Source: Candidatus Bathyarchaeota archaeon
Lineage (GTDB): Archaea; Thermoproteota; Bathyarchaeia; Bathyarchaeales; Bathycorpusculaceae
Direction of reading: 5' to 3'
Length of the DNA stretch: 64,000 nt
Assembly (NCBI GenBank): GCA_026014685.1
Contig: JAOZHW010000005.1
Location: 62,001-126,000, forward strand
Shown here: piece after piece, positions 1 through 64,000 of the stretch
Position numbering within the stretch: position 1 is the stretch's first letter
Layout: every line of letters begins with the position of its first letter
Made by a program: the position numbers and the translations under genes
The notes under the pieces: model-generated
The model's database searches: none
What the model was told of the DNA's origin: nothing
Seen by the model: only the letters and a program-made list of their open reading frames with translations

Positions 1-581
1 TCAGGTGTAGGTGTTGGTGATGGGGTTGGCGTCGGTGAAGGCGTGGGTGTTGGCGTGGGTTTCGGTGTCGGAGTGGGAGTTGGCGATGGAGTGGGGGTTG
101 GGCTTTGTGGAGGAGTTGGTGTAGGGGTTGTTGTGGATGTGGGTGAAGGTGTTGGAGTTGGTGTCGAGGTAGGGGTTGCAGTCGGAGTGGGACTTGGGGT
201 GACTGTGGGGGTTGGGGTTGCTGTTGCGTTTGGTCTGAGCGTCGGGGTAGGTGTTGGGGTGGGGCTTGGTGTTGAAGTGGGTGTTGAAGTGGGTGTTGTA
301 GTCGGCGTTGGGGTTGGACTCGGGGTTGGAGTAGGTATTGGAGTCGGAGTGGGCGTGGCTGTGGGTTGGGGTGAAGGAGTTGGTGTTGGTATGGGAGTTG
401 GGGTAGGAGTTGGTGTAGGCGACGGCGATGGAGAAGCCGTCGGAGTTGGGGTGGGAGTCGGGGATGGGCTGGGGATTGGCGTAGGCGTTATTTGGGCTTG
501 GGCAAATTGAGATAAGATAGCTGCGCCTAAAACAAGACACAATACGAGAAATACAACTTTAAACGTAGTTTTCGTGGTCAT
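1..581 (-). CDS. Secreted Pro/Thr-rich low-complexity protein (partial)
   Basis: The open frame starts at ATG 581 and runs off the left edge, so the C-terminus is missing. Residues 1-30 form a signal peptide: lysine near the N-terminus, a hydrophobic core ([15 protein letters not shown]) and a small-residue site near AQAQ. Everything after it is a long run of Pro-Thr, Pro-Ser and Thr-Pro repeats. Such tracts are usually extended, O-glycosylatable stalks between a membrane or cell-wall anchor and an outer domain. The repeat gives long spurious frames on both strands (Val-Gly rich on the plus strand, Asn/His/Ser rich on the minus strand), which are shadows. No strong ribosome binding site is visible. 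The function cannot be told without the missing part. Confidence 0.75.
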
Positions 582-759
582 TTTAAGCCCTTCAAAACGG
601 TGAAGAAAATCAGGATACCTGTTTGATAAAGAAAACCGCTTGGGATAATTTACCGCTTTAAAGAATATATGCAGTTGTGGCTTCATAACCGAGCAACTAA
701 TGCAGAAAAGCAAAGAGAAATAAGAGCCCCTGCCTTCGGTTCTAGTGGAGGTTTTTTGA

Positions 760-1176
760 ATGTATGACGGTTACGTGTTTTTATGCAACAAAACAACCCA
801 GCAACAATGCCTAAGCCATAAACGCTACGTCTGCACCGACAAAGCCACTCAACCGCCTCAACCGATAAAGGAGGGCTCCGTGATTTTTCTCTTCAACACC
901 GACGACAAAAGTTTGCTTGGTCCCTTCACAGCGCTGACCGAGGGCGGCGGAAAGTTGGATGCTGGTGCATGGACAATGGATATAGATACGCATATCCCAT
1001 CCGAGGATGTTAAGGTGACTTGGGAAGACCTGCACATAATCCGCAACGCAGAGGAGGATTTGCCCTTTTTGGCGAAGCCCAAAACTTGCAAGTTATCTGT
1101 TACGCAAACCCAACGCATCTTGGATTTGCTAAGGCAAGGCGAACGCTACTTTTACGCTAAAGAAATCCCGCATTAA
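760..1176 (+). CDS. DCD-like (PUA-superfamily) domain protein
   Basis: 138 residues from ATG 760, preceded by a good site (GTGGAGG, about 8 bases upstream). The N-terminus reads [18 protein letters not shown], followed by a hydrophobic strand ending IFLFN, then a [10 protein letters not shown] strand-turn and an acidic C-terminal part. This order (G-x-hydrophobic-F-x-C, ECL-like helix, LFLFN, small-loop-G-x-F-x-A) is what I know from the DCD (Development and Cell Death) domain, related to EVE and YTH modules that bind modified bases or RNA. The assignment is by pattern memory only. The protein is a single domain with no membrane segment. The neighbours suggest no shared pathway. A role in binding nucleic acid or a modified nucleotide is an inference. 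Confidence 0.7.
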
Positions 1177-1346
1177 GGCTTGCTGAATTTCTTTGCATCC
1201 AACGCGACGATTTTGTGGCAGTTGATGCACCGCGTAAAAGTGAATTCCAACCCGTTTAAGATGTCAAACCGAGTCTGCTTATACAAATGCGTCTTCTCGT
1301 GACGACAATAAAGTTGCCTAGTATATAGAATACTGTCTTCCGTCAA
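1173..1346 (-). CDS. Small zinc-binding protein, hypothetical
   Basis: The open frame extends to 1445, but the best start is TTG 1346, which has GGAAGGGAG just upstream; the first 33 codons of the longer frame would give an odd Phe-rich leader. The short form has 57 residues with a Cys-Arg-His motif near residue 14 and CINCH near residue 43, spaced as one zinc site. The stop overlaps the end of the convergent DCD-like gene by four bases. I do not recognise a family. Small proteins of this kind in archaea are often nucleic-acid or protein-interaction modules, but nothing here shows which. Confidence 0.5.
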   Translation of the reverse strand: MTEDSILYTRQLYCRHEKTHLYKQTRFDILNGLEFTFTRCINCHKIVALDAKKFSKP

Positions 1347-1459
1347 GTTCTCCCTTCCCCCAATAGCGTAGATGCGGCGATAAGCTAAAAAGTTTTCTAA
1401 AAAAACGCCTAAAAACACAAAAAAGAACCAAAACTGCTGAATCAAAAAACGGGTAGCAG

Positions 1460-1876
1460 CTACTCTGTTTTGATATCCACTTCTACCTTAACAGGTATCT
1501 GCTCTTTGTAAACAAACAACACTGGACAAGCAGCTTCTGTTCGTCGCCAAGCAGCCTCCACAAGCCCCTTGCGGGTCTTCGATTTTATGTTTACTTTCAT
1601 GATTACGCCGCTTAGAACTGGCGAGTTAGGCGGTCTGTCGGCTTCCACTTTGATTTCGATTTGACCGGGGTCGATTTTGCTATTTTTGCAGATATCCGCG
1701 TAGATGATGACTCCACAGCCGGCAAGCGACATCAACGATAACTCTAGCGGGGTCGGCCCCGCGTTGGTTCCGCCTGCGGCTTCAGAAAGGTCACAGATTA
1801 CGCTGTGGCCACGGCCGTTCTCTGTAACTAATCGAGTGTTTTCTAAAAGTTTGGCGCTGCCTCTTAGTTTACCCAT
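1460..1876 (-). CDS. OsmC family protein
   Basis: 138 residues, a full-length OsmC/Ohr-type domain. The central helix contains GPTPLELSLMSLAGC with Cys54, and the C-terminal part contains ACPV with Cys117. These are the two conserved cysteines that carry peroxidase activity in OsmC/Ohr proteins, which reduce organic hydroperoxides using a thiol donor. The archaeal branch is less well characterised, and some members may handle other electrophiles or sulfur compounds. It is cytoplasmic with no signal peptide. It is transcribed away from the radical SAM gene at 2004, so the two share a short divergent promoter region; a TATA-like GTTAAATACC near 1967 faces the radical SAM gene. Confidence 0.88.
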   Translation of the reverse strand: MGKLRGSAKLLENTRLVTENGRGHSVICDLSEAAGGTNAGPTPLELSLMSLAGCGVIIYADICKNSKIDPGQIEIKVEADRPPNSPVLSGVIMKVNIKSKTRKGLVEAAWRRTEAACPVLFVYKEQIPVKVEVDIKTE

Positions 1877-2003
1877 AACTTTCCCTGTTCAAGTATCAGG
1901 TTTTGTTCATTTAAGACTTCTGCTACACTCATTTTTCCATATTAACCCTGTTTCTAAGGTGAAATGTTAAATACCAAAATCGCCGTGTATTGCTCTATAC
2001 CCT

Positions 2004-3083
2004 GTGGAGACTGTGCCCTTGAGAAACAAAGGTCCCTTGTTTATCGTCCCGTGGCGGTGCACCTTTGCCTGCGAAAGCAGTTGTGCTCACTGTGTTTCTG
2101 CGGGTAAAGCAGCTTTTCCAGACGAATTAGACACCAAAGCCGCCATGCAAATCGTCGATCAAGTCCACGAGTTCGGTGCAAGCTTTTTTGGAATCACAGG
2201 CGGCCAGCCGTTTCTACGAAAAGACCTCTTCGAAGTCCTTGACTACGCGACCAGCTTAGGTTTAAACACCAGCATCATCACCGACGGCCGCATGCTTGAC
2301 GAGAAAGCCATAAAAAACATCATAAAAAACAAAACAAAAATCTCAGTAAGCATAGATGGAGCTGAAAAAACCAACGACGCCATCCGCGGAAAAGGTGCTT
2401 ATGCTGCGGCGGTGGCTGCAATTGAGCGGTTTGCAAGAGCTGACCTTCTAAACGTGCTGGTTTACACGTTTGCCAACAAAGGCAACGTGACCAATGCGAC
2501 TGAGGAAGACATGGTTCATGTCATCGAATTAGCCAAAAAGTACGGCGCCCGATGGGTGGTTTTCCACGGCTTTATTCCCTACAGTAACGATAAGGATAGC
2601 CTCAAAGCGGACCTCACGCCCAAGCAGTATGAGTGGGTCTGCAACAAACTCTTCGATTTAACCGCCAAATACGACGGCAGGCCAGGCATAAACGTTTACA
2701 TACCCTTCTACGCGCGCGTCGCGAAACAGCGTGGTATGCCTGATTATGATGAATGGTGGAGTCACTTCTTTTTGGGCCGATGCTTCTTTGGCAAATTCAT
2801 GAGCATCGCTGAAAACGGCGACGTTATCCCCTGCAGCTACAACGACATCTACCGCATCGGCAACATAAAAAACAAAAAGCTAGACGAAATCTGGGCGGAT
2901 ATGCAGAACAGCGACTTCTTTGAAAAAATCCGAGACAAAAGCAACCTTAAAGGCAAATGTGGCGTTTGCGAATACAACGACGTCTGCGGAGGCTGCCGCT
3001 CAGCAGCGTTGTTCTATACGGGGGATATTTTGGGCTCAGATCCACGATGCGCCTACGTTCCTAAAGCTTTGCGCGAAAAATAA
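2004..3083 (+). CDS. Radical SAM/SPASM domain protein
   Basis: 359 residues. Cys23-x3-Cys27-x2-Cys30 in CESSCAHC binds the radical SAM [4Fe-4S] cluster, and ITGGQP is the SAM-binding GGE-like motif. The C-terminal third carries a SPASM-type set of cysteines (LGRC, PCSY, GKCGVCEYNDVCGGC, DPRC) for one or two auxiliary clusters. This layout occurs in AhbD/NirJ-like heme enzymes, anaerobic sulfatase maturases and RiPP-modifying enzymes. No precursor peptide or heme gene lies beside it, so the substrate stays open. Start choice: GTG 2004 would be near-leaderless after a TATA box at about 1967; TTG 2019 has GGAGA eight bases upstream and is equally plausible. Confidence 0.9.
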   Translation: METVPLRNKGPLFIVPWRCTFACESSCAHCVSAGKAAFPDELDTKAAMQIVDQVHEFGASFFGITGGQPFLRKDLFEVLDYATSLGLNTSIITDGRMLDEKAIKNIIKNKTKISVSIDGAEKTNDAIRGKGAYAAAVAAIERFARADLLNVLVYTFANKGNVTNATEEDMVHVIELAKKYGARWVVFHGFIPYSNDKDSLKADLTPKQYEWVCNKLFDLTAKYDGRPGINVYIPFYARVAKQRGMPDYDEWWSHFFLGRCFFGKFMSIAENGDVIPCSYNDIYRIGNIKNKKLDEIWADMQNSDFFEKIRDKSNLKGKCGVCEYNDVCGGCRSAALFYTGDILGSDPRCAYVPKALREK

Positions 3084-3181
3084 TAACTTTAGGCGTTGGT
3101 TCAGCGGGAGTGACGTGCACCCAAAAGGAACATTCGGAAGAGAGAGGGGGGTAAAGGGAACCTGGATGCACGCCACACATA

Positions 3182-3451
3182 CTACCGATCTCTCAAATGT
3201 TGCCTGTAGAGAAAACCTACCGTACGCCTCGAGCGACTCAAGTTAGCCACCGTCAATGTACTTGGTTTTTTGATTTTCTGCGAGTTTTTGCTGGTGATGA
3301 AGACTGAGCCGCCGCCATTTAGGTGCGCTTTTACTTGGCTGAAATCGACTTGCTCTGCTTCCTGTACTTCCACGTCTTGAGTTTGGTTGTTGGCGAGTAG
3401 TAATACCTGAAAAACCGATTGTCTCCTCTTTTTGTCTGCAGTCACAGTCAA
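3182..3451 (-). CDS. Hypothetical small protein
   Basis: 89 residues from TTG 3451, with GAGGGGAG eight bases upstream. Residues 13-57 look like a real folded segment: hydrophobic strands VFQVLLLAN, acidic DVEVQEAEQVDFSQVKAHL and GGGSVFITSK. The last 25 residues are basic and less protein-like. It lies between the HAD gene and the convergent radical SAM gene. I do not recognise a family with certainty. A short plus-strand frame at 3114-3246 overlaps its end and is less convincing. No membrane segment or metal motif is visible. Confidence 0.5.
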   Translation of the reverse strand: MTVTADKKRRQSVFQVLLLANNQTQDVEVQEAEQVDFSQVKAHLNGGGSVFITSKNSQKIKKPSTLTVANLSRSRRTVGFLYRQHLRDR

Positions 3452-3543
3452 AAGTGGTTCTCCCCTCAGTGTTTGAGAGCCAACTAGTATTTCTTGGGTT
3501 ATTGTTTAAAGCTATGTGACTGCGTAGCCACAACCACAATAGA

Positions 3544-4200
3544 TTATCCAAGAACAAATGGCAAAATTTTTGGGTCGCTTAGTGTTTCCACGATTAAGTC
3601 AGGCTCCGCTGCTGCGAGTTCATCTTTACCGTACACTCCAGTCGTGGTTGCGACACACGCCATACCCGCCGCCTTTGCTGCCTTAACTCCGAAAATCGAA
3701 TCCTCAAAAACCACACATCGCTGGGGTGCAGCGTTTAGGGCTTGGGCGGTTTTTAGGAAAATTTCTGGGTCAGGCTTCGAACGCGTAACTTGTTCGACGG
3801 TTAAAACCTCTTGAAAGCACCCTTGGAGATCAGTTGTTTGGAGCAGATGACTGATAACATTGCGGTTATTCATCGAGGCTAACCCAACTTTAACTTTGCC
3901 CTGTAATGCCTCAAGCAATTCGCGGACGCCCGTAAACAGTTTCACTTCTCCAGCCAATTCGATTTGAATCTCGCTTTTCTTTTGCACAAGCCGCTTCACC
4001 ACGTCCTCGTCAATTGGTCGATTGTTTTCTCGCAAAAGCTCACGGAAGGTGTCTGAGGCGCCGATGCCTATTCGCCGCTCAATGTATTCTGTGGTGACTG
4101 CTATGCCTGTCTCCGCTAAAGCTCTATGAAAAGAAACCACGATGGCGTGGCGGCTATCTGCCAATGTGCCATCCCAGTCAAAGATTGCAGCTTCAAACAT
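3544..4200 (-). CDS. HAD-superfamily hydrolase (phosphoglycolate phosphatase / beta-PGM type)
   Basis: 218 residues, the usual length for HAD subfamily IA. Motif I is FDWDGTLADS with catalytic Asp8 and Asp10, motif II is the GLASMNN serine, motif III is the lysine in RSKPDPEIF, and motif IV is VVFEDS. The helical cap lies between motifs I and II. These enzymes dephosphorylate small phospho-metabolites through an aspartyl-phosphate; specificity cannot be read from sequence. It follows proC by nine bases on the same strand and is probably co-transcribed with it. Cytoplasmic. Confidence 0.9.
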   Translation of the reverse strand: MFEAAIFDWDGTLADSRHAIVVSFHRALAETGIAVTTEYIERRIGIGASDTFRELLRENNRPIDEDVVKRLVQKKSEIQIELAGEVKLFTGVRELLEALQGKVKVGLASMNNRNVISHLLQTTDLQGCFQEVLTVEQVTRSKPDPEIFLKTAQALNAAPQRCVVFEDSIFGVKAAKAAGMACVATTTGVYGKDELAAAEPDLIVETLSDPKILPFVLG

Positions 4201-4209
4201 CGCTTTTCG

Positions 4210-5016
4210 CTATGTGATGTTGAGTTTTTCTCGGATGATTTGGCTTTTTTTGGTAGCTTCTTCTATGGCGCGGATCATGGCGGGTCGGATTTGGCTTTGT
4301 TCGATTTGGTAGATCGCTTCGATGGTGGTTCCGCCGGGTGTGGTGGTCATGTCTCTGATTTTGGATGGGTCTTCTTTGAGTTCAACGACGAGTTTGCCTG
4401 TGCCCATGACCGTTTGGGCTGCGGCGTTTAGGGCAACGTTGCGTGGCAACCCGACCTTGAGTCCCGCGTATGCTAAGGCTTCGATGATTATACTCAAATA
4501 TCCAGGTCCGCTACCGCTAACAGCTGTGATCGCGTCAAGGTACTTCTCCTCCATTTCGTCACAGATGCCCATCATGTTGAGTAGCGTCTTAACCTTCACT
4601 TTATCCTCAGCGGTCACGTTGTATTCGCAGCAGTAAGCAGTGTAAGATGCCTGCACCATAGCGCCTAAATTGGGCATAATCCGCACAATCCGCGAATCAG
4701 GCGCATTGCGCTGCAGAAACTTGAGGGGCACCGTAGCGGCGACTGAAATCAAAATTTTGTTCCTGATTTCCTTGCTTACGCCTCTTAGGACTCGCTCTAC
4801 GTCACCTGGTTTCACAGCCACAATTATGATGTTAGCCTCAGCGGCAGCTTTGTTGCTGTCAGCAGTTACCGCTACACCTAACTTTTCTAGTTCAGATAGT
4901 TTCTCGGGGGCGATATCCACTGCAGTAATCTTACCTTCATAGTTGCCTTTAAGGAGGCTTTTGATTATGGCGCTACCCATCATGCCCGCGCCTAAAACTG
5001 CGATCTTGTCATTCAT
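4210..5016 (-). CDS. proC: Pyrroline-5-carboxylate reductase
   Basis: 268 residues. The N-terminal Rossmann fold begins with GAGMMGSAI, the dinucleotide-binding glycine motif. The C-terminal dimer domain holds SGSGPGY and MTTTPGGTT, the family signature with the substrate-binding loop. The enzyme reduces 1-pyrroline-5-carboxylate to proline with NAD(P)H, the last step of proline synthesis. Full length, no defects. It starts at ATG 5016 and leads into the HAD hydrolase nine bases downstream, so the two are likely one transcript. Confidence 0.95.
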   Translation of the reverse strand: MNDKIAVLGAGMMGSAIIKSLLKGNYEGKITAVDIAPEKLSELEKLGVAVTADSNKAAAEANIIIVAVKPGDVERVLRGVSKEIRNKILISVAATVPLKFLQRNAPDSRIVRIMPNLGAMVQASYTAYCCEYNVTAEDKVKVKTLLNMMGICDEMEEKYLDAITAVSGSGPGYLSIIIEALAYAGLKVGLPRNVALNAAAQTVMGTGKLVVELKEDPSKIRDMTTTPGGTTIEAIYQIEQSQIRPAMIRAIEEATKKSQIIREKLNIT

Positions 5017-5089
5017 GTTAGTTCACTGCTATACTGCTAGATGCACCTGTTTTTGCTTTTTAACTTTTGTTACCGAAAAAGCATAATGG

Positions 5090-6307
5090 TTAGTTGGCTG
5101 ACACGGTTTCTCTTAGTATTTTCTGCATTGCGAGGGCTGAGGCGTCGGTTTTTATGCCTCTGGTATTAAAATGCGTCGGCATCGCCTGAAAACCAGCTTT
5201 TTGAAGCGCCCACAAGAACACTTGATTTGAGGGGGCGGGGAGGTTGAGTTTTTTGCTGAGTTTGTCAATTACGTAGTATGTGGCGGGGGCTTTTGCTTCG
5301 TTTTTGATTTGAGTGAGGAGTTTGCTGATTTTGGCGTTGTTTCTAAATGCAATAGATTGGTTTTCTGCTAAAATCTGCTCAACGAAACCTTGATCTGCAA
5401 TGGAACCAGTCCAAAGAGGTCCCGCGTAATCCATTTTCGCGCCGCATTCATTGCAAGTGGGGCAACCGAAGGGTTGATAAGTGATTTCTCTATGCATGCA
5501 ACTGAAGCAGTGCATGATGTAACCGACACTTTTGAGGCTGTCATCGGCTTTTTTTGCACCGTAGCCGATTTGAGCATAAACCCGAATGTAGTGGTCGGTG
5601 CTGTGACTGAACATGAACTGGATGCCGATGTCATGTTGCGCAGCGATTTTTGCCATGCAACCAGCCAAAAGCCGCACCGCCAACTCGTGACAGTACTCAG
5701 CGCGCAGGGGTTTACCGCCGTATTTTCGCAGGCAAGCTTTTGCATGCACCCCACACAGTGGAGCCAAATCCGTCGCAGTAGCAGCAATCAAGCCCTTGTT
5801 TTTTAGTGCGCGGAACGCTGAATCCAAGTAGGGGACTGGTGTGCCGAAGGGGTCGATGTCGATTATGTCGAAGCGCTTCTTGGGGGAAGCGTTGCTGCTT
5901 AGTAGGCGGTTTGCGTCGCCATATTTGAGGATGATTTTGTTTTGGACGTTGTTGAGTTCGATGTTGTGTTTGGCTAGTTCGTAGGCGTGATGGTTGATGT
6001 CGCTGGCCATAACTTGGAATACTTTGTCTACTTCTATGGCGTATCGGATACCGCGGATGCCCTGACTGGTCAGAGGCTCACAGATGCTGACTTCATGGTT
6101 AACCATGTGCTGGTAAGCACGGAAAACCAAAACCGAGAGGTCACGGTTAAACTCCATCACGGGGTTGTAGAAAACGGGTGCTTTGGAGGGCGCATAATCG
6201 CTGGGCACTACCCCGTATGCTTTGAGGTTGGGCACTAAGACTTGGACTTTGCCTTCATGTATGATTTCGCTGGGGAAATCAGCGACGTAACCCGTTTTTT
6301 CGTTCAT
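5090..6307 (-). CDS. trm1: tRNA (guanine26-N2)-dimethyltransferase Trm1
   Basis: 405 residues, matching archaeal Trm1. The N-terminal SAM-dependent methyltransferase domain has the catalytic motif IV IDPFGTPVPY (Asp152-Pro-Phe-Gly), and the EPLTSQGIRGIRYA segment is typical of the family. The C-terminal domain has a cysteine cluster (CFSCMHRE, CPTCNECG) that forms the zinc site. The enzyme uses two SAM to make N2,N2-dimethylguanosine at tRNA position 26, stabilising the hinge of the tRNA. It starts at ATG 6307, upstream of proC on the same strand with a 73-base gap. Confidence 0.95.
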   Translation of the reverse strand: MNEKTGYVADFPSEIIHEGKVQVLVPNLKAYGVVPSDYAPSKAPVFYNPVMEFNRDLSVLVFRAYQHMVNHEVSICEPLTSQGIRGIRYAIEVDKVFQVMASDINHHAYELAKHNIELNNVQNKIILKYGDANRLLSSNASPKKRFDIIDIDPFGTPVPYLDSAFRALKNKGLIAATATDLAPLCGVHAKACLRKYGGKPLRAEYCHELAVRLLAGCMAKIAAQHDIGIQFMFSHSTDHYIRVYAQIGYGAKKADDSLKSVGYIMHCFSCMHREITYQPFGCPTCNECGAKMDYAGPLWTGSIADQGFVEQILAENQSIAFRNNAKISKLLTQIKNEAKAPATYYVIDKLSKKLNLPAPSNQVFLWALQKAGFQAMPTHFNTRGIKTDASALAMQKILRETVSAN

Positions 6308-6583
6308 GCTTGCGCCTCAAAGGTACCTATGAATTTGAACGATTTTCCTTAAAAACATTCGATTCTAAGCAGACTTACCAGCATTTGCTCTAACTGGAGG
6401 TTCAACTAAACTTTGCCCCTCTAAATAAAAAGAGCGTGTCAACAGAGAGAATCGCGGGATAAGCCCTACATAAAACCGAAAACTACAAGCGACACCCCAA
6501 AGCCCGTCTGCCAAGCCCACATCCCCCAAAATCCAAGTTTCAGGAGCGGTTCTTGAGCAAAATCAAGACGTGCGTGATAGGCG

Positions 6584-7441
6584 CTAGGTGAAATATCTTC
6601 GATGTCTGTGGCGTTTTTTAGGTTTAGGTTTCCTTAACCGTTCGCCACACTGTAGGCAGTATGCTTTTCCTTTCGACACGGGCAGAGCGCTTCCTTCGGG
6701 CCAAAAATGGTTATGGCTGCATTCGAGGTCAAAATCGAAGGTCTGTGTTTCGTAGTCTTGGGGGTTGGCGAGTATGTCTTCTTTTAGGGATACTTTGGTT
6801 TTGATGATTTCGTGTGGTGGGTAGACGGGGGCGGGGGTTATGGGTTTGGGTGGCAGGGCAGGTTTGGCTGGAACGGCAACGGGGACGGGTTTTGGGGTTG
6901 GTTTTGGTTGAACGAATGGAACGGGTCTAGGTGTAGCTACAGGTTTTTGTTGCACCGCTGTGAATGTAGCCACTGGTCGAGCGTTGGTGAATGAAAATGG
7001 GGCAGGGGGCTTCTGTGGCGCAGCCCTTTTAGGTTTGACTATGTGCTTTGCCGAGAGAACGGGTTTGGATGGCGCAGGCTGTTTTGTTGGAGCAACCACT
7101 CTTGAGGGAGCGGCGACCTTTGGTTGGGCGTTTGTTGCTGCTTTTTTGGGTGGAGTTTGGACGTTAGCTTGCGCATTGAGTATGGTGATTTTGACTATTT
7201 CACTCTGAGGCTTGACTTTCTGAGGCGATTGAGTTGGGGGTATGGTTTTCACTGTTACAATGGTGTTCTCTGGGATCATGGCTTTAGCGATCTTTTTTGA
7301 TGGGGCGGCAGCTTTGAAGTTGAGACCTGACCCTGGAGCCTTCTTGACGTTAATTATGGGTGCTGTAGTTGAGGTTCCGCAGTCAGGGCAGCTTTCACTG
7401 TACTCGACGAGTCGGCGTCCGCATTTTCGGCAAAACGGCAT
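6584..7441 (-). CDS. Zinc-ribbon protein with long Pro/Ala/Lys linker and C-terminal zinc site
   Basis: 285 residues from ATG 7441; a TTG four codons upstream is possible. The N-terminus is a zinc ribbon (FCRKCGRRL and CPDCG). Residues about 25-205 form a long Pro/Ala/Lys/Val-rich, probably disordered linker. The C-terminus has CSHNHFW, then YCLQCGERL and a basic tail (KPKKRHRHRR). Two metal-binding ends joined by a disordered, basic linker suggest a tether or nucleic-acid-associated protein. That is inference, since I recognise no named family. No membrane segment. Confidence 0.8.
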   Translation of the reverse strand: MPFCRKCGRRLVEYSESCPDCGTSTTAPIINVKKAPGSGLNFKAAAPSKKIAKAMIPENTIVTVKTIPPTQSPQKVKPQSEIVKITILNAQANVQTPPKKAATNAQPKVAAPSRVVAPTKQPAPSKPVLSAKHIVKPKRAAPQKPPAPFSFTNARPVATFTAVQQKPVATPRPVPFVQPKPTPKPVPVAVPAKPALPPKPITPAPVYPPHEIIKTKVSLKEDILANPQDYETQTFDFDLECSHNHFWPEGSALPVSKGKAYCLQCGERLRKPKPKKRHRHRRYFT

Positions 7442-7453
7442 ATGCTCACTCAA

Positions 7454-8189
7454 TTATTTTTTAGATTTAGATAGTTTGGCACCCTTTAAACTTTAACCAA
7501 ACTTTAGCAGTCTACCTGAATGTTTAAAGGTTCTAGGGGCTGTTTTTTGGGTGGGTGGGCGATGACGAGTCTGGCCCCGCAGACGCAAGGATGACGTGGA
7601 TCTTGAGTGCGACGTAGCATTAATGAAAGGTTTCAGGTTTGCCTTGAAGCTATGCAGATGATTTGCTACTACAAGAGCCCACCTATTTGTAATGACAAGA
7701 GCAGTCTTTTTGTCTGCGCAGTCCCAAGATTGTTTAAAAACTCCATAAATAGCGGTAAATAGGGCGTTTTATTCTGTAATAGTGAATTTTTATGAAAAAA
7801 GCGTCTGTATCATTACTAACCAACATTCTTATTCAAAAATACTATTTCTAATTAATCAGTGGGGGGTTGTAGTCGTGTCGTGTTCCCCTGTAGTAGTGAA
7901 GGTTTGCCAAGCGTGTATCCAACCACCTAATGCACGACTACAAACCTTCATTCCAACTTTTAATGGCTAAAAACAGTTTATTGTGTTAAAGAGTAGAAGT
8001 ATAGCCTCTGTGGTGAAAGAAAACTACAGGTCATATTCAGCTTCTACCCATCAAACCTTAAACGGAACGGTTCAGGTTTGACTTGAATATCTAGCTAACG
8101 CCACAAAAGCATGCCTAACCCCCGCCGTTTGTAGCTTCAAGTACCCTAATTAGGCTCTTAGACAATATTATTCAGTTGGGAGTCTTGAG
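7454..8189. other. 736-base intergenic stretch
   Basis: No convincing protein gene. The left part up to about 7740 is mixed composition, followed by an AT-rich segment to about 7855 that could hold a promoter. A GC-richer block from 7860 to 7950 holds interleaved inverted repeats (see the RNA candidate). Two 17-base near-copies (TTCAGGTTTGCCTTGAA and TTCAGGTTTGACTTGAA) lie near 7634 and 8069. A 62-codon frame at 7782 has no ribosome site and overlaps the structured block, so I do not call it. Confidence 0.6.
7860..7952 (+). ncRNA. Candidate structured RNA with interleaved helices
   Basis: Arm A, TTGTAGTCGTG (7867-7877), is fully complementary to CACGACTACAA (7933-7943). Arm B, TGAAGGTTTG (7897-7906), is fully complementary to CAAACCTTCA (7941-7950). 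The order A-B-A'-B' is that of an H-type pseudoknot, or of two mutually exclusive folds, since A' and B' share three bases. The GC-richer block begins right after an AT-rich run that could be a promoter. No family is recognised. The same arms would pair on the minus strand, so strand is a guess. Confidence 0.35.
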
Positions 8190-8615
8190 ATGTCTAGTCA
8201 GATTGTTGGGTTAATAGCCCGTATACCTGTTCCATCAGTTGACATCGCTACACCAGTGGAGAAGATCGCCTCGATTATGGCTAAACAAAACATTGGGGCT
8301 GTGGTGATTACGCGTGATTTTGAAGTTTTAGGCATCGTGACCGAAAAAGACATCATCGAAAGGGTGGCGCTGGGGAAAAAGGACCTCTACGGCATTGTTG
8401 CTCAGGATATTATGACTTCGCCTGTTATCACTGTAGATTATGACCGAACGATTCAAGATGCCCTCAAAATCATGCAAGACAACAACATAAGACGGCTCAT
8501 TGTGGTTAAGGACAAAAACATCTATGGGTTAGTTACTGAGCGCCGATGTCTTTTGGCGAATTTTATTCGACAAAATAGGGAAGCACAAAATAGGGAAGCA
8601 AACGTGAAGCTTTAA
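8190..8615 (+). CDS. Tandem CBS-domain protein
   Basis: 141 residues carrying two CBS motifs: residues about 10-65 (VEKIASIMAKQNIGAVVI, then IVTEKDIIERV) and about 75-130 (MTSPVITVDYDRTIQDAL, then GLVTERRCLL). Paired CBS domains form a Bateman module that binds adenine nucleotides such as ATP, AMP or SAM. There is no attached enzyme domain, so it is a stand-alone sensor whose partner is unknown. ATG 8190 has GGGAG at good spacing. The next gene encodes a secreted propeller with its own promoter. Confidence 0.92.
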   Translation: MSSQIVGLIARIPVPSVDIATPVEKIASIMAKQNIGAVVITRDFEVLGIVTEKDIIERVALGKKDLYGIVAQDIMTSPVITVDYDRTIQDALKIMQDNNIRRLIVVKDKNIYGLVTERRCLLANFIRQNREAQNREANVKL

Positions 8616-8750
8616 TAGTATCACGAAATTTGTTCAAAGCTTGTTCAAAGATAAGCAGGTCTCAGTAATTCCGTGTTTTTTGAAAACTTGAATTACAAAT
8701 TACCACAATTTTGTGACATAATTTTAATTGATATGCCAACACTGATTAAA

Positions 8751-8790
8751 AAAAAGTTGAAGACTTGAACTTTTTAGCAAGTTATTTATA
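8751..8790 (+). promoter_or_regulatory. Inverted repeat abutting TATA box of the secreted propeller gene
   Basis: AAAAAGTT (8751-8758) and AACTTTTT (8768-8775) form a perfect 8-base inverted repeat around a 9-base centre. It sits just upstream of a TATA-like GTTATTTATA (8781-8790), about 80 bases before the start codon at 8870. It may be an operator; it could also act as a weak terminator for the CBS gene. Confidence 0.4.
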
Positions 8791-8869
8791 ACCAAACACT
8801 CGATACCAGTGAATCGTTTGGCAAGAACAGCCAAGCACTGTTTTTGTCGAATAACAAGGAGAAAAGAAA

Positions 8870-11494
8870 ATGAAAAAGATAAGAAAAATCGCTCTTATCA
8901 CAACAACAATTTTATTCATATTCTCAATGATGACAACAACCTCAATCCCCCTCGTAAAATCAGCACTATTCCCAGGAGTCACCATCCCAGTTTGGGCCTA
9001 CCTGCAAGTAGTCCCAGACACAGTCGGCCTCGGTCAAAACGCTTTGATGGTCATGTGGATCGACAAACCCCCGCCAACCGCAAGCGGAATCTTAGGCGAT
9101 AGATGGATTAACATGAAAATTGAAATCACCAGACCAGACGGCAGTAAAGAAACCTTAGGTCCATTCATGTCCGACGACGCAGGCGGCTACACGGCAGTCT
9201 ACACCCCCACCCAATTAGGCACCTACACAGCGAAAATGACCTTCCCAGGTGAAGTCATGACTGGCGCACAAGGAAATCCAGGATTCAACAACAGCAACAG
9301 TGCATCCATAGGTGACGTATACGGTGCAGCCGAAAGCGCGCTTGTCTCATTCGAAGTTGTAAATGAACCATACACTACAATTCCCGAGAATCCTTTTCCA
9401 TCAGACTACTGGCAACACCCTGTACAAGCGTTCAATCATTGGTGGGCAGAATTTGCCGGTAACTGGTGGGGACTTGGAGATGTTGAATTTGCAAACACAG
9501 GTGGCTACACGTTTGCAGGATGTTTCAATCCCTACACCAAAGCAGTCTTAGCCCCTCACATCGTCTGGAAAGACACCGTTGTTCCAGGCTCCAACGTCGG
9601 CGGTCAACTCGGCGGAGAATTCGGCGGCATAGGCAACGCAGAAACCAACTACTACTCAGGCTTCCAATACCAACCTAAATTCGCCCCAATCATAATGAAC
9701 GGAATACTATACTACAACCTCAAACCAAACTATAACTCGCTCGATCAAGGTTTCACAGCCGTTGACTTAAGAACGGGCAAAACTCTTTGGACAAAGAACT
9801 ACGCCAACTATTTCTCGAATGGATCTCAGGACATACTGCTTTGCGGACAGATTTACATATACAAAACCATGAACACTTACGGCGGCCAAGCATACCTCTG
9901 GGCAACCAGAACCACAGCAGGAGTAACCTATCTAGATGTATTTGATGCAGCAACAGGCAACTACTGCTACAGCATCCAAGGCGGAGGCGGCAGCGGCTCA
10001 TTTGGTAGGCAGGAGTTCATGGGCGAAGACGGCAGCCTACTCCAACTATATCTAAGCACCGCTACGTACGGCGGAAAGAGTAGACAATACCTGAACCTAT
10101 GGAACTCAAGCCAATGCACAAACAAAGCCAACAGTCAATTCTTTAACTGGCAACAGAACGGCAACTACCAATATAACGACGGCATAATGTGGTCAACGCT
10201 ACTACCGAACCAAACAGCAAACGGTGATGCAATTCCCAACTGGATACTTAACGGTGCAGGTCACACAGTTTGGGATCCAGACTCCAACATGATTATATTG
10301 ACTACCAGCACGGGCATGTATGCATCATATGGCTGGAACCCAGGATGGGTAATGCATGTTGCAATCGATATGGACAACGGCCAGCAACAATGGATCAAAA
10401 ACATAACAAACACAGCTTTCGCAGCAACCATGGTTATGCCAGGAGCTTCAAACGGAACATTTGCAAGATACACCAAGGAGACCTTTACTTTTGACGGATT
10501 CAGTACAAAGACAGGCGAAAAAGTTTGGGGACCAACAGAACCAATGGTTAACCCTCTCGCATACTATGACCAAACCAGTGCAGTGTGCGCTTACGGAAAA
10601 CTCTACACATGGACTTTCGGAGGAGAAGTCTACTGCTTTGACATGACTAACGGCAAGAAAGTTTGGAACTGGAGTACAGGGGAAACAGCCGACACACCAT
10701 ATGGCGTTAACCCTCTTTGGATCATCGGCAACTATGAAGCCACAGTGGCAGATGGCGTCCTATACGTTGAAACAGGACACGACTATGGCCCACCATTATT
10801 CAGTGGCGCAAAAATCTATGCCCTTAACGCAACAACAGGCGAAAAACTTTGGGACATACTCAACTTTGCCAGCGGCTCAAGCCTGCCCGTCGTCTACGGC
10901 TACATGCTATCCTTCAACGCGTATGATAACTCAATCTATTGCTTTGGCAGAGGACAAACAGAAACAACCGTTGAAACGGCGCCAGTCATTAACAACAACG
11001 CAAAAATCATGATTACTGGAACAGTAACTGATCAGTCTCCAGGACAAACATGTCTAGGCATACCTGCTGCAGGTACACCCGCAATCTCTGACGACTCCAT
11101 GGCCAGATGGATGGAGTACCTCTACATGCAGTCACCTAAACCGACAAACGCTACAGGTGTTCCAGTTACGCTTTCATACGTTGACCCAAACAACAATTAC
11201 TACGTGATGGGAACAACCACAACCGATACGAACGGAAAATACTCTTACATATTCACCCCTGATGTTCCAGGGGTATATACAATAACTGCGTCCTTCGGCG
11301 GATCAAACTCCTACTTTAGCTCAGCCGCTCAAACTACAGTGGCATTTGACACACCAGCAGGTCCAACACCTCAACCAACAGCTGCACCACAAACATTAGC
11401 TGAAATGTACTTCATCCCCGTGTCCGTTGGCTTATTCATCGTCATAATCGTGATAGGCGCAGTACTGGCATTAATGATACGTAAACGACCATAA
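8870..11494 (+). CDS. Large secreted PQQ-type beta-propeller protein with C-terminal membrane anchor
   Basis: 874 residues from ATG 8870 with a strong AAGGAG site. Residues 1-32 are a signal peptide. Residues about 35-165 resemble an Ig-like domain. From about 250 to 705 there are repeated PQQ-like blades (for example AVDLRTGKTLW, DMTNGKKVWNWS, ALNATTGEKLWD). Residues about 720-825 form a second Ig/CarboxypepD_reg-like domain. A Pro/Thr linker, a membrane helix (FIPVSVGLFIVIIVIGAVLA) and a basic RKRP tail follow. The protein should be displayed outside the cell. PQQ-type propellers serve as dehydrogenase cores or protein-binding scaffolds; no catalytic partner lies next to it, so a surface adhesion or binding role is inferred. 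Confidence 0.85.
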   Translation: MKKIRKIALITTTILFIFSMMTTTSIPLVKSALFPGVTIPVWAYLQVVPDTVGLGQNALMVMWIDKPPPTASGILGDRWINMKIEITRPDGSKETLGPFMSDDAGGYTAVYTPTQLGTYTAKMTFPGEVMTGAQGNPGFNNSNSASIGDVYGAAESALVSFEVVNEPYTTIPENPFPSDYWQHPVQAFNHWWAEFAGNWWGLGDVEFANTGGYTFAGCFNPYTKAVLAPHIVWKDTVVPGSNVGGQLGGEFGGIGNAETNYYSGFQYQPKFAPIIMNGILYYNLKPNYNSLDQGFTAVDLRTGKTLWTKNYANYFSNGSQDILLCGQIYIYKTMNTYGGQAYLWATRTTAGVTYLDVFDAATGNYCYSIQGGGGSGSFGRQEFMGEDGSLLQLYLSTATYGGKSRQYLNLWNSSQCTNKANSQFFNWQQNGNYQYNDGIMWSTLLPNQTANGDAIPNWILNGAGHTVWDPDSNMIILTTSTGMYASYGWNPGWVMHVAIDMDNGQQQWIKNITNTAFAATMVMPGASNGTFARYTKETFTFDGFSTKTGEKVWGPTEPMVNPLAYYDQTSAVCAYGKLYTWTFGGEVYCFDMTNGKKVWNWSTGETADTPYGVNPLWIIGNYEATVADGVLYVETGHDYGPPLFSGAKIYALNATTGEKLWDILNFASGSSLPVVYGYMLSFNAYDNSIYCFGRGQTETTVETAPVINNNAKIMITGTVTDQSPGQTCLGIPAAGTPAISDDSMARWMEYLYMQSPKPTNATGVPVTLSYVDPNNNYYVMGTTTTDTNGKYSYIFTPDVPGVYTITASFGGSNSYFSSAAQTTVAFDTPAGPTPQPTAAPQTLAEMYFIPVSVGLFIVIIVIGAVLALMIRKRP

Positions 11495-11500
11495 ACTGAG

Positions 11501-11532
11501 AAAAAAACTCTCCCTATTTTTTCTTTTTTTGG
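11501..11532 (+). terminator. T-rich terminator after the propeller gene
   Basis: The stop at 11492-11494 is followed by CTCTCCCTATTTTTTC and another run of seven T. Archaeal RNA polymerase terminates on such T tracts without needing a hairpin. A second run of ten T (11540-11551) reaches the end of the convergent gene. Confidence 0.6.
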
Positions 11533-11548
11533 ATGCTAAAGTTTTTTT

Positions 11549-11773
11549 TTACTGTTTTAGGCGCCATCTGAGTTGTACCTGAACCCTCTTAACCAGACCT
11601 CGCCGCTCAAGCGACCGTAAACTCCGACTAACCGAAGAATATTCATGTGATTGGTACTCTACTATTCTGCCGAAGATGGTTTCAGCTAGTTCTTTGGTTG
11701 TCATTTCAGGTTTTATTTCTAGATATTTCAAAATTAGCTGCTGATTTCTCGACAAGGGTTTCGTTTCTATCAC
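11549..11773 (-). CDS. Winged-helix DNA-binding protein, small
   Basis: 74 residues from GTG 11773. The order is a helix (RNQQLILKYLEIKP), a turn into a second helix (TTKELAETIF), then a recognition helix and wing (SSVSRSLRSLERRGLVKRVQV). This is a MarR/BlaI-like winged-helix core with no effector domain. It probably acts as a small transcription regulator binding DNA as a dimer. It is convergent with the propeller gene and stands alone, so its target cannot be read from context. Confidence 0.75.
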   Translation of the reverse strand: MIETKPLSRNQQLILKYLEIKPEMTTKELAETIFGRIVEYQSHEYSSVSRSLRSLERRGLVKRVQVQLRWRLKQ

Positions 11774-12080
11774 TAAAATGATTAGAAAACGCTAATTGTT
11801 TATAGCTTTTATTTCGCCACCGACAACAAATCCACAGACGCCACGAATTAGATGTCTCAGAGTCACTGCAGAACCACATGAAAGTGAATTGTATATTCTA
11901 TAAATAAGGGCGGCGAGGTAGCGGCAAAGTAGAAATGTACCTCCAGCTATTGAGGATACGTTTTCGTTTGCGACTTTAAATAAGATGAGTTAGTCACCAC
12001 AGAGGCACACATCAGGGTTTTCCCCCAAGGTTTTTAAAACACAAAAGATTCCTTTTTAATCGACAAAAATCAGCGCAGGA
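11774..12080. other. Intergenic region with a degenerate copy of the G-rich repeat
   Basis: About 300 bases between the small winged-helix gene and the beta-CASP nuclease gene, which point away from each other. It holds the degenerate fourth copy of the TATA/G-rich element (11897-11930). A second promoter-like GACTTTAAATAAG near 11974 may serve the nuclease gene. No other structure seen. Confidence 0.6.
11897..11930 (+). repeat. TATA/G-rich intergenic repeat, degenerate copy
   Basis: Reads TATAAATAAGGGCGGCGAGG followed by TAGCGGCAAAG. It matches the copy at 17704-17744 through the TATA box, the GGG run and GGTAGCGGCA, but lacks the GAGACGTCGCGTG end. It is therefore either a decayed copy or a promoter sharing only the left half of the element. 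Confidence 0.5.
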
Positions 12081-13346
12081 TTGGTTTTGTTGCAAGTCAA
12101 GTTTTTAGGCGGCGCAAGAGAAGTAGGCAGAATCGGAATAAGCGTAAAAACCGCAAAAACACAGGTCGTTATCGATTATGGGGTAATGCTTGACAACGAA
12201 CCTGGTTTTCCGATGCATGTGCCACCCAAAGATGTGGACGCTCTCATTCTAACTCACAGTCACCTGGACCACTCTGGTGCACTGCCAATTTTTTACATAA
12301 ATGACCAAATCCCGCTCTACACTAACAAGCTAAATTTGGAGCTTTCACAACTGCTCATCCAAGACTTCATCCACCTCTCCAGTTACTATCTCCCGTTTGA
12401 GTACCTTGAGCTTAAAACCATGATGCGCAACAACCACCACCTAGAATTCGGCGAAGCACAAACCGTCGGCGACATGAAAATAACTCTCTTAAACGCGGGG
12501 CACACACCTGGCAGCGCATCAGTACTCATCGAGGCAGAAGGTAAACGCTTCCTATACACGGGGGACTTCAACACTGAAGAAAGCAAACTCCTTTCAGGCG
12601 CGTCGATGGATTACGGCGACTTAGACGCAGTTGCAATCGAAAGTACATACGCCGACGCTGACCACACACCGCGACCTGATCTTGAGCGCCAATTCGTAGA
12701 AGCATGCAACGCAGTCGTTGAAGTCGGCGGTACCGTGCTTGTACCAAGCTTCGGTGTTGGACGCGCTCAAGAAATCGCCTGTGTACTTGCTGCAAGCCAC
12801 TTCGAACACCCCATCGTGTTAGATGGCATGGCAAGAGAAGCCAGCAGAGTCGTAATGAACTACAAAGAATTCCTCAAAGACCCCCGCCTCTTCATGAACG
12901 CCATGCACAGTTGCGATTGGATAGACGGGTGGAGAGACCGAAGAAAAGCCCTCAAAACCCCCTGCGTTATAATCTCAACCGCAGGCATGCTCAAAGGCGG
13001 ACCAGCAGCCTTCTATCTCTCTAAACTTGGTAAGAAAGCCATAAACGCTGTTTACCTTGTCAGTTACCAAATCCCAGGTACACCTGGACGTGAACTCATG
13101 GAAAAAGGCGTCTGCACTATTGATGGAAAAATCAGAAAAATCAAAGCAGCATACCGCCACTTCGACTTCAGTAGCCACTGCGGCGCCAGCAAACTAAAAC
13201 AAGCCTTAACTAAACTTGGCGGAAAACCAAAAGTTTACGCCGTTCATGGCGCAGAAGGCAATTGTGAACTCTTCGCCAACTGGGCAAAAACTGAGTTGGG
13301 GTTGGATGCAGTTGCACCGCGTACTGGGGAAACCTATACTGTTTAG
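12081..13346 (+). CDS. Beta-CASP metallo-beta-lactamase ribonuclease (aCPSF2-like)
   Basis: 421 residues. The metallo-beta-lactamase part has the zinc motif HSHLDHSGALP (His59, His61, Asp63, His64), NAGHTPGS and YTGDFN. The beta-CASP part has ESTYADADH, FGVGRAQE, HFDFSSHCG and a final VHGAEGN, the motifs of RNA-cleaving members. There is no N-terminal KH pair, so it belongs with the short archaeal type (aCPSF2) rather than the termination factor aCPSF1/FttA. Expected role: endo- and/or 5'-3' exoribonuclease in RNA turnover or end processing. Start is TTG; three in-frame TTG codons occur within ten bases (12081, 12087, 12090), and the AGGA just before favours 12087 or 12090. Confidence 0.9.
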   Translation: MVLLQVKFLGGAREVGRIGISVKTAKTQVVIDYGVMLDNEPGFPMHVPPKDVDALILTHSHLDHSGALPIFYINDQIPLYTNKLNLELSQLLIQDFIHLSSYYLPFEYLELKTMMRNNHHLEFGEAQTVGDMKITLLNAGHTPGSASVLIEAEGKRFLYTGDFNTEESKLLSGASMDYGDLDAVAIESTYADADHTPRPDLERQFVEACNAVVEVGGTVLVPSFGVGRAQEIACVLAASHFEHPIVLDGMAREASRVVMNYKEFLKDPRLFMNAMHSCDWIDGWRDRRKALKTPCVIISTAGMLKGGPAAFYLSKLGKKAINAVYLVSYQIPGTPGRELMEKGVCTIDGKIRKIKAAYRHFDFSSHCGASKLKQALTKLGGKPKVYAVHGAEGNCELFANWAKTELGLDAVAPRTGETYTV

Positions 13347-13354
13347 GTGAAATT

Positions 13355-13915
13355 TTGAAGATAGGTATTTTGGGAATTGGACAAATCTCGCCTAACTTGT
13401 TAAGTGAGGTTTCTAGAGGTTTAGTTGAGGTTTTTCCAGATTCAACCTGCAAAGTGGTAAAAGATTTTTTAGCGGTTCCAGAAGAAGCACTTAACAAAAA
13501 ACGTAACCAGTGCAACTCAACAGTTATTTTAGCAGACATCCAAAATTTTACTTTTAACCAGAAAGAGTTCCATCGAGTTTTAGGTATAGTCGACGTCGAC
13601 GTTTATGCTTCAGGGCTGAACTATGTTTTTGGCGAAGCATACCTTTCCGGCCCCGCAGGGTTGATTTCTCTTTGTCGGCTCAAGCCTGAATTCTACGGAG
13701 AAGAACCTGATTCAGGAGCATTCAAATTGCGGATACTAAAAGAAGCCGTACACGAATTGGGACACACACTAGGTTTACAGCACTGCACCCATGCCTACTG
13801 TGTCATGCGTTTTTCTAATTCCATTTTTGACGTGGACAAAAAACAAACCTTATTGTGCGACCAATGCTATCTAACAGCATCACTGGCCATAAACCGAATG
13901 GACCGACAGCCATGA
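13355..13915 (+). CDS. amzA: Archaemetzincin
   Basis: 186 residues from TTG 13355 with GGTGA five bases upstream. The zinc protease signature is complete: HELGHTLGLQH (His133, Glu134, His137, His143), then Cys144, Cys149, Met151 (the Met-turn), and CDQC (Cys168, Cys171) forming the second, structural zinc site. This matches the archaemetzincin (AmzA/AMZ) family pattern. It is a cytoplasmic metallopeptidase with no signal peptide; natural substrates in archaea are not established. It starts eight bases after the nuclease gene and its stop overlaps the start of the presenilin-like gene by ATGA, so the three are one transcription unit. Confidence 0.95.
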   Translation: MKIGILGIGQISPNLLSEVSRGLVEVFPDSTCKVVKDFLAVPEEALNKKRNQCNSTVILADIQNFTFNQKEFHRVLGIVDVDVYASGLNYVFGEAYLSGPAGLISLCRLKPEFYGEEPDSGAFKLRILKEAVHELGHTLGLQHCTHAYCVMRFSNSIFDVDKKQTLLCDQCYLTASLAINRMDRQP

Positions 13916-14793
13916 CACAACCAACCACTACAGAAGAAACCAAAAACACATCGGTAGACACCTTCAAATTCGAAGTCATCTACCTCCTTCCGGTCTTAGC
14001 AAGTATGCTCTTCGGCTTAGCATGCTCGCTTGTTCTTCTCCCGCAATCAACCCCCGTTGTTCCGGTGACGCCAATTCCACAAGACACTCCTGGTGCAGAT
14101 TGGGGCAACGCCTTCTACTTTGTCGGGCTCATAGCCATAAGCGCCACAGTGTTCTACATACTGCTTAAACGCAAAAACAAACGCATAATAAAAGGGCTAA
14201 TCGTCCTCGCATTAACCACGGCAGCGATGCTACTCTCGCTGGTGTACCTCACTGCATTAACTGCATATTTGCCCTTCTTAGCGGATTGGCTAATAATCCT
14301 TCCTCTCGTCGTAGCTTTTACGGTGCTCTTTGATTTGGCGATATTCCGTTTCGGAAGTACCGCTCGCAACGTCGCAGTGATTCTTGTCGGTGGCGCCTTA
14401 GGTATGTTTTTTGGCTACAACATTGCAGGAATTTCACTTTGGAGTGCGGTGTTGATTTTAGTTTTCTTGGCGGTTTATGACATTTTCGCTGTTTACAGGG
14501 GTCCTGTGGGTAAAATTGCCCAGTCAGGTTTAGATCAACTGCAGGGGTTAAGCTTCTCGTTCAAAGATATCCAGATGGGATTGGGCGATTTAGTCTTCTA
14601 CTCGATGCTCACAGGCGCCATGATCTTTGGATTCCCCACTAGTTTTCTGCCAGTTTTTGCTTCCATTATCGGAATCGTGGCAGGGTCTGTAATAACTTTT
14701 TACATGCTGGAGAAGAAGGGGCTTTTTCCAGGGTTACCATTTCCTATCTTTTTAGGGCTGACTTTAGGGTTAGGTGTGGGCTTTCTACTCTAA
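13912..14793 (+). CDS. Presenilin / signal-peptide-peptidase-like intramembrane aspartyl protease
   Basis: 293 residues from ATG 13912, which overlaps the archaemetzincin stop. The longer upstream extension of the frame is discarded because it would lie inside that gene. There are about nine hydrophobic segments. The two catalytic motifs are AVYDIFAVY (Asp190) and MGLGDLVFY (Gly223-x-Gly225-Asp226), the YD and GxGD pair of family A22. The usual C-terminal PAL motif is replaced by a GLPFPIFLG segment at the matching place. These enzymes cleave transmembrane peptides within the membrane. Co-translation with a soluble metallopeptidase suggests linked membrane-protein proteolysis, which is an inference. 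Confidence 0.9.
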   Translation: MTQPTTTEETKNTSVDTFKFEVIYLLPVLASMLFGLACSLVLLPQSTPVVPVTPIPQDTPGADWGNAFYFVGLIAISATVFYILLKRKNKRIIKGLIVLALTTAAMLLSLVYLTALTAYLPFLADWLIILPLVVAFTVLFDLAIFRFGSTARNVAVILVGGALGMFFGYNIAGISLWSAVLILVFLAVYDIFAVYRGPVGKIAQSGLDQLQGLSFSFKDIQMGLGDLVFYSMLTGAMIFGFPTSFLPVFASIIGIVAGSVITFYMLEKKGLFPGLPFPIFLGLTLGLGVGFLL

Positions 14794-14875
14794 GCTAACA
14801 ATAAACTACCAAAAAATTTTGGCCAATCGCACGGTAACTGCGAAAAAAGTTTGAGGTTTAAATGAAAAAATAAGA

Positions 14876-15346
14876 TTAGCTGGTGCCTTTGATGGATATT
14901 TGCACGCTAAAGTCTGTGATATCAATGATGCTTGATGAGACTGTTAAGGTCAGGGTTGCTTGGGTCGATTGTCCAGGTGCAAGTGTGGTGCCTTCCTTGT
15001 TCCATGTAACCGTTATGGGACCGTTTGCATTGGTTGGGCTCCAATTTAGGGAAGTCATGTTCAAGGTAAGCGAAACACCGCTACCAGTGTTCTTTATATA
15101 AACAGTTTTAGTAGTCGAAGCCCCAGGTGTTAAACTGCCCCAACTAAATGAGGAAATCGAATTCGTGCAGGCACTATCAGAATAAACCCCCAAATTTGCA
15201 GAAACCGTAATAGACCCAGAAGAATTGAGTGTTTGACTGGTAGAGATGGCGGCATAAGTCGTAGAGGCTAGCAAAACTGCAGTTAAAGTTAATGCTGTGA
15301 GTGAAAGGATTGCTTTTTTGTTTTTGTTTACATCCATAGCCATCAC
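14876..15346 (-). CDS. Secreted beta-sandwich protein
   Basis: 156 residues. Residues 1-33 are a signal peptide with basic start (KNKK), a Leu/Ala/Thr core and a probable cleavage near TYAAIS. The mature part is Ser/Thr-rich and beta-stranded: GSITVSANLGVYSD, WGSLTPGASTTKTVYIKN and LAPGQSTQATLTL. This is the shape of archaeal surface or camelysin-like beta-sandwich proteins. It has two cysteine-free halves apart from one early Cys and no membrane anchor, so it may be released or part of the cell surface. No partner lies nearby. Confidence 0.8.
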   Translation of the reverse strand: MMAMDVNKNKKAILSLTALTLTAVLLASTTYAAISTSQTLNSSGSITVSANLGVYSDSACTNSISSFSWGSLTPGASTTKTVYIKNTGSGVSLTLNMTSLNWSPTNANGPITVTWNKEGTTLAPGQSTQATLTLTVSSSIIDITDFSVQISIKGTS

Positions 15347-15574
15347 ATATATTGAGTGTTAATACTCAATTCGTCGTTTGATTGTTTAAAAGCATTTTCT
15401 TTTTTCCATGGAAAAACGTGATGTGTCGTACGAAAATACAGATCCATAAGATATAGTCTACATTCAGAAAGAATTTTTGAAATAATCAGAGTTGATCGTT
15501 CATGCGAGGGTGTTAGTTTTGCTTAGGAATAGTTTTTTTAGTCCTTGACTATCTTATTTTCGCGTTGTGAGTTT

Positions 15575-16615
15575 ATGGAAGATGCAGAAGTTTGGGTTCC
15601 AGCCGACGGCGACACATTCGTCACTGTAGACGGCTTTATCATGAATACATTAGGCTACGAGCACCCCGACGACAGGGTTTTTGCGTTTTTAAAGTACATC
15701 CCTGCAAAATACAAGGATCTATTTAACGTGGAAATGCTTCAGCGGACCTGGAAATTCGGCTCAAACCCACTCACCAGTCAGCTTTTCCGGGCCGAGAAAC
15801 TCTACACGGCCAAAAACTACCAAACTTTTCTTGAGGCTTTCCGCAAAAACTTCCCAAACTACCTCTACTACGACCAAACACGAGGCAAAGAACTCATCAC
15901 TGCACCGCTTGACAGAATAGAGCAGGTGTTTGTTCCAAAAGACCGCTTGGTCTGGCTTCAAAACCTCAAAAACCCCGATGATTTCCAGAAGATGGCCCTC
16001 GAAGTAATCGACCTGATCCATAAAGAGTCAGGTGTTCCCTACCACGATTTAGGGCTGCATGGCTCGACGGCGTTGGAGATGCATGCCCCCGAATCAGACA
16101 TAGACTTCGTCGTGTACGGCACAGAAAACTTTCGCCGCGTCGAACAAACCCTCCAAATCCTCGCCAACCAAGGCGTAGTCAGCTACATCGCGGGCAACCG
16201 CATAGAAGCCGCACGCCACTTCGTCGGCAAATACAAAGGCAAAATCTGGATGTACAACGCCACCAAGAAACCCGAGGAAATCAAAGGCAAATACGGCGAC
16301 TACACCTACACGGCATTGGCGCCCGTACGGTTTTCTGCAACAGTTTGCGACGATACCGAAACCATGTATCGCCCCGCAGTGTACAAAATCAGCAACTACC
16401 AACCCCTAGACCCCCAATCCGAACTCCCGCTAGAACAAATTCCTATACAGGTCACCTCAAACATCGGTTGCTACCGAAACGTCGCGCGAGCAGGTCAGCG
16501 CATCAAGGTTGCAGGCACCTTAGAAAAAGTTCAATCAACAAGAGACAATTCAGCCTTCTATCAAGTTGTCGTTGGAACAGCTACTTCAGAAGAAGAATAC
16601 ATATGGCCCACCTAA
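15575..16615 (+). CDS. Predicted nucleotidyltransferase (COG2413-like), first of a pair
   Basis: 346 residues from ATG 15575; an upstream TTG-initiated extension has no support. The central part has [19 protein letters not shown], the GS(x)nDxD motif of the Pol-beta-type nucleotidyltransferase fold; the metal-binding aspartates are in SDIDF. A basic, aromatic N-terminal region precedes it and the C-terminus looks like an OB-type strand set ([10 protein letters not shown] to FYQVVVG). The fold transfers NMP to RNA, protein or small molecules; the substrate is unknown. It overlaps the next gene, a clear paralogue, by 13 bases. Confidence 0.85.
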
Positions 16616-17676
16616 AACTACGCGACCGCGACGCCATCCAAGGAGCAGAAGGAATAATTTTCCGTGTTTTCGGCTACAGCCACCCAGCCAACGCCTATCT
16701 CTGTGACGCGGAATATGCCAGCAGCAAAATTTTTAGTTCCGCTGATCCGCGTGCACCACGTGAAGGGCGAAGTGAACTTTTCTACAAATTCTACAACGAT
16801 GAAGGCATGAAACTCGTTGCTAAAAAGTATCCGCAGTACCTTGTTAATCATGAGATGCTTGGGTTGAAACTGGTGGGTGTCCCAAAAGAGCTTATTGCTG
16901 AAGCACGGCAACCGCAGCCCCGATTGCAGGAACTACTGAAGAAAGGAGCGACTGACCCGCTACTGGCAGCAATGGAGCGCGTGCTTGAAGTTGCAACAAA
17001 CAAATCAGGAGTACCAAACGGCAGTTTCGGCGTTTTTGGCTCCATGTTACATGGTTTTCATCACCCAAAATACAGCGACATAGACTTCACAATCTATGGT
17101 AAAGAAGAAAACCGCAAAATCCGCGAAGTCAACTCAGAATTGTATGCTGACCCAACCTCTGGATTAACAAACGAATTTGCTTCAAAGGACTCCATGAAGG
17201 GCAAGCGATGGCTCTTCCAAAACTTTTCCGTCGAGGATTTTGTTTGGCATCAACGCCGCAAATACATCTATGGACTCTTCGACGACCGCAAACACAGTGG
17301 CAGAATCATAAAAGCGGAATTTGAACCAGTCAAAGCATGGAGCGAAATCAAAAACGAATACGACCCAAACGCACGCATACTGCAGAAAGGCTGGGTGAAA
17401 CTAAGAGCACGGGTCACAGCAGACGATGATGGACCCTTTATTCCCTCGGTCTACGGCATTGAACCCTTAGAAGTCCTCAGTGGCCCCACAGAAGCCCTCG
17501 AAGTCGTCCGAGTTTTCAGTTACATGGAAGAGTTCCGCCAGCAAGTCCAACGCGACGAAACAATCATTGTTGAAGGGAACCTTGAAGAAGTGACATCGTC
17601 CAAAGGAAGTTTTCTGCAGGTGACGCTTACCTATTGTCCACGCTATTACGAGCAGGTTCTAAAAGCGCTACATTAA
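16603..17676 (+). CDS. Predicted nucleotidyltransferase (COG2413-like), second of a pair
   Basis: 357 residues from ATG 16603; the frame is open upstream but overlaps the first paralogue. It has [10 protein letters not shown] and [10 protein letters not shown], the same GS...DxD nucleotidyltransferase core, and a similar C-terminal strand region ([18 protein letters not shown]). N-terminal halves also correspond ([14 protein letters not shown] versus [14 protein letters not shown]). The two overlapping genes probably arose by duplication and, being translationally coupled, may form a heterodimer. Both keep the catalytic residues. Function of the family is not established. Confidence 0.85.
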
Positions 17677-17703
17677 CGTGAACTTTTTCTTTCATGTTGA
17701 AAC

Positions 17704-17744
17704 CACGCGACGTCTCTGCCGCTACCTCCCCTCCCTTATTTAAA
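17704..17744 (-). repeat. TATA/G-rich intergenic repeat, copy 2
   Basis: Read on the minus strand: TTTAAATAAGGGAGGGGAGG then TAGCGGCAGAGACGTCGCGTG, 41 bases. It differs from the 36212 copy at only a few positions. A TATA box at its left end would put a transcript start inside the GAGACGTCGCGTG end, pointing into the 3' end of the nucleotidyltransferase gene as antisense. Confidence 0.7.
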
Positions 17745-17816
17745 GAAGTTACAATGTGTCGAGAAAACTGTGGTTTGCTTTGAACAGAAGAATCAAGTTA
17801 CCATTTGATAGGTTAT

Positions 17817-18197
17817 TTAAGAATCCGTGCTCATTTTTGAGGCAGATTTCTTTTTCTTGCCTTCAGGTTTTTTTAAGACACCCGCCAATACGCCGATAAA
17901 TTGTTCTATGCGGTCCCTTGTCTTGCCAAAATCCACCATCGACGTAATCGTGGTAACAGGTGTCTCAGCGGTTAAAAACATGCGCGATTTTTCTTCCGCA
18001 GCCACCAACTCTACCTCTATGATCGTGCTATAAGAGAGGAAGCCGCCTTTAGTCTTCAACTTCGCCTTGTGGGTGGAGTCATCTTTTTCTTGAATAGTCC
18101 ACTCTAAGGCTTTAACTGCCTGCGGGATCGCTGCCCAAACCTTCTCCAGCGGATAATCAACTTCTAGTTTTTCTTTTTCGTCGCGTGTGTATGCCAT
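17817..18197 (-). CDS. SRPBCC-like small protein, hypothetical
   Basis: 126 residues from ATG 18197. The N-terminal half (LEVDYPLEKVWAAIPQAVKAL, then a strand-rich part with AKLKTKGGF and TIIEVELV) resembles the START/SRPBCC or DUF1499-type fold, where a helix-grip cavity binds a hydrophobic ligand. A helix follows (DRIEQFIGVLAGVL), and the tail is a Lys/Ser-rich disordered segment. Cytoplasmic. Family assignment is tentative and no ligand can be named. Confidence 0.75.
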   Translation of the reverse strand: MAYTRDEKEKLEVDYPLEKVWAAIPQAVKALEWTIQEKDDSTHKAKLKTKGGFLSYSTIIEVELVAAEEKSRMFLTAETPVTTITSMVDFGKTRDRIEQFIGVLAGVLKKPEGKKKKSASKMSTDS

Positions 18198-18245
18198 GAT
18201 GATTCACTGGTGTGTTTCTAGATGCAGCCGTTTTTATTTAAATGC

Positions 18246-18776
18246 TCAGCATATTCCGTAGTTGCCAGTGATTGGGTCTTCAAAGATGGAAAGATGTGGT
18301 GGAACAAAAGTAAACACCACGAACAATACGGCAAGTAAAATCACAAAGAATAACGCAATCCACTGAGCTTTAACGCTTAGAGTGCGATAGGTTAAGAGTT
18401 TGTAGCTTACTAGTTGCCCAATAACAACAGCTGCCAAAAAAGACCCTATGTCTACAGCTAATAAGTTCTCACCAGTGATGGCGGTGTAGCTGTAAAATAT
18501 TGCTGGAATCACAGTAACCATAACATATACACTCACGTTTTTTGCCAACACAAAATTCTGCGCAAAACGCTTCAAAGGAACAAACTCTATTAATGCAAAT
18601 AGCATGGCGGGCCAAAACGCCAGTTTAAGGTGTTCCCAGACGCTTTCGTTCACTGCAGAAAAAACACCCACCAACGCATTGTCGCCTGAGATTTCATAGG
18701 TAAAATGAAGCAAACTTCCTAACATAATGATGAATACTATGCCGACTATTTCGTAGAGGAGAATCTTGCGTTTCAT
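18246..18776 (-). CDS. DUF6512-like integral membrane protein
   Basis: 176 residues with about five membrane helices. The stretch SAVNESVWEHLKLAFWPAMLF is typical of this membrane family (DUF6512 by memory). The function is not known. It abuts the stop of the TspO-like gene directly, so the two are co-translated. The final residues (FVPPHLSIFEDPITGNYGI) form an outer loop or tail. Confidence 0.8.
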   Translation of the reverse strand: MKRKILLYEIVGIVFIIMLGSLLHFTYEISGDNALVGVFSAVNESVWEHLKLAFWPAMLFALIEFVPLKRFAQNFVLAKNVSVYVMVTVIPAIFYSYTAITGENLLAVDIGSFLAAVVIGQLVSYKLLTYRTLSVKAQWIALFFVILLAVLFVVFTFVPPHLSIFEDPITGNYGIC

Positions 18777-19541
18777 TTAGATTTGCTTTCTCCGATGCCT
18801 AAGTCGAGAAGCAATCAATGAAGCAATCAAGCCTACAATTATGATTGCGATTGCAACCTCAATTGTAAGGACGATGTTTGGGTAGCTGCTTTGGTTTACA
18901 GCTATTCCAGTTAATGCCCAAATAATCACTAAACTATATGCAATATCGCGACGTGTAAAGATAACCGCTAAAGCTACAACCAAGGCGACAAAAAGAACCA
19001 CGACGGCCCAAGTATCTGCACTTAAGCCTAAACCACCCCAATTTAGCGAAACCAAAGCCGCTGAAACGTTTGCTATGGTTGCAATCGTTATCCAGCCTAA
19101 ATAAACACTAAACGGGGTTCTGATTAGTAGTTGCTCCATTAAAGGCGCTTTGGTTTTTCCTATACCTAAACGGGTATAGATAGTAATCAGTGTTGCAAGT
19201 AGAGCAAACATGACAATCACTGAAAGTGTGATGTAGTCGTATTGCCACAGGAAAAGCCAAAAACAGTTGAATACGCTACTTAGGATGAATAGGGCTCCGA
19301 TTTGTTTTTGGTAGGTTTTGTCTTTTTGGCTGGGCAGGGCTTGGTAGATGGCGAAGGCTGCGAGTAGGATGTAGATTACGCCCCAGATGCTAAAAACGTA
19401 GCCAGCAGGTGTGATGAGTGTGAAGTAGGTGTCAGAGACCTCTGCTGTTGTTCTTCCGTTGAGCAATGTGGTGCTTGCTAAGCCGTTAACTATCAAGGTT
19501 ACGATTAATGCAATTATGTTTCCTACTCGAAGAATATTCAT
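18777..19541 (-). CDS. TspO/MBR-related tryptophan-rich membrane protein
   Basis: 254 residues with about seven membrane helices. The segments PAGYVFSIWGVIYILL, FNCFWLFLWQ and FSVYLGWITIATIAN match the pattern of the TspO/MBR (tryptophan-rich sensory protein) superfamily, in which aromatic residues line a cavity for tetrapyrroles or sterol-like ligands. It is longer than classic 5-helix TspO, so it belongs to the extended group. Start ATG 19541. It is followed without gap by the DUF6512-like gene. Its physiological ligand here is unknown. Confidence 0.8.
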   Translation of the reverse strand: MNILRVGNIIALIVTLIVNGLASTTLLNGRTTAEVSDTYFTLITPAGYVFSIWGVIYILLAAFAIYQALPSQKDKTYQKQIGALFILSSVFNCFWLFLWQYDYITLSVIVMFALLATLITIYTRLGIGKTKAPLMEQLLIRTPFSVYLGWITIATIANVSAALVSLNWGGLGLSADTWAVVVLFVALVVALAVIFTRRDIAYSLVIIWALTGIAVNQSSYPNIVLTIEVAIAIIIVGLIASLIASRLRHRRKQI

Positions 19542-19621
19542 ATTTAAAACATCCCGGTTGCCCTGAGTACCCTAATAGAAAGGAGGGCTGCTTCTGAATT
19601 AAAAGGTTACGTTTAGAAGAG

Positions 19622-20005
19622 TTATGATTTGAGTGATTCTTTTAGCGCAGCAAAATACGACAAAACCTGCCCCATCTGTTCCTGCGACATCGACAGAATT
19701 GCTCGTACCGCATCTCGCTGTTTAATGGTCGCGGATGTAGAAAGTGTGGCCAGAGCGTAATCTAGGCTCGTGAAAAGTGATTCCCAAGGTATGTTGACTC
19801 TTCTGCCTTTAAGGTTGTAGAGTGCTAAGACGTAGGCGCTTGCGCGGCTGAGGCTGTCTTTGAAGGTTTGCATGCTTGTTCCAATGGTTGAGGGATCATA
19901 GTCTGTTCCAGCTATGAAACCGTAGATTATTTTGTAGTTTTCTTCAAGCGTCTGAATTTCGGCTAGGATGTCTTGTTTGATTTTGGTTTCTGTGTCGTTT
20001 TGCAT
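19622..20005 (-). CDS. Hypothetical helical cytoplasmic protein
   Basis: 127 residues from ATG 20005 with AAGGAAG upstream. It is predicted to be nearly all helix: an acidic N-terminal helix (KIKQDILAEIQTLEENYK), a central helix and a C-terminal helix (EQMGQVLSYFAALKES). No membrane segment, metal motif or known family is visible. It follows the next small gene on the same strand with a 49-base gap, so they may be co-expressed. Confidence 0.65.
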   Translation of the reverse strand: MQNDTETKIKQDILAEIQTLEENYKIIYGFIAGTDYDPSTIGTSMQTFKDSLSRASAYVLALYNLKGRRVNIPWESLFTSLDYALATLSTSATIKQRDAVRAILSMSQEQMGQVLSYFAALKESLKS

Positions 20006-20054
20006 GCTTAATCGCTTCCTTGTATGGATGGATAAATCAACTAAATAAGACTTG

Positions 20055-20390
20055 TTAGGTACGTAAACTCATTTGGGTAGCGCTTAGTTCTCTTTGGATA
20101 CCTTCAAGGTTCTTTTTTAGGTCACAGACATAGAGTGTTCTTTTCTGTATGCCCATTTGCACTGCGCCTGCCACCAAGAAGCCAGCCCCTATGATTTCGG
20201 TAACTGGCGAAGGATCAGGAAATACAATACAAGCTACACCGATTTTTATGAGCCTAGATTTGTTGCCTTCTCGCCAAAGCTTCTTTGTTTTGGCTGCTGT
20301 TTGGGCGGTGGTCTTTATTGATTTGTGGAGCTCCACGTAGCTATCTGTTAATTCGTTGAGAACCCGTTTTGTCTGCTTTGCCCTTTCCAT
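20055..20390 (-). CDS. Hypothetical small membrane-associated protein
   Basis: About 111 residues; two adjacent ATG codons (20393 and 20390) are more likely starts than the upstream TTG 20402. The N-terminal part is an amphipathic helix rich in Lys, Thr and Ala. The middle holds a hydrophobic pair (IKIGVACIVFP and EIIGAGFLVAGAVQMGI) that could be a membrane hairpin. A helical tail (KKNLEGIQRELSATQ) follows. Not recognised. Confidence 0.65.
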   Translation of the reverse strand: MERAKQTKRVLNELTDSYVELHKSIKTTAQTAAKTKKLWREGNKSRLIKIGVACIVFPDPSPVTEIIGAGFLVAGAVQMGIQKRTLYVCDLKKNLEGIQRELSATQMSLRT

Positions 20391-20598
20391 CATACCACAC
20401 AATCCAACTACACTGCATTGATAGACAAAAACGTTAGAAGAAAAATAAGCCTAAACTAAGCTTTTTAAATCGAGATCTAGAGTTTTTTTTGATACTAACG
20501 CTTAAAATGGCTACCGCTAAAATGTGCAGCTTATACAGCAGAAGTACTAAACTGGTAACCACAACCCCTCGAACAGATTATAAATCAAACATGTACTT

Positions 20599-21975
20599 TC
20601 AAAGAACAACCTGGATTTTCTTTAGTGACAACATAATTTTGTTTCGACTTACCCAGAGTGCTCCCGATAAGGCGAGTGCAAACCCTAAATACTGCAAAAA
20701 CATCGCAGGGCTATCAGCACTGATCGCCTGAAAATTAAAAAGCGAATAGCCAACGTTGATGTTTGGGTCAACTTTGAAAATCAAGTACTCCCAAGTAGAG
20801 AACAAATGCACAAAGTACATGTTGTAAAAAATCGCTGCAGCCACCAAGCTAACCGCGAAAACGGTCAGTCCAACAAAAAGGTGTTTTTTTAATCCAATGC
20901 TTAACCTGCTTGCTTTAAACAAAGCGGAGCTTTTTGTAACTATTGCAGCCGCCAGAAGGCTGAAGAAAGGTAGCGCTTGGTAGCTGTATTTGATGGTGTT
21001 TAAGAAGGGCGCTTTGAGATCTAAAATTGCCCCCAAAAATATGTTGACACATAAAACGCACACTATCACTACCACGCAGGTCGCATCAGAAAGCCTGAAG
21101 TCCCGAAAAAGCTGCCTCTGCCACAGCGAAAAAACCACTGAAAGGATTACTGCGTCAAGGAAGAACCATCCTAATCCGTAGCTGACTAGAAAGTTTGTTG
21201 CAAAAAACGGTGTCGGGTTAGCTAAATCGGGTATGGGCACGGAGAAGTCAGTGTGTAAAAAGATGGCGTATAAGTCTGAGGCGGTGATTATTTCGTACCA
21301 GATGACTGATGAAACTAAGACGGGGACCGCAAAGGCGGCAAGCCATATTGCGAAATTCTTTGGCTGCGTGCGTTTAGCTTGGTAGAGGAAAATTAGAATT
21401 GGAATTAAAGAGAACACAGCATACAGTTTTGTGTTGAAGGCTACTGCGAAACCCAGTGCAGATAGCAAAAAGAGCCTAAAAGAACCTCTTTTAATGGCAA
21501 GTAAACCAACGAACATGCTTAGCAAACTGAAAAACAAACACTGCGTGTCAATTAGGAACGTTCGAGACAGAATAAGGTGCCATGGACTAAAAGCAAACAT
21601 TAGAGTAGCAAAAAACCCTGCCGTTCGACCATAGAATAAAGTGCCCAAACCATAAACTAAAGCCACACAACCCACACCAAACAGCGTCACCAAAAAAATG
21701 CCATTAGCGATTGAGACACCGAACGCTGTGAACCAGAGGGCTTGGAGGTAGAACCCGACTGGCGGCTGATCCATCAAGTACCCGTTCGCGTATGGCAACC
21801 CCGTGTTTAAAACTCCTTTTACAGCGTCCATTTCCCATTGGGTGTCCCCGTTGGTGTAGGGTCCAATGGAGATTGAAACCATAAAAAATGCAATCAAAAC
21901 CGCAAACAGTGGATAGTGAAGGCTTAGAAACTGCTTAAGCTTAAAGGAGCGAGTTGCAGTTTCTCTGTTTCCCAA
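20599..21975 (-). CDS. GT-C fold glycosyltransferase (PMT/ArnT-like)
   Basis: 458 residues, about eleven membrane helices. The first outer loop has YTNGDTQWEMDAVKGVLN with the acidic catalytic position expected in GT-C enzymes, and the next loop has DQPPVGFY, similar to the substrate loops of the ArnT/dolichyl-phosphate-mannose transferases (PF13231). SPWHLILSRTFLIDTQ is another family-like stretch. It should use a polyprenyl-phosphate sugar and act on the outer face of the membrane, probably for S-layer or surface glycan. It lies beside an acyltransferase and two SGNH hydrolases on the same strand. Confidence 0.85.
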   Translation of the reverse strand: MGNRETATRSFKLKQFLSLHYPLFAVLIAFFMVSISIGPYTNGDTQWEMDAVKGVLNTGLPYANGYLMDQPPVGFYLQALWFTAFGVSIANGIFLVTLFGVGCVALVYGLGTLFYGRTAGFFATLMFAFSPWHLILSRTFLIDTQCLFFSLLSMFVGLLAIKRGSFRLFLLSALGFAVAFNTKLYAVFSLIPILIFLYQAKRTQPKNFAIWLAAFAVPVLVSSVIWYEIITASDLYAIFLHTDFSVPIPDLANPTPFFATNFLVSYGLGWFFLDAVILSVVFSLWQRQLFRDFRLSDATCVVVIVCVLCVNIFLGAILDLKAPFLNTIKYSYQALPFFSLLAAAIVTKSSALFKASRLSIGLKKHLFVGLTVFAVSLVAAAIFYNMYFVHLFSTWEYLIFKVDPNINVGYSLFNFQAISADSPAMFLQYLGFALALSGALWVSRNKIMLSLKKIQVVL

Positions 21976-22036
21976 AACGGTTCCTCCAAATCAGCCTTTT
22001 GTATTTAGTAAACATAAGTCTTTACCCTTTTCTTGG

Positions 22037-23134
22037 TTACCCTATTATTCTCTTAACGTAGGGCAGTTTTTTTAGTGGGGCAAAGATGGCTAAGCAAATC
22101 ATTAGCGTTAAGATGGTTACTAAGGGTACTGAAATTATCGGGTTGATCGTGGTTACGCTTACTTTGAAACCCAAATACCCGTACTGTAGAGCCTCTAATA
22201 CTATGACGTGGAAAATGTAGATTGGCAGGGTGTTTTGGCTTATGGCTTTGAGCACTCGGCTACCGAGGGGTAACCTGTTTTTGATGGCTCGATTGGGTAT
22301 TGCCGTTAAGATGAGGAATAACGATAATGACGCCAATATTACGCTGATGCTGGAGGCGTCAAGGAAAAACTGGCCGTACGCTTCCCCCAATGTTCCGACC
22401 AAAAGGTAGGTTCCCAAAATCGTCCACAGCGTGCTTAAAATCAACCCCGTCCACAAAACTCCCGCTCGAACCCTTATCTGCGTCGCGTATGCTCCAAAAA
22501 GGTAGTATCCAACCAGCCCGGTTAAGATGAAAACGCTGTCTCTAAACCACACTGCCTGCGGGCTTATACTGGAGCACAGGAATAAGAGCGGTATTATGCC
22601 TGTACCCAAGAACCAAACGACCAGAAAATAGCGGATAAGCTTCCAATCGGCGTGGACTACGATTACCCGCAGAAGAGGCGTAACTAAGTACAGTCCAATC
22701 AAGACGTAGAGGTACCAGAAATGTACATAAGGCCCCGCCAGCAACCCCTGCACAACAGCAACGACGCTAAACGGTTGCTCTTTAACGGTGAAAATCCAAA
22801 CAAAAAAGACGATGTTCCAAAAAATTATCGGAATACCAATGCGGCTCCAACGCTTCTTAAAGAACATCCTAAGCGGCTCCTCAGCTTTGCTTGGTTGAAG
22901 CAGCAGTGCACCTGTCAGCATCACAAAGAGGGGAATGCACATGCGACCGATGGAATCGTAGACGTTGGATACCCACCAGAGTTCTACGCCTTGAGGGGAC
23001 ATGAAGTCAACGTTTGGGTTTGGCTCAATCGAGGCGTGGAGAAGAATAACTAAGACTATGGCAACGGTGCGGATGAGATCAACAGGAAGCGCGGTGACCA
23101 CGTTTTTGGGGGTGGTTTGGTCTTGCCCTGACAT
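22037..23134 (-). CDS. Membrane acyltransferase, family 3
   Basis: 365 residues with about ten membrane helices. The first helix reads VDLIRTVAIVLVILLHAS, carrying the conserved Arg and His of acyltransferase family 3 (PF01757, O-acetylase type). These enzymes move acyl groups across the membrane to sugars of surface polysaccharides or glycolipids. The gene sits between the GT-C glycosyltransferase and two SGNH hydrolases. SGNH domains are often fused or paired to these acyltransferases as the partner that places or removes the acyl group, so a joint glycan-modification role is likely (inference). Confidence 0.9.
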   Translation of the reverse strand: MSGQDQTTPKNVVTALPVDLIRTVAIVLVILLHASIEPNPNVDFMSPQGVELWWVSNVYDSIGRMCIPLFVMLTGALLLQPSKAEEPLRMFFKKRWSRIGIPIIFWNIVFFVWIFTVKEQPFSVVAVVQGLLAGPYVHFWYLYVLIGLYLVTPLLRVIVVHADWKLIRYFLVVWFLGTGIIPLLFLCSSISPQAVWFRDSVFILTGLVGYYLFGAYATQIRVRAGVLWTGLILSTLWTILGTYLLVGTLGEAYGQFFLDASSISVILASLSLFLILTAIPNRAIKNRLPLGSRVLKAISQNTLPIYIFHVIVLEALQYGYLGFKVSVTTINPIISVPLVTILTLMICLAIFAPLKKLPYVKRIIG

Positions 23135-23176
23135 CGATAACTTTGGATTAGTTACAAATTATAACGGTTTCTATAA

Positions 23177-23896
23177 TCAGGGAGATGAATAACCGTAGTA
23201 GGCGCTTTCGGTGTAGGTGTAATCGGGGGAACCGTCAGGCAAAGTTATTGCGTCGCAGACGTTTGATGCAATAAGCGCTGCACCTTCACTGCTGGGGTGG
23301 ACGCCGTCACAGAAGTATTCTTCGTACTCAGCACAGGCGCTGTTTATGTCGATTACGGGCAGGTTTAGTGAATTAGACAGGTTGTTTATTTTGGGAAGCA
23401 CCGATTCAGATAGGTAGGTGTTGTTGTAGGCGGAGTTAGTTGCAAAAATGGGCGGTGACTTAACGATCCAAATTGCCTCTTTTCCGCTAAGAGCTTGGAA
23501 AGCGCTGATTAACTGTGCATAGTCGGCTTCGAAGCTTTCTGTGCTGTAGGCGATCTCTGGGTTGGCGTCGTTGGTGCCAAGCATTATCACGATTATGTCA
23601 GGGTCGAATTCTAAGGATTTCTTGAATTCAGGCTGATCCATGTAGGGTATTTTTGAAGTGTTTGAGACTGTTGCGCCGCAGACCCCAAAGTTTCTCACCT
23701 GATAGCCATAACCAAGCATTTCCTGAAGCACATTCGGGTAACCGCCAAAAGTTATGCTGTCACCTACACAGGCAACGCGTATGGGTTGAGCTTTGGCGAC
23801 GTAACCAAAATTCAGCACAGCTAAAGAAGACAAGACGATTAACGCGATTAAACCAAACGCATGCAACGTCTTCTTTCTACGTGTATCTTTGTCCAA
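23177..23896 (-). CDS. Secreted SGNH/GDSL hydrolase
   Basis: 239 residues from TTG 23896. An N-terminal hydrophobic segment (LHAFGLIALIVLSSLAVLNF) is a signal peptide or anchor. The four SGNH blocks are present: VGDSITFGG (nucleophile Ser), the block II Gly in VRNFGVCGATVSN, MLGTNDAN (block III Asn) and DGVHPSSEG (block V Asp/His). The family hydrolyses or transfers ester-linked acyl groups. It should act outside the cell on acylated glycan or lipid. The next gene upstream is a shorter paralogue without the leader. Confidence 0.9.
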   Translation of the reverse strand: MDKDTRRKKTLHAFGLIALIVLSSLAVLNFGYVAKAQPIRVACVGDSITFGGYPNVLQEMLGYGYQVRNFGVCGATVSNTSKIPYMDQPEFKKSLEFDPDIIVIMLGTNDANPEIAYSTESFEADYAQLISAFQALSGKEAIWIVKSPPIFATNSAYNNTYLSESVLPKINNLSNSLNLPVIDINSACAEYEEYFCDGVHPSSEGAALIASNVCDAITLPDGSPDYTYTESAYYGYSSP

Positions 23897-23963
23897 ATGA
23901 ATCTTTTAAGCTCAACGTGCCGCTTATAATTTTAGTTTACGGTTCAACAATCAGTTTTTACCA

Positions 23964-24524
23964 TCAAAAACGCGCCTTTATTGCCCTGTAGACGGCTTCT
24001 GCGATGGCTTTTGCACCTAAATCGTTGGGGTGAACGCCATCCAAAAAGAAACGAGGGCTATTTAGCGCTGAATGAACGTCAATTAAAGGCAGAGCCTGAC
24101 GTTTAGCTACTTGCTCAATCGAGGGAATTATCTGTTGCTCCAAAAGGGGGTTGCTCAACCCATGTATTTCGCCGTAAATGTGAGGCGGTTTAGCAAGCCA
24201 AACCCGCGGTTTGGTTGAGAATGTTTGGAACTTTTGGATTAACATTGTGTAATCTTGCTCCAAATTGCCCAAGTATGGCTCTAATTCAATGCTGGCGTCG
24301 TTGGTTCCAAGCATGACGACGACTACGTTGGATTGAAATGTTAAGGAATCTCTTAATGCGGAAGTGGAAAGGTATGGATAAGGGGCGTTCAGTAGCGCGT
24401 TGGAGCCTGAGACACCGAAATTTTTTACTTCAAAGTTTGTGCCGAGTAAGTTGGCTAGGTAATCGGGGTATCCTGATAGCTCGGTTATGCTGTCTCCTAC
24501 GAGTGCTACGCGGATTCTGTTCAT
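23964..24524 (-). CDS. SGNH/GDSL hydrolase without signal peptide
   Basis: 186 residues from ATG 24524. It begins almost at block I (VALVGDSITELSG) and has NFGVSGSNAL, MLGTNDAS and DGVHPNDLG. It is clearly related to the neighbouring secreted hydrolase but lacks the leader, so it should stay in the cytoplasm. Having one inside and one outside version side by side, together with an acyltransferase, suggests control of acyl groups on both sides of the membrane; this is inference. All catalytic residues are intact. Confidence 0.9.
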   Translation of the reverse strand: MNRIRVALVGDSITELSGYPDYLANLLGTNFEVKNFGVSGSNALLNAPYPYLSTSALRDSLTFQSNVVVVMLGTNDASIELEPYLGNLEQDYTMLIQKFQTFSTKPRVWLAKPPHIYGEIHGLSNPLLEQQIIPSIEQVAKRQALPLIDVHSALNSPRFFLDGVHPNDLGAKAIAEAVYRAIKARF

Positions 24525-24580
24525 ACCAGTTAGTCGGATATGAACAGCCGTATTAAGCTTCAGTTATGAGGGCTGCGGGG

Positions 24581-24826
24581 CTAATCGTTTTTTGGCAGTT
24601 TTGGCTTCTTTTCTTCTCGGAATACCCAGAAGTTTATGCCTACCATGAGCGCGGCGCCTCCGATTGTAAGGGCCAAGAACTCTGCCATGTGTGCTTGTTC
24701 GTAGCTTAGCCACCAGAAAGAGGAAAACGCTTTGGATCTGAAGAAGTCTGATGCTACGCCGAGACTCCAGAAGAGCAATCCCGCGGCTGCGGCGAGGCAT
24801 ATTATTGCGAGGTAGATTTTTTTCAC
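24581..24826 (-). CDS. Small two-helix membrane protein
   Basis: 81 residues from GTG 24826. The start is set by GGAGGGAG six bases upstream; the open frame continues to an ATG at 24859 but would swallow that ribosome site. Two membrane helices (IYLAIICLAAAAGLLFWSLGV and MAEFLALTIGGAALMVGINFWV) are joined by an aromatic loop, and the tail is basic (REEKKPKLPK). Not recognised; divergent from the EamA transporter gene. Confidence 0.7.
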   Translation of the reverse strand: MKKIYLAIICLAAAAGLLFWSLGVASDFFRSKAFSSFWWLSYEQAHMAEFLALTIGGAALMVGINFWVFREEKKPKLPKND

Positions 24827-24976
24827 CCTTCTCCCTCCTTTGTTTGTGGTTGTATGCATATCTGCAGTTAGCGCTATTTAAAAGTATGCAAAACGGTGAC
24901 TATTTGTCTGCCATAAGGAGCAAAAACGTTTTATCCACAAAACAACCAATCAAAGCAAACCATCGGAGACCCCCGC

Positions 24977-25909
24977 GTGCCCCACAACCTGTTCTCACAG
25001 AAAAACAAAGCCATCCTCCTCACCCTACTCGCAGGCGCACTATGGGGCACCTCATTCCCAATAATAAAAATCGGCTTAGAAACAATCGACCCAATCACAT
25101 TCCTATTTTGGCGGTTCCTAGTTTCCTCTGTAACTTTAGTTCTAATCATGGCGGCACTGAAAAAACTCAAATTCGCAAAACCCAACATGAAATTGATGGT
25201 TTTCTTAGGCGTTGCAAACGCCGCAGGCTACCTGTTGCAATACGTGGGCATGCCATTCACTTCAGCGGCGAAAGCGGCTCTTTTCATCAACCTCAGCGCA
25301 ATATGGGTCGCCGTCATGAGCCCGAAATTGTTAGGGGAACATTTTTCCAGCAAAAAAATTGCAGGTGTACTCTTTGGGTTGCTGGGCATAGTTTTCGTCA
25401 GCACCAACCTTGATTTCGCCTCGTTAACTGAGGGGCAACTGTTGGGGGATATTTTGCTGATTATTTCAGGGGTAACTTGGGCGGTGTTTATGATCTACAA
25501 TAAGAAATTAGTGATGCACTCCACTTCGGAGACTTTCCAATCTATGACGTGGGTTTTGGTTTTCACTTTTGTATGCATTGTTCCGTTTACGGTTTTTGCT
25601 GGCCCGGACTTTTTTGCTCTGTCTGGTTGGGCGTGGCTGGGGGTTTTCTGGACAGCCATTGTCTGCTGGGTTATCCCGTATTACTTGTGGCTGGAAGGTT
25701 TGAAGCATCTTTCAGCGTCAACTTCAACCGTGCTGTTGCTGTCAGAAATAGTTGTTGCTGTAATCTTGTCGATTCTGATTTTAAGAGAGCCGATAACGAT
25801 TTTCTCCACAATCGGCGCTTTCCTTATAGTCATAGCTATCGTGCTCGTTTCGGTCAAAGATAAAAAAAATCAGTGTGAAAAAATAGCGAAATTCTGTGAG
25901 AATGCTTAA
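24977..25909 (+). CDS. EamA/DMT-family transporter
   Basis: 310 residues from GTG 24977 with GGAGA upstream. Ten membrane helices arranged as two EamA repeats: the first begins LLAGALWGTSFPIIKIGLE and the second LLGDILLIISGVTWAVFMIYNK. The ends of the repeats show the usual pattern, including PYYLWLEGLKHLSAS and SEIVVAVILSILILREP. Members export amino acids, nucleosides or other metabolites by secondary transport; the substrate is not predictable. Just upstream of the amino acid ABC importer but with its own promoter. Confidence 0.92.
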   Translation: MPHNLFSQKNKAILLTLLAGALWGTSFPIIKIGLETIDPITFLFWRFLVSSVTLVLIMAALKKLKFAKPNMKLMVFLGVANAAGYLLQYVGMPFTSAAKAALFINLSAIWVAVMSPKLLGEHFSSKKIAGVLFGLLGIVFVSTNLDFASLTEGQLLGDILLIISGVTWAVFMIYNKKLVMHSTSETFQSMTWVLVFTFVCIVPFTVFAGPDFFALSGWAWLGVFWTAIVCWVIPYYLWLEGLKHLSASTSTVLLLSEIVVAVILSILILREPITIFSTIGAFLIVIAIVLVSVKDKKNQCEKIAKFCENA

Positions 25910-25954
25910 GCTTAAATACAAAAAGCGTTGATTAGGGAGCAAGGGAGAAGTAAA

Positions 25955-26782
25955 ATGGCAAAAATATTAACAGTAGCTTTAGTTGTGATAATGCTCCTTG
26001 TAGGATTTTCAGCGGGAATTGTCGCAAGTCCTTTAATTCTGCCTCAGAATTCATCGGGAACAGATACCGTCTGGGAACACATTCAAGCAACCAAAACCAT
26101 CCGCGTCGGAACAGACCCAACTTGGCCACCCTATCAACTAATGGAAAACGGAAAAATTGTAGGATTCGAAGTTGACTTAGCCGATGCATGTGCAAAGAAG
26201 TTAGGTTTAACGATAGAATGGAATAGTGTCGCATTTGACAACATTATTCTCTCAGTACAAGGCGGTCAACTTGACATGGGCGTTAGCGGTTTCTCAGTAA
26301 CACCAGAGAGACTCGAGCAGGTTTCATTTACTCTGCCCCACAGTACGACTGAAGGACAAATAGTAATGCTCCAAAGCACAATGACAGCCAAAGGCATAAC
26401 CACAATACATTCATTGTCTGAATTCAAAACGTTAGGCATCACTGTCGGAGTTCAGTCTGGAAACGTTCAAGAAGAAGAACTTCGCGCTGCAGGCGTAACA
26501 ATAAAAACATGGAGTGATTCAGCGGCACCATTTCAAGACATGGTAAGCGCGAACCCAAGCGTCCAAGCAGTCTACGCAGAAACACCAATCACGACCACTT
26601 GGATTGCTCAGTTCCAGCAAGATGGAAAACCCGCCAGCGCTGTCTATAGTCACCCATACTACCCAGTTGCGTTCTTAACTGCCAAAGGTTCAACAACGTT
26701 GCTTGACAAAATGAACGGGGCACTTGCAGATTTAATCTACGACGGAACAGTAGCTGAATTAAAAGCAAAATGGCACGCATAG
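25955..26782 (+). CDS. Polar amino acid ABC transporter, substrate-binding protein
   Basis: 275 residues from ATG 25955, preceded by AAGGGAGAAG; an in-frame TTG nine codons upstream is ignored. Residues 1-28 form a signal/anchor. The mature protein has the SBP family 3 marks: IRVGTDPTWPPYQ, GKIVGFEVDLADA, DMGVSGFSVTPERLEQVSF and VGVQSGN. It binds an amino acid outside the cell and hands it to the permeases encoded just downstream. First gene of a four-gene operon; TTAAGCTTAAATAC around 25906 is the likely TATA region. Confidence 0.93.
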   Translation: MAKILTVALVVIMLLVGFSAGIVASPLILPQNSSGTDTVWEHIQATKTIRVGTDPTWPPYQLMENGKIVGFEVDLADACAKKLGLTIEWNSVAFDNIILSVQGGQLDMGVSGFSVTPERLEQVSFTLPHSTTEGQIVMLQSTMTAKGITTIHSLSEFKTLGITVGVQSGNVQEEELRAAGVTIKTWSDSAAPFQDMVSANPSVQAVYAETPITTTWIAQFQQDGKPASAVYSHPYYPVAFLTAKGSTTLLDKMNGALADLIYDGTVAELKAKWHA

Positions 26783-26798
26783 ACACACGTGATACGTA

Positions 26799-27455
26799 TT
26801 GGACGTTGGACAACAACTAATATACCTCTTGGAAGGAGTCCCACTAACTCTTTCCATTTCCCTTATTTCTTTTCTAGTAGGGATAGCAGTAGGTCTACCC
26901 TTAGCGTTCATCAGAGTCTATGAAAAAGAAGTCGGTTTCGTAGTTGACGCGTACGAAAAAGTTTTCCGAGGTATTCCTGAAATCGTCTTAATGCTTATGA
27001 TATTTTTTGGTTTAGGTCCATATTTCCCAATACCCTTCAACAGTGCTTTCTTTGTTGCGTGTTTTGTGCTTGGTTTAAGAAGCGGCGCAAATCAATCCCA
27101 AATTTATCGAGGCGCAATACATGGCGTTGGAGATGAACAAATGATTGCTGGGCAATCAGTTGGTTTCTCCAAATGGAGGGCAATTTGGCACATTATGGTT
27201 CCGCAAGTTTTTACTTACTCAACACCAGGCTTAGGCAGTGAATACGCTTTACTAATAAAAGATTCCGCATATGTCTACGTTATCGGCGGCTTAGCTGAAG
27301 TAATGACGAGGGCGATACAAATTAAAAGCTCACCGCCCTACGACGTTGTTACACCATTCATTTTGGCCGCCTTGATTTATGTGGCGTTAACTTTTCCGAT
27401 CGCTTTCTGGCTTGATAGATGGGGAACAAAAAGAAAGAGAAAACTAGGACTGTAG
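26799..27455 (+). CDS. Amino acid ABC transporter permease (first)
   Basis: 218 residues from TTG 26799, 16 bases after the binding-protein stop. Five membrane helices of the HisM/HisQ family. The cytoplasmic coupling loop has GAIHGVGDEQMIAGQSVGFS, the EAA-type motif contacting the ATPase, and MVPQVFTYSTPGLGSEY follows. It differs clearly from the second permease gene, so the importer is a heterodimer (HisQM-type). Confidence 0.92.
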   Translation: MDVGQQLIYLLEGVPLTLSISLISFLVGIAVGLPLAFIRVYEKEVGFVVDAYEKVFRGIPEIVLMLMIFFGLGPYFPIPFNSAFFVACFVLGLRSGANQSQIYRGAIHGVGDEQMIAGQSVGFSKWRAIWHIMVPQVFTYSTPGLGSEYALLIKDSAYVYVIGGLAEVMTRAIQIKSSPPYDVVTPFILAALIYVALTFPIAFWLDRWGTKRKRKLGL

Positions 27456-27459
27456 AAAA

Positions 27460-28242
27460 ATGAACGAAATCGTGATGGAAGCAAAACACGTATACAAAAC
27501 ATACAAAATCAAAGGCGACAAAAAAGGCGAAATGAAATATGTTGAAGCCGCCAAAGATGTTTCTCTACAAATTCGCAAGGGCGACATTAAACTAATCTTT
27601 GGGCCAAGCGGTTCAGGTAAAAGCACCATTCTTCGTTGCATGTCTATGCTTGATTTTCCAGATAAAGGAGAAATTTACCTCGGAGATCTATGCTTAACTA
27701 AACCAGGTGTAGACCTTAACAAAGCGCGTGCAAAAATTGGATTTGTATTTCAACACATATACTTGTTTAGGCATCTCACTGCCTTAGGCAACGTCGAGTT
27801 GGCACTTAGGCAGGTTTTGAAGTTGCCGAAAGAAGAAGCAAAAAAACGGGCTTTGGCCGCTTTAGAAGAGGTAAAAGTCACTGAATGCGTCAACAAGTAT
27901 CCTTCTCAAATGTCTGGCGGGCAAGCTCAGCGAGTTGGCATAGCCAGAGCCATAGCACGCAACCCCGACATAATCCTACTTGACGAACCCACCTCAGCTT
28001 TGGATCCTGAACTTACAGGAGAAGTCATAGATACACTGCGCGACTTAGCTAAAGAAGGCACAACCATGCTTATCGTGAGCCATGAAATGCCGTTTGCTAA
28101 AGAAGTAGCTGAGGAAATGATATTTTACGATGAAGGGCGAATCATCGAAACTGGACCTCCATCGTTATTCTTCAACGCGCCAAATACAGATAGAGCAAAA
28201 CAGTTCATGACAAGAATAATCAATCGAACAACAAGGGAATAA
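27460..28242 (+). CDS. Amino acid ABC transporter ATP-binding protein
   Basis: 260 residues. Walker A is GPSGSGKST (residues about 48-56), the Q-loop is in GFVFQHIYLF, the signature is MSGGQAQRVGIARA, Walker B is IILLDEPTSALDPE, and the switch histidine is in VSHEMPFA. It matches the GlnQ/HisP group that powers polar amino acid import. It starts four bases after the first permease and ends four bases before the second, so tight coupling is expected. It carries a slightly extended N-terminus (KIKGDKKGEMKYVEA). Confidence 0.95.
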   Translation: MNEIVMEAKHVYKTYKIKGDKKGEMKYVEAAKDVSLQIRKGDIKLIFGPSGSGKSTILRCMSMLDFPDKGEIYLGDLCLTKPGVDLNKARAKIGFVFQHIYLFRHLTALGNVELALRQVLKLPKEEAKKRALAALEEVKVTECVNKYPSQMSGGQAQRVGIARAIARNPDIILLDEPTSALDPELTGEVIDTLRDLAKEGTTMLIVSHEMPFAKEVAEEMIFYDEGRIIETGPPSLFFNAPNTDRAKQFMTRIINRTTRE

Positions 28243-28246
28243 ATGA

Positions 28247-28921
28247 ATGTTTGAATTCCTATCCGACCCTTACACGTGGACACTGATTATAGAAGGTTTA
28301 ACGCTAACTGTATCTATAACATTGTTCGGTGTACTCCTCGGACTAGGAATCGGAACACTGTTATCAATCGGCGACATTTACGGCGGCAAAACCATCAAAG
28401 CACTCATAGCTGTCTACGTTGAATTCTTCCGTGGAAGCCCCCTGTTTGTTCAATTGTTCATAGCAGTATATGCGGTTCCTGCAATAATTAATATCCAGAT
28501 TGACCATGCCGTGTTAGCGTTCTTAGTCTTTGGATTGAACAGCGGCGGATACCAGAAAGGATACATGAAAGGGGCAATCGAAACCATATTTAACGACCAA
28601 ATGGATGCAGGTTTATCGACAGGAATGTCCCGAGTACAAACACTCCGACATGTAATTCTGCCGCAGGCATATAGAATAGTAATTCCATCATGGACAAACG
28701 AGTTTTGCTCGTTGACAAAAAGCACTTCAGCCTTAGCCTTTGTTGGCTTATTTGATTTAACGGCGGCAGGCATAGCACTTAGGTTTTCTACTTTTCAAAT
28801 CCTGCCTGTCTGGATTGTTATCGGAATCATCTACCTAATATGGATAACTTCCTTCTCAAAAATTATGGATATCGTCTACGAGAAAAAACGGATTCCAGGT
28901 ATAGAACTGAACATGCAGTAA
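28247..28921 (+). CDS. Amino acid ABC transporter permease (second)
   Basis: 224 residues from ATG 28247. Five membrane helices with the coupling motif GAIETIFNDQMDAGLSTGMS and LPQAYRIVIPSWTNEF. EFFRGSPLFVQLF is a family-typical stretch. With the first permease and the ATPase it makes a complete inner-membrane complex. It is the last gene of the operon; a 31-base gap separates it from the HTH_10 regulator gene. Confidence 0.93.
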   Translation: MFEFLSDPYTWTLIIEGLTLTVSITLFGVLLGLGIGTLLSIGDIYGGKTIKALIAVYVEFFRGSPLFVQLFIAVYAVPAIINIQIDHAVLAFLVFGLNSGGYQKGYMKGAIETIFNDQMDAGLSTGMSRVQTLRHVILPQAYRIVIPSWTNEFCSLTKSTSALAFVGLFDLTAAGIALRFSTFQILPVWIVIGIIYLIWITSFSKIMDIVYEKKRIPGIELNMQ

Positions 28922-28952
28922 GCAATCCTTTAACTGCAACGTCCACTTTAAC

Positions 28953-29597
28953 TTGCAAGGGTTGATAGGTTTGGTTGACACTTGGCGGGAACCCTACCAC
29001 GTCGTTATAGAAATCGAAAACAAAGAATGCCACATGGTCAAAAAACTCGCCGAACTAGGCTTCAAACACCTAAAAGTAGTCGACGTACGCAGCTCCACCA
29101 CAGGTTCGGTTCGGCACCTCATGGATTTAGGTGAGGAACAAGCAAAGAAAGTCCCCAAAGAACTCACCGCCAAAGGCCACGTGGAAGGCAAATCCGCGGT
29201 TTGGCTGGAGAGCGAAGGCTGCGGGGTTTGTAACACGATTTTGGGGCATGATGCTTTTTTGGTTTCAGGGAAAAGCGTGCAGGGAAACATCATAAGCTAC
29301 AGTTTTATGGTGCCTACCCCCGACGCGTACAGGGGCATTATTTCTGATTTGGAGAAAGCAGGCTACAAGGTTAATGTGCGTAAAGTGGGCAAGTTTGAGC
29401 AGCAAATCGGGGTTTTAACGGAGAATCAGGAGCGGATTTTTTGGTTAGCTCTGAAAAGTGGGTTTTTTGATTTTCCCAGACAAATCGACACGACTGAGTT
29501 GTCTAAGAAGCTTGGGATAAGTCCTGCGACGTTGTCTGAGATTATGCGGCGGGGAACGCGGCGTCTGCTTGAGCATTATTTTAAGCGGGAACTTTAG
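28953..29597 (+). CDS. HTH_10 (Bat-like) transcriptional regulator
   Basis: 214 residues. The C-terminal part ENQERIFWLALKSGFFDFPR followed by ELSKKLGISPATLSEIMRRG is the HTH_10 domain of bacterio-opsin-activator-like archaeal regulators. The N-terminal 150 residues (WREPYHVVIEIENKECHMV, and a GCGVCNTI cysteine pair) form the partner sensor-like domain. Starts: three in-frame TTG codons (28953, 28962, 28971); the last gives MVDTWREPYH and has AAGGG nine bases upstream. The cysteine pair might make it redox or metal sensitive. It lies just before the hybrid cluster protein gene and is a candidate for its regulator. Confidence 0.85.
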   Translation: MQGLIGLVDTWREPYHVVIEIENKECHMVKKLAELGFKHLKVVDVRSSTTGSVRHLMDLGEEQAKKVPKELTAKGHVEGKSAVWLESEGCGVCNTILGHDAFLVSGKSVQGNIISYSFMVPTPDAYRGIISDLEKAGYKVNVRKVGKFEQQIGVLTENQERIFWLALKSGFFDFPRQIDTTELSKKLGISPATLSEIMRRGTRRLLEHYFKREL

Positions 29598-29617
29598 GTG
29601 CACTGAGTAATTCAGGC

Positions 29618-29646
29618 GATATCCCTAAGATGTTAGGGGCAATATC
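29618..29646 (+). promoter_or_regulatory. Palindromic operator upstream of hcp
   Basis: GATAT and CCCTAA (29618-29628) pair with TTAGGG and ATATC (29633-29646) around a GATG centre. The right arm runs into the TATA-like TCTATTTACAAAA (about 29645-29657). A protein bound here would cover the TFB/TBP site, so repression or redox-dependent control of hcp is likely. The adjacent HTH_10 protein is one candidate. Confidence 0.5.
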
Positions 29647-29687
29647 TATTTACAAAACCACCCATCTACTGTGTATAGTGAACAGTT

Positions 29688-31304
29688 ATGAGCCAAAACC
29701 AAATGTTCTGTTACCAATGTGAACAAACAGCCAAAGGAACAGGCTGCACCGTCGCAGGAGTCTGCGGCAAAACACCCGAAGTCGCCAACCTCCAAGACCT
29801 CCTAGTATACAAACTTAGAGAACTCAGCCAACATGCACTCCAAGCAAGAAAAACAGGCTGGACAGACAACAAAGTCGACGCGTTCGTATGCGAAGCACTA
29901 TTCGCCACGTTAACTAACGTGAACTTTGACCCAGAAGCAATCGTAGCTTACATAAAGAAAACAGCTGAACTCCACGAACAACTACACAAACAAACTAACG
30001 TAACTGTCCCGCATACGCCGCTTGAAAGCACAATCGAGGGGTTAGTTGCACAAGGCAAACAACACGGCATAAACTCTGACCCAACCATAAACCCAGACCT
30101 GCATTCGCTGCAGTGGCTACTCACTTTTGGACTTAAAGGAGTCGCCGCCTACACCTACCACGCATACCTACTGGGCAAAAAAGACCAAAAAGTCTTCGAC
30201 TTCATCTACGAAGGCTTAGCCGCCCCGCTGGACAAGGCTCTGGGCGTAAACGAATTTGTCAGTTTAGTCTTCAAATGCGGAGAAATCAACATCCGCGCCA
30301 TGGAGCTGCTGGACGCAGGCAACACCGAAACCTACGGCCACCCCGTCCCCACCAAAGTGCCGCTTGGTCACAAAAAAGGCAAAGCCATCCTTGTCTCAGG
30401 ACACGACCTCATAGACTTAGAACACATACTAAAACAAACCGAAGGCAAAGGCATCACAGTCTACACACACGGCGAAATGCTCCCCACCCACGGCTACCCC
30501 AAACTCAAAGCGTACCCACACTTCTACGGCCACTATGGCACAGCATGGCAAAACCAACAGAAAGAATTCGCCCAGTTCCCAGGCGCCATCCTCATGACCA
30601 CCAACTGCATCCAGCGCCCTGTCGAAAGCTACAAAGGCAACATCTTCACCTCAGGCCCCGTCGGCTACCCAGGCGTCACCCACATTGAGGGCAAAGACTT
30701 CACACCAGTCATCAACAAAGCACTCGAATTGCCAGGGTTCCCAGATGATGTGGAAGGCAAATCAGTTCTTGTCGGATTCGGCAGAAACGCAGTCCTAAGC
30801 GTAGCAGGCAAAGTCATAGAGTCAGTCAAGAACGGCCACATCAAACGCTTCATCCTTGTCGGCGGATGCGACGGAGCTAAACCTGGACGCAGCTACTACA
30901 CCGAATTCGTAGAAAAAGCACCCAAAAACACCATCATCCTAACGTTGGCATGCGGCAAATTCCGCTTCTTCGACAAAGAACTCGGCACAATCGACGACAT
31001 CCCACGACTCCTCGACATCGGCCAATGCAACGACGCCTACAGCGCAGTAAAAATCGCCATGGCACTCGCAGACGCATTCAAAGTCGGCGTTAACGACCTA
31101 CCGCTCTCGATGGTGCTATCATGGTATGAACAGAAAGCTTGCGCTATATTGCTGTCGCTGCTGTACTTGGGCATAAAAGACATCCGCATCGGACCCAGCC
31201 TCCCCGCCTTCATCACACCAGGCATCCTAAAAGTGCTCGTCGAAAAATTCAACATCATGCCCATAAAGACAGCAGACGAAGACCTCGCAGCCATAATGAA
31301 GTAA
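29688..31304 (+). CDS. hcp: Hybrid cluster protein (hydroxylamine reductase)
   Basis: 538 residues, full length. The N-terminal cluster motif is Cys8-x2-Cys11-x8-Cys20-x5-Cys26. Ligands of the hybrid [4Fe-2O-2S] cluster are in GHDLIDLE, TNCIQRP, GGCDGAKPGRSY, LACGKFRF and IGQCNDAYSA. The enzyme reduces hydroxylamine to ammonia in vitro and nitric oxide to nitrous oxide in cells, so it protects against reactive nitrogen species in anaerobes. It is a cytoplasmic protein. A strong palindrome covers its promoter and a hairpin-T-run follows its stop. No Hcr reductase gene is adjacent, but an iron-sulfur flavoprotein lies convergent and could serve as electron donor (inference). Confidence 0.96.
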   Translation: MSQNQMFCYQCEQTAKGTGCTVAGVCGKTPEVANLQDLLVYKLRELSQHALQARKTGWTDNKVDAFVCEALFATLTNVNFDPEAIVAYIKKTAELHEQLHKQTNVTVPHTPLESTIEGLVAQGKQHGINSDPTINPDLHSLQWLLTFGLKGVAAYTYHAYLLGKKDQKVFDFIYEGLAAPLDKALGVNEFVSLVFKCGEINIRAMELLDAGNTETYGHPVPTKVPLGHKKGKAILVSGHDLIDLEHILKQTEGKGITVYTHGEMLPTHGYPKLKAYPHFYGHYGTAWQNQQKEFAQFPGAILMTTNCIQRPVESYKGNIFTSGPVGYPGVTHIEGKDFTPVINKALELPGFPDDVEGKSVLVGFGRNAVLSVAGKVIESVKNGHIKRFILVGGCDGAKPGRSYYTEFVEKAPKNTIILTLACGKFRFFDKELGTIDDIPRLLDIGQCNDAYSAVKIAMALADAFKVGVNDLPLSMVLSWYEQKACAILLSLLYLGIKDIRIGPSLPAFITPGILKVLVEKFNIMPIKTADEDLAAIMK

Positions 31305-31310
31305 AACAAG

Positions 31311-31343
31311 AGTGCCTAAACGGCACTTCCCCACTTTTGTTTT
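31311..31343. terminator. Hairpin and T-run between hcp and the flavoprotein gene
   Basis: AGTGCC (31311-31316) pairs with GGCACT (31322-31327) and is followed by CTTTTGTTTTTC. It sits between two convergent stop codons and may terminate transcription from the hcp side. Confidence 0.55.
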
Positions 31344-31349
31344 TCAGTT

Positions 31350-31970
31350 TTAGGTTTGATTGAAAAAAGAAGATTGAGCCGATTCATCAGCAGTTTTGGG
31401 TTGCAGTTTCTTAATTAGCCAAGCCATGTTCTTGCCCAAAGTCGCCATCGTCTCCAGCCCATCCTCATCCATTTCAACATCACCCTTGTTTAACCCCACA
31501 CCCACGTTCCAGTAGGACGAGCCGGGGATTATCATTTCGCTTATGAGGAAAAAGTTGTTTATAGCATCAAACGTTGGAATGGCTCCCGCCCTGCGAACCG
31601 CAACAACTGCAGCACCCACTTTACGCCTAAACAAGTAATCATTCGCCATGGCAACGTACCCCGCGCGGTCGATGAACGCCTTCAACTCGGGGGTCATCAT
31701 CGAAAAGTACGTCGGGGAACCAAGGATTACGCCGTCGGCTTCAGCAATCTTTTTGATGTATTGGTTGATGTTGTCGTTTACTATTTTGCATTCTTTGTTT
31801 TTGAGTTTCCAACAAGTGCCACAGGCCATGCAGCCGTGGATTTGTTGGCCGCCGAGTTGGATGAATTCTGTTTGGATTCCTTCTGCTTGAAGTTCTTTAA
31901 GGACATGATTGATTAAAGCGGCGGTGTTTCCGTCTTTTCTTGGGCTTCCATTAAACGCAACAACCTTCAC
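31350..31970 (-). CDS. Iron-sulfur flavoprotein (NADPH-dependent FMN reductase family)
   Basis: 206 residues. The flavodoxin-like fold starts VVAFNGSPRKDGNTAALI with the FMN phosphate loop. A compact cysteine motif (HGCMACGTCW, then ECKI) carries a [4Fe-4S] cluster as in archaeal Isf proteins, and GSPTYFSMMTPELKAFIDR is the usual FMN-binding stretch. These dimers pass electrons between ferredoxin and small acceptors, including oxygen or peroxide, in anaerobes. Convergent with hcp. Confidence 0.9.
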   Translation of the reverse strand: MKVVAFNGSPRKDGNTAALINHVLKELQAEGIQTEFIQLGGQQIHGCMACGTCWKLKNKECKIVNDNINQYIKKIAEADGVILGSPTYFSMMTPELKAFIDRAGYVAMANDYLFRRKVGAAVVAVRRAGAIPTFDAINNFFLISEMIIPGSSYWNVGVGLNKGDVEMDEDGLETMATLGKNMAWLIKKLQPKTADESAQSSFFNQT

Positions 31971-32029
31971 TGTAAAACAACCCCTCTAACACTTAATCAG
32001 ATTAGGAGATAAAAGAGTAACGTACAAGA

Positions 32030-32995
32030 CTATTGCGGCTTGTTAAACCTGCGAACCAAAACGAAAGTCACTACTGCAACCAACGCTGCACCTGCAATAA
32101 AGGTCAACCACTGCATCGGCAAAGCCTGGGTTGCCTGTGTCGTGGGGGTTGGTATCTGCGCGGGGTTTGTCATCAGTGGATAGCGGTCTTGGTTTTGAAC
32201 ATCAACCACGTAGGCGGTGTCGCCGATTCCGTCTTTGTCTGCGTCGGTGCCGTTGTAGTCACTCCAGTAGTTGCCCTCTCTACCGTTATCCCACGCGTGT
32301 GGCTCCTCGTTTTCGGGGTAATCTTCGCAGAAGCAGCCGTTAATCTGTACCTCGTTCTCGACAAAACCGTTGTGACTGATGTGGACGTCTAAGGGGATTA
32401 ACTCATTTTCTCCGTTGAAACCAAAGAATAGGCCTTGCTTATTGTATGCAAGGTAGTTGTTGGTGACAGTTGTGTTTGAACCTGACAACATTATACCCAA
32501 GATGCTCTCTGAAACTGCACAATGGGTTACGGTGTTGTTTTTTGTCCACATGTACATGCCGATGCTAAAGTTCTTAACGTTGAGGTTTTGAATTGTTATG
32601 CCTTCCACTGTTTTCCCGCCTAAATCCACACCGATTATGTACTCAGCAACTAAATCTGGTGACTGATTGGGACCGTTACCGACTACCCACACGTTTACCT
32701 GCGACCCATTGTAAGGACCACTTAACGTGTAGCCTGCACCGTCGAGTATAATGTTGCTTTTCTGGATTTTTACTGTACCGTAGATGTTGTCTGTAAAAGT
32801 GTAAACTTCGCCGTTGCGTGCGATAGGTGCGTCGGCGGGTGTAAAGCTGCCGTCCGGTCTGATTATGATGTTTTGCATGACTGTTTGTTGTTGCTGACTT
32901 GCTTGAGGGGATTCTGTGAAGACAAAACCTGCCAGAAGGGACACAGCCAAAATCGCAACCGCAACAACTACAACTACTTTTTTCTGCATTGTCAT
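32030..32995 (-). CDS. NosD-like secreted beta-helix protein with membrane anchor
   Basis: 321 residues. Residues 1-27 are a signal peptide. The middle is a right-handed parallel beta-helix with short repeated coils (IIIRPDGSFTPADAPI, NIILDGAGYTLSGP, GITIQNLNVKNF, NTTVTNNYLAYNKQG), the NosD/CASH pattern of periplasmic carbohydrate- or copper-site proteins. NYWSDYNGTDADKDGIGDT is the typical C-terminal NosD tail. A membrane helix and RRFNKPQ end the protein. It lies seven bases after the NapH-like ferredoxin gene, so the two are one operon. A link to a cofactor or cell-surface assembly is inference. Confidence 0.85.
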   Translation of the reverse strand: MTMQKKVVVVVAVAILAVSLLAGFVFTESPQASQQQQTVMQNIIIRPDGSFTPADAPIARNGEVYTFTDNIYGTVKIQKSNIILDGAGYTLSGPYNGSQVNVWVVGNGPNQSPDLVAEYIIGVDLGGKTVEGITIQNLNVKNFSIGMYMWTKNNTVTHCAVSESILGIMLSGSNTTVTNNYLAYNKQGLFFGFNGENELIPLDVHISHNGFVENEVQINGCFCEDYPENEEPHAWDNGREGNYWSDYNGTDADKDGIGDTAYVVDVQNQDRYPLMTNPAQIPTPTTQATQALPMQWLTFIAGAALVAVVTFVLVRRFNKPQ

Positions 32996-33002
32996 ATCTC
33001 TT

Positions 33003-34649
33003 TTACTCCAATTTTAGTGTGTCAGATTTATTTAACCAGTTCCTTGATGTGGCAACTTTCTTGCCCAAAAGCTTAAGTTGCAGGCAATCCTCCTGTGGGC
33101 ACATCTCTACACAACGCAAACAATAGATACACTGCGAGTTGGCTACGTCCCCGCCCTTCTTTTCGTAAACATCTTTAACTTGGGTCGGGCAAACACGTTT
33201 GCAAATGCCACATTTGGTACATTTCTCCTCAACCTTGTTCAAGCGTACACCTGAAATCCACTTAAACGGAGGAAAACGGTTGAACAAAGCGATTAACGCG
33301 CCCAGCGGGCAAATTTGGCACCATGAACGCCTAAAGAAGAACGCTGCAATGCTGACGATTGCCAAAATGATTAGGTTAGTTGAGGTCAAGTAGAAACCTA
33401 CTTCAAAGAACTGACCTGTTGTATTCTGCACCAGCCACTCGGGTCGCATTAAGCCGACACTGGATTCCGCTAAGAGGCATAACGGTTTCATGGGGCACAC
33501 TTGGCAGAAGGGCGCCGAGAAGTAGGTGTAGATGTAGCCACCCCGTTCGGTTCCACTAACAAGTTGAGTGCCTGTCAGGGCTTGGGAGGCGAAAACTACG
33601 CTGAGAATTACTGTAAGCGCCAAGATAACGTAGCCTAATTGGTGGAATCGTTCATTAAACCGTTCTGAGAACGCTCTACGCTTGATTTTTAGCGCCTTAC
33701 GCAGGCGAGTCATCAAATCCAAGTACAAACCAAAGGGGCAAACCCAACCGCAGAAAACCTTCCCCAATAAAATCGCCGCTATGATGATTATGCCGAAAAC
33801 CACCGCCAACCTAAGTACCCCCTCTGAAGCGTAATGTACACCCCAACCGCTCCCTACATCAAAGAACGGGTAAATGTAGGCTTGAATTTGCCACAAAGCG
33901 CAGGTTCCAATTCTACCACAGGGATAGTAACAACTATACAGGGGCAAAGGAAGCCCGTCAGGCATATCGACACCTAAAACGTTGGTTGCTATGTCTAATT
34001 CGTGGGTTGAAATCTGCGCGGCTGGAACTGGGTAATTGTAGTGGTCGATGAATATGCCGAAGAAGATAACAAAGATTAAACCAATCTGAACAAAAGTCCT
34101 GATGGCAGTGATTTTTCGTGTCTGATTTTTGGTCCCAAAATAGAACACAGCCGTGCCCAAGCTTAGGAAAACTGCTGTGACGCCTATGACAGAATAGTTA
34201 GGCTTATAGTTTAAAGCTACACTGGGAGTTGGAAGCGGCGCATCAGGGTTCTGGGGATCCGTGACTTCAGCGAATAATCGGTCACATATGTGGCCGTCTA
34301 TGGCAAAAATGTTCCAATACCCCACCATGTCAAGCTTCTGAGTAACTGTGAAGTTCCCCGTGACCGGATCAGTCAATACGTATTGTTCGATGTAGGTGTA
34401 GTCTGGGCGAGTGAAAGCAAACCGTACAGTCTTGTTTTCAGCGGCAGGACACACTTTGCCCGTGCAAGTCACAGTTTCGTTTAGGTTGACTTGTGTGCGG
34501 TCAATATCTGCGGTTATGTGTGGACCGTAACAACTGCTGGCGGGTTCGATGCTTTGGATGCTCAAAAAGCAGGCGGCAATCAGAACCGCAACTGATATGC
34601 AAAGAATCCCTCGCCGTTTACCAAGCACCCCAACCATGCCTGCCCACAC
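33003..34649 (-). CDS. NapH/NosR-like polyferredoxin membrane protein
   Basis: 548 residues. N-terminal signal/anchor (residues about 15-32), an outer Ig-like domain (TADIDRTQVNLNETVTCTGK), and then about five membrane helices. Cytoplasmic cysteine motifs FCGWVCPFGLYLD and FCQVCPMKPLC are those of the NapH/NosR/YccM group, and two 4Fe-4S sites follow near the end (CTKCGICKRVCP and CIYCLRCVEMCP). It probably moves electrons between quinol or ferredoxin and an outer partner. The outer Ig-like domain is an addition not usual for NapH. GTG 34649 and ATG 34637 are both possible starts. Downstream partner: NosD-like protein. Confidence 0.88.
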   Translation of the reverse strand: MWAGMVGVLGKRRGILCISVAVLIAACFLSIQSIEPASSCYGPHITADIDRTQVNLNETVTCTGKVCPAAENKTVRFAFTRPDYTYIEQYVLTDPVTGNFTVTQKLDMVGYWNIFAIDGHICDRLFAEVTDPQNPDAPLPTPSVALNYKPNYSVIGVTAVFLSLGTAVFYFGTKNQTRKITAIRTFVQIGLIFVIFFGIFIDHYNYPVPAAQISTHELDIATNVLGVDMPDGLPLPLYSCYYPCGRIGTCALWQIQAYIYPFFDVGSGWGVHYASEGVLRLAVVFGIIIIAAILLGKVFCGWVCPFGLYLDLMTRLRKALKIKRRAFSERFNERFHQLGYVILALTVILSVVFASQALTGTQLVSGTERGGYIYTYFSAPFCQVCPMKPLCLLAESSVGLMRPEWLVQNTTGQFFEVGFYLTSTNLIILAIVSIAAFFFRRSWCQICPLGALIALFNRFPPFKWISGVRLNKVEEKCTKCGICKRVCPTQVKDVYEKKGGDVANSQCIYCLRCVEMCPQEDCLQLKLLGKKVATSRNWLNKSDTLKLE

Positions 34650-34831
34650 CCACCCTTCGGTTATGTTGCCATATAGCTTTTTTCGTTAAGAAACCTTGAC
34701 AAAGAAGCGGTTTTGTTTGTCAACGTTTATTGACTAACCCTCTTAAAAGGTCAGGAAATATATACAGAATATTAAATAGGGATATTTCGTAAATTTTAAA
34801 AACAAAGACAACAAATAACGGATGATACCAC

Positions 34832-36097
34832 TTGGCTGACGCCGTATCCATCGCCCTAACCATAAGCGCTCTCATAGTCCTGATTGGGTTTACCGCGAAC
34901 TTTCTGTTCAAAAAAACAGGTTTACCCGACATGCTCATACTAATCTTTCTGGGCGCCCTCTTCGGTCCAGCCTTAGGCGTCTTCGACCCAACAAGCGTCA
35001 AAAGCTTTGCCCCCTTCATCGCAGCCCTAGCGTTAGCGTACATACTATTCGACGGCGGCATGGGCTTAAACATAAAACGTGTCCTATCAAGCAGCCGCAA
35101 AGCACTTTTGTTAGCTGTTTTGGGTTTTGTTTTCAGCGTAATAGGCGTGTGCATTTTCACTGTTGTCGCTTTCGGGGTGCCTCTAATCTATGGTTTGCTG
35201 TTTGGAAGCATATTCGGCGGCAGCAGCTCCATCGTAGTCATTTCATTAACATCTAAAATAAAACTAAGCGACCAAGGATCCACGATTCTTATCCTAGAAT
35301 CAGCAATAACTGACATACTCTGCGTTGTCATCAGCTTATCTATTCTAGATGTAATAGTTACAGGCGAAGCCAACCTACTCGCAATAGGGTTAGGCATAAC
35401 GGGAAAGATTCTGATTGGACTCATCGTTGGCTTAATCGCAGGTTTCGTTTGGCTTTTTGCACTAAAAAAAGTGCTTGCGATGCCGTTTTACTATATGTTG
35501 ACGTTAGGAATTGTCTTGCTAGGTTACGCCGTCTCAGAAAGCATAGGAGGCAGCGGGGCATTAAGTGCATTGGTCTTCGGTTTAATCTTAGGCAACGAAC
35601 GAGACATAGTCAAATTAACACGTTACCTAAAACCAACGGATGAAAAAGTCACTCTCTCAGTAAGCAAAGGTCTAAAACGGTTTGAATCAGAAATCGCTTT
35701 CCTCATTCGGACTTTCTTTTTTGTTTTCTTAGGCATAATCTTCTCATTTTCCACAGTCTACATCTTCTTGATGGGCATCTTACTCTCAGCAGTACTTTTT
35801 ATAACCCGATTCGGAGCCGTCTGGATAACAACCGCCAAAAGTAGCCTCAAAAAAGAGCGCTCCATAATGACGTTTGTTCTAACTCGGGGGTTAGCTGCGG
35901 CTGTGCTTGCAACATTACCTACACAGTATGGGTTGATGTATGCTGATCTGTTCATCAACGTCGCAGTCGTGGTAATCATAACTACGGCGGTTCTCGCAAC
36001 CGTAGGCGTTTTTGCTTTAGGCCGCAAAAAAGAACCCGCCCAAAATCATCGAGGGATAGCTCAAGAAGAAAACACAGAAAACGACAACGGCGACTGA
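34832..36097 (+). CDS. Na+/H+ antiporter, CPA family
   Basis: 421 residues from TTG 34832, divergent from the polyferredoxin gene. About twelve membrane helices, with DMLILIFLGALFGPALGV, FDGGMGLN and GGSSSIVVISLTSKI matching CPA1/CPA2 (SLC9-like) exchangers, and ILESAITDILCVV carrying the ion-binding Asp of helix 5. SESIGGSGALSALVFGLILGN is the core second half. A short acidic tail follows. It exchanges Na+ or K+ for protons and helps pH and salt homeostasis. It opens the cation and ammonium transport block. Confidence 0.92.
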   Translation: MADAVSIALTISALIVLIGFTANFLFKKTGLPDMLILIFLGALFGPALGVFDPTSVKSFAPFIAALALAYILFDGGMGLNIKRVLSSSRKALLLAVLGFVFSVIGVCIFTVVAFGVPLIYGLLFGSIFGGSSSIVVISLTSKIKLSDQGSTILILESAITDILCVVISLSILDVIVTGEANLLAIGLGITGKILIGLIVGLIAGFVWLFALKKVLAMPFYYMLTLGIVLLGYAVSESIGGSGALSALVFGLILGNERDIVKLTRYLKPTDEKVTLSVSKGLKRFESEIAFLIRTFFFVFLGIIFSFSTVYIFLMGILLSAVLFITRFGAVWITTAKSSLKKERSIMTFVLTRGLAAAVLATLPTQYGLMYADLFINVAVVVIITTAVLATVGVFALGRKKEPAQNHRGIAQEENTENDNGD

Positions 36098-36486
36098 GCA
36101 AGCAACTAAAATACGCGTCCATTCAACTTACAAGTTTTTTGAAGTATTATCTAGTTACGAATTTCTCCACGACAAACACGCAGCCGCCCATAATTTTCCT
36201 TGCTATCCGAGTTTATATAAGGGAGGGGAGAGGGCGGCAGAGACGTCGCGTGTCCCCGCAGATTCAGATATGAATTTGTATGCACCCCTTTTAGGTGCTC
36301 TATAAAAAATCAGACCCCTCAAGGTACCCAACTAAACTGAACAACTTGCCGAAGTCGCCACAACAAGTCTGTAATGCGCCATATTTGCTGACGTTAAATC
36401 GGATGTTTCTGTCATATCCTTTGGGTATAGTTGAAATTAGCGAGCGGGTCACATCAACAACCAAAAGAGCGCCCACTAACAGAGCA
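36098..36486. other. Intergenic region with a G-rich repeat copy
   Basis: 389 bases between two convergent genes. It holds the best copy of the TATA/G-rich element (36212-36252), followed by a short hairpin GCACC/GGTGC (36282-36298). A 71-codon minus-strand frame starts inside the end of amt in another frame but has no support. Nothing else seen. Confidence 0.6.
36212..36252 (+). repeat. TATA/G-rich intergenic repeat, copy 1
   Basis: TTTATATAAGGGAGGGGAGA then GGGCGGCAGAGACGTCGCGTG, 41 bases. A perfect archaeal TATA box, a G-rich spacer with three runs of three or more G, and a 16-base end shared exactly with two other copies. A transcript from the TATA box would start near 36242 and read toward a hairpin at about 36282-36298, antisense to the amt 3' end beyond. 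Confidence 0.75.
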
Positions 36487-37771
36487 TTAGTCAAGGTGGT
36501 ACGCTTCTTCGCCATGTTGGCTTAAATCCAAACCTTCGTCCTCCTCTTTTGCACTTACACGCACAGGCGAGAACAAATCAACAAACCGCAACAGCAAATA
36601 TGAACCGACAAAAGAGAAAACAGCTACCACAACGACAGCTAACACTTGTATGCCCAACTGAGCAGGGTTACCGTAGAATAATCCTTGAACCGCAGGGTTA
36701 ACTGCGGCTGTTGCAAACAACCCGACAGCGACTGCCCCGATTATGCCGCCAACACCGTGGCAAGCAAATACGTCTAAGGTATCGTCTATTCGGGATCTGC
36801 CTGCTCTCCAGTTAGCGACCAAATTTGAGATCACACCTGCAGCGAGACCGATGATAACTGCAGCAGTAAATGATGTAGCCTGCAGCCGCGGTGACCGCTG
36901 CTATACCACAGACTGCACCTACTGAGATGCCGATAGCGGAAGGTTTCCCCTTGATCACCCAATCCAGAATCATCCAACTGACAGCCGCGGCTGCAGCAGC
37001 CAAGTTGGTTGCGATGACAGCTGAAACTGCGATGTCATCAGCGGCTAAAGCGCTGCCGCCGTTGAATCCGAACCAGCCAAACCACAATAAACCTGCACCT
37101 AAAATGACGTATGGGATGTTTGTGGGTTTGAATTCTGAGCCCATGGCGGGTAAGGCGGGTCCTTTTTGGTTTAATGCTCTGAGTTTGTCTTTCCAGTAAA
37201 CGCAGCCTTTTCGTCTTCCCACGATTAATGCCGCCGCTAAAGCAGACATTCCTGCCGCAACATGTACAACTATGCCTCCTGCGAAGTCCCAGGCGCCTAA
37301 GACGTGAAGCCACCCGTTTGTGTTCCAGACCCAGTGTGCTATGGGGGAGTAGATTAAGGTTGACCATAAGAGCACAAAGATGAGTAGGGATTTGAAACGT
37401 ATGCGTTCAGCGCATGCACCTATTATGAGTGCAGGAGTTATTGCGGCGAATTTGAGTTGGAACGCAAAAAACAAAACTTCAGGAATAACCGGAGCATAAA
37501 GTTCGTTTACATGGCTTATCGTTAATCCGTTTAAGCCCACAAGTGAGAGGTTGCCGATTAAGCCGTTTACGCTGGGACCGAATACGAGGCTGTAGCCCCA
37601 AAAGAACCAAACGAGACTGACTACTGCAAAGATGATTATGTATTGAACGAGTGTGGAGACGAGGTTTTTTCTTCTGACTAAGCCGCCGTAGAAGAAGGCT
37701 AACGCGGGGGTCATTAACATTACGAGTGCGGTGGACATGAGTAGCCATGCGATGTCTGCTGCGTTTTCCAT
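36487..37771 (-). pseudogene. amt: Ammonium transporter Amt, frameshifted
   Basis: Starts MENAADIAWLLMSTALVMLM at ATG 37771, matching the start of the intact neighbour; the upstream ATG 37804 has no support. The reading is normal Amt (FGPSVNGLIG, AHWVWNTNG, ACAERIRFKSLL, WFGWFGFNGGSALAA) up to GIAAVTAAAGY. Near 36867-36872, at an ATTT run, the frame shifts. The true continuation (TAAVIIGLAAG, DDTLDVFACHGVGG, HGEEAYHLD) is in another frame to the stop at 36487. By alignment to the neighbour, two bases are missing or one is extra. This is either a real pseudogene or a sequencing error, since the rest is well conserved. Confidence 0.85.
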
Positions 37772-38064
37772 TCTGTTCCCTGTATGTGGTTTATTGTTTC
37801 TCATTTTTACGCAAGCTTGTATTTAAACTATACATATGCATCGATTAAACAACTAAATTTGGATAAATATCCAATAATCAACGCTAACTCCACCCATTTA
37901 TTTAACAAACATCCACAATAAAGAGATTAATCGAAAAATCGTTCAAAAACCTGCCAATAACAACACAAAATGTCAAAATTAAAAACAACACATATGTCAG
38001 AAAATCATCCATGATTAAAATCAGATAAAAAAACAAAAAGGAAAATTGGGATTAAGCTTTGGGC

Positions 38065-39357
38065 TTAATCGAGTTGGTATGCTTCTTCGCCGTGCTCGCT
38101 TAAGTCTAAGCCTGCATCTTCTGCTTGTTCACTGACTCTAAGCGGCGAGAAGACGTTCACCACTTTAAGCAATGCATACGAGCCGAAGAACGCAAACGGA
38201 ATAACGACAGCGAGTGCACCGAGTTGGGATAGGAATTGCGCTACGTTTCCAAAGATTAAGCCGTTGACTCCACCGATTGCTGCTGAGGCGAATATGCCTG
38301 TAGCGATTGAACCCCAAATACCACCTACACCGTGACATGCGAATACGTCGAGTGTATCGTCTATTCGGGATCTGCCTGCTCGCCAGTTAGCAACTACGTT
38401 TGAGATCACACCTGCTGCTAAACCGATTATCATAGCTGCGGGGACGCTGACGAAACCTGCTGCAGGAGTGATGGCGACGAGTCCAACTACTGCTCCGATG
38501 GCTATGCCTACTGCTGAGGGTTTACCTTTGATTACCCAGTCTGATAGCATCCAACTGACTGCGGCGCCTGCTGCGGCCAAGTTTGTAGTGACGAGGGCTG
38601 AGACTGCTATGTCGTTGGCGGCAAGGGCGCTACCTGCGTTGAACCCGAACCAGCCAAACCACAGTAGCGCTGCACCGAGTAGTACGTATGGGATGTTTGT
38701 TGGTTTGAACGCTGGGGGTGGTGCGTCAAGTTTTTCCATGTGGCTCTTCCAAGGTATTGAACCGCCTTCCTTCCCAGTTGGACAAGCGGCACCTTTTCTT
38801 CGACCGACGACTAAGGCGGCTGCTAATGCGGATATGCCTGCTGCTACGTGTACGACGATGCCTCCTGCGAAGTCGATGGCGCCTAAGCCTTTTAACCAGC
38901 CGTCTGGGTTCCAGACCCAATGTGCAATTGGAACGTAGATGAGTGTTGACCATAGTACCATGAAGATGAGTAGTGATTTGAAGCGTATGCGTTCAGCGCA
39001 TGCACCAATGATTAGTGCGGGTGTGATGGCTGCGAATTTGAGTTGGAAAGCAAAGAACAGCAGTTCAGGTATTTCTGTTGCGAGGGCTGTGTTGACGTCG
39101 CTTATGCCAAGACTGCCCAGGCCCAGTAATCCTGGGCTGAAGCCTATGAAGCCGCCGTAGGATTGTCCGAACACGAGGCTGTAGCCCCAGAGTGCCCAGA
39201 CGATGCTTATGATTGCAAAGATGACGAAGCATTGTACGATGGTTGATACGAGGTTTTTTTTGCGGACTAGACCTCCGTAGAAGAATCCTAGTGCAGGGGT
39301 CATAAGCATGACTAGGGCGGTTGCGGTTATTATCCAAGCTATATCTCCTGATGCCAT
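38065..39357 (-). CDS. amt: Ammonium transporter Amt
   Basis: 430 residues from ATG 39357. Eleven membrane helices. Amt landmarks: MTPALGFFYGGLVRKKN, QLKFAAITPALIIGACAERIRFKS, the first pore histidine in APIAHWVWN-like PIAHWVWNPDG, and the second in VFACHGVGG. Cytoplasmic tail ends DLSEHGEEAYQLD, the same as the frameshifted copy. It conducts ammonium across the membrane for nitrogen uptake. Highly similar to the frameshifted copy downstream, so one is a duplication of the other. No GlnK gene adjoins it. Confidence 0.96.
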   Translation of the reverse strand: MASGDIAWIITATALVMLMTPALGFFYGGLVRKKNLVSTIVQCFVIFAIISIVWALWGYSLVFGQSYGGFIGFSPGLLGLGSLGISDVNTALATEIPELLFFAFQLKFAAITPALIIGACAERIRFKSLLIFMVLWSTLIYVPIAHWVWNPDGWLKGLGAIDFAGGIVVHVAAGISALAAALVVGRRKGAACPTGKEGGSIPWKSHMEKLDAPPPAFKPTNIPYVLLGAALLWFGWFGFNAGSALAANDIAVSALVTTNLAAAGAAVSWMLSDWVIKGKPSAVGIAIGAVVGLVAITPAAGFVSVPAAMIIGLAAGVISNVVANWRAGRSRIDDTLDVFACHGVGGIWGSIATGIFASAAIGGVNGLIFGNVAQFLSQLGALAVVIPFAFFGSYALLKVVNVFSPLRVSEQAEDAGLDLSEHGEEAYQLD

Positions 39358-39665
39358 TTTTCATTTACCTCTTAACACTTGTTTAGTATTTTCATTATTT
39401 GTTGAGCATTTATCACACTTCTCGTATTTAAAAGTATCCGTTTGATTGTAAAAAAAACACATAATTGAATGCACGTTCTAAAAACAGTTAAAAAAAGCGC
39501 TAAACATTCACTAAAATCTAATGATAAAACAAAAAAATCAAAATTTATCCAAAAAATCACAAAAAATAAACTCAAACAAACACAAAAAAACCATAGAAAA
39601 ACACAGCCATCCAATCAAAAAACAAAAGTTAAAACTAAACAACTAAAACAAAAAAAAGAAAACAG
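39358..39665. other. AT-rich intergenic region upstream of amt
   Basis: 308 bases, very A-rich on the plus strand. A TATA-like CTTTTAAATA (minus strand, near 39427-39436) about 75 bases before the amt start is the likely promoter. A Lys-rich 66-codon plus-strand frame and an 80-codon Phe-rich minus-strand frame both arise from the base composition and are not called. Confidence 0.6.
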
Positions 39666-39974
39666 TTAAAGAGTCCGATATTTCCATTGACTCTTTCTAA
39701 GTGCATTTGTAATCTTCATCGCCAACAAAGAACTCACCAATGCAGCAACAACCAAAATACCAGCCCAAACAAAAACGCTTGGCATAAGCAAATAGTAGAA
39801 GATTGCAGCTAAAACAAGGAAGGTAAACAGGAATGAACCCCCATAAAGCACCGACGTATCGATGCTGGTAAGGGCACGCATAATTTTTTTAATTACAATA
39901 CCCCGGTGTTTTTCAGCCTCTATTATTTCCCTAAAGTTTCGACCTTTTTTGTGAACCATATTGCTTTCAGACAT
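39666..39974 (-). CDS. Small membrane protein, hypothetical
   Basis: 102 residues from ATG 39974 with GGGAG upstream. A basic N-terminal helix (HKKGRNFREIIEAEKHRGIVIKK) is followed by two membrane helices (YGGSFLFTFLVLAAIFYYLL and FVWAGILVVAALVSSLLAM) and a basic tail. It is 31 bases downstream of the ArsB-like transporter and probably in the same operon, perhaps as an accessory subunit. No family recognised. Confidence 0.7.
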   Translation of the reverse strand: MSESNMVHKKGRNFREIIEAEKHRGIVIKKIMRALTSIDTSVLYGGSFLFTFLVLAAIFYYLLMPSVFVWAGILVVAALVSSLLAMKITNALRKSQWKYRTL

Positions 39975-40005
39975 ACTATTTCTCCCTTTTCCTTAATTAT
40001 CTTTA

Positions 40006-41262
40006 TCATATCCAGAAAATCCACAGCAACACGTTCGCTGTAGCCACTGCAACCACCGATAGCGGCAACCCTATCTTGATGTATTCCTTGGTGCTTACTA
40101 GGCAACTGTTTTTCTCAAGCAGACCGCAGGCGAATACGTTGGTAGCTGCACCCATTGGCAAGATGTTTGCGCCGCTGCCTGTGCCGATAAGAGTGCCAAA
40201 GAGCAGAGGCCAAGCGCTCATGCTGGTGAATTGAGCTAACTGTTGGCATACGGGAATCATCAGAACCGTGTAGGCATTGGGGTCTATGAAGCAGGATAAC
40301 CCGACTGATAACCAAACTACGAACACCAACAAGATGCTTGGGTTGTTTATGCCTAAGTTGATAACGGCTTGCGAGAAATCCATCAACAGCCCTGAGGTGG
40401 TTAGTGCGTAGATTACTCCAAAGATGCCTGCTAAGAAGATCAATGAATTCCAGTCGAATTCGATGAGCATGCGTTTGGCGTTTTTTCCACCGATTATCAA
40501 AGCCAGTAACCCCACTGCTACACCCACCAAACCTAAGTTTATGTCTAAGCTTGGAGCTAAAGCTAAAACTACTACTCCTGCAACGAAGAGAACTGAGGGG
40601 AGTTTTTTTGTTTTTATTTTTTCTGGTTCGAAGTCAATTTGTTTGGTCATTTTTCGAAATATCACAAGCAGTGTCAGTAATGCTGCAGTAACGCCGATTG
40701 CTGTAATTGCGCCTAAGCCCAGTCTACCTTGGAACCAGTAAAAATCTAGCGGTGTCAAACCTGTTTGTATGGCTAAAATGAGCGCTGGCGGGTCGGCAAT
40801 CATTGTGGTTGTTGTAACCATGTTTGCAGATACACCGACGGATACGATGTAGGGGAATAGTGGGGAACCGAGTTTTCTGGCGATCTGTATGGCAACAGGT
40901 GCCATTAAAAATAGCACAGCTACGTTTGCCATGAATGCTGAGAGGAAAGCTGCTACTGAGCATATTGCCAATAGCGCGTATTTTTCAGTTTTTATGTGGG
41001 TGAGGATTTTGTTAGCTATGAACTCGGGCATTCGACTTTCTGAAAAGACGAATGAAACCATCATGAAGCCCCAGATGACTGCTAGAACGTCCCATTGTAT
41101 GGCTTCGAAAATGGTGGCTTGCCACGATATGACTCCGATAAGGATTAGTGCGATTAAAGAGCCGATTGATACGTATGCAAGTTTTACTTTTCGGCTAAGG
41201 GCAAGCGCATAGCATGCTATGAATACGGGAAGAATTAGGATTTGGGCTTCTGTGGGTGACGT
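40006..41262 (-). CDS. ArsB/SLC13 (ion transporter superfamily) membrane protein, apparent ACG start
   Basis: About 418 residues if it starts at ACG 41262; the first canonical start, ATG 41064, would remove 66 residues. The upstream 66 codons keep a good transporter sequence (AQILILPVFIACYALALS, YVSIGSLIALILIGVIS, QWDVLAVIWGF) with no stop until TAA 41268. AGGAGAG lies six bases before the ACG. Family marks: FSESRMPEFIANKIL, SAFMANVAVLFLMAP, NMVTTTTMIADPPAL and the second-half TGSGANILPMGAATN. It likely carries an anion or Na+/organic anion; arsenite is possible but unproven. It shares its promoter sequence with the next upstream Amt gene. Confidence 0.85.
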   Translation of the reverse strand, partial: TSPTEAQILILPVFIACYALALSRKVKLAYVSIGSLIALILIGVISWQATIFEAIQWDVLAVIWGFMMVSFVFSESRMPEFIANKILTHIKTEKYALLAICSVAAFLSAFMANVAVLFLMAPVAIQIARKLGSPLFPYIVSVGVSANMVTTTTMIADPPALILAIQTGLTPLDFYWFQGRLGLGAITAIGVTAALLTLLVIFRKMTKQIDFEPEKIKTKKLPSVLFVAGVVVLALAPSLDINLGLVGVAVGLLALIIGGKNAKRMLIEFDWNSLIFLAGIFGVIYALTTSGLLMDFSQAVINLGINNPSILLVFVVWLSVGLSCFIDPNAYTVLMIPVCQQLAQFTSMSAWPLLFGTLIGTGSGANILPMGAATNVFACGLLEKNSCLVSTKEYIKIGLPLSVVAVATANVLLWIFWI

Positions 41263-41304
41263 GGTTTACTCTCCTAGCTTTTTCCCTTTACACCCACTGA
41301 TTTC

Positions 41305-41345
41305 AATATAAGCATAGTTGTGATTTGTTCATAACTTTTAAGAAA
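41305..41345 (-). promoter_or_regulatory. Shared 41-base promoter region, copy upstream of ArsB-like gene
   Basis: On the minus strand it begins TTTCTTAAAAGTTATGAAC, with CTTAAAAG as the TATA box, and continues to GCTTATATT. It differs at one base from 43034-43074. Its distance to the ACG start (42 bases) equals that of the second copy to the Amt ATG (45 bases), which also supports the ACG start. Confidence 0.75.
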
Positions 41346-41455
41346 TTGTAAACACTATTTCAATAATTTAGTGAATATGAAGATAAATTTCCAGATAATA
41401 CACGCATTAAATGTACAAAAGAAAAGAAGAGGGGGTTGTAGCAGATTCCTTTTTG

Positions 41456-42988
41456 CTACTTCTGTTTTTCGTCCCCGGAAGGAGGAGTAACCCATTCTTT
41501 TGCTTCAGGTTTCATCTCAACTTCTGGGTAAGCACTAAAGCCATGTTCTGTCTTGTCTAAGCCTTCGATTTCCTCTTTGACTGGAGCTCTAAGACCAATG
41601 GTGTACTTTATTATGCCAAAGATCACTAAGCCCATGCCAAATGCGAAGCCAGCGCAGACTGCTGCACTTATTATCTGCGCAACCAACTGGTCTACACCTG
41701 CTGCGCCGTTGAAGAGGACCCCTTGTATGCCATATGTTCCATCTGCAAACAAGCCAACTGTGATTAGACCGAAGATACCGCCGATACCGTGGATACCGAA
41801 TGCGCCGACTGGGTCATCGATTTTTAGTTTGCGTTCAACGAAGAAGTTACCGTAGATTGCCAATGGAGCTGCGATTAAGCCTATGATTATGGCCACCCAA
41901 GGTGCAACATAAGCACATGACGCAGTGATAGCGACTAAACCTGCTAGTGCACCACAACATACCGCTTGAATGTCTGGTCCTGTGAAGTGCTTACGGTCGA
42001 GGTAGCTGATTGCAACAGCCATCACACCACCTGCACCACCAGCTAGGTATGTGGTTACTGCAACGATAGGTGTCCGAAGATCCAGAGTCGTCAAAGTGCT
42101 ACCAGGGTTGAAACCGAACCAGCCGAAGAAGAGAATCATTGTACCGATGACGATGTATGGAACGTTAGTGTAGCCAAAGCTCCGTGCTTTACCGTCCTTA
42201 GTGTATTTTCCAAGCCGAGGTCCAATCAGCCAACATGCAGCTAAACCTGTGAAGCCACCGACAGCGTGAACAACGCCTGAACCTGCGAAGTCAACTGCAC
42301 CTAATTCTGCCAGCCATCCGCCACCCCAGACCCAGTGTCCGTAGATTGGGTAGATGAGGATGTTGATGAGCACAGCATAAAGGAGGTATGCTTTGAACTT
42401 CATTCTTTCTGCAACCATTCCTGCAACGATGGTCACTGAAGTGGCTGCGAAAACTGCCTGCCAGAAGAAGTACACCAGTGTTAATCCGTTGTAGGCATCG
42501 CCAGTTAATGCAAACCCACTCCAACCAATGAAAGCGTTTCCAGCGTCTAGACCTGGAAGAGTTGTGTAAATTGCTTCTCCTGCAGCGTCAAAACCTGTTG
42601 GGAAGGCTGCTCCTGAGCCACCGAACATCAAACCGAAGCCAACTAACGCAAAGACCACTACACCGACGGAAAGGTCGATGTAGCTTTTAGTCCAGTAGTT
42701 TACTTGGTTTTTCTGTCGTATGTAGCCTGCTCCTAAGAATGCGAAGCCGAGCTGCATAAACCACACAAGGCAGCCCATAGTGAGTGTCCAAGCGATGCTT
42801 ACGCCTGTGCCTGTATCTGCCAGCGGGTTAGTGGTTTGTGCAAACGCTTGACCAACGCTCATTGCTAAGCATGTGACGAGTATGCCTGCGAGTATGAAAA
42901 ATTTGCGTTTCATGAAGAGTGCTGAGTGTTTTTCTAATGCTTTTTGTGCCAGAGTTGTTGCTTTTGTTATTATCTGTATTTTTTTCAT
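41456..42988 (-). CDS. amt: Ammonium transporter Amt, longer form with N-terminal leader
   Basis: 510 residues from ATG 42988 with GTGAAAGGG upstream. It has an extra N-terminal region of about 50 residues (basic helix then a signal-like FFILAGILVTCLAMSVGQAFAQ) not found in the other two Amt genes. Core: CLVWFMQLGFAFLGAGYIRQKN, FAATSVTIVAGMVAERMKFK, first pore histidine in YPIYGHWVWGGG, second in FGIHGIGG. It belongs to a different Amt subgroup. The longer tail (TEHGFSAYPEVEMK, EWVTPPSGDEKQK) is Glu/Lys-rich. Ammonium uptake; presumably regulated by the 41-base element upstream. Confidence 0.95.
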   Translation of the reverse strand: MKKIQIITKATTLAQKALEKHSALFMKRKFFILAGILVTCLAMSVGQAFAQTTNPLADTGTGVSIAWTLTMGCLVWFMQLGFAFLGAGYIRQKNQVNYWTKSYIDLSVGVVVFALVGFGLMFGGSGAAFPTGFDAAGEAIYTTLPGLDAGNAFIGWSGFALTGDAYNGLTLVYFFWQAVFAATSVTIVAGMVAERMKFKAYLLYAVLINILIYPIYGHWVWGGGWLAELGAVDFAGSGVVHAVGGFTGLAACWLIGPRLGKYTKDGKARSFGYTNVPYIVIGTMILFFGWFGFNPGSTLTTLDLRTPIVAVTTYLAGGAGGVMAVAISYLDRKHFTGPDIQAVCCGALAGLVAITASCAYVAPWVAIIIGLIAAPLAIYGNFFVERKLKIDDPVGAFGIHGIGGIFGLITVGLFADGTYGIQGVLFNGAAGVDQLVAQIISAAVCAGFAFGMGLVIFGIIKYTIGLRAPVKEEIEGLDKTEHGFSAYPEVEMKPEAKEWVTPPSGDEKQK

Positions 42989-43033
42989 TTTTCCCTTTCA
43001 CCATTTTTTTTAAACAACGGTTGGCAGGTAGCT

Positions 43034-43074
43034 AATATAAGCGTAGTTGTGATTTGTTCATAACTTTTAAGAAA
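43034..43074 (-). promoter_or_regulatory. Shared 41-base promoter region, copy upstream of long Amt gene
   Basis: Identical to 41305-41345 except one base, while the flanks on both sides differ. Such a long conserved block covers the TATA box, the presumed start site and the first transcribed bases, so it suggests one regulator controlling both transporters. Confidence 0.75.
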
Positions 43075-43158
43075 AACTGAAAAAATTTACATCAAAATAG
43101 CAAAATAATAGATAAACACAAGAAAAAACAAACAAAGAGTTTACAGTCATCAAAAAAG

Positions 43159-43632
43159 CTACCAGATTTTTACCCCAAAATCCTCTTTGACCACATTAAG
43201 CGCAATGTTAGTCATCGTTTTCTTAATATGAGGCGTCACAAGCAAATCCTTAATCAAAGCATTCAAACTTTCCCGATCCTTAAGCTTAACAACCGCCACA
43301 ATATCAAACTCGCCAGTAATCTCATAAACAGCAATAACATTTGCCATCTGCGAGAGATTCGTCGCCAGATTCTTGAGGTATCCCCCCTCAATCTGAAAGA
43401 AGATGACGACCGTTAAATCATAGCCTAACTTTACCGCATCCAAAAGTGTAGTGTACCCTTTAAGGAAGCCTTTGTCTTCTAGATTTTTAATCCGAGCGGC
43501 AACCATGACTCCGGACATGCCTAATTTGCTTGCGAGTTTTCTACAACTTACGCGACTGTCATCTTGTAGCGTAGTTAGGATTTGGATGTCTTTTTTGTCG
43601 ATTTCTGTTTTTTGAGCTATTTTTGTTCTCAA
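43159..43632 (-). CDS. Lrp/AsnC family transcriptional regulator
   Basis: 157 residues from TTG 43632, with AAGGT five bases upstream. N-terminal HTH: DKKDIQILTTLQDDSRVSCRKLASKLGMSGVMVAARIKNLEDKG. C-terminal RAM/AsnC ligand domain: VIFFQIEGGYL, NVIAVYEITGEFDIVAVVKLKD. These octameric or dimeric regulators respond to amino acids or related metabolites. Lying next to three ammonium transporters and reading in the same direction, it is a natural nitrogen regulator candidate. Two direct CTAC(C/T)CAATTG sites upstream suggest it controls itself. Confidence 0.92.
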   Translation of the reverse strand: MRTKIAQKTEIDKKDIQILTTLQDDSRVSCRKLASKLGMSGVMVAARIKNLEDKGFLKGYTTLLDAVKLGYDLTVVIFFQIEGGYLKNLATNLSQMANVIAVYEITGEFDIVAVVKLKDRESLNALIKDLLVTPHIKKTMTNIALNVVKEDFGVKIW

Positions 43633-43967
43633 GGTGGACCTTCTCGTTTGCTGTTTTTGTTTTCATCATGTTATGGCACGCTTGTTTCAGTCATTCATGG
43701 GTTTCCGTTCAGGATTAACGACTGTTCGGCAATTTCAGTCTTAACTGCACACATATAACTCACTTCTATTTAAAACTACCCAATTGAGTAGCATTAAAAC
43801 AACAAACTACTCAATTGTTTAGCTAATCACCCCTAAAAAAGCCAAATCAGACTTTCACTATCGCAGCACAGAAAACTCCTTTAACCACAAAAAACAAGCC
43901 ATAAACGCATTTGCACAAAAACCTTATAACGAAACAACCCTTCTTTGCCCCTCATAAGGCGACCACC
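43633..43967. other. Divergent intergenic region between lrp-like gene and TIM-barrel gene
   Basis: 335 bases. It holds the paired CAATTG sites (43776-43822) and a TATA-like TTTTAAATA (minus strand, 43775-43767) for the regulator gene. A plus-strand start for the TIM-barrel gene lies at 43968, with open frame upstream to 43911 lacking a ribosome site. Nothing else seen. Confidence 0.6.
43776..43822 (-). promoter_or_regulatory. Paired Lrp-like binding sites
   Basis: CTACCCAATTGAGTAG (43776-43791) is a nearly perfect palindrome, and CTACTCAATTGTTTAG (43807-43822) repeats it 31 bases on, three helical turns. The first site directly abuts the TATA box of the Lrp-like gene on the minus strand. 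This is the spacing expected for cooperative Lrp/AsnC binding. Confidence 0.6.
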
Positions 43968-44879
43968 ATGAAATTAGGCTCACTAACCTTTCAACCCCAC
44001 AAGCCTCAAGGCTTTGACTTCCACGTTTTCCGAATAAAACCCGAAACTGGAATACGGCTCAACCCGCAACCAGACATGCATAGCAACATAGCTGTATTTG
44101 CAGACACAGCAACAGGACAAACTCACCCCGACTGGATCTCACAATCACCATTAGGGCAAGCAAAGTTTGGAAACAACAACTTCAACCTCTACTGGAGCGT
44201 CCTTTGCCCAACACAACCAGACTACCGAGAAGAACAACTCAAATACATAGCCGAAGTCGACCGACAATCACAAGGAATATGGTTAAACAGTCACTACTTC
44301 GCCGACCACAGCCACTGCACTTGCCCACGCTGCCAAGACTTGTTCCAAAAAAGCGGCTTGAGTTGGGTTGAGTGGCGCCGCAAAGTAGTCACAGACTACA
44401 TGGCGCAAATACGAGATGTAGTAAAAAAAGAACTCGTTTTAAGCCTCCAACCCGACCCCGTAAGTTCCTTGGAACGATACGGCGTAGACTTCGACGACTT
44501 CGCCAAATACGCCGACACCTTCAACGCAGTAATGTTCAGCAAAAACTACGCCACACCATGGTATTGGGAAATGCTGACACGCGCCTTCAAGAAACTACTC
44601 AAAAAGCCCTTCTACGTCAACTTTTACGTTTACGGCCCCGGCGACGCCCCACAAGACGTCCCAACGCCCGCTGAATTGCTGACTGTTACCGCAAGGTGCG
44701 CCAGAGTAGGCGGCGTTGACGGTTTTGTGTATTTGGCTGATGGACAAAACGAGATGGCTGCATTCCAGAAAGCCGCGGTCGCAAATGTTCCTTTAAGGGA
44801 TAAGCTACGGACATTTGGCGGTCAACCAGTTCAAGAATTCTTGGACAGAGTGACTGAATGGGAGAAACTGGCCAAATAG
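43968..44879 (+). CDS. TIM-barrel (glycoside-hydrolase-like) protein, hypothetical
   Basis: 303 residues from ATG 43968; the open frame begins at 43911 but the MKLGSLTFQPHKPQGFDFHVF start fits better. A possible zinc pair is in HSHCTCPRCQDLF. The order of strands and helices (GIWLNSHYF; LVLSLQPDP; FNAVMFSKNY; PFYVNFYVYGPGD; DGFVYLADGQ) suggests a TIM barrel such as those annotated as putative glycosyl hydrolases. No signal peptide. I do not recognise the exact family and name no substrate. Confidence 0.75.
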   Translation: MKLGSLTFQPHKPQGFDFHVFRIKPETGIRLNPQPDMHSNIAVFADTATGQTHPDWISQSPLGQAKFGNNNFNLYWSVLCPTQPDYREEQLKYIAEVDRQSQGIWLNSHYFADHSHCTCPRCQDLFQKSGLSWVEWRRKVVTDYMAQIRDVVKKELVLSLQPDPVSSLERYGVDFDDFAKYADTFNAVMFSKNYATPWYWEMLTRAFKKLLKKPFYVNFYVYGPGDAPQDVPTPAELLTVTARCARVGGVDGFVYLADGQNEMAAFQKAAVANVPLRDKLRTFGGQPVQEFLDRVTEWEKLAK

Positions 44880-44940
44880 CCCGTTCCGCTATGTTTTTTA
44901 TCAACATACAACTAACCCATAACAGCAGCTGGGATCATTT

Positions 44941-45531
44941 ACGGTAGATTTCATAGCTGACGTAGCGCGCGCTGTAATAGCGTTGTTCATTATCGTTGAC
45001 CCATTCGGCAACATTCCCATATTCATAGGGTTAACCGAAAAAATAGAGCCCGCAAAGAGAAAACGAATTTTTAATGTCGCTGTTTTGGTAGGGTTTGTGC
45101 TGCTTTTAGTTTTTGCGTTTTTAGGGCAGGAGCTTCTAAACATATTTGGGTTGTCGATTTATAGCTTCGGAATCGCAGGCGGCATACTGTTACTCATCAT
45201 TGCAATACGAATCTTAGTTTCTGGAAGCATCAAAGAGGAGACTGATTCACCTGAAAGTTTAGGCGCTGTTCCCATCGCTATGCCGTTGCTTGTAGGACCA
45301 GGCGCAATAACCACCACCATATTCAACCTACAAACCTATGGTGAGTTGGCGGCGATTTTAGCTGTTGTAATCGTTTTGTCAATGACTTGGGTTATTCTGA
45401 GATTCATTGACCCTATATATCACGTTTTAGGGAAAACTGGCTCTCTAGTTATTGCTCGCGTAATGGCGCTCTTCATCGCAGCAATTGCAATCCAGTACAT
45501 TATAACGGGGATAACTTACTACATGAATTAG
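44941..45531 (+). CDS. MarC family membrane protein, start uncertain
   Basis: Up to 196 residues, six membrane helices. Family marks: IVDPFGNIPIFIGLTE, GIAGGILLLIIAIRIL, SLGAVPIAMPLLVGPGAITTTI. MarC proteins begin about 15 residues before the FIIVDPFGN motif, but the first standard start, TTG 44983, is right inside that helix. The upstream codons continue the helix (FIADVARAVIAL) to ACG 44941, with GGGAT five bases before; the next in-frame stop is TAA at 44923. ACG 44941 is therefore a possible start, as in the ArsB-like gene. The 3' end overlaps the convergent histidine kinase by 32 bases. Family function is unclear. Confidence 0.8.
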   Translation, partial: TVDFIADVARAVIALFIIVDPFGNIPIFIGLTEKIEPAKRKRIFNVAVLVGFVLLLVFAFLGQELLNIFGLSIYSFGIAGGILLLIIAIRILVSGSIKEETDSPESLGAVPIAMPLLVGPGAITTTIFNLQTYGELAAILAVVIVLSMTWVILRFIDPIYHVLGKTGSLVIARVMALFIAAIAIQYIITGITYYMN

Positions 45532-46594
45532 GTATGTTGATTAAGAATTTCACACCTAAACCTGCTTCTCCCACTTCTTTAACACTCCATTTGTAAGCTT
45601 CGCATATTCGCCGCACCACGTAAAGACCATGGTTCGCGCCGCGGCTGGTTTTCTCGTCAAACAGGCTGTTCTTCAAGTTCGCAGGGATTCCTGCTCCGTC
45701 ATCTTCATAGATCAGCTTCACTTGTGAGCCGTCATCTTCGTAGCGGATGCAGATTTTAGTGGTTCTTTGTCCATGTCGAATTGAGTTGTCGATTAGATTG
45801 TAGAAGAGTTGACGCAAAAGAGAATCTGCACAAACAATTAGCCCACTACATTGATTTGTTATTTTTACTCCGTTGATGTTGGAGAATAACGCAATTGCAT
45901 CGTTCACAGTTTTTTCCACATCTACACGCTTTAGTTGTTCAGCCCCTAATTTTTGATAAATATGCGCAAACTCTAACAACTCAACAATCTGCCTACAGAC
46001 CAACTCAATTTCTTTGAGGTGCACCTCGGCATCTGGAACCTGCTTAGTCTTCTTCTTTAACAAATACACTTGACCGTTTAGCGCAGTCAACTTATTGCGT
46101 ATATCATGCCTTGTCAAACTCCCTACCACGCGGAGTTTCTCGTTGAGCTGATTAATTTTTTCCGCGTCCTCAACCAGTTGCATTCGAGCTTTTTTACGCT
46201 CCACAATTTTTTCGATTGCGTAAGCGAGTTCGCAGTAGACGGCTTCGGGGTCACCGTTTTTATTGATGTAGCGGTCTGCGCCCAAGTTCAGAGCCTTAAC
46301 GGCGACTTCTTCACGCCCACGCCCAGTGAACATGACAAAGGCGATTTCGTTTTTTTGTGAGCGAATTTCTTCGAGAAACTGCAGACCGTTTTTTTGAGGC
46401 ATTTCGTAGTCGCTTATGATGGCGTCGAAGGAGTGTTGGCTGAATTTTTTAAGGGCTTCATCTACGCAGGTTGCTGTTTGAACGTGGAATTTGCCATCGC
46501 ATTCGAGGATGTCTTTTGAGACTGAAAGTATGTTGGGATCGTCGTCTACGTGGAGGACGTGTATTTTTTGGTTTTGTTGAGTAGTTAGCCCCAT
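45500..46594 (-). CDS. Hybrid response regulator / histidine kinase
   Basis: 364 residues from ATG 46594 with GGAG upstream. An N-terminal REC domain has VLHVDDDPNIL, the phospho-acceptor Asp62 in SDYEMP, and the switch Thr in FTGRGREE. A coiled-coil linker (ERKKARMQLVEDAEKINQL) leads to a HisKA box LTRHDIRNKLT (His163) and an HATPase domain with N-box NLIDNSIRHG and G1 DDGAGIP. No membrane segment. REC-first kinases of this kind receive a phosphoryl group and may pass it on to another regulator. A copy of the G-rich repeat lies about 220 bases upstream. Confidence 0.93.
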   Translation of the reverse strand: MGLTTQQNQKIHVLHVDDDPNILSVSKDILECDGKFHVQTATCVDEALKKFSQHSFDAIISDYEMPQKNGLQFLEEIRSQKNEIAFVMFTGRGREEVAVKALNLGADRYINKNGDPEAVYCELAYAIEKIVERKKARMQLVEDAEKINQLNEKLRVVGSLTRHDIRNKLTALNGQVYLLKKKTKQVPDAEVHLKEIELVCRQIVELLEFAHIYQKLGAEQLKRVDVEKTVNDAIALFSNINGVKITNQCSGLIVCADSLLRQLFYNLIDNSIRHGQRTTKICIRYEDDGSQVKLIYEDDGAGIPANLKNSLFDEKTSRGANHGLYVVRRICEAYKWSVKEVGEAGLGVKFLINIPNSCSKLSPL

Positions 46595-46994
46595 TTTTTG
46601 GCTCCGTTATTCGTTTTTTTAGCACTTACTCTATTTACTGGTTGATTATCCAGAAAAATACTCAGTATGCTAATATATATTGTGTTCTCAGTGCAAATAC
46701 TGAAAATATGTTCCTGAAAATTTTGTTCGATACTTTACGTTGAGGTCTGTTGCTTTTTTTGGTCCCGCTCTTTTAATGGCGCAAAAGAAGCCTTATCCGT
46801 AACGCTGGGGCACGCGACGTCTCTGCGGCCCTCTCCCCCCTATATAAAGAACAAATGATGACGCCACAGGAAAGCATCTATGAGCCATGCACGCGGATTG
46901 GGGCAAACCCTACAAACGAAAAAGAGAAACCTGACCTGATTTTTCCAGTGTCTGCAAAGCGGTTTTTTGACGCAGAAATAGGAGGTGATTAGCT
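46595..46994. other. Intergenic region with a G-rich repeat copy
   Basis: 400 bases. It contains the third good copy of the TATA/G-rich element (46811-46849) and a TATA-like AATATATATTAG before the kinase gene on the minus strand (near 46670-46681). A possible 19-codon plus-strand frame at 46880 is noted but not called. Confidence 0.6.
46811..46849 (-). repeat. TATA/G-rich intergenic repeat, copy 3
   Basis: On the minus strand: CTTTATATAGGGGGGAGAGG then GCCGCAGAGACGTCGCGTG. The 15 bases GCAGAGACGTCGCGT and the TATA box match the other copies; the G-rich spacer is three bases shorter. It points toward the kinase gene that starts at 46594. Confidence 0.72.
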
Positions 46995-47420
46995 TCAGGG
47001 GAGCAGGCAGACCTTGATTTTGTGCGCCATCTCATCCAAAGCCGAACGGGAAACTTCTTTGAGTTCGCTAAAACGTGGCAAAGTCTGCCCAGCAAACCTC
47101 GGAACAACATGCACATGTATATGGAAAATGTCTTGGCCCGCTGCAGCGCCGCTTTGTTGAATGATGCTTATTCCATCTGCATTTGTTGCCTTTTTTATTG
47201 CAGTTGAGAGTTTTTTTGCGACTTGGTGGACTTGGCCTATCTGTGGTTCGGGAGTGTCAAATATGTCGACGTAGTGGGCTTTAGGAATAACAAGTGCGTG
47301 CCCCATATTCAGTGGACGAATATCCAAAAATGCAAGTACGTCTTTGTCTTCGTATAGTATGCTTGAAGGCGCCTGTCTTGCAACGATTTTGCAGAAGATA
47401 CATTTTTCGTCTGAACTCAT
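46995..47420 (-). CDS. HIT family protein
   Basis: 141 residues. CIFCKIVARQAPSSILYED with the zinc Cys pair at the start, PLNMGHALVIPKAH, and the catalytic triad HIHVHVVPR. HIT proteins hydrolyse nucleotidyl bonds such as AMP-lysine or dinucleoside polyphosphates through a nucleotidyl-histidine intermediate. Cytoplasmic, full length. Divergent from the MIP18-like gene with about 100 bases between them. Confidence 0.94.
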   Translation of the reverse strand: MSSDEKCIFCKIVARQAPSSILYEDKDVLAFLDIRPLNMGHALVIPKAHYVDIFDTPEPQIGQVHQVAKKLSTAIKKATNADGISIIQQSGAAAGQDIFHIHVHVVPRFAGQTLPRFSELKEVSRSALDEMAHKIKVCLLP

Positions 47421-47518
47421 ACTTTGTCACTGTTTAACTGTTTGCCCATTTTGGAGGTAATCAATCAGTTTATATGTTATGGGAGTTCATATTCCTTTTA
47501 CCGAATGAGGAAGATTTT

Positions 47519-47806
47519 ATGACTGAATTGGAAGACAAAGTCCGCGTAGAAGTAGGCAAAGTAGTAGACCCTGAAACAGGGCAAACCTTTGAGGAGATGC
47601 AGATGATTCAGAGCGTAAAAGAAACCTCCCCTGGCACCGTTACCGTAGAATTTGTTCCAACAAGCCCCTTCTGTCCCATCGCGTTTAAGTTAGCCGCAGA
47701 CATCCGCGACGCCGCCAGCAAAGTTGAAGGCATCCAGAAAGCGGTTGTTTACTGCCGAGGTCACGCCATGGAAGAGCAAATAAACGAAATGACCAACAAG
47801 CAATAG
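47519..47806 (+). CDS. MIP18-family (DUF59) Fe-S assembly-type protein
   Basis: 95 residues from ATG 47519 with GAGGAAG upstream; an upstream frame start at 47474 is not needed. Two features match the metal-sulfur cluster assembly family: VGKVVDPETGQTFEEMQMI near the N-terminus and TSPFCPIAFKLAADIRDAA with the conserved cysteine in the middle. Members help assemble Fe-S clusters in SUF-type pathways. Here it stands alone, convergent with a histidine kinase gene. Confidence 0.88.
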   Translation: MTELEDKVRVEVGKVVDPETGQTFEEMQMIQSVKETSPGTVTVEFVPTSPFCPIAFKLAADIRDAASKVEGIQKAVVYCRGHAMEEQINEMTNKQ

Positions 47807-47818
47807 GACAGAAGAACG

Positions 47819-49165
47819 TTATTTATTTTGGTTTTTTGTGGCTTTTATTGGCAACTCAACCTTAAAGACCGCACCTTGCCCTACAGTGCTTTCTACAACA
47901 ATTTTTCCGCCGTGGGCTTCGACTATTCTTTGGCAAATCGCTAGCCCAAAACCCATTCCTTTGGCTTTGGTTGTGTAGAGGGGTTGGAAGAGCTTTTTTA
48001 GTTCTTCCACCGAAATGCCTGCGCCAGTGTCTATAAACGAAACTTTCACGGTTTCTTCCTCTGCTTGGCTTTTTATGATCAGTTGTCCCCCTTCAGGCAT
48101 GGCGTCGATAGCGTTTTTGAGGATGTTAACGAAAACCCGTTTCATCTTAACCATGTCTAAGGTCAAGTTAGGTGTATTTTCCGTTAAATCGTGGACTTCT
48201 ATATTCTTTGGGAGAGTTATCATATCCAAAGATTCGGAGACGAGCGCTTTGGGGGTGGTATCTTGCAAATCTAGGTTTATGTTTCCTGCATAATCGAGGA
48301 GGTCGTTGATTATTTTGTTAGAGTACTCAACGTTGTTCTCGATTACCTCAAGCATATCTCTACCGGTTTTGTCCAGTTCTTGGCTGTATTTTTTCTTAAG
48401 GTAGTAAGTAGCGTTTGATATGCCTGTTAGGGGGTTACGTAAATCATGTCCCACCATGCCTGCGGTTTCACCTATAGCGGCGAAACGTTCAGCTGTTCGC
48501 AGTTTTCTTGTGCGTTCCTCAACGAGTTCTTCAAGGTTCTTGGTGTGTTGTTCGAGTTTTTCTTGTGCCTCTTTTCTTTTTACGAATTCGCGGTAGGTGT
48601 TTATGCGGTAACCATGCAGTTGATAGGCGCCTGCAGCGGCGATTATGTTTGAGATTAGGATTCCGAAAAGAATGGTGAACAGAACAGCGGATTCTGTTGG
48701 TCTTGTTATGAATAAAATGATTAAGGCTTCACTTAAAGAGGTACTGAAAGATAAGATACATTGGTAAAGAAAACGGAAAGGCACAAGTAAGAAAATAACG
48801 AATACAGCAATTATTGTAACTAAAGCTTGGACTACAAAGTCAGTGGGTCGCATTACGTTTACTATGCCGCCTCCGACGGCCATTATGATAATTGTCAAAA
48901 ACATTACGCGGTCGTATGTGTGGTAGTTCTTTATTCTGTCCATGAAAAACGCGCTTAACACAAGGATTATAATTAGACTCAACCGCAAAGCTACAAGACC
49001 AAAGAAAACTGTTGAAAAACCAAAAAAGTTGTAGTCGTTAAAAACGTAGCCAATCACGGGTATTATAAAGAAAAGCAGGGCTATTTTGGCTCTCTTTACA
49101 TCTGTTAGAAGATAAAACGTGCGGTAACCGTCTGTTTCACTGTTGCCTTGTGCGGCGTTAAGCAT
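47819..49165 (-). CDS. Membrane sensor histidine kinase
   Basis: 448 residues from ATG 49165, which has GAGAGG upstream; ATG 49225 is a weaker start. Six membrane helices with very short loops form the N-terminal half, so there is no outer sensor domain and the signal is probably in the membrane. A coiled coil (AQEKLEQHTKNLEELVEE) leads to HisKA (GMVGHDLRNPLTG, His240), then HATPase with N-box NILKNAIDAMP, G1 DTGAGI and G2 GMGFGLAI. No adjacent regulator on the same strand; the REC-kinase at 45500 is the nearest candidate partner. Confidence 0.9.
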   Translation of the reverse strand: MLNAAQGNSETDGYRTFYLLTDVKRAKIALLFFIIPVIGYVFNDYNFFGFSTVFFGLVALRLSLIIILVLSAFFMDRIKNYHTYDRVMFLTIIIMAVGGGIVNVMRPTDFVVQALVTIIAVFVIFLLVPFRFLYQCILSFSTSLSEALIILFITRPTESAVLFTILFGILISNIIAAAGAYQLHGYRINTYREFVKRKEAQEKLEQHTKNLEELVEERTRKLRTAERFAAIGETAGMVGHDLRNPLTGISNATYYLKKKYSQELDKTGRDMLEVIENNVEYSNKIINDLLDYAGNINLDLQDTTPKALVSESLDMITLPKNIEVHDLTENTPNLTLDMVKMKRVFVNILKNAIDAMPEGGQLIIKSQAEEETVKVSFIDTGAGISVEELKKLFQPLYTTKAKGMGFGLAICQRIVEAHGGKIVVESTVGQGAVFKVELPIKATKNQNK

Positions 49166-49314
49166 GCGTTTCCTCTCGGGTTCAAACATTTTCGGGGTAT
49201 TTGTAAGTTTCCCACAAAAATTCATTTAATTTAACCGCACAACATATAGCCAATTAATTTCTAAATAGCGATACCTTAGTGGTGATTTTAAGTTTAGTTC
49301 ATGCATGCCAAGTT

Positions 49315-50694
49315 TTAACCCGATGTGCCATAACCTGTAACCTTAACCGATGCCCCAGTTGAACCCATGTTTGTTTTCGCGTCAACCACGATGGACCAAA
49401 CGATGCTTTGAGATGAATACAGCTGCATCATCTCATCGTCAGTCAACCAAGCGGAGCCTGTACCATTGAAGGTTCGGGTGACGGCGCTGGATACGACGTT
49501 GTCTATGTATTCAATTCGGATTCGTACTGTGACGATTTCGTTTTGGCTGAAGCTGCCTGAAACTTCAATTTTTGGTTTAAAATTAAAGATTTTTAGGGGG
49601 CGGCACTCGATGGTTCGGTTTTCTCCATAAACGTTGCTGACGCCGACGGGAACCGACACTTCTCGTTCGAACACGCTGCCGACGCCTGAAAGCCAAATCC
49701 CAAACGGATTATGAATGCGGGCAGTCCAGTTCCCTAGAAAGCTTACGCCTCCGTCAAGTACGGGTGCGGGGTCACAGTTTTGGCCCAAATCTATGGCAAA
49801 TATGTAGATGGGGTCTGAGGTGAAGCATTCAAAAACGACGCCGAACAGTAGCGTCTGATACATTGAGCCGTCTACGTAGAGGGCGGTTTGGTTGCTGCGG
49901 TGTTCGTTTTCGCCCATCCAGAAGCGTACGTTTTGAATTTGGCTGTCAGAGAACTCGGCCCATTTTTCAACCTTTATGCCTACTGAGAAGTCTTGGAGGT
50001 TAAAGTTGCAACGTTCGATCACGGAGGATGCGTAAGAGCCTGTGGCGTTTCCGATGTCGTTGCCGATTTGGGTGCCGTTGACGGGTGTTCGGAAAGCGAT
50101 ACCTTCGGTGTTGTTGATGAATTGGCAGCTTTCAACTTTGTTGTATTCGCTCCAGGTGTTGGTGTTGACGAATTCTATGCCTGTGGAGGCGTTGATGAAT
50201 TTGGTGTTGGTTATGGTTGTGGCAAAAGAGTTCTCAACTCGTACGGTTCCGTTGATGATCGTCAAACCCGAAATCAACCCGTACTGTGAGGTGGTGTAGT
50301 CGTTGCCGTAGATTACGATTTTGTGACCGTTGCCTTGTATTGTTGCGCCGTCGCTGACGATTTTAGCGTTCAATTTGTTGTTGACGTAGACATCGTCGGT
50401 TAATTCGTAGGTTCCGGGGTTTAGGTAGACGGATTTGCCCAACGTTAAGGCTGCAGTGAGGGCTGAAGAGGCGCTTTTTGGGTGCTCAGTTATGATTCCT
50501 GTTAACATGTTTTTGAGTTTGTAGGTGCCGCTTTCTGTTGAGAGGACAAAATCGTAGTTTACTACGTTGGTTGTGTTGGCTTGCCTTGTGCCCTCTAAAA
50601 TCAGGTAGGTGTTTATGGCGGTCATTGTGAGCAAGGCTACTAGAGCGATGGTGATTGCTCGTTTAGAAAGGGCTTTTTTTAGGGCAGTTTTCAT
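49315..50694 (-). CDS. Secreted right-handed beta-helix protein (pectate-lyase-like)
   Basis: 459 residues from ATG 50694. N-terminal signal/anchor (residues about 13-33). Then a parallel beta-helix: SVYLNPGTYELTDDVYVN, IVSDGATIQGNGHKIVIYG, GLISGLTIINGTVRV, NTKFINASTGIEF and further coils to residue about 250. Many NxS/T sequons suggest N-glycosylation by AglB. The C-terminal part is beta-rich. No catalytic acids of pectate lyase are evident, so it may be structural. Faces away from the ABC exporter operon. Confidence 0.8.
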   Translation of the reverse strand: MKTALKKALSKRAITIALVALLTMTAINTYLILEGTRQANTTNVVNYDFVLSTESGTYKLKNMLTGIITEHPKSASSALTAALTLGKSVYLNPGTYELTDDVYVNNKLNAKIVSDGATIQGNGHKIVIYGNDYTTSQYGLISGLTIINGTVRVENSFATTITNTKFINASTGIEFVNTNTWSEYNKVESCQFINNTEGIAFRTPVNGTQIGNDIGNATGSYASSVIERCNFNLQDFSVGIKVEKWAEFSDSQIQNVRFWMGENEHRSNQTALYVDGSMYQTLLFGVVFECFTSDPIYIFAIDLGQNCDPAPVLDGGVSFLGNWTARIHNPFGIWLSGVGSVFEREVSVPVGVSNVYGENRTIECRPLKIFNFKPKIEVSGSFSQNEIVTVRIRIEYIDNVVSSAVTRTFNGTGSAWLTDDEMMQLYSSQSIVWSIVVDAKTNMGSTGASVKVTGYGTSG

Positions 50695-50860
50695 TTTGGG
50701 GCTCTGCTGTTTTTGTGTACCATGTACTTGGCAGTCTTAATTAATTTTGTTGGCTTTTTTGTGGGGGTTGAGTTGGTTTTTGGGACGTTGTTGGTTGTGG
50801 GATTTGCTGTAGATTTATATATGGTGGGCTTTCTATTGGGAGTTGGTGTATCTGGTTTAG

Positions 50861-50905
50861 TTTACCGAAATATTTAAAGGTAAATCTTTACTGTATTTTG
50901 GTAAA
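50861..50905 (+). promoter_or_regulatory. Three-part operator around TATA box of ABC exporter operon
   Basis: TTTACCGAAATA (50861-50872) is the reverse complement of TATTTTGGTAAA (50894-50905) except one base, centres 33 bases apart. A third GGTAAA (50879-50884) lies between. The TATA-like ATATTTAAAG (50870-50879) is inside, so a bound dimeric repressor would block transcription of the exporter. Confidence 0.6.
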
Positions 50906-50922
50906 AATTTGGTGATTTGAAC

Positions 50923-51696
50923 ATGGATGCCTCAAACGCAGTAGAACTCAAAGCAGTAACCAAACGCTACGACGAACTAGTCGCAGTAAACAACATCGAC
51001 CTAACCATCCCAACAGGCGAAATCTTCGCACTACTAGGTCCCAACGGCTCAGGAAAATCCACCACACTAAAAATGCTCCTAGGACTGGTGCAGCCAACCG
51101 CCGGCTCCGTACATGTGTTGGGCTTAGATGTGCAGAAAGAACCCGTCGCAGTCAAACAACAAGTCGGATACGTCCCCGAATCACCCAGCGTATACGAATT
51201 TCTAACAGGCATAGAATACCTAGACTTCATAGCCGACATCTACGGCGTGCCACCCGCTGAAAAGCAGCAACGCATAAACGAGTACCTAAAAGCCCTCCAG
51301 CTGGAAGGTCGAGAAGGCGACATGATTAACAGTTACTCCGACGGCATGAAGAAGAAACTCAGCCTAATCTCTGCGTTTCTCAACAAACCCAAACTCCTCA
51401 TACTTGACGAACCGCTAAACGCCTTAGACCCCCGAAGCGCAAGAATCGTCAAAGACTTGCTCCATCAACTCAAACTGCAAGGCGTAACCACCATTCTATC
51501 TACACACGTGCTTGAAATCGCTGAAGCAGTGTGTGACAGAATAGGCATCATGTATCAAGGTAACATCTTGGCGTTGGGCTCCATGAATGAACTTAGGGAA
51601 AAAGCAAGTTTGCCTAGCAGCGGCTTAGAAGACATATTCCTGAAATTAACTGGAACAGGCGACTTAAAACCCGTCGTTGAGGAACTTCTCCGATGA
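50923..51696 (+). CDS. ABC exporter ATP-binding protein
   Basis: 257 residues; ATG 50923 is preferred over TTG 50917. Walker A GPNGSGKST, Q-loop VGYVPESPSVYE, Walker B LLILDEPLNALDP, and switch His in STHVLEIAE. The signature region reads YSDGMKKKLSL rather than LSGGQ, as in many ABC-2 drug or lipid exporters. It overlaps the permease start by ATGA, so the two are translated together. Substrate unknown: multidrug, lipid or sodium export are options. Confidence 0.93.
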   Translation: MDASNAVELKAVTKRYDELVAVNNIDLTIPTGEIFALLGPNGSGKSTTLKMLLGLVQPTAGSVHVLGLDVQKEPVAVKQQVGYVPESPSVYEFLTGIEYLDFIADIYGVPPAEKQQRINEYLKALQLEGREGDMINSYSDGMKKKLSLISAFLNKPKLLILDEPLNALDPRSARIVKDLLHQLKLQGVTTILSTHVLEIAEAVCDRIGIMYQGNILALGSMNELREKASLPSSGLEDIFLKLTGTGDLKPVVEELLR

Positions 51697-53384
51697 ACTG
51701 GAAAAATGTCCTCGCTCTGATTCGGGTTGAACGGAAATCAGGCAGGCTCATTCGCGGGGTAAAAAAGACCCGCTACAAGGAAAATCGCTTTTTAGCTTAT
51801 TGGCCTTACTGGGTTGCCGCCATAATCGGTGTCTTAGGCGGTTTGGGCGCAAACGCAATCGCCTCCGAAGTCTACTCGTCCCCCAGCGAAATTTCTTTGC
51901 CGCCGCTTGAGACTTCTGCTTTAGGCTTCTTCATAATCATGCCCACGTTGGTGTTGATTTTCAGCATCGTCTTCTCGATGCTGCAGCAGATTCAGATGAG
52001 CGGCGTGAAAGTTACCTCACGGGTAAACTACTGGTTGCCCATCACTTGGCAGGAGCAAACCTTAGCATCTATACTAGCCAATTTGATGGGGTTGCCTGTT
52101 GCGTTGACTATAGGCTTCGCGGCTGGTTTGCTGGTTTTCGCAGGTCTCAACGGATTAATCTTGCCCGCATTGGTGACAACTGTTTTTATGTTGGCTGCGG
52201 CGTTCATGGGTAGCTCCACTACCGAAATCCTGCGAATCATCCAAGTACGTTTCACTGGTGCAGTCTACAAGTCAAGCGGCAGAGCAGCTGTCTGGGTCAG
52301 ATTCATAGGTTCAATCACATTCTTCATTGTCTTCTATGTCGTCTACTTGTCTATAACACAGGGATTCACAAACTTCATTCAAGGCTTAACCACTTTCCAA
52401 AGCTCATTTTGGTTTATCCCCTTCGTGTGGCCAGGTTTAACACTCTTCTATGTATTCTACGGTATGCTCCTAGAAGGTGCACTCTTCATTGCCTTAACAG
52501 CCGCCTTCATAGCCGCACTTTACCTTAGTGCAGTCAAACTCAACGAACGCTTCGGCCTCTACGAGCCACCTGCAATCCGCATCCAAGCAGGCGGAACCTA
52601 CACGCCTAAAACGGGTATACTGGGTAAACTCGGTTTCACCTCTGCAGAGGCAGCCATAATTCGTAAAGACATTCGTTCATTTACTCGCAGAAGAGAACTA
52701 ATCGGCTTATTCATCGTACCCGTAGTCTTCGTCATAATCCCTCTGATGCAGTCCATCGGTATCACTAATCAAGGGGCGCCTCAAGAAGTCAGCTTAATGT
52801 TTTTGGCAATGGTCTTCTTGTTATCCTCTAGCATCATGGCGATGTCCCTTGGGAACATGTTGATAGGTGAAGAAGGAGAAGCCGTGTGGAGAATCTACGC
52901 TTCACCCATCTCGCCTAAAAATTTGGTTAAGAGCAAATTTGCTTTCCTTCTCTTCTTCGCGATAATCACGCTACTAATAACAGGAACAATCGGTACGTTA
53001 TTCTACAACCCACCAGTAAACATAATCGCAGTCGGCTTCCTACAAGGGCTCTTCTTGATTTTTCCAGTGGGCTCAATCGCCTTGTCTATCGGCTTTAAGG
53101 GCGCAGACTTCTCCGTTACACCACGTCCCCGAATGATTCGGCCCTCTTGGTCCTACCTGAGTTTAGGCGCCTGTGCATTAGCGGCCTTGGGCATACTTTC
53201 TCCGTTTATACCTTCATTGCTTGGTATGATGCTGTCATCTAACCTCACGTTCGAATCTCTCGCCGCCATCGACTTCACGATCCCCGTAATAATCAGCGCC
53301 GTCATCTCCGCAGTCATAACCGTTGTGTTCTACCGAATAAACCTCAACAGCGCAGAAGAACTCATACGCAAAGCTGAAATCTAA
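51693..53384 (+). CDS. ABC-2-type exporter permease
   Basis: 563 residues with about twelve membrane helices in two halves joined by a soluble loop (IRIQAGGTYTPKTGILGKLG), so one polypeptide can supply both membrane halves. The N-terminal cytoplasmic part is basic (LIRVERKSGRLIRGVKK). Helices near IAMSLGNMLIGEEGEAVWRI include the coupling region. Together with the ATPase just upstream it forms a complete exporter controlled by the three-part operator. No specificity can be given. Confidence 0.9.
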   Translation: MNWKNVLALIRVERKSGRLIRGVKKTRYKENRFLAYWPYWVAAIIGVLGGLGANAIASEVYSSPSEISLPPLETSALGFFIIMPTLVLIFSIVFSMLQQIQMSGVKVTSRVNYWLPITWQEQTLASILANLMGLPVALTIGFAAGLLVFAGLNGLILPALVTTVFMLAAAFMGSSTTEILRIIQVRFTGAVYKSSGRAAVWVRFIGSITFFIVFYVVYLSITQGFTNFIQGLTTFQSSFWFIPFVWPGLTLFYVFYGMLLEGALFIALTAAFIAALYLSAVKLNERFGLYEPPAIRIQAGGTYTPKTGILGKLGFTSAEAAIIRKDIRSFTRRRELIGLFIVPVVFVIIPLMQSIGITNQGAPQEVSLMFLAMVFLLSSSIMAMSLGNMLIGEEGEAVWRIYASPISPKNLVKSKFAFLLFFAIITLLITGTIGTLFYNPPVNIIAVGFLQGLFLIFPVGSIALSIGFKGADFSVTPRPRMIRPSWSYLSLGACALAALGILSPFIPSLLGMMLSSNLTFESLAAIDFTIPVIISAVISAVITVVFYRINLNSAEELIRKAEI

Positions 53385-53474
53385 CCCCCTCCCTTTCATT
53401 TTTGCTTCACTTCCAAACTGTGCAAAAAACTTAAACTCTACCATACCTGCTAGGTGTTCCAGTGTGATGTTCTT

Positions 53475-54116
53475 ATGGATAGGTCAGCAGTTATTTTAGC
53501 AGGCGGAATTAGCGCTCAAGCTGTTGCCGAGTTAGAAGGCAAACCCTTACTCAACTACGTAGTCGACGCAGTAGGCGACCTTATCGACGAGATCGTGGTT
53601 GTTGTTGATTCGCAGGAATGCGCAGACGCCTACGCCAAATTCGTCGCACCCGACATCAAGTTTACAGTAAACAAAACCAAAGACGAAAGTACACTATCAC
53701 AGGCAATCGCGGGTTTTGAAGTAGCCAAAGGCGACTACACACTGGTTTTACCCGCGGGCAGCCCCTTTGTTTCGCATGAACTCATCTCGTTGCTGTTTGA
53801 GTTGTGCGTTGGCAAGGCTGCAGTGGTTCCTCGATGGACAAACCAAGAATGCGAACCCTTACATGCTGTTTACTGCACAAAAATGGCGCTCGACGTAGCA
53901 AAAAAGGTGTTGGCAGACGGCGAAGTTGACATGGAAGCTATGGTTGAGAAGCTAAGGGGCGTACGTTACCTCTCAACGATGGTTATTGAGCAGATTGACC
54001 CTGACTTCAAATCCTTTTTCACCGCAACCACCCCCGAGGATTTGAGGAAAGCTTCTGCGATGAGTAAGCCCAAGGCTGCGCCTAAAAAGAAGCAGAAAAA
54101 AGCCCGGTTTGGTTGA
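53475..54116 (+). CDS. MobA-like nucleotidyltransferase, degenerate
   Basis: 213 residues from ATG 53475; the open frame begins at GTG 53454. It starts VILAGGISAQAVAELEGKPLL, the Rossmann-like entry of MobA/GlmU-type nucleotidyltransferases, but the usual S-x-R-x-G-x-x-K loop is altered: the conserved Arg is lost and only the final GKPLL remains. LVLPAGSPFVSHELI and VVPRWTNQECEPLHAVYC match the middle of the family. A basic Lys-rich tail follows (PKKKQKKARFG). It may keep binding without catalysis, or act on another substrate. Confidence 0.8.
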   Translation: MDRSAVILAGGISAQAVAELEGKPLLNYVVDAVGDLIDEIVVVVDSQECADAYAKFVAPDIKFTVNKTKDESTLSQAIAGFEVAKGDYTLVLPAGSPFVSHELISLLFELCVGKAAVVPRWTNQECEPLHAVYCTKMALDVAKKVLADGEVDMEAMVEKLRGVRYLSTMVIEQIDPDFKSFFTATTPEDLRKASAMSKPKAAPKKKQKKARFG

Positions 54117-54188
54117 AAACAGTCATCACTGAGACACCCGCTATCGGTTTCAATAGAGTTGCTAATAGGCGGTAAATTTGAAGGGCGT

Positions 54189-55334
54189 TTAGGGGATTGT
54201 TTGGTTCCAGTAATAGACGCTTGTGTAGTTTGCCAGTAGGGGGGCTATTGGTGGTTCGTCGTAGAATATGTTTAGGCGTGCACCATACTTGGCGGTTAAT
54301 GTTTCGGTGTCGTAAAAGATTTTAGCCGAGTACTCGTCGGGCGGGAACAGGCCCCAGATGGTGTCGTCGGGTCTTCGGAAACCAAAACCATAATCCTCGG
54401 GTACTATGTAGGCGGCTTCGGGGTTGTTTGTGCCAAAGCTTGCGGGGTTACTGTGCAATGTATTCCAGAACCGCTTCAAAGCGTCGAAATGCTGCTCTTC
54501 CAAGATTCCAAATTCCGTGAGGTCAGGGTAGCTAAACACCAGGGCGTATTTGGCGCCTGCACTGTACGCTAAAGCTAAGTCGCTGTAGAGTTCCTCGCCG
54601 CTCTCAAGGTACGGCGGCTGATCATATTTCCAGGTCACTACTACGCCCCAGTCTTTCTCGAAGGCTTCTGCTGCGCCTCTACATAGGGCGATGTGGCGTG
54701 CTCTGCTTTGGTTGCCCACGAATTCTGCGAAAATGGTGGTGTAGTCTGCTTTGTAGTCAAACCAGTAAAGTGCGTAGTCTGAGGTGAACATTTTGGGTGT
54801 ATAATCAAGATAATAACATGGGAAAACTGAGAGGTTACCCACGTAGCTGCGAGCCATATCTGAGTAAGTCATGCCTGGCTTGTAGATTGTGCTGTTTAAG
54901 AGTTGCGCGGGACCGTTGTCAACTTGGTTTCCGCCGGGTTCATCGAAACGGTAGATGCCTAAGAACTGGTCACCATATTTTTGGTGTGCAGTCCATATCC
55001 AGTCAGTGATGGTGTAGTTGTATATTTGGAGACCGCGGAATTGAACAATAAAGTTTAGTTTCGCAGAGTAGATATAGTCGCAGGCTTCGTTGAGGGCTGA
55101 TTCGTCAGATAACAGGTCCACTGAACCTAAGATGAAGAGGTTGGTGTAATCCTTTACTTTGTCAACCAACGCTTTCACCTGTGATGGGTCATCGCCGTAT
55201 GCAAACATGACGCCTAAGTAGAATTCTCGGGGTTGAGCTTGGCTGTAGCTAAGTAAATGCTGCGCCAAAAAAAGCGACAGAACAACAACCAAAATCAAAG
55301 CTACTGAGAAGGCTAAGGTTAGTTTGCGGTTCAA
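54189..55334 (-). CDS. Secreted TIM-barrel-like protein
   Basis: 381 residues from TTG 55334 with GAGGAG just upstream. Signal peptide over residues 1-32. The rest has alternating strands and helices (FYLGVMFAYG, LFILGSVDLLSD, LNFIVQFRGL, FLGIYRFDEPGGNQ, YALVFSYPDL), which reads like an outer-surface TIM barrel of the glycosidase superfamily; FDEPGG could carry catalytic acids. Several N-glycosylation sequons. No close family recognised. May act on the host or self glycan. Confidence 0.75.
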   Translation of the reverse strand: MNRKLTLAFSVALILVVVLSLFLAQHLLSYSQAQPREFYLGVMFAYGDDPSQVKALVDKVKDYTNLFILGSVDLLSDESALNEACDYIYSAKLNFIVQFRGLQIYNYTITDWIWTAHQKYGDQFLGIYRFDEPGGNQVDNGPAQLLNSTIYKPGMTYSDMARSYVGNLSVFPCYYLDYTPKMFTSDYALYWFDYKADYTTIFAEFVGNQSRARHIALCRGAAEAFEKDWGVVVTWKYDQPPYLESGEELYSDLALAYSAGAKYALVFSYPDLTEFGILEEQHFDALKRFWNTLHSNPASFGTNNPEAAYIVPEDYGFGFRRPDDTIWGLFPPDEYSAKIFYDTETLTAKYGARLNIFYDEPPIAPLLANYTSVYYWNQTIP

Positions 55335-55408
55335 ATCTCCTCAAATACTAATCAGCAAAATACTATTTAACATTAAACTAAAAACCGCCACATTAATACT
55401 GCTGGACG

Positions 55409-55852
55409 TTATCGGCTAAACAACCCTACCAGCTTACCTTCTGCGAGGATATGCCCCTTCATGGCCTTTTCAACATCACGTTTGGCAGCTTTTACGCCTA
55501 AAGTCAACGTCGCATCCAACGCGTAAAATTTGAAAGCGTAGCGGTGATTTTTCCCGGGTGGTGGACAAGGTGGTGCATAGACGGGTTCTTGGTCGCTGTT
55601 CAATGCTGCAATGCCAGCAGAAGAGTTTTCGCCGATTTGACTTTGAGTGGGCGGGATATTGTAGAGTATCCAGTGGTCAAAGGTTCCACCCACCGCGTCG
55701 GGGTCATCAAAAATTAATGCAAGGCTTTTTGTGCCCTCGGGAACGCCCTCAATGGAGAGCGGCGGGTTTATGCCTTCGCCTACACAAGTGTATTTTTCTG
55801 GGATGCGCTGGTTGTTTTTAAACGCGGAACTGGTTACGGTCAGTTCTTTCAT
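55409..55852 (-). CDS. YbhB/YbcL (PEBP-like) family protein
   Basis: 147 residues. Has LALIFDDPDAVGGTFDHWILYNIPP and YAPPCPPPGKNHRYAFKFYALD, the two blocks that form the ligand pocket of phosphatidylethanolamine-binding-type proteins, and CVGEGINPPLSIEGVPEGT near the start. Cytoplasmic. Bacterial and archaeal members are of uncertain function. Full length. Confidence 0.94.
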   Translation of the reverse strand: MKELTVTSSAFKNNQRIPEKYTCVGEGINPPLSIEGVPEGTKSLALIFDDPDAVGGTFDHWILYNIPPTQSQIGENSSAGIAALNSDQEPVYAPPCPPPGKNHRYAFKFYALDATLTLGVKAAKRDVEKAMKGHILAEGKLVGLFSR

Positions 55853-55916
55853 CAGGATTCCTCATTTTTGTTGTTTTGTTTGTCTGATAAATAGTTGGCG
55901 AACAACACACGCGCCC

Positions 55917-56042
55917 TCATAATGAAGTTTCGACTTTGATGAAGTGCATATGACCCTTATGCGTTGCGAGCCTGTGTTGTCTTAGTTCTTCGGGGTTTTG
56001 AAATTCTGTTTTGCAGATGGGGCACTTGTAAGTTTCATACAT
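55917..56042 (-). CDS. Very small C2H2 zinc-finger protein
   Basis: 41 residues from ATG 56042, with GAGGTG seven bases upstream. It consists of one classical finger: YKCPICKTEFQNPEELRQH followed by RLATHKGH, i.e. Cys-x2-Cys-x12-His-x4-His, plus a short tail. Too short for usual gene callers. The ribosome site, start and finger all fit, so I judge it real. It probably binds DNA, RNA or a protein partner. Confidence 0.8.
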   Translation of the reverse strand: MYETYKCPICKTEFQNPEELRQHRLATHKGHMHFIKVETSL

Positions 56043-56134
56043 GTTAGGGCACCTCTTTAGCCAAGCCAAAGCTACTATGTTTTAAAAGAATATGTGACTG
56101 TACGAGCACGACAAAAAAGCGTTAAATTCGGCGA

Positions 56135-56317
56135 TTATTCTTCGCGCCATTTTTCCACGATTAATTTGCCCTCTGCGGGGTTGAATTTCACTTTTACAGG
56201 CATGGAACCGTCGCATTTAAACGGAAACATTGTGTCGTCCACCACTCGAACGGGCAAATAAAGCAGATAACGATCATCCTTTCTTCTAAATAATGTCCCC
56301 TTCCCCTCATTCCCCAT
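56135..56317 (-). CDS. Hypothetical small basic protein
   Basis: 60 residues from ATG 56317. A TATA-like GCTTTAAAAGC near 56355-56365 would place the transcript start close to the ATG or to GTG 56326, so a near-leaderless start is likely and the longer TTG frame from 56374 is not. Motifs: GKGTLFRRKDDRYLLYLP, DDTMFPFKC, and LIVEKW at the end, which read like a compact beta fold. Not recognised. Confidence 0.65.
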   Translation of the reverse strand: MGNEGKGTLFRRKDDRYLLYLPVRVVDDTMFPFKCDGSMPVKVKFNPAEGKLIVEKWREE

Positions 56318-56421
56318 AGAGATCACAAACGAGTTAACGATGATTCGCCATTTGCTTTTAAAGCTGACTGTCAAAATCGCTCTTATTTGGAATCCATGCA
56401 GGCAGACTTCTAATTTCCAGG

Positions 56422-56658
56422 TTAGGCAGAGATTGGTTCACAGAAGCTTTTCTTTGGTTTATTAGTGTTTGCTGCTTGTTGAAGCGTCAGTTTGTTTGAT
56501 ATTTCGTTGGCTAGATCCAGTCGGAGAAGGCAATGCTTGCATTTGTTGTCTCTACAGCCACAGAGAAGCAAGTTGGGGTTATGATGGTTTGTAACTAAAA
56601 TTTCGGTGTTGGATTTGCAGTTTTCGCATCGCAACGCCCGAACTTGCTCGTTTATCAA
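56422..56658 (-). CDS. Small cysteine-rich zinc-binding protein
   Basis: 78 residues from TTG 56658 with GAGGG upstream; the frame is open to ATG 56712, but a TATA-like TTTTAAAC near 56700 places the transcript start between them. Two cysteine pairs (RCENCKSN, then LCGCRDNKCKHC) suggest one or two zinc sites. A helical tail follows (LDLANEISNKLTLQQA). Function unknown; part of a run of small zinc-binding or DNA-binding genes. Confidence 0.6.
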   Translation of the reverse strand: MINEQVRALRCENCKSNTEILVTNHHNPNLLLCGCRDNKCKHCLLRLDLANEISNKLTLQQAANTNKPKKSFCEPISA

Positions 56659-57090
56659 GTAGCCCTCAACGAGAAAAACGCTCCACGATTTCAGTTTAAA
56701 ATTACTTAACATAGAACTGCCCAGAAAGTATCCATTAAAAAAATGGCGTTTTATTCAATAAGTGAATGTCTTGGCGGGTTAAATCATTATGTGGTTGTTG
56801 CAGATAAACAACAAACAAAAAATTGACTATTTCAGTTGCACAGTTAAATGACGACGTAGATGCCGAGGAAGAAAAGTGTGCGGATAAACTGCAACATACA
56901 TCATGTTATCTATGACTTGATTCATTATAGAGGTGATAAAGCCGCTAAAGTAGAGAAGTAAGGCTAAGTATCAACGAATCCGAGGGAAGGTAAAGTTTTT
57001 TCGTACGTATTTTTGATTCAGAGGACGCTTTCATAAGTCAGTTATATGGCTTCCGACAATTGGTGTTTCCATTGTAATTGGAGGATGAGT
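56659..57090. other. Intergenic region upstream of small helical gene
   Basis: 432 bases. A TATA-like GTTATATGG near 57038 probably serves the next plus-strand gene. A composition change to AT-rich occurs near 56740-56830. No convincing gene or RNA structure seen. Confidence 0.5.
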
Positions 57091-57276
57091 GTGTACATGA
57101 AACAAATTGCGGATAAAAACAGAAAACAATTAGAGGCTAAATTAGCCAACGTTTTTGATGAACAGATCACCGGATTGTCTACCGAATTGCGTGAAATATT
57201 GCTAGATGACATGGTGACAGCCTTCGAAAATAGATTAAATGTGTTAAACCAAACCATAGAGAAAGCAGCCTGCTGA
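57091..57276 (+). CDS. Small helical protein, hypothetical
   Basis: 61 residues from GTG 57091, chosen because GGAGG lies six bases upstream; ATG 57097 is also possible, and the frame is open to 57046 with a WCFHC motif that would be lost. The protein is nearly all helix: KQIADKNRKQLEAKLANVFDEQ and TELREILLDDMVTAFENRL. It could form a coiled coil or four-helix dimer. Not recognised. Confidence 0.65.
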   Translation: MYMKQIADKNRKQLEAKLANVFDEQITGLSTELREILLDDMVTAFENRLNVLNQTIEKAAC

Positions 57277-57365
57277 GGGCAATCTATGGAGTTTAATACT
57301 GATTAGTAATACATAAGTGATTTATATTAAAACGAAGAATCTTAACAAAACACGAGGAGTATAAA

Positions 57366-57659
57366 GTGCGTCGATCAAAACTCGAAATGTATGTCGATAT
57401 CCTTACAGTGCTTGCACACCGTGGCCCCCTCAAACTAACCCACGTCATGTACAAGGCAAACGTTAACTGCAGCGTCCTCAAAGAATACCTAGACTTCCTG
57501 ATGAAACAGGGTCTGGTGGAAGAGCGCACGATTGGCAAACGGCGGGTAGTTTTCGCTGTCACCCAACGTGGCATTACAGTTCTAAAATACTTCAAGGAAC
57601 TAAAACAAGTTCTGCCCATCGTTGAGGAAGCCAGAAACCAAGCACCAGTCCCCTACTAA
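57366..57659 (+). CDS. HTH_45-type winged-helix regulator
   Basis: 97 residues from GTG 57366 with GAGGAG upstream and a TATA-like TTTATATTAA before it. SKLEMYVDILTVLAHRGPLK, then VMYKANVNCSVLKEYLDFL and GLVEERTIGKRRVVFAVTQRG, is the wHTH with wing known as HTH_45, common in archaea. The tail (TVLKYFKELKQVL) is a dimerisation helix. A related gene lies at 59057. Target genes unknown. Confidence 0.9.
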   Translation: MRRSKLEMYVDILTVLAHRGPLKLTHVMYKANVNCSVLKEYLDFLMKQGLVEERTIGKRRVVFAVTQRGITVLKYFKELKQVLPIVEEARNQAPVPY

Positions 57660-57667
57660 ACCTCCCT

Positions 57668-57720
57668 TTCTAAACCCCGTATTTTATTCTTTTTTCCTTT
57701 TGTTTCGTTTTGTTTTTCAA
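57668..57720 (+). terminator. T-rich terminator after HTH_45 gene
   Basis: After the stop at 57659, several T runs follow (TTTTATTCTTTTTTCC, TTTTGTTTCGTTTTG). Such tracts end archaeal transcripts. Confidence 0.5.
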
Positions 57721-57786
57721 TTTATTTTGGTGCTTTTTTCGCGTTAAATAGTTTTCAAAAATACTTAGTTTAGTATCGCAAGACTT

Positions 57787-57809
57787 AATAAACACTTATT
57801 GTGTTTATT
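57787..57809 (+). promoter_or_regulatory. Perfect inverted repeat before coiled-coil/wHTH gene
   Basis: AATAAACAC (57787-57795) and GTGTTTATT (57801-57809) are perfect reverse complements around TTATT. It lies about 19 bases before the preferred ATG at 57828, near the likely transcript start after a TATA-like CAAAAATACTTAG. It is a good operator candidate for the wHTH protein that follows (autoregulation). Confidence 0.55.
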
Positions 57810-57827
57810 TATCCAACAACTGTACAC

Positions 57828-58244
57828 ATGAAAAACAACTCGGGGATTAAAGTGATTAGAAACGACCTGACCAGCAAAAAGCCCTTGAACATTCTCGAAA
57901 AAATAGAGGAAAGCCTCGAGAAACTCAACGAGAAAATGGAAGTCATGATAGAAATCCAAAAAAACACAGCTGGAAACACTACCACCCCCCAGTCTGTTCC
58001 CGCCATACCTGACGCTTCTTTAGACGTTATGACCCTCCTCTCTATGCCGGACCACCTACGAAAGACCGCCATGACGATTTGCAGATGCTCAAAAGCAACC
58101 GCTGAAGAAGTTGCAGAACAAACACAACGCGCTAGAGCCGTTGAGAGCGCTTATCTAAACCAGTTAGTCATCATGGGCTACATCAAAAAAGAACGTAAAG
58201 GCCGCAAAGCATACTTCTATATAGATAGGGAATCACAGAGTTGA
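57828..58244 (+). CDS. Coiled-coil plus winged-helix protein
   Basis: 138 residues from ATG 57828; GTG 57852 with GGGGAT before it is an alternative. The N-terminal part is a strong coiled coil (NILEKIEESLEKLNEKMEVMIEIQKN). A Pro/Thr linker follows, then a wHTH: SMPDHLRKTAMTICRCSKAT, AEEVAEQTQRARAVESAYLNQLV and GYIKKERKGRKAYFYI with the wing. Its stop is four bases from the MinD/ParA-like ATPase start, so the two are coupled. ParA-type ATPases are often paired with DNA-binding partners, so this may be the DNA-binding half of such a pair. Confidence 0.8.
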   Translation: MKNNSGIKVIRNDLTSKKPLNILEKIEESLEKLNEKMEVMIEIQKNTAGNTTTPQSVPAIPDASLDVMTLLSMPDHLRKTAMTICRCSKATAEEVAEQTQRARAVESAYLNQLVIMGYIKKERKGRKAYFYIDRESQS

Positions 58245-58248
58245 GATT

Positions 58249-59028
58249 ATGAGCAAAATACTCGCTGTACACTCATACAAAGGTGGAACTGGCAAAACCT
58301 CCATGTCCGTTAACATAGCTGCAACACTTGCTAAGAACGGCAAAAAAGTCTGCCTCTTCGACTTAGACTTCAGAGCCCCAAGCTTATTTGCCATACTAAA
58401 AGCCCAAAACGTAGAAACCTGGTTCAATGACTACCTTAACAGCACCTGCGAAATCGACAAAGCATTAGTTGACATGAGCCACAGAATTCCAGGCGGCGGA
58501 AAATTCTACGCTTGTCTTGCTAATCCATCCACAGAAGCCATCCGCGACATGTCCTCCAAAGACCGCAAATGGGAAATGCGTGCGCTAGGCAGAATCTTAG
58601 CCCTAAGAGAAAGTCTGCTTAGAGACCAAAAATTCGACTACCTCGTCTTTGACACAAGCCCCGGACTCCAATACTCCTCAATCAACGCCATCGTAGCTGC
58701 AGACTTCGTCGTCGTTGCCACCACTGGTGACCGCTCCGACGTAGACGGAACAAAACGCATGCTAGCAGAACTCTACAATCTCTTCGAGAAAAAAACTGGG
58801 TTAGTGCTAAACAAGGTGTTGGATCCTTCGCTATCCTCTCGAAAGACGGAGATGCAAGCTAAAATCAAAGCGGACTACAAGGTGCCCCTGCTTGGCATGG
58901 TACCGTGTTTCTGTGAGGTCTTACGTGCCGAAGGTAACTTTATTTTCGCCCAGGACAAACCTGACCATCCATTCACAAAGATTGTAGCTGAGATGGTTAA
59001 GAAAATAGAAACCAACGACGTAAATTAA
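58249..59028 (+). CDS. MinD/ParA-family deviant-Walker ATPase
   Basis: 259 residues from ATG 58249. The deviant Walker A is SYKGGTGKTS (Lys11, Lys16), Walker A' is CLFDLDFRAPS (Asp38), and YLVFDTSPGLQYSS follows as Walker B. These ATPases dimerise with ATP and position DNA, chromosomes, flagella, chemoreceptors or other cargo. The partner encoded four bases upstream combines a coiled coil with a wHTH. The middle (STCEIDKALVDMSHRIPGGG) differs from bacterial MinD, and there is no C-terminal membrane-targeting helix evident, so DNA positioning is more likely than septum site selection (inference). Confidence 0.93.
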   Translation: MSKILAVHSYKGGTGKTSMSVNIAATLAKNGKKVCLFDLDFRAPSLFAILKAQNVETWFNDYLNSTCEIDKALVDMSHRIPGGGKFYACLANPSTEAIRDMSSKDRKWEMRALGRILALRESLLRDQKFDYLVFDTSPGLQYSSINAIVAADFVVVATTGDRSDVDGTKRMLAELYNLFEKKTGLVLNKVLDPSLSSRKTEMQAKIKADYKVPLLGMVPCFCEVLRAEGNFIFAQDKPDHPFTKIVAEMVKKIETNDVN

Positions 59029-59056
59029 CTTCCTTCTCTTTTTGTCTATTCTCTCT

Positions 59057-59308
59057 TTAGGAAAAATCTTTCATCAAATCATTCAGTTGCGCAAACAACA
59101 CCAAAAAACGGTAACCTTTCTCAGTGGTTGTGTACCTGTTTACTTTTTTTGCAAGCAAACCCTGCGCGGTTAGGGTGTTCACGTGGTTTTTTAATTGTGA
59201 ATAGTTCAGGTTTGTATTGTACATTATGCTGGTTTTGGTTTTTTGCTGTTCACAAAAGAGCAAAATCTCAGCGTATATGTCCATTTTCCCTCTTCGCCCC
59301 CCTTTCAC
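59057..59308 (-). CDS. HTH_45-type winged-helix regulator (second)
   Basis: About 83 residues from GTG 59308 (ATG 59284 is an alternative; the long open frame to 59470 lacks support). GKMDIYAEILLFCEQQKTKTS, IMYNTNLNYSQLKNHV and LTAQGLLAKKVNRYTTTEKG match the HTH_45 shape seen at 57366, including MY-x-x-N-x-N. Small dimeric transcription regulator. It lies convergent to the MinD/ParA-like gene. Confidence 0.8.
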   Translation of the reverse strand: MKGGRRGKMDIYAEILLFCEQQKTKTSIMYNTNLNYSQLKNHVNTLTAQGLLAKKVNRYTTTEKGYRFLVLFAQLNDLMKDFS

Positions 59309-59465
59309 GCCCTTTCTGCTTCGTCCATGCCTTAAGAGGGCAAACTGAAGGGCGTGAGAATCAAGTTTCTCTGCTTCTGCGGAGTTGTTTGTCACCTTCT
59401 CTATCCCCAGTTTGATTCTCAATAGGTTTTTTTGGAACTTAAAAGAATGTGACTGTACAATAACA

Positions 59466-59505
59466 GCCACAATTAACGCTTGTGGCCGTTAACGGTTTAA
59501 ATATG
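59466..59505 (+). promoter_or_regulatory. Palindromes and TATA box before rnhA
   Basis: GCCACAA (59466-59472) pairs with TTGTGGC (59480-59486). It is followed by the 10-base palindrome CCGTTAACGG (59486-59495) and the TATA-like GTTTAAATATG (59495-59505), about 37 bases before the start. Confidence 0.4.
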
Positions 59506-59541
59506 TAATACATTGATAGAGCATGTTTAGAAGGTGCATAT

Positions 59542-59979
59542 TTGAGTCAGAATCTGCGGGTTTTCTCTGACGGCGGCGCAAGAGGCAACCCTGGACCTGC
59601 AGCAATAGCGTTCATCGCAACTACAGAGTCAGGTGTAACCGTTAAGGCCGATTCACGCTACATCGGCATACACACCAACAATCAAGCAGAGTACCAAGCA
59701 CTACTTTTGGCGTTAAAATATGCTTCAGAACAAAAAGCCTCCCAAGTTACCTGTCACCTCGATAGCGAATTGGTAACTAAACAACTGAACGGCGAGTATG
59801 CCATAAAAAACTATGAACTCCAACAGTTGTTTGCACAGGTTCAGGGCTTTAAGAACTGCTTTAAAAAAATCGCTTTCGTTCACGTCCCACGGAGTCACCC
59901 CATGATTCAGAGAGCAGACGCATTAGTTAACAAAACCCTCGACGAAGAAGCTAAAAGGCGACTTTCTAAATTCCCCTAA
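59542..59979 (+). CDS. rnhA: Ribonuclease HI
   Basis: 145 residues from TTG 59542 with AAGGTG upstream. The active-site acids are Asp10 (VFSDGGARGNPGPA), Glu50 (NNQAEYQALLLAL), Asp74 (CHLDSELV) and Asp126 (RADALVN). It cleaves the RNA strand of RNA-DNA hybrids and so removes primers and R-loops. This is the short archaeal/bacterial type without hybrid-binding domain. Convergent with the large secreted Beta_propel gene. Confidence 0.95.
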   Translation: MSQNLRVFSDGGARGNPGPAAIAFIATTESGVTVKADSRYIGIHTNNQAEYQALLLALKYASEQKASQVTCHLDSELVTKQLNGEYAIKNYELQQLFAQVQGFKNCFKKIAFVHVPRSHPMIQRADALVNKTLDEEAKRRLSKFP

Positions 59980-60069
59980 AACCGTATAAAAATTCGAAAA
60001 AAGCGGCTCTTTTAAAATCGAGAAGCAACAAAGAATCGACTGAATACAAAAATTGAAAAAAGAAAAAGG

Positions 60070-62079
60070 TTAGTTGAGGTTTACTGTGGCTATTTCTGCG
60101 AGGTTGCTTAAACTGTTGAGCTTTACTTGGCTGTTGGAGACGGTGTAGAGTGTGTTGTCGATGTAGAGAGCTCTGGTTATCCACTGGTTTTGTGTATTCC
60201 AGTATTCGCTGTAGTTTCTGATTTGACCTTGGCTGTTGAGCAGTGAAGAGTCTATGTGGGTTACGGTGCCCTTGAGTGTAAAGCCGTTTAAGGTGACAGT
60301 GAACACGTAGGCGCCTTGCCAAACAGTTTGACCATACGCTGAGTCACCATAAGCTTGTCTGTCTGATTCGCTGACTACTGCTAAGCTCACTGGGATTACC
60401 AGCAAACCGCTGTTTTGGTCGAAGAGGAACGCTTTAGGTTCGTAGAGGGCTTCGGAGTCTGTGCCGCGGTCGCCGATGCCATAGTACGACAGTTGTACGG
60501 GGTTGTTTACGTTTCCGACATCAAAGAGCGCCAATTTTAAGCCTTGATAATACGCAAAGTTGCCTTCATTTGCTGCTACCGCTTCTTTGCCAACGCCGAT
60601 TAAATGTGTCTCATCGAAGGGATGTAGATAGTCGGAGTAGCCGGGGATTTTGAGTTCACCTAAAACCGTTGGGTTAGTGGGTTGACTGAGGTCAATGACG
60701 AATAAGGGGTCGATTTGCTGGAAAGTGACGAGGTAACATTTGTCGCCCATAAAACGCACCGCGTGTAAGTTTTCGTTGGGTGCTAAGCCTTCCAGTTTAC
60801 CCGTAACGGCTAGATCGGTGTTGAGGACGTAGATGTTGTTCATTTGGCTATCTTGCCCATACCAGTTGGTTGCTACACGGAAGTATCCGTTGTATTCGTC
60901 CATAGAGTACTGGTTTAGCAGGTTTCCAGGAACACTGCCCTGTGCCTGAAGTGAGAGGTTTAAGCCGTTTATGCTTACACGGTAGATTGCAGTGTAGGAA
61001 CCTGCGGAGTTATCCCAGTTGGGGTAGGTTATGTAGATGTTGCGGGGTGAAACGTACATTGTGCTTGCGCCCCCCATCAGGACAGTCATGTTAGTTGGAG
61101 TTGCAGCGTCGTTTGCGATGTCTATGCCGTAGAAGCTTGTGAAGGTGTAGCTTGTGTCGTTCATGTCGGCGTAGTAAATCGTTGTTGGTGAGGCTTTGTA
61201 GCTAACTTGGTCGTCGTAAACTGCTGGAAGGGTTACTAAGTCGTTGTAAACTACTGCGGGTTGGCTGATGACTGCATAGACGTTGTCGCCGATCATTCGG
61301 GAGTTAAAGTAACTGCCACTCATAGTTAGGTTCCGAGTTAAAGCGGGAGCAGCTTTGTTTGAAACGTCATAAACGTATATGAATGTGTAGACATCGCTGT
61401 TGTAGTAGGGCATAATGCGTGGCGCCGAATCTTCTGCTATGCCCAATACACCGTAGTATGTTTGGTATTTGCTGGCTATTACAACCAGTTTGTTGCCGTC
61501 AGTGCTGAGGAATAAGCCTGCGGCTTGGGTGTTGTTGTCCATGCTTATTTTGGATACCACTTTGGCGTTCTGTGGGTTAGCATCTAAAATGTAGACGGTG
61601 TTGCTGTATCCAGAGTTGTAAGTGTCGTAGTAGTAATAGTTGTTCTGTTTAGAGGATATGGTGTAGATGTAGCTGCCGTCCGTTTTCACGGTATCGGCCT
61701 CATCAACACCGCTGACTTGAATGTTTGTGGTCGAGTACCCTTTGCTGCCCGCTCCAGAAGAGGATTCTTGAACTGTAGATGTATCACCGAAAGTTCCTTG
61801 GGTCACAGGACTTGGCGCTGAAATAGTAGCCCTATCCCCAAAAAACTTGTTATCTAAAGGCCCGCCAACATAATTTGAACCCTGCGAGTTGCTGTTTAGA
61901 TAGTTAACGATGTCAGCCATCGACTCGAAGGTTCTCATGCCAGACGCTGAGGGGGCTTGGTCGGGGAAAATGATGGGCGTAGCTCCGAAAACGTAAACTA
62001 CAGAGATAAGCATTATAGCTGAAAGTACTGCTGCTGATGCGTAGATGCGTGTTTTTTTTGTGACTTCTTTTTGAACCAT
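60070..62079 (-). CDS. Secreted Beta_propel (PF09826-type) domain protein
   Basis: 669 residues from ATG 62079 with AGGAGAAA upstream. Signal peptide over residues about 10-33. NIQVSGVDEADTVKTDGSYIYTIS is the clear start of the Beta_propel family. The blades continue with TVYILDANPQNAKVVSKI, LFLSTDGNKLVVIA, RVSINGLNLSLQAQG and VIDLSQPTNPTVLGELKIPG. The protein is exported and has no C-terminal anchor. Function is unknown. The next gene upstream encodes a membrane-linked wHTH protein, which may control it. Confidence 0.92.
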   Translation of the reverse strand: MVQKEVTKKTRIYASAAVLSAIMLISVVYVFGATPIIFPDQAPSASGMRTFESMADIVNYLNSNSQGSNYVGGPLDNKFFGDRATISAPSPVTQGTFGDTSTVQESSSGAGSKGYSTTNIQVSGVDEADTVKTDGSYIYTISSKQNNYYYYDTYNSGYSNTVYILDANPQNAKVVSKISMDNNTQAAGLFLSTDGNKLVVIASKYQTYYGVLGIAEDSAPRIMPYYNSDVYTFIYVYDVSNKAAPALTRNLTMSGSYFNSRMIGDNVYAVISQPAVVYNDLVTLPAVYDDQVSYKASPTTIYYADMNDTSYTFTSFYGIDIANDAATPTNMTVLMGGASTMYVSPRNIYITYPNWDNSAGSYTAIYRVSINGLNLSLQAQGSVPGNLLNQYSMDEYNGYFRVATNWYGQDSQMNNIYVLNTDLAVTGKLEGLAPNENLHAVRFMGDKCYLVTFQQIDPLFVIDLSQPTNPTVLGELKIPGYSDYLHPFDETHLIGVGKEAVAANEGNFAYYQGLKLALFDVGNVNNPVQLSYYGIGDRGTDSEALYEPKAFLFDQNSGLLVIPVSLAVVSESDRQAYGDSAYGQTVWQGAYVFTVTLNGFTLKGTVTHIDSSLLNSQGQIRNYSEYWNTQNQWITRALYIDNTLYTVSNSQVKLNSLSNLAEIATVNLN

Positions 62080-62153
62080 ATACCTGTTTCTCCTGTGATA
62101 CCATATGTATGATTTTATTTTATGCTAAGCATGCGAACATACTGTTCTAACAT

Positions 62154-62600
62154 TTAGAATGGTCTCATACCCCAAACTCGATAAGCTTCATACCAGAAAA
62201 TACCACAAACAATGGCGCCAAATAAGATGATGAAGAGGTTGTCGCGGGTGAAACTGTGAACCATAAGCGCCAAATACAAGCCATAAAACAGGGTTGAAAA
62301 CAGCGCATAGAAGAAGTATCTTGGAAACAGCATTTTTCCAAGCTTAACATAATGCCTCAAAACCCCAATTTTAACTTCGCCCACAAGTACGTAGTGTCCG
62401 CCGACTTCTTGCTTTTCAACCAAACCCAACTCCCGTAGTTGTTCGAGATGGTGGAATGCGATGCTTGGGCTACTGAAGTGCAGTGCCCTCTGAACTTCGC
62501 GGACGCCGACTGGGTTGCCGTTCTTTAGGAGGAACCAGTATACTTTCCATGCTTTGCCACGTAAGGCGTACTCTAACTCTGTTTCGTTGCTCCCGTTCAA
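62154..62600 (-). CDS. Winged-helix regulator with C-terminal membrane segment
   Basis: 148 residues from TTG 62600 with AGGGG eight bases upstream. A TATA-like ACTTATATG near 62640 places the transcript start after the upstream frame codons, so 62648 is not used. The N-terminal domain is an ArsR-like wHTH (GKAWKVYWFLLKNGNPVGVREVQRAL, SPSIAFHHLEQLRELGLVEKQ). Two membrane helices follow (FFYALFSTLFYGLYLALMV and LFIILFGAIVCGIFWYEAY). A DNA-binding domain tethered to the membrane could regulate the neighbouring secreted protein. Inverted repeat GTGTGC/GCACAC at 62604-62619. Confidence 0.85.
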   Translation of the reverse strand: MNGSNETELEYALRGKAWKVYWFLLKNGNPVGVREVQRALHFSSPSIAFHHLEQLRELGLVEKQEVGGHYVLVGEVKIGVLRHYVKLGKMLFPRYFFYALFSTLFYGLYLALMVHSFTRDNLFIILFGAIVCGIFWYEAYRVWGMRPF

Positions 62601-62797
62601 GCAGTGTGCCCCTGCACACATATCGAAGCATGAGACATATAAGTCCAAGCATTAGAACAGCATGCTTTGCGAGCGTTTCTGTAAAAATCATGTACCATTT
62701 TTAGTTGTTCAGTTTATGGCGGTTTTTGCAGCATCAGTTACATTGCAGGAAAATTTTTTATACTTTAAGTCTGGCAATTCTCTGTAAGGTAAAGAAA

Positions 62798-63517
62798 ATG
62801 CTAAGCGCTCCAGCAAAATTAGCCATAATCGCTACAGTAGCCATAGCTGTAATTGCCTCCGCTTATGTGGCAAATCTATCTTTGAATTCTTCCGTAGACC
62901 CTAATCTTGCCACTCCAACGCCAAGCGCGGCCGTTTCGGCGAATCCTTCTGCAAGCAAAACGCCTTCACCCTCTCAACACAACGAATCAGCGATTATTAC
63001 GTTCACTGTAACGCCGACCATAACCAGTTATGAATCCTACTGGAATGACTCCAAAAAGCTACTACAGACCACGTTCTGCGTGAATGCACAAATAACTTGG
63101 GACAAAAACCAAGCCCCCTACGTAAGGTACTATGAAATAACGCCTCATTTTAACGGCAACACTCAGCCAACCCAGAATGTGTGGGGCGGCACTGCAGAAT
63201 TTCGAGAATGGGGCATTAAACCTTGGGCAACGCTATCAAAATCCAACTGGGTAGAGAACGAAGTTTACTATTTAGGTCCTGGCTCCATAGATTACCCAGA
63301 CCCAAGTCACTTTGTGGGAATATACGATAATAACATTGAGTGGAAAAACCAAGGATTACATGGTGTGGTTATTGGGAGTATGACTACTACTTACGATTGG
63401 GTTTTTGATGATGCCGGCGCTACTACGGGGGATTTGGCAAAAACAGAGCAAGCAATGCTTGAATTTGCTCAGAGTTACTTCAAAGGCTGGACATTCACAG
63501 TGAAGCCAGTGAGCTAA
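62798..63517 (+). CDS. Secreted protein with Pro/Ser/Thr linker, hypothetical
   Basis: 239 residues from ATG 62798 with TAAGGTAAAG upstream and a TATACTTTAAG promoter; the frame is open from 62705 but without support. Residues 5-24 are a signal/anchor helix (KLAIIATVAIAVIASAYVA). A Pro/Ser/Thr linker follows, then a beta-rich domain with TITSYESYWNDSKKLLQTTF, YVRYYEITPHFNG and GLHGVVIGSMTTTYDW. Not recognised. Confidence 0.75.
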   Translation: MLSAPAKLAIIATVAIAVIASAYVANLSLNSSVDPNLATPTPSAAVSANPSASKTPSPSQHNESAIITFTVTPTITSYESYWNDSKKLLQTTFCVNAQITWDKNQAPYVRYYEITPHFNGNTQPTQNVWGGTAEFREWGIKPWATLSKSNWVENEVYYLGPGSIDYPDPSHFVGIYDNNIEWKNQGLHGVVIGSMTTTYDWVFDDAGATTGDLAKTEQAMLEFAQSYFKGWTFTVKPVS

Positions 63518-63544
63518 CTCTTTTGCCTTCTCTTTTAGAAAGCG

Positions 63545-63676
63545 CTAATGTCCTGAGTGTGTGAAGAGGATACGCATGCCGCATTTGGGGCATTGATGGA
63601 AAATGAGTCTTCCGTTTTTGTCACAAACAGGCTTCATTTCAACGTAGCAGTCAGGGCATAAACGCGGGGTATTCAT
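63545..63676 (-). CDS. Very small zinc-ribbon protein
   Basis: 43 residues from ATG 63676, with AAGGAG five bases upstream. RLCPDCYVEM and HQCPKCGMRI form a single zinc ribbon (two CxxC pairs 19 residues apart). The short tail is FTHSGH. Too short for usual gene callers. It may bind a protein or nucleic acid; function unknown. Confidence 0.78.
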   Translation of the reverse strand: MNTPRLCPDCYVEMKPVCDKNGRLIFHQCPKCGMRILFTHSGH

Positions 63677-63888
63677 AGCTTCTCCTTAGAGATAGCGGTG
63701 TTTTGCAGATATAACCGTTACCCAAAGCTGGCTTACCCAAGTAGTAGCCAAACAGTAGCCGCTCGTTGCGCAGTCATGATTAGGCTTGGTTGCCATAATA
63801 TCTATTAATGCTACGCTATTATTTTCCTTAGGTAACTGCTTTTTTGCGAGGTCTCCTTTTGCTTGGTTTTTTGCCTTTTTGGAATTCT

Positions 63889-64000
63889 TTGAAAAAAGCG
63901 TTCCTTGTACTAAGCATCACAATCTTGATCCTGTCATGTTTACCGCTGTTTACTCTTCCAAAATTCGCCGCAGCAGACACCACGCCAATTTTCTCAGACG
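63889..64000 (+). CDS. Secreted protein, N-terminal part only
   Basis: Open frame from TTG 63889 to the right edge. It begins KKAFLVLSITILILSCLPLF followed by KFAAADTTPIFSD, a typical signal peptide with a likely cut after AAA. The mature part is outside the window. An in-frame TTG seven codons upstream is possible. The ribosome site is weak. Confidence 0.55.
   Translation, partial: MKKAFLVLSITILILSCLPLFTLPKFAAADTTPIFSD

What the first reader, a model, noticed from the sequence alone, without database searches (positions are those of the whole stretch)
36212..36252. Family of 38-41 base intergenic repeats: TATA box, G-rich tract, GCAGAGACGTCGCGTG
Copies at 36212-36252 (plus), 17704-17744 (minus) and 46811-46849 (minus) share a TATA box, GGGAGGGGAG-like spacer and the exact end GCAGAGACGTCGCGTG; a degenerate copy is at 11897-11930. 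All are intergenic, flanks are unrelated, and they do not point consistently at genes. They could be promoters of a small RNA family, a global regulator site, or a miniature mobile element. The G runs could form a quadruplex between TATA box and start site. I know of no described archaeal element with this form.
Basis: seen in the sequence. Interest (0 to 1): 0.65.

Follow-up and report, generated by a model that had tools for sequence, protein, structure and literature searches.

The report
Archaeal intergenic repeats at chromosome breakpoints
A Bathyarchaeota genome carries over a hundred copies of a 42-base DNA tag between its genes, and when two related species are compared the chromosome has been cut and rejoined at these tags far more often than elsewhere, so they look like swapping points for rearranging the chromosome.

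Summary
The three window copies are three of 66 exact copies of a 13-base core in the genome (reversed control 0), and about 112 copies lie in the 664 kb read here. The unit is 42 bp: CTTTAWATAAGGGAGGGGAGGT, seven variable bases, GAGACGTCGCGTG. It is intergenic and randomly oriented to genes, often followed by a hairpin arm. Among 31 other species of the genus, 8 to 10 carry it (two searches), with other cores (GAGCAACAG...); no other genus searched has it. Comparison with the nearest carrier, G018, is the main result. Sites are shared: 59 of 83 mapped flanks have an element there versus 10 of 126 controls, 56 of 59 in the same orientation. Two core types swap at shared sites. Gene order breaks there: neighbours stay together at 72 of 91 junctions without an element, but 4 of 28 with one (p = 8e-10). 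Three of four window copies sit on such breaks. Best reading: dispersed recombination sites for rearrangement and gene conversion; enzyme unknown. A promoter of small RNAs remains possible, because TATA-to-GAG spacing is fixed; no transcript data exist. REP/RAYT is disfavoured: no Y1 transposase found in G000, G018 or G012.

The parts
36211..36252 (+). Element copy 1: TATA-like box 36212-36219, G-rich tract 36221-36232, variable seven bases 36233-36239, core GAGACGTCGCGTG 36240-36252
   Evidence: collinear in relative G018, which has an element with a different core at the same place
36253..36313 (+). Right arm of copy 1 (decayed hairpin arm and second TATA-like motif)
   Evidence: HMM match to position 100
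17704..17745 (-). Element copy 2, 42-base form only; core 27 nt after the stop codon of the convergent gene 16345-17676
   Evidence: left and right neighbours lie in different G018 contigs; six other species have another neighbour there and no element motif
46751..46849 (-). Element copy 3 with right arm; core 46811-46823
   Evidence: synteny break against G018 (C17 | C14), core side conserved
11898..11991 (+). Degenerate full-length element copy (TATA-like box, G-rich tract, decayed core, hairpin arm, second TATA-like motif)
   Evidence: HMM E = 1.5e-7; A side maps to G018 C14, core side to C10

Best explanation
The 42-base unit is one copy of a lineage-specific family of dispersed intergenic sites at which the chromosome recombines. 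Shown: over 100 copies in the genome; shared sites between two species; matching orientation; interchange of two core types at shared sites; strong excess of synteny breaks at the copies, with a flank on the A (TATA) side of one element found joined to the core side of another. Inferred: crossovers (inversions, excisions, translocations) and short-tract conversion take place inside the copies, promoted by a recombinase reading the two conserved blocks on either side of the seven-base gap, with a tyrosine recombinase as the likeliest enzyme class. The enzyme is not identified.
For: Copy number and control (112 matches in G000 pieces, 0 in reversed sequence). Sharp conservation limits: bases -29 to -8 and 0 to +12 near 2 bits, the seven-base gap near zero in its middle, flanks near zero (the core columns were used to select copies). 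Adjacency conserved at 72 of 91 junctions without an element and 4 of 28 with one in both genomes, Fisher 8e-10; with intergenic gap 100-800 bp held equal, 24 of 32 versus 4 of 24. DNA-level test: elements 7 collinear, 17 rearranged; other intergenic points 55 and 12, p = 4.7e-6. Polarity kept in 56 of 59 flank links. Examples: a G018 element joins the A flank of G000 C5:274.9k to the core flank of C5:263.4k, the product expected from an 11.5 kb inversion; G000 C5:196.6k flanks map to two G018 elements. Core types differ at 19 of 56 shared sites. Precedent in archaea: integrase-driven inversions in Thermococcales, where native homologous recombination had been detected with 500 bp or more of identity (PMC5495485).
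Against: No full reciprocal pair of junctions was recovered. Six of eight elements with both flanks closely traced are collinear. Gene order is scrambled across the genus, also in species without detectable copies, so elements are not the only route. The arms around the seven-base gap are not inverted repeats, unlike standard tyrosine recombinase sites, and recombined sites need not share the gap sequence. Integrase counts do not follow element counts. The association could arise because rearrangements are tolerated there.
Confidence: 0.52

Rival explanations
1. Promoter reading: the unit is a TATA promoter that starts a small or antisense RNA at GAG; the two core types are alternative RNA 5' ends, and rearrangement at the copies is a side effect of repetition.
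For: TATA-like TTTAWATA lies 28 nt before GAG in 69 of 73 copies, close to the archaeal TATA-to-start distance (general knowledge), and the spacing is nearly kept in other species with other G tracts and cores. The hairpin arm has weak covariation.
Against: No transcript data. Orientation to genes is random. Cores often sit within 15 nt of the stop codon of a convergent gene, leaving no RNA of its own. No purine-rich BRE upstream of the TATA box, and the region between TATA and start is G-rich instead of AT-rich. No Rfam match in the window.
Confidence: 0.2
2. Miniature mobile element: non-autonomous insertions scattered by a transposase or integrase; shared sites are old insertions, and homologous recombination between copies produces the breaks.
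For: Patchy occurrence within one genus and subfamilies per species; copies absent from ancestral junctions, e.g. next to the gene ending at 17676 in six species; a 1.6 kb unit with a tyrosine recombinase gene ends at an element in two places.
Against: No terminal inverted repeats; no clean empty site with target duplication found; most mapped sites are shared between G000 and G018; conservation has sharp blocks with a free gap, not uniform decay; Y1 transposases absent from G000, G018 and G012.
Confidence: 0.18
3. Protein-binding boundary site (chromosome organisation or transcription insulation): the element marks places where rearrangement is tolerated but does not take part.
For: Almost always intergenic, fixed sites, two conserved blocks with a free spacer.
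Against: Core type swaps between copies and element flanks keep their polarity across breaks, which point to exchange within the copies; excess of breaks remains after matching intergenic length.
Confidence: 0.08
4. Assembly artefact: short-read assemblies joined at repeats create false breaks.
For: The genomes are draft assemblies (G018 a metagenome assembly); contig C20 ends in inverted element copies.
Against: Only 11 of 112 copies share an exact 50-mer with another copy and 6 a 60-mer, so ordinary reads span them; the changed neighbour beside the gene ending at 17676 is seen in both G000 and G018, with different cores.
Confidence: 0.04

Closest known systems
Thermococcales chromosome inversions by plasmid integrase IntpTN3 (Cossu et al. 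2017, PMC5495485)
   Same: Archaea; frequent rearrangements with breakpoints at short dispersed sequences; recombination outcome like homologous recombination on short DNA
   Different: There the breakpoints shown lie in tRNA genes or unrelated sequences and the enzyme is known; here a dedicated repeat family of about 100 copies and no known enzyme
REP / BIME repeats with RAYT transposases (PMC2817692, PMC3733652)
   Same: High-copy short intergenic repeats, lineage-specific, mosaic composites, subfamilies differing between species
   Different: Obligatory unit is not a palindrome, carries a TATA-like box and G-rich tract; no Y1 transposase in G000, G018 or G012; PMC3733652 lists bacterial phyla for GTAG/CGTC repeats
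Prokaryotic MITEs (review PMC10969869)
   Same: Short non-coding, intergenic, multi-copy, patchy occurrence
   Different: No terminal inverted repeats or target duplications seen; most mapped sites shared between two species
Archaeal TATA promoter
   Same: TATA-like box about 25 nt before a conserved GAG
   Different: G-rich spacer, no purine BRE, random gene orientation, conserved 13 bases beyond the putative start

Membership tests
REP/BIME with RAYT | Many short intergenic copies per genome | tested here: met
   66 exact cores, 112 HMM matches in 664 kb, nearly all intergenic
REP/BIME with RAYT | Palindromic (hairpin) unit | tested here: not met
   A hairpin arm scores 14 of 23 or better in only 35 of 73 copies; the 42-base unit alone is not palindromic
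REP/BIME with RAYT | Cognate Y1 transposase | tested here: not met
   PF01797: 0 matches in G000, G018 and G012; present in several species without copies. Some REP genomes have lost it, so not fatal
MITE | Terminal inverted repeats | tested here: not met
   Consensus ends of alignment A1 are not complementary
MITE | Target-site duplication and empty sites | tested here: inconclusive
   Ancestral junction without element seen for one site, but the neighbour also changed
Site-specific recombination site (tyrosine recombinase) | Binding arms around a 6-8 base crossover region | tested here: inconclusive
   Two conserved blocks around seven variable bases
Site-specific recombination site (tyrosine recombinase) | Arms are inverted repeats | tested here: not met
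   GGGAGGGGAGGT and GAGACGTCGCGTG are not inverted copies (sequence)
Site-specific recombination site (tyrosine recombinase) | Cognate recombinase acts on it | not testable with these tools
   PF00589 genes occur in all 32 genomes; activity needs experiment
Archaeal promoter | TATA box at fixed distance from start | tested here: met
   28 nt from TATA to GAG in 69 of 73 copies
Archaeal promoter | Transcript starts there | not testable with these tools
   No transcript data
Archaeal promoter | Points at a gene | tested here: not met
   All four orientation classes about equally common

The most novel reading that the evidence does not exclude
A dedicated archaeal site-specific recombination system uses about a hundred chromosomal sites, each with two conserved blocks around a seven-base crossover gap, to reshuffle gene blocks across the whole chromosome and to exchange core sequences between sites.
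Probability: 0.17. Interest if true: 0.88.

Novelty: new variant of a known kind. Interest (0 to 1): 0.62.

Why it matters
If the copies are the crossover points, they explain at base level why gene order diverges so fast between two close species, and give a countable set of sites with which to test how archaeal chromosomes rearrange. Interchange of core types at fixed sites gives a rare view of concerted evolution of dispersed short repeats. Even if they prove to be small-RNA promoters, they would be an undescribed family in an uncultured group.

Tried and rejected
Rfam scan of the window: no match; no tRNA genes. RNA structure: hairpin arm has 3 of 8 pairs with changes on both sides, weak against shuffles. 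Viral contigs: no match to the element and no relative of the 414-aa integrase. Common function of flanking genes: window flanks are unrelated (beta-CASP nuclease, nucleotidyltransferase-domain protein, Na/H antiporter, ammonium transporter, sensor protein, HIT protein). RAYT model: no Y1 transposase in the three species tested. Integrase number as predictor: does not follow element number. An apparent reciprocal exchange between G000 C3:5.5k and C7:538.6k was checked base by base and dropped: the C7 break is 900 bp from its element. Restriction of exchange to sites with the same seven bases: partners differ. G-quadruplex: too few G runs.

Full report
Observation. The window is G000 C5:62001-126000, a 2.32 Mb genome in 23 contigs. 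The core GAGACGTCGCGTG occurs 66 times exactly in the genome while the reversed pattern occurs 0 times; 14 more places have one mismatch, mostly GAGAGGTCGCGTG.

Anatomy. From the fetched copies the unit is C TTTAWATA A GGGAGGGGAGGT N7 GAGACGTCGCGTG. Information is near 2 bits through the TATA-like box, G-rich tract and core, falls to near zero within the seven-base gap, and drops at both ends (copies were chosen by core, but a search by the left block alone finds the same family, with 121 matches up to three mismatches against 2 in the control). The distance from the TATA box to GAG is 28 nt in 69 of 73 copies. About half the copies carry a right arm: RTTCCAGCAGGTGC, a hairpin GCGGATACG-NNNN-CGTATGCGC, and a second TTTAAATAAGGGG motif; some continue to +264 through another repeat that also occurs on its own. 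The window copy at 11.9 kb is a decayed full-length form.

Context. In 664 kb of G000 read here there are about 110 copies. They are intergenic in nearly all cases and their orientation to both neighbours is random. Cores often lie within 15 nt of the stop codon of a convergent gene.

Distribution. In 31 other species of the genus the exact core is found in only one, G018. A covariance model finds relatives of the element in ten (G005, G006, G007, G009, G012, G015, G018, G022, G024, G029), and the pattern TTTAWATAAGGGRRGG in eight; no other genus tested has either. Other species use other cores after GAG: GAGCAACAG, GAGAGC, GAGACGGGTAGGTC. A scan of 84,980 species genomes finds the left block only in Candidatus Bathyarchaeota assemblies; titles identify contig sets whose lengths match G018 (JAMDCQ01, FK_Sedi) and G012 (PLNS01, fen_992). 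Genus naming is not given by the tools.

Shared sites. Flanks of G000 elements were mapped to 886 kb of G018. With an HMM covering both core types, 59 of 83 informative flanks have a G018 element within 700 bp, against 10 of 126 flanks of intergenic control points; 56 of 59 have the same orientation. So most mapped copies are fixed sites older than the split. At these sites the core type is the same in 26 links, switched between the two types in 19, and unclear in 11 (the classes are simple text patterns). The window sites at 17.7, 36.2 and 46.8 kb are examples: G018 has GAGCAACAA-type elements in the same place and orientation.

Breakpoints. Adjacent genes stay adjacent in G018 at 72 of 91 junctions without an element, but at 4 of 28 with an element in both genomes; for intergenic gaps of 100-800 bp the figures are 24 of 32 and 4 of 24. 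A separate DNA-level test gives 7 collinear and 17 rearranged element sites against 55 and 12 for other intergenic points. In the window, the elements at 11.9, 17.7 and 46.8 kb separate blocks that lie on different G018 contigs, and the one at 36.2 kb is collinear. Joining of flanks of different elements is seen directly: a G018 element joins the A flank of G000 C5:274.9k to the core flank of C5:263.4k, as an inversion between these two facing copies would; G000 C5:196.6k joins flanks of two G018 elements; G018 joins the A flank of C7:338.8k to the core flank of C7:371.9k, the junction of a circle between direct copies. No complete reciprocal pair was found, partly because about half of G018 and over two thirds of G000 were not read.

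Ancestral state. Six other species have another gene beside the window gene that ends at 17676, tail to tail in four of them with overlapping stops, and no element motif at that junction. G000 and G018 both lack that neighbour there and both have an element, with different cores and different far flanks. The element thus accompanies a derived junction. The same search shows that gene order is scrambled throughout the genus, also in species without detectable copies.

Mechanism. Shown: fixed sites, conserved polarity, core interchange, excess of breaks, joining of flanks of different elements. Inferred: crossovers and conversion inside the unit. Native archaeal homologous recombination was detected with 500 bp or more of identity in Thermococcus (cited in PMC5495485), while only 11 of 112 copies share an exact 50-mer with another; this argues for a dedicated or promiscuous recombinase, by analogy with IntpTN3. 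A candidate, not a demonstrated partner, is a 414-aa tyrosine recombinase (PF00589, E = 4e-11) in a 1.6 kb unit present twice in G000 (91.7% identical) that ends at an element in both places. With 13 integrase matches in G000 the link may be chance, and no copy was found in the G018 DNA held.

Alternatives and membership are set out in the fields. The promoter reading is the strongest rival because of the fixed TATA spacing. The REP class fails on the palindrome and on the transposase; the MITE class fails on terminal repeats.

Verdict. The association with breakpoints is strong; the causal mechanism is moderately supported.

Noticed in passing
L216:1341-2958 (G000 C1:206.3-208.0k) and L090 (G000 C22:115.3-116.9k): Duplicated 1.6 kb unit with a 414-aa tyrosine recombinase gene about 95 bp from an element, reading away from it; homology ends about 8 nt after the core. 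A different integrase lies 367 bp from the element at C23:51.3k.
   Followed up: partly
L087:1-5340 (G000 C20): A 5.3 kb contig whose two ends are inverted copies of one element with its flank (153 bp, 99% identical); an assembly palindrome or a real inverted pair.
   Followed up: no
window:36487-37804: Ammonium transporter gene is split into two overlapping frames, so a frameshift or a sequencing error.
   Followed up: no
window:39656-43876: 4.2 kb present in G000 but absent from the collinear place in G018 (C17:17.7k).
   Followed up: no
L055 and L072, about +100 to +264 from the element start; L342 (G018 C17:20.3-22.0k): A second intergenic repeat (CCACAACCAGC ... GCTGGTTGTTG, TTTTTGATCTACTG) often adjoins the element, on either side or inverted, and sometimes replaces its left end.
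   Followed up: partly

Follow-up and report, generated by a model that had tools for sequence, protein, structure and literature searches.

The genome of a Candidatus Bathyarchaeota archaeon (G000) encodes a winged-helix (wHTH) protein and a ParA/MinD-superfamily ATPase as a tightly spaced pair that co-occurs with two further genes, one for an MFS-like membrane protein and one for a second, divergent polyprenyl-diphosphate synthase; this co-occurrence is new here, the four genes being adjacent in some families and unlinked in that of the window. The wHTH gene (57852..58244 of the window, i.e. the whole 64,000-nucleotide stretch that was analysed; + strand) specifies 130 aa, and its stop codon (58242-58244) is separated by four bases, as the sequence-only reading had it, from the ATG at which the 259-aa ATPase gene begins (58249..59028, + strand). 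Cargos or partners are known for only a few of the ParA/MinD ATPases of archaea, and the named partners of this one (wHTH, MFS-like protein, polyprenyl synthase), together with a residue signature in the ATPase, make its function testable. Possibly, though on balance doubtfully, the operon represents a new class of ParA/MinD module, in which an ATPase with a CxC...H signature and a coiled-coil wHTH protein would link the state of the DNA or nucleoid with an isoprenoid system of the membrane, made up of the MFS-like protein and the second synthase, in at least two classes of Thermoproteota. The data speak against labelling the operon a chromosome partition system. Among the titles and abstracts listed by literature searches, none described such a wHTH-ATPase operon.

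The wHTH gene, defined by an orthologue alignment, its ribosome-binding site and an AlphaFold model, almost certainly starts at the GTG at 57852, since a GGGGA ribosome-binding site (57842..57846, + strand) that is kept in many orthologues precedes it and the ATG or GTG codons further upstream meet a stop or are missing in many orthologues. The pair does have an HTH_45 gene on either side: an Sso10a-like gene upstream (57366..57659, + strand; Pfam 1.2e-16) and a second match downstream (59057-59470; 4.6e-19). The upstream gene is a conserved neighbour in Bathyarchaeia (72 of 80 loci), on the same strand and 464-778 nt upstream at all 60 loci for which offsets were printed; so is a small helical ORF of about 59 aa (57097..57276, + strand; 68 of 80 loci), on the same strand at 60 of 60 printed offsets. 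An RNase H-like gene lies downstream of the operon at 59542-59979.

The pair is conserved in Bathyarchaeia, as had been proposed for checking, and also occurs in other classes. Among 80 loci found in a public genome collection with a wHTH profile, the ATPase gene lies immediately downstream in 77, with gaps of -16 to 16, and the other three had no called ATPase; conversely, a wHTH relative adjoins the ATPase gene in 72 of 79 loci at which the ATPase is at least 35% identical. A full-length ATPase relative (E below 1e-60) is present in 70 of 100 related genomes, and a wHTH match in 83 of 300 genomes drawn from the phylum. The same pair was recognized in 15 of 40 further regions inspected (L193-L207), which belong to other families of the same class and to other classes; in one of these (L197) the ATPase frame is broken. 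Other regions hold more distant relatives, such as C-terminal wHTH fusions (family f38) and stand-alone wHTH forms. Judged by this sequence conservation, the wHTH-ATPase pair is a real operon. Of the alignments used, the first ones leave out two truncated sequences (L063 and L080), with L073 also dropped from A2; many close relatives were omitted by choice from A1 and A2, sequences more than 93% alike were removed from A3 and A4, and A4 also lacks L115 and L170.

In the 74 genomes that are at least 90% complete, taken without a contamination filter, 48 of the 55 with the ATPase have the second synthase, against none of the 19 that lack the ATPase; for the MFS-like gene the counts are 47/55 and 0/19, respectively. 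The Fisher values for these counts ignore kinship. These counts score as absent several synthase matches of 1e-31 to 1e-45 (G066, G068, G069 and a partial one in G053) and a partial MFS match in G065; both partners are missing in six of the 55 ATPase-positive genomes. Two controls gave no association of this kind: a neighbouring radical SAM gene (39/55 versus 10/19, p 0.12) and archaellin (11/55 versus 8/19). The radical SAM gene, of AF0577 type, had been considered as a third partner and was rejected, being present in ATPase-negative genomes also. Within the genus of G000, five genomes that lack the ATPase group together in a single supported clade next to G000, and thus may reflect a single event; the other ATPase-negative genomes of the genus in this tree are incomplete, with the MFS gene retained in G008. 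Across much of family f1 the MFS-synthase pair has a genomic location separate from that of the operon (in G000 it is on contig C23, the operon being on C5), and the distance between it and the operon ranges from 17 kb to more than 1 Mb in ten genomes checked, so their joint loss is not a single deletion. On C23 (L257) and in relatives across much of the genus, the MFS and synthase genes are located between the radical SAM gene and LeuRS; three ATPase-negative genomes (G004, G011 and G028) have LeuRS beside the radical SAM gene, with no MFS-synthase pair between them.

Other families show a recurring gene order: the wHTH-ATPase pair, a convergent MFS-like gene and the divergent polyprenyl synthase. 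Among 143 loci, partly redundant, the MFS gene is downstream of the pair in 29 and upstream in 7, and for the synthase gene the corresponding numbers are 24 and 4; the order is kept in family f18 of another class, in which an inositol-phosphate synthase gene is also upstream at 8 of 8 loci. A digeranylgeranylglycerophospholipid reductase gene is upstream at one locus. The second synthase retains the first DDxxD motif and is distinct from the canonical synthase of the genome. MFS and synthase genes occur in other orientations beside paralogous ATPases as well; at L078 and L079, paralogous ATPase genes are next to MFS-like genes followed by KaiC/RAD55-like (L078) or TIR-like (L079) genes, names assigned by eye.

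The promoter of the operon carries a conserved element, TCGCAAGACTTAATAAA (57776..57792, + strand), which we take, from general knowledge of archaeal promoters, to be BRE/TATA-like and of which this is the only perfect copy in the genome. Its core, CGYAAGAYTTAATA, recurs in 60 of 81 promoters, where it lies as a rule 62-81 nt before the start codon; the element, also written CGCAAGACTT, includes the left arm of a perfect 9-base inverted repeat, AATAAACAC-N5-GTGTTTATT (57787..57809). All 15 perfect copies of TCGYAAGAYTTAATARA, the BRE/TATA-like motif, in 31 genomes sit upstream of a wHTH-ATPase operon, a distribution in which nothing points to centromeres that are dispersed or clustered. A second conserved element, CTGTACAC (57820..57827, + strand), is near the inferred transcription start and is of a TGTANA type (consensus CTGTACACGCGTAAAACAC) found in 52 of 60 promoters, mostly 31-44 nt from the first. 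By eye, the first element was not seen in the upstream stretches inspected for families f18, f37 and f44.

The inverted repeat itself, which the sequence-only reading took for a palindromic operator and proposed to look for in clustered copies, is present before the first gene as described; among 81 promoters, that of the window has it in perfect form, that of the nearest relative (G018) keeps a degraded copy and the others lack it, and it is therefore not the conserved operator. It occurs once in the window, and a genome-wide search allowing up to three mismatches returned no other perfect copy. Perfect 9-base repeats with loops of up to 10 are not rare (one in the window, zero to six in eight Markov controls), and inverted repeats with arms of at least nine bases occur in three of 81 promoters, with differing sequences, which is slightly more than in shuffles (mean 0.2, maximum 1). 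Perfect palindromes of differing sequence near the TATA-like element are those at 57787-57809 and in the promoters of L146 and L176. The single-copy conserved element fits a core promoter that may double as a site of autoregulation.

The predicted coiled-coil and wHTH architecture of the first protein agrees with what had been read from its sequence. The AlphaFold model (mean pLDDT 70.1, pTM 0.37; weak outside the wHTH) has an N-terminal helix at residues 10-39 followed by wHTH elements, and the protein matches Pfam TrmB at 4e-5, below Pfam's own cut-off. The resemblance to a centromere-binding partner proposed for it holds to the extent that the protein resembles AspA, the centromere-binding wHTH protein of the AspA-ParB-ParA system of Sulfolobus plasmid pNOB8, above other PDB chains, and only weakly so: AspA-DNA complexes are the top Foldseek matches of the model (5k5q_C, E 0.043, alone not significant), AspA is among the five matches in a profile search of PDB sequences (E 0.17-0.24, AspA at 0.17), and hhalign gives AspA a probability of 92.8, compared with 23.0 for a pNOB8 MarR control and 0.5 for an HTH_45 protein of the window. 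A VIA-align fold search with the model was uninformative (best Z 4.0), owing to its pTM of 0.37.

This likeness speaks for a role in DNA segregation, in which a centromere located in the promoter of the operon would be bound by the wHTH protein and moved by the ATPase, as in AspA-ParB-ParA or SegAB. The ATPase also fits such a role in that the other PF13614 matches of the genome look, on our own reading, Mrp- or CooC-like; the operon's ATPase may be the only member outside the metallochaperones, which would leave room for a DNA or cargo function. We nevertheless consider segregation improbable. Of the 74 genomes that are at least 90% complete, 19 lack the operon, among them a clade inside the genus, and whole families are without the ATPase (f5, 0/3 genomes; f8, 0/1; f9, 0/9). 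In seven one-contig genomes (the length of G086 being rounded), 260-664 kb separate the operon from the nearest orc1/cdc6 gene, used as an origin proxy, which is no nearer than expected by chance. Searches for the motifs that could be named found no repeated or clustered centromere sites, the repeat being single and the promoter motif having one perfect copy per genome; the wHTH protein is not encoded on any of 72,556 plasmid records. Consistent metabolic partners also set the operon apart from SegAB. The segregation reading, part of the original proposal, is thus weakened by patchy presence, distance from orc1/cdc6, a single-copy element and membrane/isoprenoid partners.

Two archaeal segregation systems are among the closest known ones. 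AspA-ParB-ParA likewise has a wHTH gene upstream of a ParA-family ATPase gene; AspA recognizes a 23-bp palindrome located before its own gene and does not bind ParA (PMC5120986). In contrast, the operon described here is chromosomal, consists of two genes with no ParB gene seen beside them, has a palindrome that is not conserved and encodes an ATPase with CxC...H. SegAB of Sulfolobales, a chromosome segregation system, also consists of two genes, for a ParA-like protein and a site-specific DNA binder, but SegB is a ribbon-helix-helix protein, segA comes first and there are many sites over the chromosome (PMC5120986, PMC12284271), and no other gene is reported to be consistently associated with it (PMC12284271). 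Here the wHTH gene comes first, a winged helix being encoded upstream of the ATPase, the element is single-copy and partner genes are consistent.

The assignment of the second protein to the ParA/MinD superfamily stands, by Pfam matches (AAA_31, 2.4e-21; CbiA, 4e-17), alignments A1 and A4, fold and a deviant Walker A motif, KGGTGKT. Within this motif G12, G13, G15 and K16 are invariant, and K11, present in the window and in operon orthologues, is R in some paralogues; K16, both switch aspartates and N188 are conserved, with D38 in L206 as the sole exception. The AlphaFold model (pLDDT 90.1) is similar to MinD (3r9j, Z 28.7), FleN (5j1j, 27.8), ParA/Soj (27), McdA (6non, 25.1) and SegA (23.4), and the fold does not tell these apart. 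Among the NCBIfam families listed, the ATPase falls below every curated cut-off, including those of MinD (TIGR01968, 68.6 of 212.9 bits; TIGR01969, 64.5 of 201.75). It matches the general ParA-like viral profile phrog_164, the wHTH protein matches no viral profile, and a search for defence systems gave only weak PADLOC matches.

The ATPase is marked by C220, C222 and H240, which are invariant in 46 aligned sequences down to 35% identity and likewise in each of 16 further sequences that include other classes; the CxC presumably follows a strand and a proline leading into the adenine loop, a placement based on the alignment and on knowledge of the family. The closest plasmid matches are cyanobacterial and Streptomyces MinD/ParA proteins of the HSxRGGTGKS type, about 29-33% identical over 95-98%. 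These (Nostoc, Pseudanabaena and Streptomyces relatives) have the histidine that precedes the last helix but no CxC, which pNOB8 ParA and the other family members of the window's genome lack as well. The plasmid genes lie next to genes for a response regulator, a SpoIIE phosphatase or a transporter, and no wHTH partner was seen in the annotated stretches. The signature could point to metal or redox sensing, the cysteines and histidine near the nucleotide-base loop binding metal or forming a disulfide that would control the ATPase and then the wHTH protein. This is quite unlikely: no metal-handling gene is consistently nearby in the data examined, and a CxC...H arrangement can be structural. 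It would also be compatible with an autoregulated switch.

A regulon comprising the MFS and synthase genes under the operon's elements was considered and rejected. No common site emerged in the promoters scanned: best scores for the first element were mostly below the shuffle maximum, and the second exceeded it in 2 of 27 synthase promoters. The close association of the operon with membrane genes that have none of these elements in their promoters suits a role in positioning a protein cargo, by which a nucleoid-bound ATPase, attached directly or through the wHTH protein, would space an MFS-synthase membrane complex in the manner of McdA and MinD-like ATPases, of whose fold class it is a member. 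We regard this as unlikely. The membrane-targeting tail of MinD lies beyond residue 252, with which the last residue (259) of the ATPase aligns, so the MinD-type C-terminal helix is lacking; moreover, no adaptor protein was identified, and a sequence-specific wHTH protein would be an unusual cargo adaptor.

The explanation we prefer, tentatively and with a probability somewhat short of even, is an autoregulated, ATP-switched DNA-binding pair that serves the membrane isoprenoid module. The wHTH protein would dimerize through its coiled coil and bind DNA, most simply at the conserved element that overlaps the TATA box of its own gene. The ATPase would contact the wHTH protein, and its ATP-dependent dimerization, of the ParA/MinD type, would switch DNA binding or assembly of the wHTH protein. 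The output would be required by the MFS-like protein and second synthase. Counting against this explanation are the lack of the operon's promoter elements upstream of the MFS and synthase genes, the six ATPase-positive genomes without either partner and the kinship of ATPase-negative genomes. In FleN-FleQ a MinD-fold ATPase similarly acts on a DNA-binding regulator, as in the putative ATPase-wHTH contact here; FleQ is an AAA+ enhancer-binding protein, unlike the coiled-coil wHTH protein.

Relatives of the wHTH protein occur in other settings. Two more are encoded in the window's genome (G000:C22:29920-30222 and G000:C7:348106-348276), with no adjoining ATPase. In family f38 (L209-L212, L232) the same wHTH forms the C-terminus of proteins of about 300 aa, the N-terminal part being zinc-ribbon-like in the two inspected (L209 and L211). 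Stand-alone relatives are found on IMG/VR contigs (L239-L243), in L240-L243 beside structural-looking genes, and a viral contig end (L234/L238) carries the wHTH gene and the first 50 aa of the ATPase, followed by unrelated sequence.
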